Of a DNA stretch of 43,974 bases, positions 1 through 43,974 are shown piece by piece. This DNA is from Ascidiaceihabitans sp. GTDB lineage: Bacteria; Pseudomonadota; Alphaproteobacteria; Rhodobacterales; Rhodobacteraceae. The position numbers and the translations under genes are program-made. Position 1 is the stretch's first letter, and every line of letters begins with the position of its first letter. Where the stretch lies: positions 1-43,974 of the forward strand of contig JAOEQC010000009.1 in the NCBI GenBank assembly GCA_028388995.1, given 5' to 3'. The notes beneath the pieces were generated by a model. That model saw only the letters and a list, made by a program, of their open reading frames with translations, was not told where the DNA came from and did not search any database.

Positions 1-18
1 TGCTGCATAAAAACGATG

Positions 19-34
19 TAGTCACATGTGACTA
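19..34. promoter_or_regulatory. Perfect 16-bp palindrome TAGTCACATGTGACTA just upstream of the Rieske oxygenase start
   Basis: Read directly; 14 nt before the ATG at 49 and abutting the AAGGGAG Shine-Dalgarno-like sequence. Confidence 0.55.
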
Positions 35-48
35 AGGGAGAATAGTAA

Positions 49-1089
49 ATGTTTCTGAAAAACGCATGGTATGTTGCTGCTTGGGCTGAAGAGATCACAC
101 GAGATTTGCAGCAGATTATGGTTTTGGGCGAAAAGATCTGTGTCTTTCGCACAGAAATAGGCGAATTTGTCGGGCTAGAAGATTCCTGCCCACACCGCAA
201 ACTACCCCTGTCCAAGGGCCGCATCAAAGGCGACACTGTTGAATGTGGTTACCACGGTCTGACGTTTGACTGCTCTGGCCAATGCGTTTGGGCACCGGGA
301 ATAGGGCGCATCCCGTCTAACGCCAAAGTACATGCCTATCCGCTGCATGAAAAGTACGGGCTGGTTTGGATCTGGATGGGCAACCCTGCCTTGGCCGATC
401 CCCATGATATTTTCGAGATCGAAAATTACGAGAACCCAGACTGGGGCATCAATCGTGGCGACGCGATGGAGTTGGAATGCAATTACCTGTTAATGTGTGA
501 CAACTTGCTGGACCCGACCCACGTGGCATGGGTACATGCGGGCAGCTTTGGCCAAGCCGCGACCAAGGACGCGCCACTGCGGGTAACCAAGAACGAGGAC
601 GGTGTGATCGTGCATCGCTGGATGATGGATGTGGAACCCGCACCGTTTTACAAGAAGGTCATCGGCTTTACCGGAAATTGCGACCGTTTGCAGCATTACG
701 AGGTGCGTTATCCCTCACATGCGTTGATCCGTGCGGTGTTTACACCTTCGGGCACAGGGGGGCCTGATGGGCCATTGCATGAGGATGTGTTCATAATGGA
801 CAGCTATAACTTCATGACCCCAACAACCGAGGGCGAAACGCGTTACTACTGGTTCCAACTGCGCAATATCCGCCCCGATGACAAAGCCCTGTCACAGTTG
901 ATGACCGAGGATGTGCAACACGCATTTGAAGAAGATCGCGCGGTGTTGAACGAGGTCCAAAAGGGCATGAGCAACAAAACCTCGCCCCATATCGACCTGC
1001 CGATTGATGGCGGACAGTTGCGGTTCCGTCGCCAGTTACAGGCGATGATCAATGAGGAACAGCAGGTCGACGCGCAAATGGCGGAGTGA
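49..1089 (+). CDS. Rieske [2Fe-2S] aromatic ring-hydroxylating oxygenase, alpha subunit (vanillate O-demethylase-like)
   Basis: CPHRKLPLSKGRIKGDTVECGYHGLTFDCSGQC Rieske motif; CDNLLDPTHVAWVHAGSFG mononuclear iron motif. Confidence 0.9.
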   Translation: MFLKNAWYVAAWAEEITRDLQQIMVLGEKICVFRTEIGEFVGLEDSCPHRKLPLSKGRIKGDTVECGYHGLTFDCSGQCVWAPGIGRIPSNAKVHAYPLHEKYGLVWIWMGNPALADPHDIFEIENYENPDWGINRGDAMELECNYLLMCDNLLDPTHVAWVHAGSFGQAATKDAPLRVTKNEDGVIVHRWMMDVEPAPFYKKVIGFTGNCDRLQHYEVRYPSHALIRAVFTPSGTGGPDGPLHEDVFIMDSYNFMTPTTEGETRYYWFQLRNIRPDDKALSQLMTEDVQHAFEEDRAVLNEVQKGMSNKTSPHIDLPIDGGQLRFRRQLQAMINEEQQVDAQMAE

Positions 1090-1152
1090 TTACTTTAGCC
1101 TCGCCCGCAGAACGCGGATGAGGTTTTCACCCATGACTTTGCGGATGTCTTG

Positions 1153-2268
1153 TTAGGAAAGACCAGCCTCGAGCAATGCGTGGTTAAGGGCGGGCAGCTC
1201 GGATGTGTCGAACGCGGTCTCGACTGAGCCATCAAAGTCAGAACCAAGGGAAATGTGATCTACGCCGACTTCTGCGATCCCTGCTTTGATCATACGCGCG
1301 ATGCCCGAGGGACTGATATCACCACAAGCGACTTCGGCCCAAAAGCCGATACCGAGCACACCACCTGATGCGGCGATGCGGCGCATTAAATCATCAGGAA
1401 AATTCCGCTTTGCTGGAAAATGGCCAAAAATGCCGGTGTGGCTGACGATAATGGGCATATTGGTCATATCCAACACGTCCTGCGCGACTTGTGGGGAGGA
1501 ATGAGCAAGGTCCAGAACCATTCCACGCGTTGCGATGTCCGCGACAACACTGAGGCCAAAATCAGTCAAACCGCGATTGCTGAACCCATGTAGGGAGCCG
1601 CCTAGATCGTTGTCAAAGAAATGTTGCAGGCCAATGACGCGGTGACCTGCGGCTTCAAGCCTGTCCATGTTTGACAATTCACCTTGGAGAGGGTGGGCCC
1701 CTTCGATCCCCAGTAGGCCACCGATTGTCTTACTGCCAGCGGCGCGGCTTACGAGATGTGCTTCGAGTTCGGCGAGGGAGGTGATGACACTCAGCTGATC
1801 GGAAGAATGCTCAGCAATCTCGTGCAGTTTCTCGGCCTGATACAAAGCGCGCTCTAGCAATGAGGTCCAAGTGCGCGGTGGCCAGAGTTGGCCAACTACA
1901 AGCGGGGTTATGCTGTCAGGCGCGTCGGTTGCGTTTTTGTCATAGTTTTGGCCTTTGGGGCTTTTGGTCACGGCAGTGAAAACTTGGATCGCGACATTGC
2001 CTTCGATCAATCGCGGAATGTCCACTTGTCCACGATTGCCGCGTTTGACGATGTTACGTTTCCAAAGCATGCTGTCGTGAAGGGCTTGGGCTGTTTTCGA
2101 GACGGGATATGCATCGTGGGGGACAATACTGTTGCGGGATTTTTCGACGTAAGCGGGGGCGAATGTAAGAAAGGCGCTAATCGCGATGACGATAAAGATT
2201 AGAAATCCGGCAACTAGCTTTTTAAGGCACGCATCGTCGGCTCCGTTGAATTTGATTGACTGGATCAT
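1153..2268 (-). CDS. Membrane-anchored dipeptidase, peptidase M19 (renal dipeptidase family), C-terminally truncated by an in-frame TAA
   Basis: GIEGAHPLQGE, VLDLAHSS, IIVSHTGIFG, HISLGSDFDGSVE motifs; N-terminal TM helix. Start placed at MIQSIKF (2268) to avoid overlap with the 2331 gene. Homologous-looking frame continues past the stop to 1090. Confidence 0.85.
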   Translation of the reverse strand: MIQSIKFNGADDACLKKLVAGFLIFIVIAISAFLTFAPAYVEKSRNSIVPHDAYPVSKTAQALHDSMLWKRNIVKRGNRGQVDIPRLIEGNVAIQVFTAVTKSPKGQNYDKNATDAPDSITPLVVGQLWPPRTWTSLLERALYQAEKLHEIAEHSSDQLSVITSLAELEAHLVSRAAGSKTIGGLLGIEGAHPLQGELSNMDRLEAAGHRVIGLQHFFDNDLGGSLHGFSNRGLTDFGLSVVADIATRGMVLDLAHSSPQVAQDVLDMTNMPIIVSHTGIFGHFPAKRNFPDDLMRRIAASGGVLGIGFWAEVACGDISPSGIARMIKAGIAEVGVDHISLGSDFDGSVETAFDTSELPALNHALLEAGLS

Positions 2269-2330
2269 ATGCGAGATCGAAATTGGGGCAACGGGTAACG
2301 TGACACCCTGAATTAATTTTGGAGACAACA

Positions 2331-2600
2331 ATGGCTGGAGGTTGGGCAAAAGACGGCGCAGTGAGCGAACAGATTGAGGCATCAATCAACGATGAACTGG
2401 CCCGCATGCTTGCGCGCAAAATACCTTTGGGCGCAAGCCTTTCAATTTGTGCTGAGTGCGAGGAACCAATTTTGGAACAACGGCGCCTGGCAGTGGTTGG
2501 CGTGAAACTTTGCCTTGATTGTGTTCAGGAGCGTGAGAACCAGCATCAAAAACGTGGTGGGATCAATCGGCGTGGGAGCAAGGACAGCCAGTTGAAATGA
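2331..2600 (+). CDS. DksA/TraR family C4-type zinc-finger protein
   Basis: CAECEEPILEQRRLAVVGVKLCLDCVQERE zinc-finger; GGINRRGSKDSQLK tail. Confidence 0.85.
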   Translation: MAGGWAKDGAVSEQIEASINDELARMLARKIPLGASLSICAECEEPILEQRRLAVVGVKLCLDCVQERENQHQKRGGINRRGSKDSQLK

Positions 2601-2663
2601 GCGTTTTACGTATTCTCTGAGCGGCCCTTCGGGGAGAGTATATTTTGGTAAGATGAAATGGCG

Positions 2664-2693
2664 TTGGTCACGCGCTGTCGTGCGCGTGACCAA
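2664..2693. terminator. Perfect 12-bp stem, 6-nt loop; probable bidirectional terminator between convergent genes
   Basis: TTGGTCACGCGC-TGTCGT-GCGCGTGACCAA followed by TTTAGTTT; lies between stops at 2600 (+) and 2701 (-). Confidence 0.75.
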
Positions 2694-2700
2694 TTTAGTT

Positions 2701-4533
2701 TCAGTCTTCCATAGCTTCGAGTTCGTCAATGAACCCTGAAATCATTGAAAGACCTTTGTCCCAGAATTTCGGATCAGACGCATCAAGACCGAATGGGGCA
2801 AGCAGTTCTTTGTGGTGTTTGGATCCGCCAGCTTTGAGCATCTCGAAGTATTTGTCCTCAAAACCTTCATCACCCTCAGCGTAAACCGCATAAAGCGCGT
2901 TCACGAGGCCGTCGCCGAAAGCATAGGCGTAGACGTAGAACGGTGAATGGACGAAGTGGGGGATATAGGCCCAGAAGGTTTCATAACCGTCCATGAATTC
3001 GAATGCTGGCCCGAGGCTTTCGCCTTGTACACTCATCCAAATATCATTGATGTTTTCTGGTGTGAGTTCGCCTTGAGCACGTGCTGCGTGAAGTTTGCAC
3101 TCAAAATCATAGAACGCGATTTGACGCACAACTGTGTTAATCATGTCCTCGACCTTGCCAGCCAAAAGGATGCGGCGTTCTGATTTGGTTTCAGCCCCAT
3201 CAAGCATTTTGCGGAACGTAAGCATTTCGCCAAAAACGGAAGCTGTTTCAGCTAGCGTGAGTGGGGTTGAGGACAGCATTTCGCCTTGTTCTGCTGCCAA
3301 CATTTGGTGCACGCCGTGGCCCAGTTCATGGGCTAATGTCATGACATCGCGTGGTTTCCCTAAGTAATTGAGCATGACGTACGGATGTACATTCGTCACA
3401 GTCGGGTGCGCAAATGCCCCTGGTGCTTTACCAGGTTTTACACCTGCATCAATCCAACCATCTGAGAAGAAGTGCGCTGCGAGCTCGCCCATACGTGGGT
3501 CAAACGCGTTGTAGGCTGACATCACCATGTCTTCGGCAGTTGCCCAATCCACGACGCGCGTGTCTTCCATCGGGAGGGGCGCGTTGCGGTCCCAAACCTG
3601 CATCACATCAAGGCCCAGCCATTTGCGTTTTAATTCGTAGTAACGATGGCTTAGCTTGGGATATGCTGCGACAACCGCATTGCGCAATGCTTCGACCACT
3701 TCGGGTTCTACGTCGTTAGACAGGTGCCGCCCTGTTTGCGGCGTTTCCATGCCACGCCAGCGGTCGATAATTTCCTTTTCCTTGGCTTGCGTGTTGTGAA
3801 CACGGGCAAAGGTTTTGACATTTGCACCAAAGACTTCGGCCAATTCACGTGATGCCGCTTCACGTTTACTGCGATCAAGGTCGGTGAGCAAGTTTAGTGT
3901 GCCCTCGATATTGAGCAGATCACCTTCGACGTTGAATTCAAGTCCGGCGATAGTTTCATCGAACAAGCGTTCCCATGCATCGCCAACAACACCCAAGTCG
4001 TGCATGAATTTTTCCAGCTCGTCAGACAGTTGGTATTTCTTCATGGCGCGGATGCGGTCGAATACGGGTTTGTAACGTGCCAGATCAGCATTGGCAGTCA
4101 ACAGAGCTTCCATGTGATGGTCGTCGAGTGTGTTCAGTTCGAGAGTGAAGAAGACCAGTGGTGTTGTGTAGTTGGTAATCTTTTCTTGCGCATCCGACAT
4201 AAATTTTGCGCGGCTTGCGTCTGTCGTCATTTGGTAATAGCGCAATCCTGCATAGGACATTATGCGCCCAGCAATTTGGTTGATCTTTTCGTTGCGCAAA
4301 ACGCAATTTAGTAAGCTCGCAGCATCCAAAGTGGCCAACTTCTTCTCATAGTCGGCGGCAAAGGCTGCGCATTCTGTTTCAAGCCAATCAAGGTCGCCTT
4401 TGAGCTCGGGCGCATCTTCGCCAGTATATAGGTCATCAAGATTCCATTCGGGCAAATTACCCATTGGACCATCGCTATCGATGCCTCCAGATCCTGCGTT
4501 TACATCTTGGACGGGGAAGGGGAGTTGGAACAT
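2701..4533 (-). CDS. pepF: M3 family oligoendopeptidase F
   Basis: TLAHELGHGVHQ HExxH zinc motif; full-length M3 architecture; start placed at MFQLPF. Confidence 0.9.
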   Translation of the reverse strand: MFQLPFPVQDVNAGSGGIDSDGPMGNLPEWNLDDLYTGEDAPELKGDLDWLETECAAFAADYEKKLATLDAASLLNCVLRNEKINQIAGRIMSYAGLRYYQMTTDASRAKFMSDAQEKITNYTTPLVFFTLELNTLDDHHMEALLTANADLARYKPVFDRIRAMKKYQLSDELEKFMHDLGVVGDAWERLFDETIAGLEFNVEGDLLNIEGTLNLLTDLDRSKREAASRELAEVFGANVKTFARVHNTQAKEKEIIDRWRGMETPQTGRHLSNDVEPEVVEALRNAVVAAYPKLSHRYYELKRKWLGLDVMQVWDRNAPLPMEDTRVVDWATAEDMVMSAYNAFDPRMGELAAHFFSDGWIDAGVKPGKAPGAFAHPTVTNVHPYVMLNYLGKPRDVMTLAHELGHGVHQMLAAEQGEMLSSTPLTLAETASVFGEMLTFRKMLDGAETKSERRILLAGKVEDMINTVVRQIAFYDFECKLHAARAQGELTPENINDIWMSVQGESLGPAFEFMDGYETFWAYIPHFVHSPFYVYAYAFGDGLVNALYAVYAEGDEGFEDKYFEMLKAGGSKHHKELLAPFGLDASDPKFWDKGLSMISGFIDELEAMED

Positions 4534-4713
4534 TTGAAGCCTCATTGATTTTCTAAACCAATAGGTATGTGCGAGGCGTTGGCGGGACAAGGCACAAATG
4601 TACAAATGCTGCGCGTTGGTTGTCACAACCTGCGCGCTTTATACATGTTTTAAAAAAACCGGTGTGCGAGAGTTTTCATTCACCGCTTTCAAAAGTGATG
4701 ATGGACAACCTTG

Positions 4714-5655
4714 TCAGCTATGATCTGTGAAGAGTGCGGCAATCTGATCCAATGCACTATCGCGGATGCTCTGTTGCTCCATCAGAATTTCGTGTTCAGC
4801 ATCCTGAACAAGCTCAAGAGCGCCATTACCCCAGCGTCTCATCCGGTCATAGACTGAACTGACACGGACAATACGTTCATTGGTGCCCAAGAATGTCAGT
4901 GTTGGGACCTTCGGGGAACTAAGGGCCGCGAGTGACCGCGTTTCTTTCAGGGCTTCGCGTAACCAGACATAGCTGGGACCGCCAAGGCCTAGTGCGTCAT
5001 ATTTAGCGACCTGATCTGTCATCAGCTCAAACATTTGTGGATCGGTGGTCAGCATATTGTCTTCAAAAGCCGCCGTAAGCACATTAGATTCAGGTGATGT
5101 GTTTGGCGGGTATGATGCGCCGTTGCCAAGTATTGGCATCAAGTGGCTTAGTATCCATGCTACTGGGCGCAGATGTGGCGCAAGGTGAATACCCCACATT
5201 GGGGCGGAAAAAACAGCGGCCTTTACCGCAAGTCCATTTTCCAATGCGCGTAGTCCGATAGTTCCACCCATTGAATGCGCGACGAGATAGTACGGTTTTG
5301 GCAGATTTAATTCTGCTGCAGCGCTCACGAGCGCGTCGACATCTTTTTGATAGTCGTGAAATCTCTCGACATGGCCGACCATTGGGTCATCTAACAAGCG
5401 ATCTGCCATACCCTGACCGCGCCAATCGACTGCAATCGTGCAATACCCGCGGCTCTCGAGGCCCTCGGCGCAAGCGGCATATTTTTCAACATATTCGGTG
5501 CGGCCAGGGAACAGCAAAACTGTACCCCTAGCCGCGGTTTCTGCCCAGACCGCCAGTCTGATACGTTTACTGTCTGATGCGTGGGCCCAATAGGCCGTTG
5601 CATTCTCACCCGATGGGCAAACGTCAGAGTAAAACGGTGCGGCAGTCAAAGTCAT
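4714..5655 (-). CDS. Alpha/beta hydrolase, lysophospholipase/monoacylglycerol lipase-like
   Basis: LLFPGRTEYVEKYA, VDWRGQGMADR, LVAHSMGGTIGLRAL nucleophile elbow, DAEHEILME catalytic His region. Confidence 0.85.
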   Translation of the reverse strand: MTLTAAPFYSDVCPSGENATAYWAHASDSKRIRLAVWAETAARGTVLLFPGRTEYVEKYAACAEGLESRGYCTIAVDWRGQGMADRLLDDPMVGHVERFHDYQKDVDALVSAAAELNLPKPYYLVAHSMGGTIGLRALENGLAVKAAVFSAPMWGIHLAPHLRPVAWILSHLMPILGNGASYPPNTSPESNVLTAAFEDNMLTTDPQMFELMTDQVAKYDALGLGGPSYVWLREALKETRSLAALSSPKVPTLTFLGTNERIVRVSSVYDRMRRWGNGALELVQDAEHEILMEQQSIRDSALDQIAALFTDHS

Positions 5656-5667
5656 AATGTTAGATCC

Positions 5668-5958
5668 TTAGCCTAAAACAGAGGCCAATTTCATTGCCAT
5701 GCCCATGTCGCCATCGACCTTAAGCTTACCTGTCATAAATGCACTTGTGGCATTTGTATCACCGGCCAAGATCCCTTCGAACGTTTCTGCATCTGCGCTG
5801 AGGGTTACATCTGTTTCATCGTCGCCTGAACGTGCACCATCGGCGTCGATTACCACGCCGCCTTCGCCTTCGATTTCGAATTTGGCGGAACCATCAAATG
5901 CGGCTCCTGCCAATTTTTCGTTCAATGCAGTAACGGCTGCGTTGATAATATCACTCAT
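5668..5958 (-). CDS. SCP2 sterol-binding domain protein
   Basis: 96 aa; FEIEGEGGVVIDADGA...DVTLSADAETFEGILAGDTNATSAFMTGKLKVDGDMGMAMKLASVL typical SCP2 domain. Confidence 0.85.
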   Translation of the reverse strand: MSDIINAAVTALNEKLAGAAFDGSAKFEIEGEGGVVIDADGARSGDDETDVTLSADAETFEGILAGDTNATSAFMTGKLKVDGDMGMAMKLASVLG

Positions 5959-6031
5959 GTGTTGTGGACCTTTTGGCTATTTCGCGCAGACTGCTATGGA
6001 AATGCGGCCGCGTCCTGTTACGTATCTATAT

Positions 6032-6589
6032 ATGGGCATCAAAACAGCGAACCTCAAACTTACCGTCGCGGCAATTATGATGACAGTCATAAATTCCTTA
6101 CCATTGGCTGCGCAGTCGGTCACCTCCGATCTGATGGAGCAGCTAAAAACTGCCGAAGTCGGAGAGATTGCCAGAATTGAACGGGCGTTAAAATTGGAGT
6201 GGTCGCGATCTGGATCTAAGGCATTGGATTTGCTGCTATTGCGCGGGCGCGAAGCGATGGCCTCTGGGGATACAAATGCTGCAATCGAACACTTTACTGC
6301 GCTCACTGATCATGCCCAAAACTTTGCTGAGGGTTGGCATGGACGGGCAATAGCGTATTTCGAAATCGAATTACTTGGGCCAGCGTTAGCCGACTTGAAA
6401 CGCTCTTTGGTGTTAAATCCTAACAATTTTGATGCGGTTTTTGGCCTTGGGTCAATGATGATGACATTCGAAGATTTTTCCCGTGCTGAAAAGGCATTTA
6501 GGGAGGTTCTGCGCTTGCATCTCAATCACGAAAACGCGACCAATGCACTTGAACGGCTTGAAAGCCAAGGAATCGGGTGTGAGCTTTAA
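6032..6589 (+). CDS. Secreted or membrane-anchored tetratricopeptide repeat protein
   Basis: TPR-like AIEHFTALTDHAQNFAEGWHGRAIAYFEIELLGPALADLKRSLVLNPNNFDAVFGLG; signal-like start MGIKTANLKLTVAAIMMTVINSLPLAAQ. Confidence 0.75.
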   Translation: MGIKTANLKLTVAAIMMTVINSLPLAAQSVTSDLMEQLKTAEVGEIARIERALKLEWSRSGSKALDLLLLRGREAMASGDTNAAIEHFTALTDHAQNFAEGWHGRAIAYFEIELLGPALADLKRSLVLNPNNFDAVFGLGSMMMTFEDFSRAEKAFREVLRLHLNHENATNALERLESQGIGCEL

Positions 6590-6614
6590 AAGCTTGGGCC
6601 ATTAAGGGAATGTC

Positions 6615-9338
6615 GTGTCGCTGAACGGACGTGTCGTGGCCGTTTTAGGTCCTACAAACACAGGTAAAACCACCTATGCAATCGAGCGTATGTTGGGGCA
6701 TCGAACGGGCATCATCGGCCTACCGCTGCGCCTTCTAGCGCGCGAGGTCTATGACCGCATCGTTGCAATTCGTGGGCCTTCAGTTGTGGCCTTGGTCACA
6801 GGTGAGGAACGCATTGTCCCACCGCGTACTCAGTATTGGGTGTGTACGGTTGAGGCTATGCCAGAAGGCATGGGGTGCGATTTTCTAGCAGTTGATGAAA
6901 TCCAAGTATGTGCAGATCCTGAGCGTGGCCATATCTTCACAGATCGCTTGTTGCGTGCTCGCGGTCTGAAGGAAACACTCTTTCTTGGCTCCGACACTAT
7001 GCGAGGGGCGATTGCTGAACTCATCCCTGAAGCACAATTTCTGCGACGAGAACGAATGTCTGAGCTGACGTATGTTGGCCAAAAAAAGATTAGCCGCATG
7101 CGTCCGCGTAGCGCGATTGTCGGGTTCTCCGTCGAAAACGTATATGCGATCGCTGAACTACTGCGACGTCAAAAGGGCGGGGCGGCTGTTGTGATGGGCG
7201 CACTTAGCCCGCGGACGCGTAACGCTCAGGTTGAGATGTATCAAAACGGAGAAGTTGATTATCTGGTGGCGACAGATGCCATCGGGATGGGGCTGAACCT
7301 TGATGTTGACCATGTAGCTTTTTCTGCACTGTCCAAATTTGACGGGCGGCGTATGCGCCCACTTGCGCCCAATGAACTTGCGCAAATTGCGGGGCGGGCA
7401 GGGCGCGGTCTAAAAGATGGTACATTTGGAGTGACAGGGGACGCGCGTCCCCTGGATGACGGCATGGCGCAAGCCATTATGGACCATAAGTTCACGCCAC
7501 AGCGCAAATTGAATTTCCGCAATCATGCGCTTCAATTTGGCAGCGTTGACCGTCTGATTCAGACACTTGAGGCATCACCAGATCACGAAATGTTGGTCAA
7601 AGCCCGTGAAGCTGACGATTTAGCAACACTAAAAAACTTATCCCAAGTGGGAGAAATTTGCGCCCGCGCAACCGATGGACCGTCTGTCAGATTGCTTTGG
7701 GATGCATGCCGTTTGCCGGACTTCCGCGGCATTGGTCGGGGGACACATGCGGACCTCGTAGCCGTTATTTATAACTACTTACATCAAAGTGGGTGCATTC
7801 CAGACGAATGGATGGAGCGTCAGATCAAAGTCATCGATCGGACGGATGGTGACATCGATACATTGTCCAAACGGCTCGCTTTTATTCGGACTTGGACCTA
7901 CGTTGCACAACGCAAAGGTTGGACAAATGACGAAAGTCATTGGCGGGAGCAGACGCGTTCTGTAGAAGACAGGTTGTCGGACGCGCTGCACGAGCGTTTG
8001 ACCCAAAGATTTGTAGATCGGCGCACATCCGTGCTTTTGCGCCGATTGGGACAGAAGGAAGCCATGGTGGCCGAAGTAAACGACGCAGGTGAAGTGACTG
8101 TAGAGGGTGAATTTGTAGGCAAGCTGGATGGTTTCCGGTTTAGCCAGGACAAGGGCACTGGAGTGGCTGAGGCCAAAACGATTAAAACGGTGGCGCTTCA
8201 GGCGTTAGCCCCGCAGTTCCATCTGCGCGCTGATCGTTTTTATAACGCTCCCGATACCGAAATTGACTATACGGAACAGGGTGGCCTTATGTGGGGTTCC
8301 TCCGCCGTTGGTAAACTTGTTGCTGGTGCCGATGCGCTTAAGCCACGGGTAGAAGTCTTTGTTGATGATGTTGCGGGACCTGAGGTTGCTGAAAAAGTGC
8401 AACGTCGCTTGCAGCACTTCATCGATCGTAAAGTTGCGGCCCTTTTTGAGCCGTTGTTAAACCTTGGTCGCGATGAAGCGTTGACCGGTTTGGCACGTGG
8501 CTTTGCATTCCAATTGGTAGAAAACATGGGCATGTTGCCACGCTCTGTAGTGGCCAACGAAGTTAAGGCGCTTGATCAAGATGCTCGTGGTGCATTGCGC
8601 AAACACGGTATCCGTTTTGGTCAATTCACCATCTTCATGCCGTTGTTGTTGAAGCCAGCCGCGACGCGCTTGCGTTTGGTGCTTTGGTCTCTGAACAAAG
8701 GTTTGGATGTATTCCCAGAATCACCTCCCCCCGGCTTGGTCACGATCCCAGCTGAAAAGGTTGTGGCAGAAGGGGCAGACACGATGTCTGGCTACCGCAT
8801 TGCAGGCGAACGCGCGATCCGCATCGATATGTTGGAACGTCTTGCTGACATGTTGCGCTCAGAGGACTCACGTGGTGGGTTTGAGGCCAAAGCTGAGATG
8901 CTGTCCATTACAGGTATGACGCTTGAGCAATTCGCGGACCTGATGCAGGGCCTTGGCTATAAGGGCGAAAAAGGTGAGCGGGCTAAGGTAAAGGCGGCAC
9001 CTTCTGAGGCCGTACCAGATGCTCCAGTAGCAGAGGTCGCGCCTGTGGAACCTGCTGATCCAGAAACTCCTGTTACCGAAGCTGAGATGGAAGCGTTCTA
9101 CACCTTCACTTGGGCACGTGCACCGCGTGCAAACACACGTCCAGCAAGCACTAGCGATAAGCCAAGCGGTGAAAACCGTGGCAAAGGCAAACCTAAAGAT
9201 AAGCCACGTGGTGCCAAAAAAGGTGTGCGCGACGACAAGGCAAAGTCTTTCTCTGCTCGTCCAACAAAACCTGAGAAGAAAATCGATCCCGACAATCCGT
9301 TTGCAGCGGCATTGATGGGATTGAAAAGCGGTAAGTAA
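6615..9338 (+). CDS. SUV3-like ATP-dependent RNA helicase with a basic low-complexity C-terminal tail
   Basis: LGPTNTGKTTYA Walker A, DEIQ motif, ATDAIGMGLNLDVDHV, QIAGRAGRG; GTG start; tail GKGKPKDKPRGAKKG. Confidence 0.88.
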   Translation: MSLNGRVVAVLGPTNTGKTTYAIERMLGHRTGIIGLPLRLLAREVYDRIVAIRGPSVVALVTGEERIVPPRTQYWVCTVEAMPEGMGCDFLAVDEIQVCADPERGHIFTDRLLRARGLKETLFLGSDTMRGAIAELIPEAQFLRRERMSELTYVGQKKISRMRPRSAIVGFSVENVYAIAELLRRQKGGAAVVMGALSPRTRNAQVEMYQNGEVDYLVATDAIGMGLNLDVDHVAFSALSKFDGRRMRPLAPNELAQIAGRAGRGLKDGTFGVTGDARPLDDGMAQAIMDHKFTPQRKLNFRNHALQFGSVDRLIQTLEASPDHEMLVKAREADDLATLKNLSQVGEICARATDGPSVRLLWDACRLPDFRGIGRGTHADLVAVIYNYLHQSGCIPDEWMERQIKVIDRTDGDIDTLSKRLAFIRTWTYVAQRKGWTNDESHWREQTRSVEDRLSDALHERLTQRFVDRRTSVLLRRLGQKEAMVAEVNDAGEVTVEGEFVGKLDGFRFSQDKGTGVAEAKTIKTVALQALAPQFHLRADRFYNAPDTEIDYTEQGGLMWGSSAVGKLVAGADALKPRVEVFVDDVAGPEVAEKVQRRLQHFIDRKVAALFEPLLNLGRDEALTGLARGFAFQLVENMGMLPRSVVANEVKALDQDARGALRKHGIRFGQFTIFMPLLLKPAATRLRLVLWSLNKGLDVFPESPPPGLVTIPAEKVVAEGADTMSGYRIAGERAIRIDMLERLADMLRSEDSRGGFEAKAEMLSITGMTLEQFADLMQGLGYKGEKGERAKVKAAPSEAVPDAPVAEVAPVEPADPETPVTEAEMEAFYTFTWARAPRANTRPASTSDKPSGENRGKGKPKDKPRGAKKGVRDDKAKSFSARPTKPEKKIDPDNPFAAALMGLKSGK

Positions 9339-9746
9339 GTGAGCGATCCGTCGGGCAAACAACGGCTAGACAAATGGCTGTGGTTTGCCCGTTTCTTCAA
9401 GACGAGGTCATTGGCCGCGACCCGTGTCGCTTCTGGTGATGTTCGGATTGATGGGGAACGAGTCACCAAACGATCCACGCTCATCCAAGCAGGCAATGTT
9501 TTAACCTTTGCAGTCGGTATACAAACGCGTGTTATTCAGATTGATGATATCGGTGATCGCCGTGGTCCAGCGTCTGAAGCACAAGAACTTTACACCGATT
9601 TGACCCCGCCTGAGGTCAAGCTTGAAAACAAACATCCGGCAAACCCTAGCTTTGAAGGAAAAGGGCGCCCGACTAAGCGCGATCGCCGTAAAGGTGATCT
9701 TTATCGCATCCATTCCTTCAGCGACGTCAGAGACGACCTTGAATGA
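9339..9746 (+). CDS. S4 RNA-binding domain protein (Hsp15-like)
   Basis: RLDKWLWFARFFKTRSLAATRVASGDVRIDGERV S4 domain; GTG start directly follows the helicase stop. Confidence 0.85.
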   Translation: MSDPSGKQRLDKWLWFARFFKTRSLAATRVASGDVRIDGERVTKRSTLIQAGNVLTFAVGIQTRVIQIDDIGDRRGPASEAQELYTDLTPPEVKLENKHPANPSFEGKGRPTKRDRRKGDLYRIHSFSDVRDDLE

Positions 9747-9800
9747 TCCTCCCCACTGAATTAGCTAGTCCAACGAACCGTTAAAAACGAGCGACCCTAT

Positions 9801-10136
9801 ATGACATATATCGTAAATGATGCTTGCATCGCCTGCAAATACACAGACTGTGTCGAAGTCTGCCCCGTAGATTGTTTCTACGAGGGTGAAAACATGTTGG
9901 TCATTCATCCAGATGAATGCATCGATTGCGGAGTTTGTGAACCCGAATGCCCTGCAGATGCTATTCGCCCTGATACTGAGCCTGACATGGAAAAGTGGGT
10001 TGAGTTTAACCGTAAGTATTCTGAGCTATGGCCAGTTATTATCACCAAAAAAGACCAACTTCCAAATGCGGAGGAAATGGACGGCAAAGAAGGCAAGATG
10101 GAGCTTTTCTCTGAAGCACCAGGTGAAGGTGGCTAA
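9801..10136 (+). CDS. fdxA: Ferredoxin (7Fe, FdxA type)
   Basis: [47 protein letters not shown]. Confidence 0.93.
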
Positions 10137-10215
10137 GCCACCATAGATTCGCGGTGCTAAGGCTGAAATACGCTCTCAGCCATGAATTTCACAAAATAAT
10201 TTGTTATTTTTAGTT

Positions 10216-10253
10216 AAAAGGCCTCCCAGCGAACTTTCTTGGGGGGCTTTTTT
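10216..10253 (+). terminator. Probable Rho-independent terminator of fdxA
   Basis: AAAAGGCCTCCCAG...CTTGGGGGGCTTTTTT imperfect GC-rich hairpin plus T tract. Confidence 0.7.
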
Positions 10254-10335
10254 GTGGTAGGGTGTTTGAGTACATAACCTAACGGATTAATTCCCTGCCC
10301 CGCTATATTCAAGATTCTGGGCCTAGAAATCACTG

Positions 10336-10383
10336 AAAACCGCAAATTTGACGTGGCATTCTTGCCCATCCCATTGCGGTTTT
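10336..10383 (+). other. Perfect 10-bp inverted repeat (AAAACCGCAA/TTGCGGTTTT) in the carD upstream region
   Basis: Arms 10336-10345 and 10374-10383, 28-nt loop; ends in TTTT. Confidence 0.6.
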
Positions 10384-10429
10384 GACTTTGAATTTTGCAT
10401 GGAAGTTATCTGTTCTCTGAGGAAAATGA

Positions 10430-10957
10430 ATGACTAAATCGAAAAAGCTAGACTTCCGTACCGGTGAATTCGTAGTTTACCCAGCTCATGGCGTTGGTCA
10501 AATCACTGATGTTGAAGAACAGGAAGTGGCTGGCGTTACGCTAGAATTGTTTGTGATTTCTTTCGAGAAAGACAAAATGACTTTGCGTGTGCCAACATAT
10601 AAAGCCGTTGAAATCGGTATGCGGCCTTTGTCATCTCCAAATGACATTCTTCACGCTATGAAGACGCTAAAGGGTAAAGCCAAAGTTAAGCGTGCGATGT
10701 GGTCGCGTCGTGCACAAGAGTACGAACAAAAAATCAACTCTGGTGATCTGATTGCAATTGCTGAAGTTGTGCGTGACTTGCACCGCACTGATGATCAGCG
10801 TGAGCAAAGCTATTCAGAGCGTCAGCTGTATGAAGCTGCGCTTGAGCGTCTTACACGTGAAGTTGCGGCTGTTGAAGGGGGTGACGAAATCGCTGCTGGA
10901 ACCAAGATCGTAGATGTGTTGATGAGCCGTGTTGTGCCTGTCATTGCTGCGACCTAA
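10430..10957 (+). CDS. carD: CarD family transcriptional regulator (RNAP-interacting)
   Basis: FRTGEFVVYPAHGVGQITDVEEQEVAGVTLELFVISFEKDKMTLRVP N-terminal RID domain. Confidence 0.92.
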   Translation: MTKSKKLDFRTGEFVVYPAHGVGQITDVEEQEVAGVTLELFVISFEKDKMTLRVPTYKAVEIGMRPLSSPNDILHAMKTLKGKAKVKRAMWSRRAQEYEQKINSGDLIAIAEVVRDLHRTDDQREQSYSERQLYEAALERLTREVAAVEGGDEIAAGTKIVDVLMSRVVPVIAAT

Positions 10958-10973
10958 ATCGCCTGAAAATTTC

Positions 10974-11009
10974 AAAAACCGCGCGAGATGAAAACCTAGC
11001 GCGGTTTTT
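10974..11009 (+). terminator. Rho-independent terminator of carD
   Basis: AAAAACCGCGC...GCGCGGTTTTT perfect 11-bp stem with T tract. Confidence 0.85.
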
Positions 11010-11021
11010 CGTTGACTGAGA

Positions 11022-11789
11022 TTAAGCAACCAGAAAAATTAGGATAACTGTTTCGCACAGCACCTGGGTTGCGCCTAAGACATCACCTGTCTGGCCGCCA
11101 ACTTTTGCCTTCGCCAGTTTGGTCACAGCAAACGCGATAAGTGCCGTGATGATTGCAGCACTGATTGCGCTAGATCCGATCAAAATAAGGGCCAGAACAC
11201 AAGCTGCAGCGAATGAGGTCGCAGCAGATTGTTGCGTGGGCCGGCCAACAGAGTGTGATAACCCCGTATCACGTGCATGGATTACCATTGCCATAATTGC
11301 AGGCAGTACCCCGCGCGATAAGACGGCCGCAGCGATAACACCGGCAAACCCAAGGGAAATTATAGCGCTCAGCGCCAACCAGCGTAGGCCAGTGAAGATG
11401 ACCAAGGCCAGAACGCCATAGGTGCCGATTTGGCTGTCTTTCATGATTTCAAGGCGACGGGCAGGGCCAAACCCACCCCAAAAGCCGTCTGCGCAATCAG
11501 CGAGACCGTCTTCGTGCATCGCACCAGTTATGATCATACTTGTTGCGAGCATAATACCTGCAGTGATTGGAGCATTAAGGCCTAGGCCAAAAGCGATAGC
11601 ACCAATAATGCAGGCTATAATACCAACAATTACCCCAACAATGGGGAATGCCCATGCATTTTCTGCTTGGCGCTCAAATGCTTCATCGGGTGCTTGTGGC
11701 AAGGGAAGGCGGGTCAACAATGTGGCTGCAACAACAATATCCCAAAGTGAATTGCTGAAGAAAGCGTCGTTCAAGTCGTTTTTATTCAT
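11022..11789 (-). CDS. cobS: Adenosylcobinamide-GDP ribazoletransferase (cobalamin synthase)
   Basis: [47 protein letters not shown] diagnostic CobS motif; multi-TM. Confidence 0.92.
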
Positions 11790-11835
11790 GTCTGCGCCTT
11801 TTTCATGTCTTGTACGTTAAGGCGCATTGGGTAAA

Positions 11836-11852
11836 CAGACGATACACGTCTG
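11836..11852. promoter_or_regulatory. Inverted repeat CAGACG-ATACA-CGTCTG in the divergent cobS/cobT intergenic region
   Basis: Perfect 6-bp arms, 5-nt spacer, 21 bp upstream of the cobT start. Confidence 0.4.
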
Positions 11853-11872
11853 GCAAGAGTAGGAAGCAACAC

Positions 11873-12898
11873 ATGAGTAATTCAACAAACATTACCTTCA
11901 CTAGACTCGATCATGTGCGGGACTTGATGGAAAATTTACCCGCTAAGGACGCTGCCGCTGTTGAAGGTGCACAGGCACGCAATAGTCAACTGACCAAACC
12001 ACCAGGTGCTTTAGGACGTTTAGAAGATTTGGCTATTTGGTATGCTGGATGGCGCGGGACTGATCGCCCTGTCATCAGCGCTCCACAAATTATTGTATTT
12101 GCAGGCAATCACGGTGTCGCTGCCAAAGGTGTATCTGCATTCCCGCCCGAAGTTACAGAGCAGATGGTCTTGAATTTCCAACATGGCGGTGCTGCAATCA
12201 ACCAATTGGCCAAGACGTTTGGCGCAAAGATGGACGTCCACGCATTATCTTTGGAGACGTCTACTGCTGATTTCACACAAGGGCCTGCAATGACTGAGTT
12301 GGAGGTCTGCGCAGCTATCCAAACTGGTTGGGATGCAGTTGATCCAATTGCTGATTTGCTTGTTGCGGGTGAAATGGGCATCGGTAATACGACTTCAGCG
12401 GCTGCGATTGGTATGGCGCTGCTTGGCGGTGATGCCGCTGATTGGACTGGCCGTGGTACGGGTGTTGAAGGTGCTGCACTTCAAGCAAAGACTGACGTGG
12501 TGGCTGCAGGTGTAGAGCGCCACGCCGGTAAAGGCGACGGTTTAGACGCATTGGCGGCTTTGGGTGGTCGTGAGTTGGCCGCTATGGCTGGTGCGATCCT
12601 GCGGGCACGTGTGCTGTCTATTCCAGTAATCTTAGACGGTTTTATCTGTACTGCTGCCGCGGTATGCTTGCATGTGACACAAAATGGCGTGTTGGATCAT
12701 GCTGTTGCGGGGCATCAAAGCAATGAAAAGGCCCATGAACGGATGCTAGTCGCATTGGGCAAACAACCTTTGCTACAGCTTGGACTGCGCCTCGGAGAGG
12801 CATCTGGTGGAGCGTTGGCGATTGGCATTTTACAGGGCGCTGTTGCTTGCCACAGTGGCATGTCTACCTTTGCCGAGGCTGGCGTTTCAGACGGCTGA
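11873..12898 (+). CDS. cobT: Nicotinate-nucleotide--dimethylbenzimidazole phosphoribosyltransferase
   Basis: [62 protein letters not shown]. Confidence 0.93.
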
Positions 12899-12900
12899 AA

Positions 12901-15399
12901 CTAGCTTTTTGGCATCTTGAGGGTCAAGTTTCGGCTGCCCTTTTTGTAGCGTAGTTCGTTGTCGCCAATGGCTGAGACGCGTCCACCATCGATACGATCG
13001 CCAACTTGAACTTTTTGATAGCGGCCATTTGAAAGACGGACCAAAGCTCGACGGCTAGATGGTTTGCCGTAAACGCCGATCAGATTAACGTTGCGAAGGT
13101 TGATCGCATTCTTGACCGTCGCTGATTTTGCGACACTGGCGGACGACGGAATTTTAGGAACAACAACTTTTGGCGCGACTGACGCAACACGCGTTCCTTG
13201 ATACGTTGATTGATTCGCCTTGGTGCGTTTGACGATCCGCGCGAAATTCTTTGGACGTCCATCTGGGCGTACAGATGCCGTAACTGCCTGTAGATTCGTT
13301 GGACCTTCAATGACTATCCCGCCAACACGTGGTGCCAGTCCCGCAAGTGAAGCCGCCGCCGCCGCTGCGTCATTTTGTGCGTTCTCAGTGGCTGGATCGA
13401 CATCTCGTTGCGCAACGGCTTGTTCAACTGCCGGGCGCAATCTTGGACGTAATTGAGCAAGTTCTGATCGTGAAAGCCCCCCATTTACTGAGCGTTCGTT
13501 TTGTTCAACAAGATTTGACGGGCGTGATTGTGGTCGTGTTTTTGCAATCAAGGCAAGAGCTGGATCCACTTTTTCTGGCAAAGCTTTGCGTTCCGGCATC
13601 TTTGGCGGTGTAACTGCTGGGCTACTTAAGACAGTGACGCTGTTGGGCGTTATCGCACCATTGATCGTCGGAACGACCAACCCATTAGAACCGAGCGTAA
13701 AGGATGTGCCCGCCGCCAAGGATGTTGTTTGTTCGCCAAGTCCGCGGTCAGTTATCAGCGCCCCAACATTGGGCAACGCAATAGCATCGTTGGATGAACT
13801 GACGGGATCGGTGTTTGTAATATATAGGTCATCCAGGCTGATCAATGATGCGGGTTGCGGGACTTCTGGCGAAACAGGCCATATTCGAGTTGCCGCGTAG
13901 TTTGCTGGAAGTTCTTGAGCTGAAAGTTCTGGAAATGCAACGACAGGATCAGCCTGTGGTGCGCGTAGGGCGTCCAATACGGCCGTGTCTTCAGGGCTTA
14001 GGTCAGACCATGGGGTTACGGTTTCAATGTTTGGCCCTATGCCCTCTGATGGGGTAGGTGCCAAGCCCGAGGAGGGTGCCTCAGCAATTGCGTCGTCATT
14101 TGGGGAGTTGAAGAAGCGGGCAAGACCTTCGTCCATAAAGACAGAGGCCCAAGCGGCCACACCAACAAGGAAAAGTAATAATATGGCAGTTAAGATAAGG
14201 CCTAAGAATTTTGGTTTTCCACCAACGAAAGCTTTGCGTGCACCAAAAATTGTTAAACGATGCGCCTCTGTTGTTGGTTGGGTTAAAATTGGCGCTGGTG
14301 CTGGTATCGAATCTTTGCCAGATTTGCTTCGCCGGCTCAAGAACCCTTCTGCGATCTGAGATTCAGGCGGATCGATCGCGACCAATCCGGGTGTTTCAGA
14401 TAGTGTATCCTCTATCGAAGGGACAGAGGCAGAGATGACTGAGGTTGCCAGGATGTTTCGGGTTGTAACTGCAAGCGATGGAGACGGTCTATTTGGTGCC
14501 AGACGACTTGCGAAGCCAACATCTACTGGGTTTTCAGACATCTGGGTAGGGGATTTGATGGCTGTTGGGGGCGCAACGGCCACGGCATCAGGCGCAAGTC
14601 TTGGTTTTGTTGTTTCAGTCGGTATTATGGGTGGAGAGACAAGTTTTTCAGCCGCGACCTCGTTAAAACTGTCCGTAATTAGCTGTTCTTCGCTGACGCC
14701 GTTTTCGGTCGCCTGTTCTGCTATCGGCGTGGCTAATTCTGGCTCTTCATGTTCCGGCACGCCTTCCTCAGAAACGGCTACTGTTTCAACAATAGGAATG
14801 GTAGAAACTTCAGGTTCCAGGTGCTCAGGCTCGAGTTTGGGAATGATTGCCTGCGGAATGTCAGCAGCGTTTCCCACTACGACAAGTACAGTTTGGTCAG
14901 GAACAATTGTTAAATCGCTATTCGGCGAGGTTGCACCGAAAAATGGTTCGCCGACGAAGTTACCTTCCTCAGGGATCGCGACCCAGCTTACGGGGTTAAA
15001 GTTATGCTCTCTTGCAAATGCTTTAGCTTCTGCCAAGGTCTCGCAAGCGACTGCTGCGACATAGGTTTGTGACTGATCCGAACTTACATCATAGGCCAGA
15101 TCAGAAATGGCATAAGGAGTCGCACCTTCTAGAGCATCAAGCGCGAGTTGGTCTCGCTCATCTTCGCTTATGTCACCCGTTTCAAGCGTAATATATTTGA
15201 TTTTATCGTTTGGAATGATCAACTTGCTGCTGATCTCATTATCACTGCATTGACGCGCTTTGGCTTCCAATTTGGCTAGATCGCCAGCCAAATCCGTAGA
15301 ATCGAGAGCAACTTCATCAACCAAACGCCAGCCATCCGCTGCGCGCAGCAGCAGACAAATGCCCTCAAAAGAAAGGGAAAGCGCAAAATTCGGCTTCAT
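12901..15399 (-). CDS. Conserved-type hypothetical with one TM; N-terminus PilN/GspL-like, C-terminus PilP/GspC-like, long disordered Pro/Ala-rich linkers
   Basis: DQLALDALEGATPYAISDLAYDVS; TM FLGLILTAILLLFLVGVAAWASVFM; C-term NLIGVYGKPSSRRALVRLSNGRYQKVQVGDRIDGGRVSAIGDNELRYKKGSRNLTLKMP. Confidence 0.7.
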   Translation of the reverse strand: MKPNFALSLSFEGICLLLRAADGWRLVDEVALDSTDLAGDLAKLEAKARQCSDNEISSKLIIPNDKIKYITLETGDISEDERDQLALDALEGATPYAISDLAYDVSSDQSQTYVAAVACETLAEAKAFAREHNFNPVSWVAIPEEGNFVGEPFFGATSPNSDLTIVPDQTVLVVVGNAADIPQAIIPKLEPEHLEPEVSTIPIVETVAVSEEGVPEHEEPELATPIAEQATENGVSEEQLITDSFNEVAAEKLVSPPIIPTETTKPRLAPDAVAVAPPTAIKSPTQMSENPVDVGFASRLAPNRPSPSLAVTTRNILATSVISASVPSIEDTLSETPGLVAIDPPESQIAEGFLSRRSKSGKDSIPAPAPILTQPTTEAHRLTIFGARKAFVGGKPKFLGLILTAILLLFLVGVAAWASVFMDEGLARFFNSPNDDAIAEAPSSGLAPTPSEGIGPNIETVTPWSDLSPEDTAVLDALRAPQADPVVAFPELSAQELPANYAATRIWPVSPEVPQPASLISLDDLYITNTDPVSSSNDAIALPNVGALITDRGLGEQTTSLAAGTSFTLGSNGLVVPTINGAITPNSVTVLSSPAVTPPKMPERKALPEKVDPALALIAKTRPQSRPSNLVEQNERSVNGGLSRSELAQLRPRLRPAVEQAVAQRDVDPATENAQNDAAAAAASLAGLAPRVGGIVIEGPTNLQAVTASVRPDGRPKNFARIVKRTKANQSTYQGTRVASVAPKVVVPKIPSSASVAKSATVKNAINLRNVNLIGVYGKPSSRRALVRLSNGRYQKVQVGDRIDGGRVSAIGDNELRYKKGSRNLTLKMPKS

Positions 15400-15658
15400 C
15401 GTATGTCGGTTCCATCGATTTTTTGCGTGCCCAGCAGCACATCTACAATCCTAAGGATATAACAGTCACGCTACGATGGGAAGTATTTCGCTAAAATGTG
15501 GAGCAGACTCGTCGAACGACGGTGTTCAGAAATCGCTCGGTGTATGCGGGCTGCGAATTAACCAACGGAAATAAGGGGGTTAGTAGAGCAGTTTATGTGC
15601 TGCATCAAAATATGCTCTACGGAATATTGTCGATCCCGCAGAGCAATAGTGTAATGAC

Positions 15659-16951
15659 TTAGCTTGTCGCTTTGGCCAGAGCTTGATCCAGGTCAGCAAT
15701 CAAATCGTCTGCGTCTTCTGTTCCGATTGAAATGCGCACGACTTCTGGAGCTGCACCAGATGCACGTTGTTGCTCTTCAGTCAACTGACGGTGTGTCGTT
15801 GAAGCCGAGTGAATGACCAAGGACCGCGTGTCGCCAAGGTTGGCAACGTGGCTGAATATTTCCAGAGAGTTGACCAATTTAACGCATGAATCATAGCCAC
15901 CTTTGACCGCAATCGTGAACAAGCCACCCGCGCCGCGTGGGCAGATTTTTGCAACGCGATCATAGTATGGTGAAGACTTCAGGCCCGCATAGGTCACGTA
16001 ATCAACGCGCGGATCATTTTCGAGCCAACCCGCTATTTTCTCAGCGTTTTCAACGTGACGCTGCATGCGCAAGGATAGGGTTTCAGTGCCCATCAATGTG
16101 TAGTGCGCAGCTTGTGGGTTCATTGTCATACCCAGATCGCGCAGGCCAATTGCGATACCAAAGAAGGTGTATGCAAGGTTGCCAAAGGTCTCGTGGAACT
16201 TGAGGCCGTGATATGCTGGCTCTGGCTGGCTTAGGGATGGGAATTTGTCGTTTGCTGACCAGTCAAATTTCCCTGAGTCGACGACGCAACCACCAGTAAC
16301 GGTGCCGTTACCTGTTAGGTATTTGGTGGTTGAATGAACAACAAGCGTCGCGCCGTGTTCGATAGGGCGGCACAGATATGGGGTAGATGCCGTGTTATCT
16401 ACGATTAACGGAATACCAGCTTCGTCGGAGATGGCAGAGATTGCGTCGAGGTCAGTGATGTAGCCACCTGGGTTGGCAATCGCTTCGCAGAAGACCGCGC
16501 GTGTGTTTTCGTCAATCGCAGCTTTTACCGCATCCAAATCGTCGAAATCAACGAATGTGCAGGACCAGCCAAAGCGTTTGATGGTTTGACTGAACTGAGT
16601 GATCGTACCGCCGTATGCACGGCTAGAGGCTACGATGTTCATACCCGGTGACATTAACGGGAAGATCGCCATGATTTGCGCCGCGTGACCAGATGAACAG
16701 CAAACTGCGCCAACGCCCCCTTCAAGCGTCGCGATGCGTTCTTGCAAAACGGCAACTGTGGGGTTGGTCAGGCGGGAGTAAATGAAGCCTACTTCTTGCA
16801 AGTTGAACAACGCAGCAGCGTGGTCAGCATCGCGAAAGACATAGGCTGTCGTTTGGTGGATCGGCGTTTGACGTGCGCCAGTTGTTGGATCAGGTTTTGC
16901 GCCTGCGTGAATTTGCAGCGTATCAAAACCATAAGTTGGGCCATCAGTCAT
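15659..16951 (-). CDS. metY: O-acetylhomoserine sulfhydrylase / Cys-Met metabolism PLP-dependent enzyme
   Basis: FDTLQIHAGAKPDPTTGARQTPIHQTTAYVF; LVVHSTTKYLTGNGTVTGG PLP-Lys motif. Confidence 0.9.
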   Translation of the reverse strand: MTDGPTYGFDTLQIHAGAKPDPTTGARQTPIHQTTAYVFRDADHAAALFNLQEVGFIYSRLTNPTVAVLQERIATLEGGVGAVCCSSGHAAQIMAIFPLMSPGMNIVASSRAYGGTITQFSQTIKRFGWSCTFVDFDDLDAVKAAIDENTRAVFCEAIANPGGYITDLDAISAISDEAGIPLIVDNTASTPYLCRPIEHGATLVVHSTTKYLTGNGTVTGGCVVDSGKFDWSANDKFPSLSQPEPAYHGLKFHETFGNLAYTFFGIAIGLRDLGMTMNPQAAHYTLMGTETLSLRMQRHVENAEKIAGWLENDPRVDYVTYAGLKSSPYYDRVAKICPRGAGGLFTIAVKGGYDSCVKLVNSLEIFSHVANLGDTRSLVIHSASTTHRQLTEEQQRASGAAPEVVRISIGTEDADDLIADLDQALAKATS

Positions 16952-17042
16952 TGTTTAGATCCTTTTCCATAGCGGCTGTTTGTTGCTTTGTGGAGTAAGG
17001 TATGCACCGCCAACGATCAAGGGCGGGCTGAAAACCAAAGTC

Positions 17043-18040
17043 TTAGCGTAACCAGGAGCCTTCGGACTTAATCCAATTGCGGATCGCTTGTTCGCGCCGC
17101 GGCAAGTGGTTTTGATCAAAAAATACACGCACTTTTTCAATGCGACCTTGATAAATGGCACGCTTAATCGCTTTATAACCTTTTAGGATTTTTTGATCTT
17201 GTTCGGTGCGGCAACCGTTTCCAAAGTTTCAATTACATGCTGGCTTTCCCTTGCACAAAGCAGCGGAAACATGCGGTGATGACAGCTGGTTTTACCATCG
17301 AGATAGCTAGCTTCCAAGGTATCGCGACCACCGCCAAGTGCATGTACGACCAAGGGTAGGACTATTTGATCCAACCATGGCGTTAATTTCTGGCAGGCCA
17401 GTTCAGGCATTGGTTCGCGACGTACAGTCAATGCGTATTCTAAGAATTCCTCATTAAAGGCATGAGGACAATTGTAATAAAAGAAGCCAGTGTTGAAATA
17501 GAGGTAGAGTTTCCGATACTTATCGGGTTCCGACAAATCTAAGCTGCTGTCGAAATCCAGGCCGAATTTGTCATAGAGTGACTTCCAGATACCCGAATAA
17601 CCAGGGCCATAAAGCGGTGGCTTTGGCCATGTGCCTTCACGCCGCAGCGATGCGGTCAAAGTCAAATGGCACGTACATCAGGTTATCAGTAATCAGGGCG
17701 TCTGTATCGAAAGAGACAAATGGTTCGCTTTTTGGTAATGCGGACAACATTTTAATTTTATTTCCATAGGCGTAATCGGTGCCAAAGTGTTTGGATTCAA
17801 AGGGCACAACTCCAGCATCCAACCCCTTAAGGGCTTCGAAGATGTCGAGTTTTAGGCGTGGATCGTTTGGCCACTTTGGACCCGGTTGTGGCTCTGCAAT
17901 CAGCGATTTTCCTTGAAAATCAGGGCTATGATGGCACAGAGATGCAGAAAAAAGCAAGGCTTTGTAGCCCAAGCGGCCATTCTAACCAACGAAAACAACG
18001 TTGAAGGTTTCCGTTCCGTTCGGTTTGGTTTTTTTGCCAT
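17043..18040 (-). pseudogene. Multiply disrupted gene encoding a hypothetical protein (MAKKPNRTETFNVVFVG*NGRLGYKALLFSASL...GSWLR)
   Basis: Conceptual repair of 4 lesions joins ORFs 17637-17972 and 17183-17665 plus 5' and 3' ends into one reading frame. Confidence 0.85.
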
Positions 18041-18230
18041 GCGCCTCCTGCTTTGCTCTTTTTCAAGTATGACGTGATTGTCTGAAATTCAAAAGTTGGC
18101 AAATTCGCTCTTTTGTGATGTTTGAGTGCGTTATGGTCGATTTGCATCTAAACGCCAACAATTTCGCAGAACTGAAGAAGTTGAGGAGGCGCTTGTAATG
18201 CTACGCTTCAGCCATTTTACCTTCTTAAGG

Positions 18231-18250
18231 TGGGGTGCCTTTGCACCCCA
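18231..18250. other. Perfect 8-bp stem-loop TGGGGTGC-CTTT-GCACCCCA
   Basis: Read directly; intergenic, downstream of the SDR gene on the minus strand; no clear T tract. Confidence 0.5.
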
Positions 18251-18283
18251 AATCAGTTTTATAACCATGTGTGAAAACAGCAC

Positions 18284-19120
18284 TTAAGTTTTCTTAGTGT
18301 CGTCAACGATGTTCAACGTCGCAACGCCAGAATTGCCAAGCTCGACAGAAGCGAATGGCCCACCATGACACATGTTACCTGGGTCTTGGCTGTCCAACAC
18401 ATCACTCGCTGCAAATGTTTCTGCAGCAAACTGTTCAGCGTTGTCTTTTGGTCGATAGCCAAGGAAGCTGGCTTTTGCGTTGTCGACAGGCACCCGGTCA
18501 TTGTTTGATACGCCGTAGACGACAGCAAAGCCTGTCACAGGTGTATCGACAGCGCGTGTCACCAGCTGGATTAGATCATCGTATGATAACCAAGACCCAA
18601 CAGCGCGAGGGTTGCCGACGTTTGCGGCAGACAGAATCCGCATGCAAACGGATTCAATACCGCGTTTGTCCCAGTAAAGACTAGCCAAATCTTCCGCAAA
18701 GCATTTTGCCAGGCCATAGTAGGTGTCTGGGCGGTGCGGCGCATCGGTTCCAATGAATTCGTTTTTAGGGTGCATACCAACTGCGTGGATTGAAGAAGCA
18801 TAAACAACACGGCGCACACCGTTTTTAAATGCGGCTTCCCACACGTTATAGGCACCAACGATGTTGGATTGAAGGATTGCATCAAACGGTGCTTCGTCTC
18901 CAATTGCGCCAAAGTGGACAACCATGTCTGCGTCCTTAAGTAGGTCAATCATTTGATCAAGGTTGGCCAAGTCAGCTTTCACATAGCTTTCACCCGCGTA
19001 AAGTGTGCCGAGCTCGTCTGCCAGGTCGGTTGAAATCAACCGATCTGCCATTTTGCTAAGCGGTTCGCGCAAGTGAGATCCAAGACGTCCAGCGGCGCCG
19101 GTAAGAACGATTTTTTTCAT
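18284..19120 (-). CDS. NAD-dependent epimerase/dehydratase, uronate dehydrogenase-like
   Basis: LTGAAGRLGSHLR; VVYASSIHAVGMHP; DTYYGLAKCFAEDLASLY (YxxxK); RILSAANVGNPRAVGSWLSYDD. Confidence 0.82.
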   Translation of the reverse strand: MKKIVLTGAAGRLGSHLREPLSKMADRLISTDLADELGTLYAGESYVKADLANLDQMIDLLKDADMVVHFGAIGDEAPFDAILQSNIVGAYNVWEAAFKNGVRRVVYASSIHAVGMHPKNEFIGTDAPHRPDTYYGLAKCFAEDLASLYWDKRGIESVCMRILSAANVGNPRAVGSWLSYDDLIQLVTRAVDTPVTGFAVVYGVSNNDRVPVDNAKASFLGYRPKDNAEQFAAETFAASDVLDSQDPGNMCHGGPFASVELGNSGVATLNIVDDTKKT

Positions 19121-20251
19121 GATGTGTTTCCTTTTCTGGCCAATTTAGAAAGAGCCGCGGCTATGCGGTCCAGTGCTATGTTGAGGACATCTTCAGAGCA
19201 AGCTGCGGAGATACGAAAGAAAGGCGATAGGTCATAGGCGCTGCCTGGCACCGCGGCGACTTTGGCTTCGGATAAGATGTATGCGGTAAATGCTGTGTCA
19301 TCTTCTAGTGCAATACTCTCTTCAGTCGCGGCACCTATGAAGTGTTCACAATTTATATAGGCGTAGAATGCGCCATCTGGTGGAGCCAGCGTCAAGCCAT
19401 CGATCCCTTTGATACGTTCGACAACCAGATTACGCCGTGCTTCAAATGCGGATTTGAAGAGGGTGACGCTGTTTTGGGGGCCATTCAGTGCGGCCGTTGC
19501 AGCTGCTTGGGCCACCGAACATGCACCCGATGATATCTGTGACTGCACTTTGGTCATAGCTTTGATTAAAGGGGCAGGGCCTGCGCCATAACCAATGCGC
19601 CAGTCGGTCATCGCATAGGCCTTTGATACACTGTTTGCGATCAACACTTGATCGCTCCAATCTGGATTGGCCGAAAGGAAAGAAACGTGTTTCTTGCTAT
19701 CAAAAGTGATGTGTTCGTAAATTTCATCCGACATAACCAACACGTGCGGATGGTGGCGGATTACATCGCCAAGCTCTGAAAACTGCTGTGCCATAGGACG
19801 TCCCAGATGGATTGGACGGCAGATTCAACAAAAGCCAACGAGTGTGAGGCGTAATTGCTGCCTCAAGCGATTCAGGCGTTAGACGAAACCCGTTGTCGGG
19901 CGGGCAATCGATAACAATAGGTAGTCGACCAAGGATCAAAACCGTGTCCTTGTACTGACCGAAATATGGTGCACAAAGCAGAACTTCGGACGTTTTTTCG
20001 AATGTCGGTATGAACGCATCAAAGATGACCTGCTTGGCACCGTTTCCATCCGCTGGTGGATAGTGCTTTTCACCGACTTTAGCAGCTTGATAAGCTGCCT
20101 CAACGACGTGGGCCGGCGTATCAAAATCTGGCTCGCCCAATCCCAAATCGATCACGTCATGGCCTTCGGCTTTTAGTGCTTTGGCATTTTGGCTTACAGC
20201 TGCTGACGTAGAGGGTTTTATTGCATCCAACCGCTTTGCCAGGTAATTCAC
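19117..20251 (-). pseudogene. Class I/II PLP aminotransferase (aspartate aminotransferase-like), disrupted
   Basis: N-terminal half in ORF 19724-20251 (...LLLNLPSNPSG), C-terminal half in ORF 19117-19794 (SDEIYEHITF...NSVSKAYAMTDWRIGYGAGP) in another frame; shorter than family between HYPPADG and NGAKQVIFDA. Confidence 0.88.
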
Positions 20252-21024
20252 TGTAACCCACTTTTGACTTGAGAAAGTAGAGCATCAGATCCTTTGGCAA
20301 GAATTGATGCATCAGACCCACAAGCCACAAATGTGAAGCCTTCATTCAGCAATTTGGCTGCAAATTCCGTGTCCAATACTAGTGTGCCAACGGGGACACC
20401 TTTGGCCATTAGCGCGCGGGCGGCTGGCATAATCAAATCCCATACAGCATTGTCCATAGGCTTGCCTAAAAGGCCCATATCGGCCGCGATATCCGCTGGG
20501 CCAAAAAATACACCTGAAACACCGTCTTGGGACCCTATTTCTGCAGCCATTGCGACAGCTGATTGGGTTTCCAGCTGCAAAATCACAGTGGTTTCTTGCT
20601 CAACCTTTGCGAAATAGTCTTTGATACGGCCAAACTTGTTCGCGCGTGTGGAACCTGAAACTCCACGCACGCCGTGTGGTGGATAACGCGTCGCAGCGAT
20701 TGCTTTTTGCGCTTCTTCGACGGTTTGGATCATTGGAAACAACAGGCCGGGTGCGCCAGAATCCAGTAGCCTTTTCACTTGAACAGTGTCGTTCCAATCA
20801 GGGCGCACAATCGCGGTGGTGCCGGTGGAGGCGAAAACCTGTAGTTGCCCAATGACCGAGTTAAGATCGTTGGGAGAGTGTTCCATGTCTATTAGGACCC
20901 AGTCATAACCTGACGGGGCCACAACTTCAGCTGTGAAATTACTTGATAGCGTGACCCACAGGCCGATCTGTTTTTTCCCTGCGGCAATCGCGTGGGTAAA
21001 CGGGTTTTGTGGCAGGTTCATCAA
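20248..21024 (-). CDS. HpcH/HpaI aldolase/citrate lyase family protein
   Basis: IGLWVTLSSNFTAEVVAPSGYDWVLIDMEHSPND; LVDSGAPGLLFPMIQT-type motif; GVFFGPADIAADMG. Confidence 0.88.
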   Translation of the reverse strand: MMNLPQNPFTHAIAAGKKQIGLWVTLSSNFTAEVVAPSGYDWVLIDMEHSPNDLNSVIGQLQVFASTGTTAIVRPDWNDTVQVKRLLDSGAPGLLFPMIQTVEEAQKAIAATRYPPHGVRGVSGSTRANKFGRIKDYFAKVEQETTVILQLETQSAVAMAAEIGSQDGVSGVFFGPADIAADMGLLGKPMDNAVWDLIMPAARALMAKGVPVGTLVLDTEFAAKLLNEGFTFVACGSDASILAKGSDALLSQVKSGLQ

Positions 21025-22232
21025 ATAATCGCTTTCTCAGGGAACTTTTCACCCTTCTCAATACGCTCATATCCAAAAGCTGACAAATCTAGTGAACGGT
21101 ACTCACCATAAGTCAGCAATTCAGAGACACCGCGGCCCATCGCTGGTGATTGTTGGAACCCGTGACCAGAGAAACCGTTGACGAAGATAAAGTTAGTGAC
21201 CTTTGTATGAGGTCCTACAATCGCGTTTTGATCAAAGGTGTTAAAGGCGTAGTGTCCAGCCCATGAATTGATCAATTTGATGCGCTCAAACGCTGGAACA
21301 CGCGTGGCCAATACCGGCCATACTTTTTCTTCCCAGATTGAGTGATCTTGAACAAAATCATCGAAGTCGACCGCAGGGTCTTCATCTGGTGGGCAGCCCG
21401 CAAGATAGTATGTCCCTTCAGAACGCATATGCACACCTGAAGGATCAATCGTCAGTGGAAGATCGCGATCTAAGGGCTCTTCTGCGTCAAAGATGAAGGT
21501 ATAGCGCTTGCGAGGTTCAACAGGGATGTTGATACCCGCCATAGCCGCCGTGAGAGCTGCACGTGGGCCAGAGCAGTTCACAACCGTGCCGCATGTCACG
21601 ACTTCACCAGAAGCCAGCGTGATGCTTTCCACTTTGGAACCGTCTACGGATTTGGTCATGGCGACCACTTCGTTTGTTAGGTATTCAACGCCGCGCTCGC
21701 GGGCTGAGCGTTTCCACCAGTCGAACAGTGTGTTGCCGTCGAAATAGCCTTCGTCGATTAGGTTGTGGTTGCCCACCAAGATGTCGTCGAGGTTATAAAA
21801 CGGGTAATCGGTTTTGATTTCCTCAGCCGTCATGTGCTTGGTGCCTGCGCCCAGTTTCGCCTGAATCTCCTGGCCCTCTTTCAATGTGGCTGCAAATTCG
21901 TCATTGTCGGCCAAATACATGTAGCCATAGCTTTGCAGCACCGGATTTGGCACGCCTTCGTCCCCACCCATGTATTTGCGAAAGTTTTTTACGAAATCTG
22001 CAGCGAATTGAGAGACTCGAATGTTTACCTCGTTTGAGAACTGCTGACGCATACAGCTGTTGGTGTGAGCCGTGGATGTAAATTCATATGTTGGGTCTTT
22101 TTCGACAACTAAGATGCTGCCATGAAAGTCGGGGTTTGTTGCCGTAAACCATGCAACTGATGATCCCAACATTGCGCCGCCCACGATAACGACGTCGTAG
22201 TTTGTCGCTTTTGGTGTTTGTAATTCGCTCAT
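21021..22232 (-). CDS. FAD-dependent oxidoreductase (DadA/sarcosine oxidase-like amino acid/amine oxidase)
   Basis: DVVIVGGAMLGSSVAWFTA dinucleotide-binding motif; FIFVNGFSGHGFQQSPAMGRGVSEL. Confidence 0.86.
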   Translation of the reverse strand: MSELQTPKATNYDVVIVGGAMLGSSVAWFTATNPDFHGSILVVEKDPTYEFTSTAHTNSCMRQQFSNEVNIRVSQFAADFVKNFRKYMGGDEGVPNPVLQSYGYMYLADNDEFAATLKEGQEIQAKLGAGTKHMTAEEIKTDYPFYNLDDILVGNHNLIDEGYFDGNTLFDWWKRSARERGVEYLTNEVVAMTKSVDGSKVESITLASGEVVTCGTVVNCSGPRAALTAAMAGINIPVEPRKRYTFIFDAEEPLDRDLPLTIDPSGVHMRSEGTYYLAGCPPDEDPAVDFDDFVQDHSIWEEKVWPVLATRVPAFERIKLINSWAGHYAFNTFDQNAIVGPHTKVTNFIFVNGFSGHGFQQSPAMGRGVSELLTYGEYRSLDLSAFGYERIEKGEKFPEKAII

Positions 22233-23938
22233 TAGACCATGTCTCCTGTGGCAATTGCGTCTTGGACGGCTGCGATATCATTCTCATTCATTCCATAATC
22301 ACGTGCCGCTATCTCGGCTGAGATATAACCGCGGGCTAAATCACGTTTCACCAATGCTGGATCGCGTTCACTTGCAGGACCGTATCCAGCACCACCCGGG
22401 AAGGCCAAGATCACGCGTTTCCCATGAGCTACGAATTGTTTGCCCTTACCCTTCATTTTTGCGCCATCATTTTGTTTAATTGTTGTTGGAGCACCGCTTT
22501 TGCCACCTTGGCGACCGCGTGCAGGGTGATCAACGCGGTCAAACATAGCTTGGAAATCAAACTCATGTCCTTCTTGGGCACCAACTTCCATGTACTGACC
22601 TAAGCCACCACGGAATTTACCAGCCCCCCCGCTGTCAGGGCGCAACTCTTTACGCCAGATGATGACAGGGCCAGTGTGTTCTGTCGCCTCGATGGGCATT
22701 GTCATAACCCCAGATGGGAAGGCCGTTGCATTCAAGCCATCAAATTGTGGGCGTGCGCCAGAGCCACCCGAGTTAAAGGTCAGGACCTCAGCACGACGGG
22801 CACCAACCGTTGGTTCGGCATCCATGCGTGGGCGAACTGAAACTTGGAAGTTACATAAACAACCTGCGCCTTCGGCTGGGACAGTGTTTGGCAGTAACTG
22901 ATCTAGTGCAGCGTAAATGGCATCGGGCACAAAATGGCCAACGATATGGCGTAGAGCCACAGGGGCAGGGTGCACTGCGTTCACGATAGAGTTTACAGGT
23001 GCTGTGATTTCAAACGGGGCCAAGGAGGCCGCGTTGTTCGGGATCTCAGGCGCAATCGCACATTTCAACGCGTAGCAGGCATAGGCTTTGGCATATACCA
23101 ACGGGCAGTTGATGCCCTTCTTGTCCAAGCCAGAGGTGCCAGAAAAGTCAGACAGAATACGATCCTTTTCGATGCTCAGCTTCACCTTCAACGTGATCGG
23201 TGAGGCAAAACCATCCACGGTCATTTCCCCATCCGCAACACCTGGTGTCAGTGCGTTGATGCGCTCCAACGTGGCTCGGCGTGAGTTTTCGAGGATGAAA
23301 CCGCCGATGCCATTGAGGTCATCAAGATTGAACTCTTCCATCATTTCGATCAGGCGACGATGTCCAATCTCATTACATGTAGTTAGCGCATAAATATCAC
23401 CGACCAGTTGATCTGGTTCCCGGACATTGCCCCGGACGATGCGGATTAAGGTTCGATCCACTTCACCACGATCCACCAGTTTCATGATCGGGATATAAAG
23501 ACCCTCTTCATAAACGCTGGCCGCATCCGCACCAAAACCACGGCCACCGATGTCCACGATGTGCGCAGTGCAGCCAAAGAAGCCCACCAACTTGCCGTTG
23601 TGGAAAGACGGCGTCACGACGGTGATGTCATGTAAGTGGCCGGTGCCTTCCCACGGGTCGTTGGTGATATAGACGTCACCTTCAAAAATGTTCTCGCGCC
23701 CAATACGGCGGATAAAGTGACCAACAGCATCGGCCATCGCATTGACGTGACCGGGGGTACCTGTGACCGCTTGGGCCAACATTTGACCAGCGGTGTCATA
23801 GACGCCCGCCGATAAATCGCCCGCTTCGCGCACAGAGGTGGAGAATGCGGTGCGTACCAATGCTTGGGCTTGTTCTTCGACGATCGAAATCATGCGGTTC
23901 CACATGACCTGATAGGCGACGTTTGATGGGGTACTCAT
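22232..23938 (-). CDS. hyuB: Hydantoinase B/oxoprolinase family protein
   Basis: MISIVEEQAQALVRTAFSTSVREAGDLSAGVYD; YITNDPWEGTGHLHDITVV; GGAGYGPASERDPALV. Confidence 0.9.
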   Translation of the reverse strand: MSTPSNVAYQVMWNRMISIVEEQAQALVRTAFSTSVREAGDLSAGVYDTAGQMLAQAVTGTPGHVNAMADAVGHFIRRIGRENIFEGDVYITNDPWEGTGHLHDITVVTPSFHNGKLVGFFGCTAHIVDIGGRGFGADAASVYEEGLYIPIMKLVDRGEVDRTLIRIVRGNVREPDQLVGDIYALTTCNEIGHRRLIEMMEEFNLDDLNGIGGFILENSRRATLERINALTPGVADGEMTVDGFASPITLKVKLSIEKDRILSDFSGTSGLDKKGINCPLVYAKAYACYALKCAIAPEIPNNAASLAPFEITAPVNSIVNAVHPAPVALRHIVGHFVPDAIYAALDQLLPNTVPAEGAGCLCNFQVSVRPRMDAEPTVGARRAEVLTFNSGGSGARPQFDGLNATAFPSGVMTMPIEATEHTGPVIIWRKELRPDSGGAGKFRGGLGQYMEVGAQEGHEFDFQAMFDRVDHPARGRQGGKSGAPTTIKQNDGAKMKGKGKQFVAHGKRVILAFPGGAGYGPASERDPALVKRDLARGYISAEIAARDYGMNENDIAAVQDAIATGDMV

Positions 23939-26022
23939 GCTCGCGCTCCTTTGGTGGTCATGTCGATTGTGCCGTCAGGCTGTGCTGTCACTTGGCGTGA
24001 CGAAGGAACGATGATGGTGGTTTCATCCTCAGCAACGACGGCTGGACCTTGGACCGTTTGTCCTTCGATTATTTTGTCGCGTAGGACCACTTGGGCGTCT
24101 GTCACTGCTGCAAGAGCGGGATCAAATAGTGCGCGACGGTCCACAGAGGTTGCAGCACCCGCATCCGTAGCCAAAGAAATTTGGGGAACATGCTCTGTTG
24201 GAGTGGTCGCATTTACCGACCAGACGGTGATTTCAACGTCCATACCATCTACAGTTCGGCCAAATAAATATGCGTAATCCGTTTCGAATAATTCCAAAAA
24301 CGTTGCTGCATCTGGTGCCATCGCTTGATCTGCGGTCAAGTAAATTGGAATTTCCCAACCTTGGCCTGTGTAGCGCATATAAACTTTGAACTCGGACTTA
24401 ATATCTGAGGCTGGATCACATGACCGAACAAATCCTGTTGCCTCGTTCTGTAGTTCAGTGAGTAGTTGCTGGATCATTTTGGGCTTAAAGTCTGATAATT
24501 TCATGTACACAGAACGATTGGCTTCAAAACTAAATGGAGCGCGTAAAAAGCCGATTGCAGACCCAACCCCTGCTCCAGTTGGTACCAGCAAACGGTCAAC
24601 GCCCAGTTTTTCACACAAACGACCAGCATGCAGTGGAGCGGCTCCACCAAACGCGATCATGGTGTATTCGGAAAGATCTTCGCCGTTTTCTACGGCGTGA
24701 ACGCGGGCCGCATTGGCCATATTTTCGTCTACAACTTCGGCCAACCCGAAAGCCGCCGTTTGCGCATCCATATTCAACGGCTTGCCTAGTACATTGACCA
24801 AAGCATCCGCAGAGCTGTCTGCATGCAGTTGGATTGATCCACCAGCAAAGTTGTCAGGGTCGAGTCTGCCTAAAACTAAATCAGCATCGGTTACCGCTGG
24901 CTTGTCGCCGCCTTGGCCATAACAGGCTGGTCCAGGTTCCGATCCCGCGCTTTCAGGTCCAACCCGAATTTGGCGCATGGAGTCGATATGGGCGAGCGAT
25001 CCGCCACCAGCGCCAATCTCGACCATATCAATCACAGGGATCGAAATCGGCATGCCTGATCCCTTTTTGAACCGATAGGTGCGGGCAACTTCAAAAACGC
25101 GCGATGTCTTTGGGGTTTGGTTCTTAATTAGGCAGATCTTGGCTGTGGTGCCGCCCATGTCGAACGATAGGACTTTGTCCAAACCATAACGGGCCGCGAT
25201 GTTGGCGGCGAATACCGCACCGCCTGCCGGGCCAGATTCAACAAGACGCACTGGGAATTCTGCAGCGCTTTCGATAGAAATAATGCCACCACCAGAGTGC
25301 ATTAGGAAGATTGAACAATCAGTGCCTTCATCCTCGAGGCGTCCTTTGAGACGACCCAAATAAGATTTCATCAATGGTTTGATATAGGCGTTGGCCACCA
25401 CTGTATTGAAACGCTCATACTCACGCATCTGTGGGGAGACTTCAGAAGAAAGCGATACCATCACATCCGGAAGCTTCTCAGCTAAAACTTCACGCACCAA
25501 ACGTTCGTGGTTTGGGTTGAGATAGGAGTGGATCAAGCCAACAGCGATACTGTCGTAACCAGCAAATTTGATTTCATCCGCGACGGCTTCAACTTCGGCG
25601 CGGTCTAGATTAATCAAAACACTACCTGTAGCGTCCACTCTCTCAGAAATCGTGAAACGACTTTGGCGCTGGATTAAGGGCTCGGGCAACGTCAGGTTCA
25701 GGTCATACTGCTCAAACCGGCTTTCAGTACGCATCTCGATGACATCGCGAAAACCTTCCGTGGTAATCAGCGCTGTTTTGGCACCGCGACGCTCGATCAA
25801 GGCGTTGGTTGCAAGGGTCGTGCCATGGATGATTTGACCAATATCTGCAGGGGAAATATTGGCCTTGATACAAACCTGATGCATGCCATCTATAATCGCG
25901 TTTTCAGGTGCGATGTAGGTTGTCAAAACCTTGGTTGAAAATTGTTGCCCCTCTACCTCAATAACCACGTCTGTAAAGGTTCCGCCGATGTCGACGCCCA
26001 TACGAATTGCGCTGTTGTCCAT
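23935..26022 (-). CDS. hyuA: Hydantoinase/oxoprolinase A family protein
   Basis: MGVDIGGTFTDVVIE; IIHGTTLATNALIERRGAKTALITTEGFRDVIE; SFDMGGTTAKICLI; AFGGAAPLHAGRLCEKLG. Confidence 0.92.
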   Translation of the reverse strand: MDNSAIRMGVDIGGTFTDVVIEVEGQQFSTKVLTTYIAPENAIIDGMHQVCIKANISPADIGQIIHGTTLATNALIERRGAKTALITTEGFRDVIEMRTESRFEQYDLNLTLPEPLIQRQSRFTISERVDATGSVLINLDRAEVEAVADEIKFAGYDSIAVGLIHSYLNPNHERLVREVLAEKLPDVMVSLSSEVSPQMREYERFNTVVANAYIKPLMKSYLGRLKGRLEDEGTDCSIFLMHSGGGIISIESAAEFPVRLVESGPAGGAVFAANIAARYGLDKVLSFDMGGTTAKICLIKNQTPKTSRVFEVARTYRFKKGSGMPISIPVIDMVEIGAGGGSLAHIDSMRQIRVGPESAGSEPGPACYGQGGDKPAVTDADLVLGRLDPDNFAGGSIQLHADSSADALVNVLGKPLNMDAQTAAFGLAEVVDENMANAARVHAVENGEDLSEYTMIAFGGAAPLHAGRLCEKLGVDRLLVPTGAGVGSAIGFLRAPFSFEANRSVYMKLSDFKPKMIQQLLTELQNEATGFVRSCDPASDIKSEFKVYMRYTGQGWEIPIYLTADQAMAPDAATFLELFETDYAYLFGRTVDGMDVEITVWSVNATTPTEHVPQISLATDAGAATSVDRRALFDPALAAVTDAQVVLRDKIIEGQTVQGPAVVAEDETTIIVPSSRQVTAQPDGTIDMTTKGARA

Positions 26023-26128
26023 GTCTACTGAATTCCCTGTGAGTTTGGGTCTGTTTTCTTAAATTAAGGCGAGTCAGTAGATCAAATCAAATTGTTAAAT
26101 TCGATAGTAAGGATAAGGAAAGTTTATC

Positions 26129-27025
26129 CTATTTTTTGTGGAAATCCGCCATTTTTTTTGCGATCTTAGCGGCTTGGGGGACAAAACTGGGTGCGCGATC
26201 CGCATCAAAACGTGCAAAGAATTCCAAATCTTCTGGCTGCCATTGGTAATCAATCTGGATCAAGTCACCGCTGTTCAGCTCTTTAGTAACCATTGCGGCA
26301 GGAAGGGTGGCAACGCCCATGCCGTTCAGCGTCATGTATAAGCAGGCTGCTAAATTACTGGATGGAACAAGGCGAACATTCAAATCTTTTCGGCGTGCAA
26401 AATGCGCAGCGGTTTCGGTGTAGAGTCTCGTGTCACGACTGTGGGTTAGTATAGGATGCTGAGCGATGTGGTCCATTGTGGGGTTCTGTATTCCACGTAA
26501 ACTAAGACTGCGTGAGGCGACCCAAACAAGTGGATAGTCCCCAAGTGGAATTTCTCCAGTCATTTGTTGGCGAAAAGGGCCGTTTTGCAATGCAAGGTCG
26601 AGGGTGCGCGCGGCTAGCTCACGTTCCAAGTTCACCGACAGATCAACGGTAAGTTCGACATGCAGCTGTGGAAACGTAGTGCTTAGGGCTTTGAGGAAAT
26701 CACTGAGCCATGTGTGAACGATCATTTCAGTTACGCCAAGGCGCAAAGTGCCGTCGATCAGGCTGGGTTCTGCAGCTGCGTCAGCAAAGGCATCTGCCGT
26801 GCGCAAAACCTTTCTGGCGTATTCTATCATCTGGATTCCTTTGGATGTCAGGCGCACAGACCCTGCATCACGTTCCATCAACTTGCGTTTCATAGCCCCT
26901 TCAAGCAGTGCGATGCGTGACGAAACATTGGGTTGTGTTGTGTTTAAGCGATCCGCGGCTTTGCGAAAGCTGCCAAGGTCTGCGACCCAGACAAAGGCCT
27001 CAAGCTGTTTTAGGTTGATTTTCAC
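26129..27025 (-). CDS. LysR family transcriptional regulator
   Basis: MKINLKQLEAFVWVADLGSFRKAADRLNTTQPNVSSRIALLEGAMKRKLMERD HTH domain. Confidence 0.92.
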   Translation of the reverse strand: MKINLKQLEAFVWVADLGSFRKAADRLNTTQPNVSSRIALLEGAMKRKLMERDAGSVRLTSKGIQMIEYARKVLRTADAFADAAAEPSLIDGTLRLGVTEMIVHTWLSDFLKALSTTFPQLHVELTVDLSVNLERELAARTLDLALQNGPFRQQMTGEIPLGDYPLVWVASRSLSLRGIQNPTMDHIAQHPILTHSRDTRLYTETAAHFARRKDLNVRLVPSSNLAACLYMTLNGMGVATLPAAMVTKELNSGDLIQIDYQWQPEDLEFFARFDADRAPSFVPQAAKIAKKMADFHKK

Positions 27026-27118
27026 ACGTCACATCTATCAGTTTTATTAACCATAGGCAGATTAGTGGATAACTTTACTTAGTGAAAGGGGGGGCGGCAG
27101 GCAGAGCATTTTCCCTTG

Positions 27119-27164
27119 TTGCGATTCATTCTCAATTGGGATATCCATTGCGAATAGCTCGCAT
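27119..27164. promoter_or_regulatory. Tandem inverted-repeat sites TTGCGA-N5-TCTCAA and TTGCGA-N5-TCGCAT; candidate Fur/Mur-family boxes for sitA
   Basis: 27119-27135 and 27148-27164, 29 bp start-to-start, upstream of metal transporter gene. Confidence 0.5.
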
Positions 27165-27208
27165 GTAGCGTCACATGTTGGTACCATACCTTTAAAGGGA
27201 GAGTTGAT

Positions 27209-28102
27209 ATGCAACGGATTACTTTGGGACTTTGTTCTCTCGCAATAGGCGCTGCATTTGCGTCTCCAACTCTAGCAGCCGACGACAAATTCAAGGCAGT
27301 CACCACATTTACAGTGATCGCTGATATGGCTCGTAACGTGGCGGGGGACGCCGCCATTGTGGAAAGTGTGACTAAGGCTGGTGCCGAAATTCACGGCTAT
27401 CAACCGACGCCTCGCGACATCATCCGCGCCCAAGGTGCTGATTTGATCCTTTGGAACGGATTGAACCTTGAACTGTGGTTCGAACAGTTTTTCTCTAATC
27501 TATCAGAAGTGCCAAGTGTCACCCTGACTGATGGTGTTGACCCGATGAGTATCACCGGTGGTGAATACGACGGTAAGCCAAATCCACACGCGTGGATGAG
27601 CACCACCAGCGCCATGATATACGTGGACAACATTCGCGACGCTTTTGTGCAGCATGACGCTGAAAACGCGGCGATCTACATAGCTAACGCCGAGGCGTAT
27701 AAGAAAGAAATCGTTGAGGCGATCAAACCGCTTGAAGAAGCTATCTTGAACGTGCCTAGAGCGCAGCGCTGGTTGGTGAGTTGTGAAGGGGCGTTTAGCT
27801 ATCTTGCACGTGATTTTGATATGAAGGAACTCTATCTTTGGCCGATCAACGCTGATCAACAAGGTACACCACAACAGGTGCGCAAGGTAATCGACGGGGT
27901 GCGTGCAAACAATATTCCAACCGTATTCTGTGAAAGCACGGTCAGCCAATCACCCGCCGAACAAGTCGCGCGTGAGACAGATGCGACATACGGTGGTGTT
28001 TTATACGTGGACAGCCTGACAGAGATAGATGGTGCAGTGCCGACCTATATCGATCTGTTGCGTGTAACGATCGAAACAATTTCGACTGGATTGACTAAAT
28101 GA
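27209..28102 (+). CDS. sitA: Metal (Mn/Zn/Fe) ABC transporter substrate-binding protein
   Basis: Signal peptide; [40 protein letters not shown]; cluster A-I type. Confidence 0.87.
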
Positions 28103-28947
28103 ACGCCACAACTGGCATCACCGCCAATGACGTCACAGTCACCTACCGCAATGGTTACACGGCCCTGCGCAACGCTAGCTTTGAAATTCCCACTGGAACG
28201 ATTACCGCGCTCGTCGGTGTAAACGGCGCAGGAAAATCCACGCTTTTCAAAGCCATTATGGGCTTTGTCCCCGCCGCCAAAGGCGAGATCACTGTGTTGG
28301 GGATGCCTGTCAAAGATGCATTGCGCCAAAACATCGTTGCCTATGTGCCCCAGTCTGAAGAAGTCGATTGGAGTTTTCCTGTACTTGTCGAAGACGTGGT
28401 GATGATGGGGCGCTATGGTCACATGGGATTCCTGCGCCGTCCGTCGCAACTGGATCACGATGTGGTCACATCATCCCTCGAACGCGTCAATATGATCGAA
28501 TTCCGCCACCGCCAAATTGGCGAGTTGTCAGGCGGTCAACGCAAACGCGTCTTCTTGGCCCGTGCCTTGGCACAGGAGGGCAAGGTTGTTTTGCTGGATG
28601 AGCCCTTTACTGGTGTGGACGTTCAAACCGAGGATGCAATCATCAGGCTGTTGCGTGAAATGCGCGATGAGGGGCGGGTTATGTTGGTTTCAACTCACAA
28701 CCTTGGCTCTGTCTCTGAATTCTGTGATCGGACTGTTTTGGTTAAAGAAACCGTGCTGGCCTATGGGCTGACCGAAACTACTTTTACACACGACAATCTA
28801 GAACTGGCTTTTGGTGGCGTACTGCGCCACTTCGTTCTTGGTGGAGCCGATCTGCACGACGATGAGGATGGCCGGACAATCCGCGTGATCACTGATGATG
28901 AACGTCCATTTGTTGTGTACAGCAATGAGAAGGGCACCAAAAAGTGA
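28099..28947 (+). CDS. sitB: Metal ABC transporter ATP-binding protein
   Basis: GVNGAGKST Walker [17 protein letters not shown] signature; [12 protein letters not shown]. Confidence 0.9.
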
Positions 28948-29798
28948 TCGAAACATTGCTTTTGCCCTTTACCTATAACTACATGTTCAACGCCATGTGG
29001 GTCAGCGCACTTGTTGGCGGGGTCTGTGCATTTCTTTCGGCTTATCTGATGCTAAAGGGATGGTCACTAATCGGTGACGCGCTTAGCCACTCTATCGTAC
29101 CCGGCGTTGCAGGGGCCTATATGTTGGGCCTGCCATTTGCGCTGGGCGCATTTGCGGCGGGCGGATTGGCGGCTGGTGCGATGCTGTTTCTCAACCAAAG
29201 ATCGGGCTTGAAAGAGGACACTATTATTGGGCTGATCTTTACGTCGTTCTTTGGTTTGGGATTGTTCATGGTCTCGCTGTCACCCACATCTGTAAGCATC
29301 CAAACCATTACAATGGGCAACATCCTTGCCATCACACCATCTGACACACTTCAACTGGCGATCATCGGTTTTATGACTCTCGCGATCCTGCTGGCCAAAT
29401 GGAAGGACTTGATGGTCACCTTCTTTGACGAAAACCACGCACGCTCCATTGGGTTAAAGCCGGACTTGTTAAAGGTTGTGTTCTTCACATTGCTATCCGC
29501 ATCCTGTGTCGCGGCCCTGCAAACTGTTGGCGCCTTCCTCGTGATCGCGATGGTCGTCACACCGGGGGCTACGGCCTATCTGTTGACAGACCGTTTCCCG
29601 CGCTTGCTGATGCTCAGCGTTGCACTTGGGGCAGGGACAAGCTTTTTCGGGGCCTACCTCAGCTTTTTTGTGGATGGGGCTACGGGTGGTTTGATCGTTT
29701 CATTGCAAACCGTGATCTTCTTAATCGCGTTTTTCTTCGCACCTAAACACGGCTATATTGCCGCCCGCCGCCGCGCAGCTGCAGCGTTGGTGTCATGA
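28944..29798 (+). CDS. sitC: Metal ABC transporter permease
   Basis: Multi-[30 protein letters not shown]. Confidence 0.88.
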
Positions 29799-30622
29799 TG
29801 ATGAATGAACTGCTTCTCCCGTTCCAATTTGCGTTTATGAACAGCGCGTTCCTGATCATGACGATCATCGCAGTGCCAACCAGCTTGCTGTCTTGCTTCC
29901 TTGTGCTCAAAGGGTGGTCCCTAATGGGGGATGCTATCAGTCACGCGGTATTACCTGGTGTCGTGATCGCCTATATCATCGGTATTCCGCTGATCATCGG
30001 AGCGTTTTTTGCAGGTATGTTCTGTGCTCTCGCCACGGGTTTTCTGTCTGAGAACAGCCGCGTGAAACAAGACACGGTAATGGGTATAGTGTTCTCAGGA
30101 ATGTTCGGTTTTGGGATAGTTTTGTACACTAAGATTACTACAGACGTGCATCTGGATCATATTTTGTTTGGCAATATGTTGGGTGTCGACGCAACCGATC
30201 TGTGGACCGCTGGCCTGATTGCGGCCTTCGTTGTTGCTGTTGTGATTGCTAAGCGCCAAGACCTGCTGTTGCACGCCTTTGATCCGATACAGGCCCAAGC
30301 GATTGGCCTGCGGGTGAAATGGCTGCACTATGGATTGTTGTCGATGATTTCGCTTACGATTGTGGCAACGCTTTCAGCGGTAGGAATAATTCTATCAATC
30401 GGTTTATTAATTGCACCAGGGGCGATTGCATATTTGTTAACGAACCAGTTCAAACGCATGTTGCCGATTGCGGTTGGGGTCACTGTATTCTCTGGAATAT
30501 TGGGCGTTTACGTTAGCTTCTTTATCGACAGTGCACCCGCGCCGACGATCATTTTGATCCTAACGATTATTTTCATTGGCGCGTTTATTCGTTCAAATAT
30601 GCGGTCTAAGCAAGCAGCTTAA
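29795..30622 (+). CDS. sitD: Metal ABC transporter permease
   Basis: Multi-TM; LVLKGWSLMGDAISHAVLPGVVIAYIIG. Confidence 0.88.
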   Translation: MMMNELLLPFQFAFMNSAFLIMTIIAVPTSLLSCFLVLKGWSLMGDAISHAVLPGVVIAYIIGIPLIIGAFFAGMFCALATGFLSENSRVKQDTVMGIVFSGMFGFGIVLYTKITTDVHLDHILFGNMLGVDATDLWTAGLIAAFVVAVVIAKRQDLLLHAFDPIQAQAIGLRVKWLHYGLLSMISLTIVATLSAVGIILSIGLLIAPGAIAYLLTNQFKRMLPIAVGVTVFSGILGVYVSFFIDSAPAPTIILILTIIFIGAFIRSNMRSKQAA

Positions 30623-30651
30623 GCCTCTTCAACAAGCCCACGAGCTTTGAC

Positions 30652-30996
30652 TCAGTCACCGATACCGCCAATGTCGGTCACATTTGTGTAGCCCATGTTG
30701 AGTAAGGTCTTACCGGCCAATGCCACTTGTCCACCAGCTGCGCAAACTAGATAGACTTCAGCATCCTTGGTGAGTGCTTTGTTGTTAGCAGCGGTTGCTG
30801 GATCAGCCATGAATTCAAGCATGCCACGGGGTATCCGTTGCGCGCCTTTGATCGTGCCTGTTGCAGCGATGGCAGAGCTATCGCGCAAGTCAACGAAAAC
30901 GACTGCAGCATGCGCGTGACGGGTTACTGCTTCATCGGCTGGGATGCGTGGAACTGCCGCGTTTGCCGCTTCCATGTAGGATTTTGAAGTATGCAT
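30652..30996 (-). CDS. Rhodanese-like domain protein, truncated by in-frame TGA
   Basis: VVFVDLRDSSAIAATGTIKGAQRIPRG; VYLVCAAGGQVALAGKTLLNMGYTNVTDIGGIGD; frame continues past the stop as VKARGLVEEA. Confidence 0.85.
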   Translation of the reverse strand: MHTSKSYMEAANAAVPRIPADEAVTRHAHAAVVFVDLRDSSAIAATGTIKGAQRIPRGMLEFMADPATAANNKALTKDAEVYLVCAAGGQVALAGKTLLNMGYTNVTDIGGIGD

Positions 30997-31065
30997 GATG
31001 GTGTCCTTTGAAAACCTATTTGCGCTAGAGCACAGATAGGTAGGGGCGTGCGTCCAATCCAGTGG

Positions 31066-31692
31066 CTAAGGCAAGGGAATTGGGCCTGCATCTTTGGGCT
31101 GGGCATAGCCGCGTGCAAATGCGGGGCGCGCTGCCAGTTCAAGATACCAGCGTTTTACATTCGGGAAGTCGTTTAGGTCGACTTGATGATATTCGAACCG
31201 CGAAGCCCATGGCCATGTTGCAAAGTCCGCAATGCTGAGTGTGCTGATAATATATGGGGAAGTGGTGAGGTGGCGATCTAAAACCCCGTAAAGGCGCAAT
31301 GTTTCAGCATGATAGCGTTGCTCTGAATATTCAGATTTACCTTTGTTGTATTTTAAGAAATGGTGCGCTTGGCCGATCATCGGACCAAATCCACCCATTT
31401 GCCACATTAACCACTGCATCATCTGCCAGTATTCGTGGCTCCCATATTCAGGTGCGAAAAGGTTGGTTTTTTCGGCGAGGTACATTAGGATTGCACCAGA
31501 TTCAAAGATGGAGTTATCCTCGTCAACAATTGCAGGGATGCGATTGTTTGGGCTGATTTTTAAGAAATCAGGCGCGAATTGCTCGTCTTTGGTAATGTCG
31601 ATGGCATGGCTTTCGTACTCCAATCCCATTTCTTCCAATGCGATCGAGATTTTACGCCCATTCGGGGTTGTCCATGAATAAAGGGCTATCAT
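31066..31692 (-). CDS. Glutathione S-transferase family protein
   Basis: ALYSWTTPNGRKISIALEEMGLEYE; NNRIPAIVDEDNSIFESGAILMYLAEKT. Confidence 0.9.
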   Translation of the reverse strand: MIALYSWTTPNGRKISIALEEMGLEYESHAIDITKDEQFAPDFLKISPNNRIPAIVDEDNSIFESGAILMYLAEKTNLFAPEYGSHEYWQMMQWLMWQMGGFGPMIGQAHHFLKYNKGKSEYSEQRYHAETLRLYGVLDRHLTTSPYIISTLSIADFATWPWASRFEYHQVDLNDFPNVKRWYLELAARPAFARGYAQPKDAGPIPLP

Positions 31693-33026
31693 TTCAGGTC
31701 CTTAGTTTGTGCGGTCTGTGCCATCAATTCAAACAATGGCGTAACGGATGATGCATCTGCAATACCTTGGGCTAAGGTTAAAAACTGTTCTGACCAAATT
31801 TTACCTAATATGGGCATTGTAAGACCGTGGAACTTATCCCAAATCACTTGATCAGGAACCTTGTTCTCTGGGTCACCCTGGGCCTCAGTATCGCGTGAGG
31901 ACAGGATACGTCCGTCCTGCATGTGGAAGTGGGTGCGCGCAAAGCGACGGGCGGGGAAGGCGTCGTTAAATGCGTCGTCCTCGACAATCTCAACAGTCTT
32001 GGCCAACCCGATAATTTGTGGGTTGTTGAGGCCATCACTTGTGACCTCGGCCACACCGATCGTACCACGCACAACTGCTGCAGCGACTGAAAACGGTAGC
32101 GAGTATTGCGCCTGCTCAGTTGTTGTGGGGATAGCGGCAAGGCGTTTTGCCTCATGAAATGTTTCTACTTTGATCGTTGCGATCTCATCGACACTGATAC
32201 GGTGGTCACGGATCAAGGCCAACGCTCCCTCCACAGCAGGCTGAGCCCAGCGGCAAATGGGATACAGTTTGATATATTGCTGCTCAATGTACCAGTTCTG
32301 GCCCAAGTCACCCCAATATTCCGTTAACTCAGGGTCTTCCATGGTGATCGCTGGGGCACCGGTAAACCCGTCCTGCGCAAGGTAAGCTGCCGAAACCCCA
32401 GCCATTGCGCCCCAACCAGAGCCGTCTTTGAGCATCGTGGGCGCATCAATGACACGCATCATCTGACTGCGTGGACCGTGATATTCTGCAATGCCAAGCG
32501 CCTCACGAGTTTGGTCCTTGGTCAACTTCAATTGCCGTGCAGTCAATGCGGCTGCCGCCAAAGAAATCCATGCGCCCGAAGTGTGAAAATCGCAGGCACT
32601 TGCATGTAAGGCAATACCGGCCCGGGTACCGATTTCGTATCCAATTACGATGGAAGTTAGAAATTCTTTGGGGTCATCAATTCCTTCTGCCTGCATGACT
32701 GCGATCAATGAAGGGAAGACGCCGCAGCCCACATGGCCCTTGGTCAATTTCATACCGTCATGGGCATCCAGCGCATCGATTGTCATACCATTGGCAAGTG
32801 CTGCTCCTGCAGCGCTGGCTTTGCGGCCGTCTTGCCAAAGGATTGCGTCTGTTCCGCAAAACTGGCGTACCGCATGGTTGTGAATGATGCTTGCTAGTTG
32901 GGTTTGCGACCCGCCAACGGCCACACCTAAGGTGTCGACCAGACAGCGAATGGCCTCATGGATTGTGGCGATAGGTAGATCGTCAAACCCAGTGTCGAGG
33001 ATGAAGTCTACTGCCGACATGTGCAT
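31689..33026 (-). CDS. MmgE/PrpD family protein
   Basis: CLVDTLGVAVGG; LANGMTIDALDAHDGMKLTKGHVGCGVFPSLIA. Confidence 0.88.
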   Translation of the reverse strand: MHMSAVDFILDTGFDDLPIATIHEAIRCLVDTLGVAVGGSQTQLASIIHNHAVRQFCGTDAILWQDGRKASAAGAALANGMTIDALDAHDGMKLTKGHVGCGVFPSLIAVMQAEGIDDPKEFLTSIVIGYEIGTRAGIALHASACDFHTSGAWISLAAAALTARQLKLTKDQTREALGIAEYHGPRSQMMRVIDAPTMLKDGSGWGAMAGVSAAYLAQDGFTGAPAITMEDPELTEYWGDLGQNWYIEQQYIKLYPICRWAQPAVEGALALIRDHRISVDEIATIKVETFHEAKRLAAIPTTTEQAQYSLPFSVAAAVVRGTIGVAEVTSDGLNNPQIIGLAKTVEIVEDDAFNDAFPARRFARTHFHMQDGRILSSRDTEAQGDPENKVPDQVIWDKFHGLTMPILGKIWSEQFLTLAQGIADASSVTPLFELMAQTAQTKDLK

Positions 33027-33032
33027 TGTCCC

Positions 33033-34079
33033 TTATGCGTAAAAACTGCGGAAGGCTGTGATAGCTGCCTCTAATCCCGCATCATCAATATCGCGGTGCA
33101 TTACCATCCTTATCGTAGGATGTTGTCCACCAATGCGCACACCTTTAGCCTCCATATGGGCATGTAATGCGTTATGTTGGCTTGCGTTGGGTGTGAAAAA
33201 CACCATGTTCGTACCGCTGTAAACATTTCCAACATCCAAGTCATGCAAAGCATCGGCCAATTGAGCTGCGCGGTCATGATCCACGGGCATAAGCGACAAA
33301 TGATGATCTAGCGCATGTGTTGCGGCAGCGGCCAAGACGCCCGCCTGTCGCAATCCCCCACCCAAGATTTTGCGATTGCGCCTAGCCCTTGCGATAATGG
33401 CGTGGCTACCAACCAAAATCGAACCAACTGGTGCGCCCAATCCCTTTGAAAAGCAGACGGAAACACTGTCGGCGCAATCAGCTAGTTCTTTAGCAATGCA
33501 CTTAAGTTCAGTTACTGCATTAAAAAAGCGCGCGCCGTCTAAATGAACGGATAGTCCAGCGTCCCATGCCGCCTGTGCGGGGGAGCGCATCTTTTCCAAG
33601 GAAATGGCCTTGCCGCCAACTGTATTTTCCAAGCACAATAAGCGACTGCGTGCGTAGTGTGGGTCGTCATCTTTAACCGCACCTTTGACTTGCTCTGCTG
33701 AAACGGCGTTACCGTCGTCCACGGGGATCGCATGCATCGAAACGCCTGCCAGAACCGAAGCACCAGCGGCTTCATCAGCATAAATGTGATAAGCGTCGCC
33801 AACTATCAATTCGTCCCCACGGCCACAGTGTGCCATGATTGCGCAAAGGTTACTTTGTGTACCGCTGGAAACAAACATGGCGGCGTCTTTCCCAAGCAAG
33901 CCTGCCATGCGGTATTCAAGAGCAATAATGCTGGGATCTTCGCCGTAAACGTCATCACCAACTTCAGCGGCGGCCATTGCCGAGCGCATCGCGTCGTCGG
34001 GGCAGGTGACGGTATCACTACGTAAATCACAGACAATTGAGTTACGGATACCGCTATCCATTGGACCATAAGTGCTCAT
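33033..34079 (-). CDS. ltaE: Low-specificity L-threonine aldolase-like
   Basis: DLRSDTVTCPDDAMRSAMAAAEVGDDVYGEDP; LSVHLDGARFFNAV; CFSKGLGAPVGSIL PLP-Lys motif. Confidence 0.88.
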   Translation of the reverse strand: MSTYGPMDSGIRNSIVCDLRSDTVTCPDDAMRSAMAAAEVGDDVYGEDPSIIALEYRMAGLLGKDAAMFVSSGTQSNLCAIMAHCGRGDELIVGDAYHIYADEAAGASVLAGVSMHAIPVDDGNAVSAEQVKGAVKDDDPHYARSRLLCLENTVGGKAISLEKMRSPAQAAWDAGLSVHLDGARFFNAVTELKCIAKELADCADSVSVCFSKGLGAPVGSILVGSHAIIARARRNRKILGGGLRQAGVLAAAATHALDHHLSLMPVDHDRAAQLADALHDLDVGNVYSGTNMVFFTPNASQHNALHAHMEAKGVRIGGQHPTIRMVMHRDIDDAGLEAAITAFRSFYA

Positions 34080-34753
34080 TTAGTGACCTGAGTGTAGGCA
34101 AGGGCAGCAACGATATGCACGCGCGATGTGTCGCCGCCATTTAACGCGGTGTGATAACCACGGGTGTCTGTGAAGTAGACAGACCCATCAGCTGGCAAGT
34201 GGGTCACATGGTGATTGACCACAAACAACGACCCTGGATTCGTTGTCACAGGAATGTGCAAACGTGGCTCTGGATCACGGTGCCAAGAATTGCAGTTGTA
34301 CTGGCCTTTGGCCAACACACGGGTGCGTCCAATTGGAAAGCGTTTGGTTAGTTCTTCGTGAACGTATTCAAAGTATGTGCCTTTGAATTTTGGGTTGAAT
34401 TCGGAAAAGTCGATTTCCGGCACCAAATCTTCACGGGCTTCTTCAACGTATCGCGCATCGCCACGCAACCAGTAACGACCAGAAAGATCGTTTTCTGTCC
34501 ATTCAGTTTGACCAGGTCGTTGGGTGAGGGGGAGGGCGGCAAACCCTTGATCTTGCATTCCGCCCTTGAAGGCTTCGCGTGCCAAACATTCGTCTAGTGC
34601 CGCGCGCAATTCATCAATATCAAACTTGAGTTCAAGTTTTTGAATGCCGGGGCCAGGAAGAAAGTTCGCGACCGAAGTTGTCTCGGGCGTGGTCTGCATC
34701 CAGTTCGTAATAGATTGTACATCGTTATCATCTATTGCTGCGCTAAAACCCAT
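34076..34753 (-). CDS. Aspartyl/asparaginyl beta-hydroxylase-like 2-oxoglutarate/Fe(II)-type oxygenase
   Basis: WHRDPEPRLHIPVTTNPGSLFVVNHHVTHLPADGSVYFTDTRGYHTALNGGDTSRVHIVAAL; HxD...H pattern. Confidence 0.7.
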   Translation of the reverse strand: MGFSAAIDDNDVQSITNWMQTTPETTSVANFLPGPGIQKLELKFDIDELRAALDECLAREAFKGGMQDQGFAALPLTQRPGQTEWTENDLSGRYWLRGDARYVEEAREDLVPEIDFSEFNPKFKGTYFEYVHEELTKRFPIGRTRVLAKGQYNCNSWHRDPEPRLHIPVTTNPGSLFVVNHHVTHLPADGSVYFTDTRGYHTALNGGDTSRVHIVAALAYTQVTK

Positions 34754-34852
34754 GGTCGTGATCCTTCAATCAAATAGGTATTTGATCACGACGTTAGGGG
34801 AGCATTCGCTTTTGCGGAAGTCTGTATTTTTACAGTTTGAGAATTAACGCCG

Positions 34853-35521
34853 TTACGCGATGATCTTGTTTATGGCCGCGCTGAGCGCTATGCTGATCAC
34901 ATTGATCTCACCCATAGCATTAATACGCTGTAATGCACCGTTGTCCTCATAATAGCTGATCAATGGCGCAGTTTGCGTGTGATAGGCTGCCAATCGTCCA
35001 CTCACGGTTTCAGCGTTGTCATCTGTACGGCGCTTCATTTTTGTTCCGCCACACCCGTCACAAACACCGTCTTGTGCAGGAACTTTGAAGCTGTCGTGGT
35101 ATCCTTCACCGCAGCCACCACAGGTGTAGCGCCCTGCGACGCGTTCGACCATTGCTGCATCATCTACTTCAAGACTGATTGCTGCGTCTATTTTTTGGCC
35201 GTTTTCTGCTAGTAATTCATCCAATGCAGCAGCCTGTACAGCCGTGCGCGGAAAACCATCCAAAATCACGCCTTTGGCGCAATCAGCGTCAGCGATGCGG
35301 TCGCGCAAGATATCGATTACAATTTGGTCGCTGACCAGCGCACCAGCTTTCATAACGGCGTCAGCGGCTTGTCCCGCGGGGGTTCCTGCGGCAACTGCTG
35401 CGCGTAGCAGATCGCCGGTGGACAGTTGAACAAGGCCGAATTGCTTTTCTAGCATCCGCGCTTGGGTACCTTTGCCTGCACCGGGCGGGCCGAGTAGGAT
35501 TAGAACAGGTGAGGTATTCAT
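34853..35521 (-). CDS. adk: Adenylate kinase with four-Cys zinc-type LID
   Basis: LLGPPGAGKGTQA; VILDGFPRT; YTCGGCGEGYHDSFKVPAQDGVCDGCGG. Confidence 0.9.
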   Translation of the reverse strand: MNTSPVLILLGPPGAGKGTQARMLEKQFGLVQLSTGDLLRAAVAAGTPAGQAADAVMKAGALVSDQIVIDILRDRIADADCAKGVILDGFPRTAVQAAALDELLAENGQKIDAAISLEVDDAAMVERVAGRYTCGGCGEGYHDSFKVPAQDGVCDGCGGTKMKRRTDDNAETVSGRLAAYHTQTAPLISYYEDNGALQRINAMGEINVISIALSAAINKIIA

Positions 35522-35583
35522 AGTGTACTTCCTTTGGTCAATGGTGTTCGCTGGACTTATGCGGCAAACACCATCGGGATCAT

Positions 35584-37539
35584 TTAGCCGCCCATACGGT
35601 TTTCAATGAGGTCATCAACAACGGTTGGATCAGCCAAGGTTGAAGTGTCGCCCAATGCGCCAAAGTCGTTCTCTGCAATCTTGCGCAAGATACGGCGCAT
35701 GATTTTACCTGAACGGGTTTTTGGCAGACCAGGTGCCCACTGGATTAGGTCAGGTGTTGCGATTGGACCAATTTCTTTACGAACCCAGTTGCGCAGTTCA
35801 ACACGCAGCTCGTCAGTCGGGATTTCGCCATTCATTAATGTGACGTAGCAATAAATGCCTTGCCCTTTGATATCATGGGGATAGCCGACAACAGCAGCTT
35901 CTGCGACTTGTGGGTGTGCCACGAGTGCGCTTTCAACTTCGGCTGTACCCATACGGTGTCCGGATACGTTGATCACGTCATCGACGCGACCTGTAATCCA
36001 ATAGTCGCCGTCTGCATCTCGTTTGCAGCCGTCACCGGTGAAGTAGTAACCTTCATAATCCGCAAAATACGTCTTTTCAAAGCGTTCGTGATCGCCCCAA
36101 ACCGATCGCATTTGACCGGGCCAGCTGTCTTTGATGCATAAGACACCTTCGACATCGTTGCCCTCAATAATTTCACTACTTGCCGGTTCAAGAACCACAG
36201 GTTCAATGCCAAAGAACGGCTTCATCGCAGAACCTGGCTTCGTTGCATGTGCTCCTGGCAATGGTGTCATCAGGTGACCACCTGTTTCTGTTTGCCACCA
36301 TGTGTCAACGATTGGGCAGATGCCGCCACCAACAATTTCGTTGTACCAGTTCCAGGCTTCTGGATTAATAGGTTCACCCACTGTACCAAGGATACGTAGA
36401 CTACTTAGATCACATTTCTTAACAAAGTCATCACCTTGCGCCATCAATGCGCGGATAGCAGTTGGCGCTGTGTAGAACTGTGCCACTTTGTGTTTTTCAC
36501 AAACCTGCCAGAAGCGAGAAGCATCTGGGTAAGTAGGAACACCCTCAAACATTAAAGTGGTCGCACCATTCGCAAGTGGACCATAAACGATATAGCTGTG
36601 GCCTGTGACCCAGCCGACATCAGCGGTACACCAATACACGTCGCCGTTTTTATAATCGAAGGTGATTTCGTGGGTCATTGCGGCGTAAACGATATAACCG
36701 CCGGTGGAGTGGACCACGCCTTTTGGCATACCTGTCGAACCGGAGGTGTATAGAATGAACAGCGGATCTTCAGCATTCATCTCTTCTGGTGCACAATCAG
36801 ATGATGCCGCTGGGCTCAGCACATTGTAATCGCGATCACGTGCTTCGTTCCACGCAACTTCGCCACCTGTGCGGCGCACAACTAGGCATTGAACAGTCGC
36901 GTCACAGTCAGCCAGCGCTTTGTCTGCGTTCGCTTTAAGTGGGGTATTGCGGCCACCACGTGGGGCCTCATCTGCAGTGATTACAACCTTAGCTTCAGAA
37001 CCGTTCACACGTGCGGATAATGCATCAGGAGAGAACCCAGCGAACACGATAGAGTGGATCGCGCCGATCCGCGCACATGCAAGCATGGCATAGGCCGCTT
37101 CAGGGATCATTGGCATGTAAATGACAACACGATCGCCTTTGCCGACACCAAGATCTTTCAAGACATTCGCCATTTTGCAAACCGAGGAGTGTAACTGCTT
37201 GTAAGTAATGTGCAGGGCTTCGTCTGTTGGGCTGTCTGGTTCCCAGATGATCGCAGTTTGATCACCGCGAGTTTCCAAGTGACGGTCAATACAGTTGGCT
37301 GCTACGTTCAATGTGCCATCAGCGTACCAATTTATTGATACGTTGCCCAAAGCATAGTTGACGTCTTTGACCTGAGTATACGGTTTGATCCAATCGATGC
37401 GTTTGCCGTGCTCCCCCCAAAATGCGTCTGGATCAGCAATGGACGCGGCGTACATGGCATCATATTTTGCTGCGTCGACATTGGCATTTTCTGACATTTC
37501 TGCGGACGGGGGATATGTTTTGGATTGGGTCTTAGACAT
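35584..37539 (-). CDS. acs: Acetyl-CoA synthetase
   Basis: [48 protein letters not shown]. Confidence 0.94.
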
Positions 37540-38061
37540 TGTTGGCGCCTCTCTAATGGCCGTGCCCTTTTAGGGCATTCATTGATCAAGCGTAGGTCTG
37601 AATGCGTCACTCCCACGCAGTTCATCACTGATCGTTCGGCGAGATCATACCGCGAATTGAAAAGAAGGGAATAAGAGACTGGAATATAAGGAGTTCGCTG
37701 TAAAGTTTTTTTCGAGGTAGAGCTTATTTTGTAAATTAATATGGAATTTATTGTAAATATTGTTATATTTGTGGAGAATTGGATGTCAAGGATCTGCCAA
37801 GAAACATGACTAATGATACAATTTAAATCCTGATCTTTACTAAGCGAAAGTTAAAAAAGCTGTTAAATGTGTAAAGCTATTCTCTTTGCTGCGCTATCCT
37901 GTGCAGCGCCATTTTGTAGAATCGGCTATGTTTCCAGAGCGCTCTAAGCGCAGAAAAGAAGATCCTCAGTTTGCGGAATATCTTAAGATCATTTTTACAT
38001 ATTGTCGGCGATGGGACCCAAAATAACATAAATTATCGATGTAAAATGGACTGGAAATTCA

Positions 38062-38406
38062 ATGTGTATTACTCCGATGGCAGCAGCATTTGGTTTTCTT
38101 TCAATGGCAGCGACAGCAGACCCTTTTGATGGCTTTTGGAGCGGCACCGCAGAATGTAACCCAATACGTAAAGAGGGAATTCCAATTTTTAATAACGAGT
38201 GGGTTAGTGTAATGGATGACAAAATTTGCACGATGGTCCGCGCCACTCTAATTCGGGATATGGAAAAAACGGTGCTTTACGATTTTGAGTGTAATTCCAA
38301 AGGAACGGTCTAGAATGGTTGCCGCATTTTGTTTTCGATTACCTCAAGAGGTCAATTACTAGTTTATAACCAAGGCCACGTAGCTTTGCGTGAGCGCTGT
38401 AAATGA
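38062..38406 (+). pseudogene. Small secreted hypothetical protein interrupted by in-frame TAG at 38311-38313
   Basis: Signal-like MCITPMAAAFGFLSMAATADPFDGFWSGTAEC...YDFECNSKGTV*NGCRILFSITSRGQLLVYNQGHVALRERCK*. Confidence 0.6.
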
Positions 38407-38686
38407 TATAGCATAACTCCATACAAAACATGGTTTTAAAGGTCGGTAGACATAGGCACTTACTGACTTCTGACCCGAATACGCTCATGGCTTTTTTAGA
38501 CGTTTTTGATTGGGCTAAATCCCCGTCTGTGCACAATATTTAAGCACCGTCAGAAAATCAGCGTGCACTCCTTTGTTTGATCTACTTCGCGTAATAACAC
38601 TTGGCAGAAGGTCAGCCTCGCGTTAGCCTCTTTGATGTCGAAACACCGCACCTTAGCTGTCAGTTTCGCATACTTGGGAGAGTACA

Positions 38687-39703
38687 ATGAACAAATTCAT
38701 ATTGGGTGCTGTTGCATCCACAGTCTCGTTTACATTCGCACTGGAAGCGGCTGCGACCGAATGGAACGTATCTGTCTGGGGCAAGCGCCGCGCATTTACC
38801 GAGCACGTTGAGAAGCTGGCTGAGTTGGTCTCGGAGAAGACCAATGGCGAGTTCACAATGAACGTGAGCTATGGCGGTCTGTCCAAGAACCGTGAAAACC
38901 TTGATGGAATCAGCATTGGTGCATTTGAGATGGCACAGTTCTGTGCTGGTTATCATCGCGACAAAAACCGTGTTGTAACTGTTTTGGAGCTACCATTCTT
39001 GGGCGTTGAAAACTTAGCGCAAGAAGTTGCGGTGTCCGCCGCAGTTTACGCACACCCAGCTGCGGCTGAGGAAATGGCGCAATGGAACGCTAAGCTGTTG
39101 ATGACCTCACCTATGCCACAATACAACTTGGTCGGTACAGGCGAGCCTAGGCAGACTTTAGCTGACTTTGAAGGTATGCGCGTTCGTGCAACCGGTGGTA
39201 TCGGCAAAGCATTCTCGGCGGTTGGTGGTGTTCCAACATCTGTAACAGCGACTGAAGCATACCAAGCCATGGAAGGTGGATTGGTCGATACGGTTGCGTT
39301 TGCACAGCACGCGCACCTGTCATTTGGCACAATCAATCAAGCGACTTGGTGGACTGCTAACCTGAACCCAGGCACCGTGAACTGCCCAGTTGTTGTGAAC
39401 ATCGATGCTTATGATGATCTCTCTGATGCAGAACGTAAAGCACTTGATAGCTCAATCCCAGAAGCGTTGGATCACTATTTGGCCAACTACGGTGAATTGT
39501 TGGGCCGTTGGGATGCTGTGTTGGAAGAAAAAGGCGTTCAAAAGGTTGAAATCAGCGATGATGTTATCGCCGAGTTCCGCGCGAAGGCCGCTGATCCGAT
39601 CCGCGACGAGTGGATCGCAGACATGGAAGCGCAAGGCCTACCAGGCCAAGAGCTATATGACCTAGTTGTGAAGACCTTGGCAAAAGCCAAAGCCGCAAAC
39701 TGA
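38687..39703 (+). CDS. dctP: TRAP transporter solute-binding protein (DctP family)
   Basis: Signal peptide; GLSKNRENLDGISIGAFEMAQF; FEGMRVRATGGIGKAFSAVGGVPTSVTATEAYQAMEGGLVDTV. Confidence 0.9.
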   Translation: MNKFILGAVASTVSFTFALEAAATEWNVSVWGKRRAFTEHVEKLAELVSEKTNGEFTMNVSYGGLSKNRENLDGISIGAFEMAQFCAGYHRDKNRVVTVLELPFLGVENLAQEVAVSAAVYAHPAAAEEMAQWNAKLLMTSPMPQYNLVGTGEPRQTLADFEGMRVRATGGIGKAFSAVGGVPTSVTATEAYQAMEGGLVDTVAFAQHAHLSFGTINQATWWTANLNPGTVNCPVVVNIDAYDDLSDAERKALDSSIPEALDHYLANYGELLGRWDAVLEEKGVQKVEISDDVIAEFRAKAADPIRDEWIADMEAQGLPGQELYDLVVKTLAKAKAAN

Positions 39704-39720
39704 GCATTTATTCCTATCAA

Positions 39721-39750
39721 TAGGCCGTCCCGTACATTCGGGGCGGCCTA
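39721..39750 (+). other. Strong intercistronic stem-loop between dctP and dctQ
   Basis: TAGGCCGTCCC-GTACATTC-GGGGCGGCCTA, 11-bp stem with a single G-U pair. Confidence 0.75.
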
Positions 39751-39783
39751 ACTATCTGAGATATACTCGGGGGGAGTAGACCA

Positions 39784-40413
39784 ATGGCGGGATCAGCTGC
39801 GGTACTGGAGGATTCCAGTCTGCTTAGTAGATTGGATCGGGCATTGTTGCCGCTGGAGCGTTTCTGCGCTTTGATCAGCGGCCTTGCGATTTTTTCACTA
39901 ATGTTCTTGGCCGCGTACTCCGTCACGACCCGCAAATTCTTTGGTGCTCCGATGATGGGCTATGTTGACTTGATTGAGAGTGCGATGCCAATTATCGCGA
40001 TTATGGGCGTGGCCTATGTACAACGCGACGGCACGCACATCCGCATGGATATGCTGGTTTCCAAGTTACGTGGTCGAACTCTTTGGTTGTTTGAGTTGAT
40101 TTCGGTCTTAATGATCTTGATCCTCATGGTTGCTCTGACTTGGGGATCTTGGGATCACTTCATGCGTTCTTTCGACTGTGCACGCCCGCTGTGTAGTAAA
40201 GACAGCACCACGGATATCTATCTGCCACTTTGGCCATCAAAACTGGTTGTTCCGTTCGCGTTTGGCGTCTTATCACTACGTTTGTTATTACAGGCATGGG
40301 GTTTTGCGCGCGCATTTGTGTTCGGCCTCGAAAACCCTGCTGGTGTCCCACTGAACTTGACGGTGGCTGAACAGGCGGCAATCGAAGCACGCGCACTTGA
40401 GGGAGCTGACTGA
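39784..40413 (+). CDS. dctQ: TRAP transporter small permease (DctQ)
   Basis: Four TM segments; YVDLIESAMPIIAIMGVAYVQRDGTHIRMDML; placement between dctP and dctM. Confidence 0.88.
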   Translation: MAGSAAVLEDSSLLSRLDRALLPLERFCALISGLAIFSLMFLAAYSVTTRKFFGAPMMGYVDLIESAMPIIAIMGVAYVQRDGTHIRMDMLVSKLRGRTLWLFELISVLMILILMVALTWGSWDHFMRSFDCARPLCSKDSTTDIYLPLWPSKLVVPFAFGVLSLRLLLQAWGFARAFVFGLENPAGVPLNLTVAEQAAIEARALEGAD

Positions 40414-41816
40414 TGGATAGCATTTCAATTGGGTTGTGGGTCAGTGGCGGTATGTTGGTCATGGTGCTATTAGGTATGCGCGTTGCTTTCGCCGCAGGCA
40501 TGGCTGGTTTTGTAGGTCTCGTTTGGCTGCGATGGAATGGGTACGACTATGACCCTGAAAAATTTGGAAAAGCTCTGCAGGTCAGTGTGCGCATTGCAGG
40601 CCTAACACCTCAGTCAAAAGTCAGTGCCAATGTTTTATCTTTGATTCCTGTATTTATTTTGATCGGGTATTTGGCTTATTACGCAAAGCTTACCACCGCT
40701 TTGTTCGAGGCGTGTAAACGTTGGTTTGCTTGGGTTCCGGGCGGCTTGGCCGTGTCAACAGTATTTGCGACCGCAGGTTTTGCAGCGGTGTCTGGTGCAT
40801 CTGTTGCTACGGCCGCTGTTTTTGCTCGCATCGCGATCCCCGAAATGCTGAAGATCGGGTATAACAAACAATTTGCAGCCGGTGTTGTTGCAGCAGGAGG
40901 TACGCTCGCCTCGCTTATTCCACCGTCAGCAATTCTTGTAATCTATGCGATCATTGTTGAACAAGACGTGGGAAAGCTCTTGCTTGCAGGTTTTATTCCA
41001 GGCGCGTTTTCTGCAATTGTTTATGCTGTTTTGATTATTGGCATTGCGATGACATTTAAAAATGTGGGCCCCCCAGTTAGAGGATTTACATGGAAGCAGC
41101 GCTTTGAATCTTTGCCACCTGCTTTGCCAATTGTTTTGGTCGTCGTGATCATTATTTTCTTTGTCTATAATCCTTTTGGTGACGCTTGGGGTACCCCAAC
41201 TGAGGGTGGCGCGATTGGTGCGTTCATCGTGTTTATGATGGCGTTGTATCGCGGCATGCGTTGGGGTCAGCTGAAAGAGGCATTGCTTGAAACAGCCAAA
41301 CTAACTGTGATGATCTTCACCATCATTTGGGGTGTTTTGATCTATGTACGCTTCCTTGGGTTCGCAAAACTGCCGGATGCGTTTTCAGACTGGATCGTTT
41401 CGTTGGATATGGCCCCACTTGTCATCCTGATCTGTATACTATTGGCTTATGCCGTCTTGGGTATGTTCATGGATGCAATTGGAATGCTGCTGCTGACTTT
41501 GCCCGTGGTTTACCCAGCCGTCATGGCATTGAACGGTGGCGAATACGTTACTGCAGCTGACAGTGCGTTTGGAATGTCTGGCCCGATGTGTGCTATTTGG
41601 TTTGGGATATTGGTGGTTAAAATGGCTGAGTTCTGTTTGATAACGCCACCCATTGGTCTAAACTGCTTTGTCGTTGCAGGTGTGCGTGATGACTTAACTG
41701 TTCAGGATGTATTCAAGGGTGTGATGCCTTTCTTCTTAGCCGATGCTGTGACGATCGCGCTGTTGGTATCGTTTCCTGGAATAGTTCTTTGGTTGCCATC
41801 TTTGGTTGGAAGCTAA
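40413..41816 (+). CDS. dctM: TRAP transporter large permease (DctM)
   Basis: GVVAAGGTLASLIPPSAILVIYAI; GMFMDAIGMLLLTLPVVYP; FCLITPPIGLNCFVVAGV. Confidence 0.92.
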   Translation: MDSISIGLWVSGGMLVMVLLGMRVAFAAGMAGFVGLVWLRWNGYDYDPEKFGKALQVSVRIAGLTPQSKVSANVLSLIPVFILIGYLAYYAKLTTALFEACKRWFAWVPGGLAVSTVFATAGFAAVSGASVATAAVFARIAIPEMLKIGYNKQFAAGVVAAGGTLASLIPPSAILVIYAIIVEQDVGKLLLAGFIPGAFSAIVYAVLIIGIAMTFKNVGPPVRGFTWKQRFESLPPALPIVLVVVIIIFFVYNPFGDAWGTPTEGGAIGAFIVFMMALYRGMRWGQLKEALLETAKLTVMIFTIIWGVLIYVRFLGFAKLPDAFSDWIVSLDMAPLVILICILLAYAVLGMFMDAIGMLLLTLPVVYPAVMALNGGEYVTAADSAFGMSGPMCAIWFGILVVKMAEFCLITPPIGLNCFVVAGVRDDLTVQDVFKGVMPFFLADAVTIALLVSFPGIVLWLPSLVGS

Positions 41817-41900
41817 TGCTCTGGAGGGATGATTTCTTTTAAGAAAATCATATGAAGGATTTATGAACTTGTGGTCAAAGAGCCGTTAAAAATCGTTAAT

Positions 41901-41932
41901 TCTGACTTTTTTTGATCGTCATTAAAGTCAGA
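41901..41932 (+). terminator. Possible terminator after dctM (9-bp perfect stem, TTTT tail)
   Basis: TCTGACTTT...AAAGTCAGA followed by TTTTC; AT-rich and weak. Confidence 0.45.
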
Positions 41933-42058
41933 TTTTCAACTATGAATTCCCCACTTTCTAGAGGGTACTGATAATGAATTTATCGAAGTGGCCACTTTCG
42001 ACGTGGTGTTTTCAATGGTAACCAAAAGTGTTTTTCGGGTAGGTCGTTTAATGTTTCA

Positions 42059-43054
42059 ATGTTTGAAAGTTACGAACTTGCTAAAATTATTTTTTTGAGC
42101 ATCCTTTGGGTACCTTTGTCAAAGTTAGGTTCCGAGATGTCTAAATATTTATCCGTACAGAAAAGACTACATCAAATTCTCGAGAGGGCTGATTTTGGTG
42201 ATAGCATTAGCAGAAGAACTGATATGTTTTTAACAGTCCTAGTCATCGTTAATGTCATATCAGTTACTTTGGAGTCAGTACCACAAATTTATGAAGCGCA
42301 AAGTAAGACTTTTGCAAACTTAGAGATGTTTAGTGTCGCAGTTTTTACGTTAGAATACTTTGCTAGATTATGGACTGCACCCGCCAAAGAGCACCCTAAC
42401 ATAGGGTTTGTCCTCTCGTGTAAGTGTCGACTAAAGTACATTTTCAGCTTTGGTGGGATTATTGACCTTTTATCAATATTGCCGTTTTATATGCGATCGT
42501 TTTTCCCATATTTAGATTTAAGAGTTTTGCGAGCATTAAGGCTCTTACGAATCTTAAAGTTATCAAATTACAATTCAGCAATGGAAGACCTCTTTGAGGC
42601 CGTATTCGAAGAGAGAAAGTCACTTTATGCTGCTGTATACCTTTTTGTTATAGTTTTTATCGTTTCTTCATCGCTGATGTATTTTGCTGAGAACAGGACG
42701 CATCCAACAGGTTTCAAATCAATTCCGGACTCTATGTATTGGGCTCTGATAACATTAACGACGGTCGGTTACGGTGATGTGACCCCAATTACTGCGGCTG
42801 GGAAGTTTATCGCTGTGGCTTCGGCAGTTTTGGGAGTCGTTGTGGTTGCCTTGATCACTGGTATTGTCGCTTCCTCTTTTAACGCTCAAATGGAAAGAAG
42901 AAAAATTATTTTTGAGGATCAGGTACGCAAAGCACTGCTAGACGGTATTTTAGATAACTCTGAAAAAGAAGACCTTGAAGAACTTAGAAAACAGTTTGGT
43001 ATGTCTAAACGACGAGCTGACGCGCTGGTCAAACAAATAAAGAATGTGCGATGA
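42059..43054 (+). CDS. Voltage-gated-type potassium channel protein
   Basis: S4-like LDLRVLRALRLLRILKL; selectivity filter TLTTVGYGDVTP; 6-TM layout. Confidence 0.88.
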   Translation: MFESYELAKIIFLSILWVPLSKLGSEMSKYLSVQKRLHQILERADFGDSISRRTDMFLTVLVIVNVISVTLESVPQIYEAQSKTFANLEMFSVAVFTLEYFARLWTAPAKEHPNIGFVLSCKCRLKYIFSFGGIIDLLSILPFYMRSFFPYLDLRVLRALRLLRILKLSNYNSAMEDLFEAVFEERKSLYAAVYLFVIVFIVSSSLMYFAENRTHPTGFKSIPDSMYWALITLTTVGYGDVTPITAAGKFIAVASAVLGVVVVALITGIVASSFNAQMERRKIIFEDQVRKALLDGILDNSEKEDLEELRKQFGMSKRRADALVKQIKNVR

Positions 43055-43118
43055 CTTTATTAAGTTGAAAACTTTGCTGATTGGGTAATGTTGTCTGTAG
43101 GAATCTGTGCGTACTGCA

Positions 43119-43796
43119 TCATGTCTTTTTTATAACAAAGGTCGTGTCAAAAGGAAGGTCAGCATGTTCGACACAGACGGCTGTATCAATGAGAGTGTTG
43201 CAGCGGTTCAAGATACTGTACTTATTCGCATAAAAAATGTTTCCACTTGAAATATGTGTAGAGTAATCAGTCTGAAGATTAAAAATTAACATTTTTTTGG
43301 TCTTGGACCAACATTCAGTTAAGTTTTTAAAGATATGGTTTTCCCAATCTAAAGCGTTGTGAGTAGCAGCAAGATTATATGTTCCAGACATCAAGCACAC
43401 GTCCATATCACTGTGTGGTTTTGACCCGACAGTAAATTTAGCCCAACTCAAGTTGCAGTTTTCTGTGCAATAGTCTATCAAATCTGTTGAGATGTCGGTG
43501 CCAAAATAACGCATTTTTTTAGGGTTATATTCTGTGGCGATGTAATCTGCCAGAGCACCGTAACCACATCCTATGTCACATATAGTTAACTCTAAATTAT
43601 TTTGGAGTTTAAATATTTCTTTTGTCATAATCGCAAAGCGCAATTCTTGCCGAGCTTTGCTTATCCAGTAACTTCCCTCAGCAGTGGCACCATATTTCTT
43701 AAATCGACGATTGTATTTACCTTCCAACTCTTCATCGAAGGATTTTCTGATTTTGAACAAAGACCCTCTTCCTGCTAAATTAGATAAACTAGCCAA
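43119..43796 (-). CDS. Class I SAM-dependent methyltransferase
   Basis: LTICDIGCGYGALADYIA motif I; RYFGTDISTDLIDYC. Confidence 0.8.
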   Translation of the reverse strand: MASLSNLAGRGSLFKIRKSFDEELEGKYNRRFKKYGATAEGSYWISKARQELRFAIMTKEIFKLQNNLELTICDIGCGYGALADYIATEYNPKKMRYFGTDISTDLIDYCTENCNLSWAKFTVGSKPHSDMDVCLMSGTYNLAATHNALDWENHIFKNLTECWSKTKKMLIFNLQTDYSTHISSGNIFYANKYSILNRCNTLIDTAVCVEHADLPFDTTFVIKKT

Positions 43797-43916
43797 TTTA
43801 TGGCCTAATATTCCTCAACTAAATGTAATATATGTATGATATCAAATCCATTCAAAAAGAAATTAAATCCTGATTTTTCATGAAACGTCATTAAGGTAGA
43901 TAGAAGCGATATTCGG

Positions 43917-43974
43917 ATGAAAAACTTTACGTTGATCAGTTTGTTACTCTTAACGACGAATGCAGTCACATATT
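43917..43974 (+). CDS. Start of a CDS with a signal-peptide-like N-terminus, cut by the window edge
   Basis: ATG then MKNFTLISLLLLTTNAVTY open to the end of the window. Confidence 0.4.
   Translation, partial: MKNFTLISLLLLTTNAVTY

Follow-up and report, generated by a model that had tools for sequence, protein, structure and literature searches.

A single gene in the window (the whole stretch of DNA analysed here, 43,974 nucleotides) joins a GspL/PilM-type domain to a GspC/PilP homology-region (HR) domain. Our computational analysis establishes both folds and their fusion in one reading frame, together with a predicted topology, the distribution of the gene, and its presence in genomes that have no T2SS, T4P or secretin. 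The explanation that we favour, with moderate confidence, is that a lineage-specific orphan envelope scaffold of Rhodobacteraceae arose by exaptation of GspL and GspC/PilP modules, which became separated from the type 4 filament and T2SS machines. The architecture is a new combination of already known modules, and a literature search found no paper describing the protein. The gene and its parts are as follows.

12901..15399, minus strand: whole gene, 832 aa, encoding a predicted single-pass inner-membrane protein with a GspL/PilM-like N-terminus and a GspC/PilP-HR-like C-terminus.
14929..15399, minus strand: one-lobe actin-like (RNase H-type) domain of the GspL-cytoplasmic/PilM type, residues 1-157 (AlphaFold2, Foldseek, hhalign).
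14272..14928, minus strand: variable Pro/Ala/Glu-rich linker, predicted to be cytoplasmic and probably disordered, residues 158-376 (composition, low conservation).
14128..14271, minus strand: conserved juxtamembrane motif (RLTIFGAR..GGKPKFLG) and predicted transmembrane helix (core 398-418), residues 377-424 (conservation, hydropathy, positive-inside rule).
13768..13905, minus strand: conserved block, predicted to be periplasmic, residues 499-544, ANYAATRIWP...DDLYITNTD...DAIALP (conservation, invariant columns).
13432..13536, minus strand: RP-module, RPxxRPxxLxExxERxxxGGxxRxELAxLRPxxRP, residues 622-656, with two RPxxRP motifs (motif counts, spacing, model).
13252..13269, minus strand: third RPxxRP motif, residues 711-716 (motif scan).
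12904..13152, minus strand: GspC/PilP HR beta domain, residues 750-832, with six strands at 772-828 (model, Foldseek, profiles).

The open reading frame starts with ATG, and both peptides quoted in the initial annotation, which had read the protein as a possible fusion of PilN/GspL-like and PilP/GspC-like domains, lie inside it. Relatives of the protein are encoded at 62 loci in a scan of species genomes, many of them aligning over the full length, with best-segment identity of at least 36%. Because the frame is conserved over its whole length in other genomes, it is a real gene under constraint. Four conserved blocks stand out in the alignment (residues 1-157, ~377-430, ~499-656 and 745-832), the intervening linkers being variable; the stretch at residues 499-544 has no known match. 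Promoter and terminator scans gave results at chance level only.

The N-terminal domain was modelled with AlphaFold2 (residues 1-160, with 51 family sequences) at a mean pLDDT of 92.9. When the model was compared with PDB structures by Foldseek, with matches considered at E<=0.001, cytoplasmic domains of GspL ranked first (4pht_X, 5tkw, 1yf5, 4pht_Y and 1w97; E 6.6e-8 to 8e-7, with 6.6e-8 for 4pht_X and 1.2e-7 for 1yf5), followed by PilM (~3e-6) and then by FtsA structures (E 4e-5 to 6e-4). The top match, 4pht_X, is GspL crystallised with GspE. A profile of the domain, searched against ~237 alphaproteobacterial genomes outside Rhodobacteraceae, gave exactly one match (E=3e-5), and this is a genuine T2SS GspL encoded between GspK-like and GspM-like genes; hhalign of a broader family alignment against the same GspL returned E=7e-9. 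Weak matches to Pfam PilM_2 were seen in 3/30 family members (best E=0.003). Against PDB sequences the profile found nothing relevant, the matches being CENP-S and, as repeat artefacts, designed TPR proteins, and the T2SS GspL and GspC of one genome (G017), which are divergent, gave no match or only a trivial one in hhalign, and hence no direct homology support. For this domain, fold comparison and hhalign are the informative methods, and the profile search of PDB sequences is uninformative. The N-terminal resemblance to GspL/PilM is confirmed to exceed chance. The first strand of the domain reads FALSLS and has no acidic phosphate-loop residue, for which reason the domain probably does not bind nucleotide in the manner of PilM.

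At the other end of the protein, an AF2 model of residues 495-832 folds the last ~60 residues into six beta strands at pLDDT ~90. The top seven Foldseek matches of this C-terminal domain in the PDB are all PilP or GspC; its fold matches include PilP 3jc8_Pa (E=1.9e-4) and the GspC HR domain 3oss_C (TM 0.82 relative to the target). Sequence profiles agree, since an HR profile built from 39 diverse members and searched against all PDB sequences places PilP 2y4x (E=0.0043), PilP 2lc4 and GspC 7oio (E=0.0066) first, at E 0.004-0.007. Among the 39 members, Pfam PilP is matched by 37 and T2SSC by eight, and the NCBIfam families TIGR03021 pilP_fam and GspC_delta by 36 and 13, respectively. Scanned singly with Pfam and NCBIfam, the window sequence gives sub-threshold PilP matches only, at 26.2 bits for TIGR03021 pilP_fam (E=1.3e-5; cut-off 34.65 bits) and at 17.2 bits, with a suggestive E-value, for PF04351 (cut-off 25.6 bits). 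Because this sequence alone lies below every curated cut-off, the case for homology is built on folds and family profiles. An hhalign comparison of the HR domain with the GspC/PilP-like protein of another T2SS (genome G357) gave a weak match (E=0.004). The C-terminal resemblance to PilP/GspC is likewise confirmed to exceed chance.

Structure prediction of the two termini had been set beforehand by the initial annotation as the test that could refute its reading, and both expected folds indeed appeared. The PilP/GspC-like C-terminus was thereby borne out as proposed. At the N-terminus the GspL label holds and the PilN label does not: the nearest relative is PilM or the cytoplasmic domain of GspL and, to our knowledge, PilN has no cytoplasmic domain of the GspL/PilM type.

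A second, short protein of ~85-105 aa, consisting essentially of the HR domain alone, was found in many Rhodobacteraceae genomes, at the following positions and at similar loci L155-L165.

L126:1426-1740: HR-only short protein.
L127:1480-1734: HR-only short protein.
L154:2769-3032: HR-only short protein.

In L126 and L127 the gene is flanked by a purF-like gene on one side and, on the other, by a short-chain dehydrogenase gene followed by surE, and one related HR-only protein scores above the Pfam T2SSC cut-off (28.6 versus 27 bits). These short proteins have neither a signal peptide nor a transmembrane helix, and for that reason a periplasmic location cannot be assumed for the HR domain of every protein that carries it. 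A cytosolic GspC/PilP-type domain, as they suggest, would be odd.

The two halves of the fusion protein are separated by one hydrophobic helix at about residues 398-418, preceded by a linker (residues 161-376) that is rich in proline (13%), alanine (11%) and glutamate (11%), as anticipated in the initial annotation, which had described a single transmembrane segment after a linker of ~200 aa. A dominant hydrophobic helix is present in all 25 diverse members examined, and its N-terminal flank is the more positively charged one in 25/25. Because of this charge difference, the positive-inside rule predicts an N-in, C-out topology. In the 25 members RPxxRP occurs 56 times, where shuffled sequences would give 1.3. 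The spacing of the two motifs in the RP-module is conserved, mostly at 29 residues, and most of the stretch is modelled at pLDDT ~86-93. In 14 Rhodobacteraceae genomes, a profile of the module matched the focal family and, besides it, a few marginal sequences at E 0.009 or worse; it detected no other protein family, and nothing in the PDB matched. Judged from these sequence patterns, the RP-module, which the initial annotation does not mention, is a new conserved module, periplasmic by prediction and specific to this protein family.

The HR profile matches all 150 sampled Rhodobacteraceae genomes, which span 73 genera, and the N-terminal domain is present in one copy in each of 40/40 genomes. 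Among nine divergent members of the family that were selected, eight have the N-terminal domain; in the exception (G149), the HR domain is present and the N-terminal domain is not recognised by the profile. Outside the family, neither end was found in the ~237 other alphaproteobacterial genomes, apart from the true T2SS GspL described above, and nothing credible was seen for the HR domain. One HR match in genome G205 (L125) was rejected as a weak match in a spurious frame opposite another coding sequence. Two weak matches were seen in plasmid records, one of them unannotated and the other named only 'hypothetical protein'. Among the alphaproteobacteria sampled, the protein thus appears to be confined to Rhodobacteraceae and to occur in every complete genome tested.

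The gene neighbourhood offers little guidance. At most of the 28 loci that were compared, a co-directional metZ gene (O-acetylhomoserine sulfhydrylase-like) lies directly upstream, and the downstream genes are variable. This adjacency, noted across L134-L153 and the window, is persistent with no obvious functional reason, and beyond it the neighbouring genes give no functional hint. The Pfam-annotated genes of the window are metabolic, transport and regulatory, including cobalamin, amino-acid, zinc-transport and TRAP-transport genes; Pfam scans of the main open reading frames found no pilus or secretion genes near the fusion gene, just as the initial annotation had stated. Elsewhere in the window, two overlapping minus-strand frames (19117-19794 and 19724-20251) match different parts of PF00155 (167-361 and 72-163), so that the aminotransferase gene at 19117-20251 looks split by a frameshift or an assembly error.

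A check of co-occurrence with T2SS/T4P ATPases had been proposed in the initial annotation. Full-length GspE/PilB-type ATPases are present in 7/40 Rhodobacteraceae genomes, compared with 40/40 for the N-terminal domain. The N0 domain of GspD, to which the HR domain usually binds, was found in three of 24 genomes (PF21305), all 24 of which carry the focal gene. One genome (G017) has the fusion and, besides it, an entire T2SS that includes a separate GspL, GspM, GspC, GspE and GspD, so that the focal protein is not the GspL of a T2SS, nor its GspC. These observations support the decoupling of the gene from T2SS and T4P. They also substantiate the word 'orphan' in the earlier proposal of an orphan envelope scaffold, of which the scaffold function is our inference.

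Secretins are far more widespread, occurring in 145/150 Rhodobacteraceae genomes. The focal gene is retained, with both its ends, in four complete genomes that have no secretin (G062, G094, G095 and G178). In G094 a change of frame within the low-complexity linker divides the gene in two (L166:2979-6090), which may be a sequencing or assembly error or a real break. The N-terminal domain has a dN/dS of 0.17 between G062 and G094, the same purifying selection as between secretin-bearing relatives. Since congeners of these strains still have a secretin, the losses are probably recent, so that retention of the gene tests independence only moderately well.

As an envelope scaffold, the protein would most likely bridge cytoplasm and periplasm as an envelope-crossing scaffold or coupler. 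On the cytoplasmic side, the one-lobe GspL/PilM-type domain may dock a cytoplasmic partner; on the other side of the membrane, the long Pro-rich arm, the RP-module and the HR domain could hold a partner in the periplasm or outer membrane. Rhodobacteraceae abound in the sea, and a protein that every complete genome tested encodes, assembled from components of secretion machines which the majority of its hosts do not have, suggests an uncharacterised envelope function. The presence of GspL and GspC/PilP modules in one chain outside these machines also bears on the evolution of the type 4 filament platform.

A more far-reaching version of this explanation, which we advance tentatively, is a trans-envelope coupler independent of T2SS, T4P and Tad, in which the GspL and GspC/PilP modules and the new RPxxRP module would form a core, perhaps essential, system with partners of its own, such as a glycosyltransferase carrying an MshEN domain on the inside. 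If true, the platform of a filament machine would have been exapted into a stand-alone housekeeping system.

The near-universal secretin raises another explanation, namely that the Tad (type IVc) pilus of Rhodobacteraceae has in this protein an accessory or alignment factor specific to the family, with the HR domain contacting the Tad secretin CpaC and the N-terminal domain contacting the Tad cytoplasmic apparatus, in place of GspL/GspC-type parts, which Tad systems are not otherwise known to possess. HR domains bind the N-terminal domains of secretins in known systems, and a CpaF-like Tad ATPase is present in 37/40 Rhodobacteraceae genomes, in keeping with the secretin count. However, the four secretin-less genomes retain the gene, with N-terminal selection unrelaxed between two of them, and in the neighbourhoods compared the gene does not lie beside pilus genes. 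A role in the Tad pilus is possible and is weakened by the secretin-less genomes; we consider it doubtful.

The cytoplasmic partner could instead be a family-wide GT2 membrane glycosyltransferase with an MshEN domain, in which case the protein would link the periplasm, through a GspL-GspE-like contact, to a polysaccharide synthase that possibly responds to c-di-GMP. MshEN is a domain type found at the N-terminus of GspE/PilB-like ATPases, and the best fold match of the focal N-terminal domain is the GspL crystallised with GspE. An MshEN domain was found in 23/24 Rhodobacteraceae genomes, the secretin-less ones included, and at nine loci from eight genomes it is N-terminal in a protein of ~550-710 aa; the three of these that were scanned with Pfam are GT2 glycosyltransferases. 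Loci of MshEN-domain GT2 genes include L204:4528-6405, L205:4748-6826 and L208:5229-7205. Because both genes are near-universal, however, their co-occurrence is uninformative and this partner is only a lead; the two genes are also unlinked, and in one genome (G083) an MshEN match is missing although the scaffold is present. As the main explanation, we regard it as unlikely.

An FtsA-like role, or that of a polarity or division organiser whose actin-like N-terminal domain recruits the protein to a cytoskeletal or division structure, would fit the FtsA structures that follow GspL and PilM among the fold matches, and universality across the whole family is as expected of a core cell-cycle protein. 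GspL and PilM nevertheless score better, and because the domain has ~160 aa, one lobe and a first strand (FALSLS) devoid of the acidic residue, nucleotide-driven polymerisation is unlikely. This role is quite improbable. Finally, it could be argued that a low-complexity membrane protein carries coincidental motifs, given that the window sequence on its own reaches none of the curated family cut-offs. Chance or trivial similarity is nevertheless highly improbable, since folds and profiles independently support each end and the protein is conserved in 73 genera.

The envelope scaffold that we favour can be compared with each known system from which its modules would derive. With GspL it shares an actin-like cytoplasmic fold followed by one transmembrane helix, N-in (predicted here). 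The solved cytoplasmic domains of GspL have ~225-240 aa, whereas the focal domain is shorter and has one lobe; the focal protein also has a linker of ~220 aa before the membrane and an HR domain at its C-terminus. The ferredoxin-like periplasmic domain of GspL was not seen in the model of residues 495-832, which contains helices, disorder and the HR domain only. GspL is encoded with the T2SS (GspE/GspM/GspD), while the window has no T2SS genes and most genomes with the focal gene have no T2SS. PilM belongs to the same actin-like fold family but is soluble, about twice as long, two-lobed and ATP-binding, whereas the focal domain is membrane-tethered and one-lobed and differs from it in the first strand. 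A Tad pilus component would be expected to co-occur strictly with the Tad secretin, a pattern from which the secretin-less genomes depart.

PilP shares the HR-type beta domain and is the top fold match of the C-terminus. It is, however, a periplasmic lipoprotein that works with PilN, PilO and PilQ, whereas the focal HR domain forms the C-terminus of a transmembrane fusion whose gene has no pilus genes around it; by sequence reading, the focal N-terminus has no lipobox of a lipoprotein signal peptide and is instead a conserved folded domain. With GspC, the protein shares a C-terminal six-strand HR fold placed after one transmembrane helix (its periplasmic location is predicted here), and the GspC partner, the N0 domain of GspD, is missing from most of the 24 genomes examined for it, all of which carry the focal gene. 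In GspC the cytoplasmic tail is only short and a PDZ domain is often present, whereas the focal protein has ~397 residues before the helix, including the folded GspL-like domain, and its predicted periplasmic arm carries the new RP-module.
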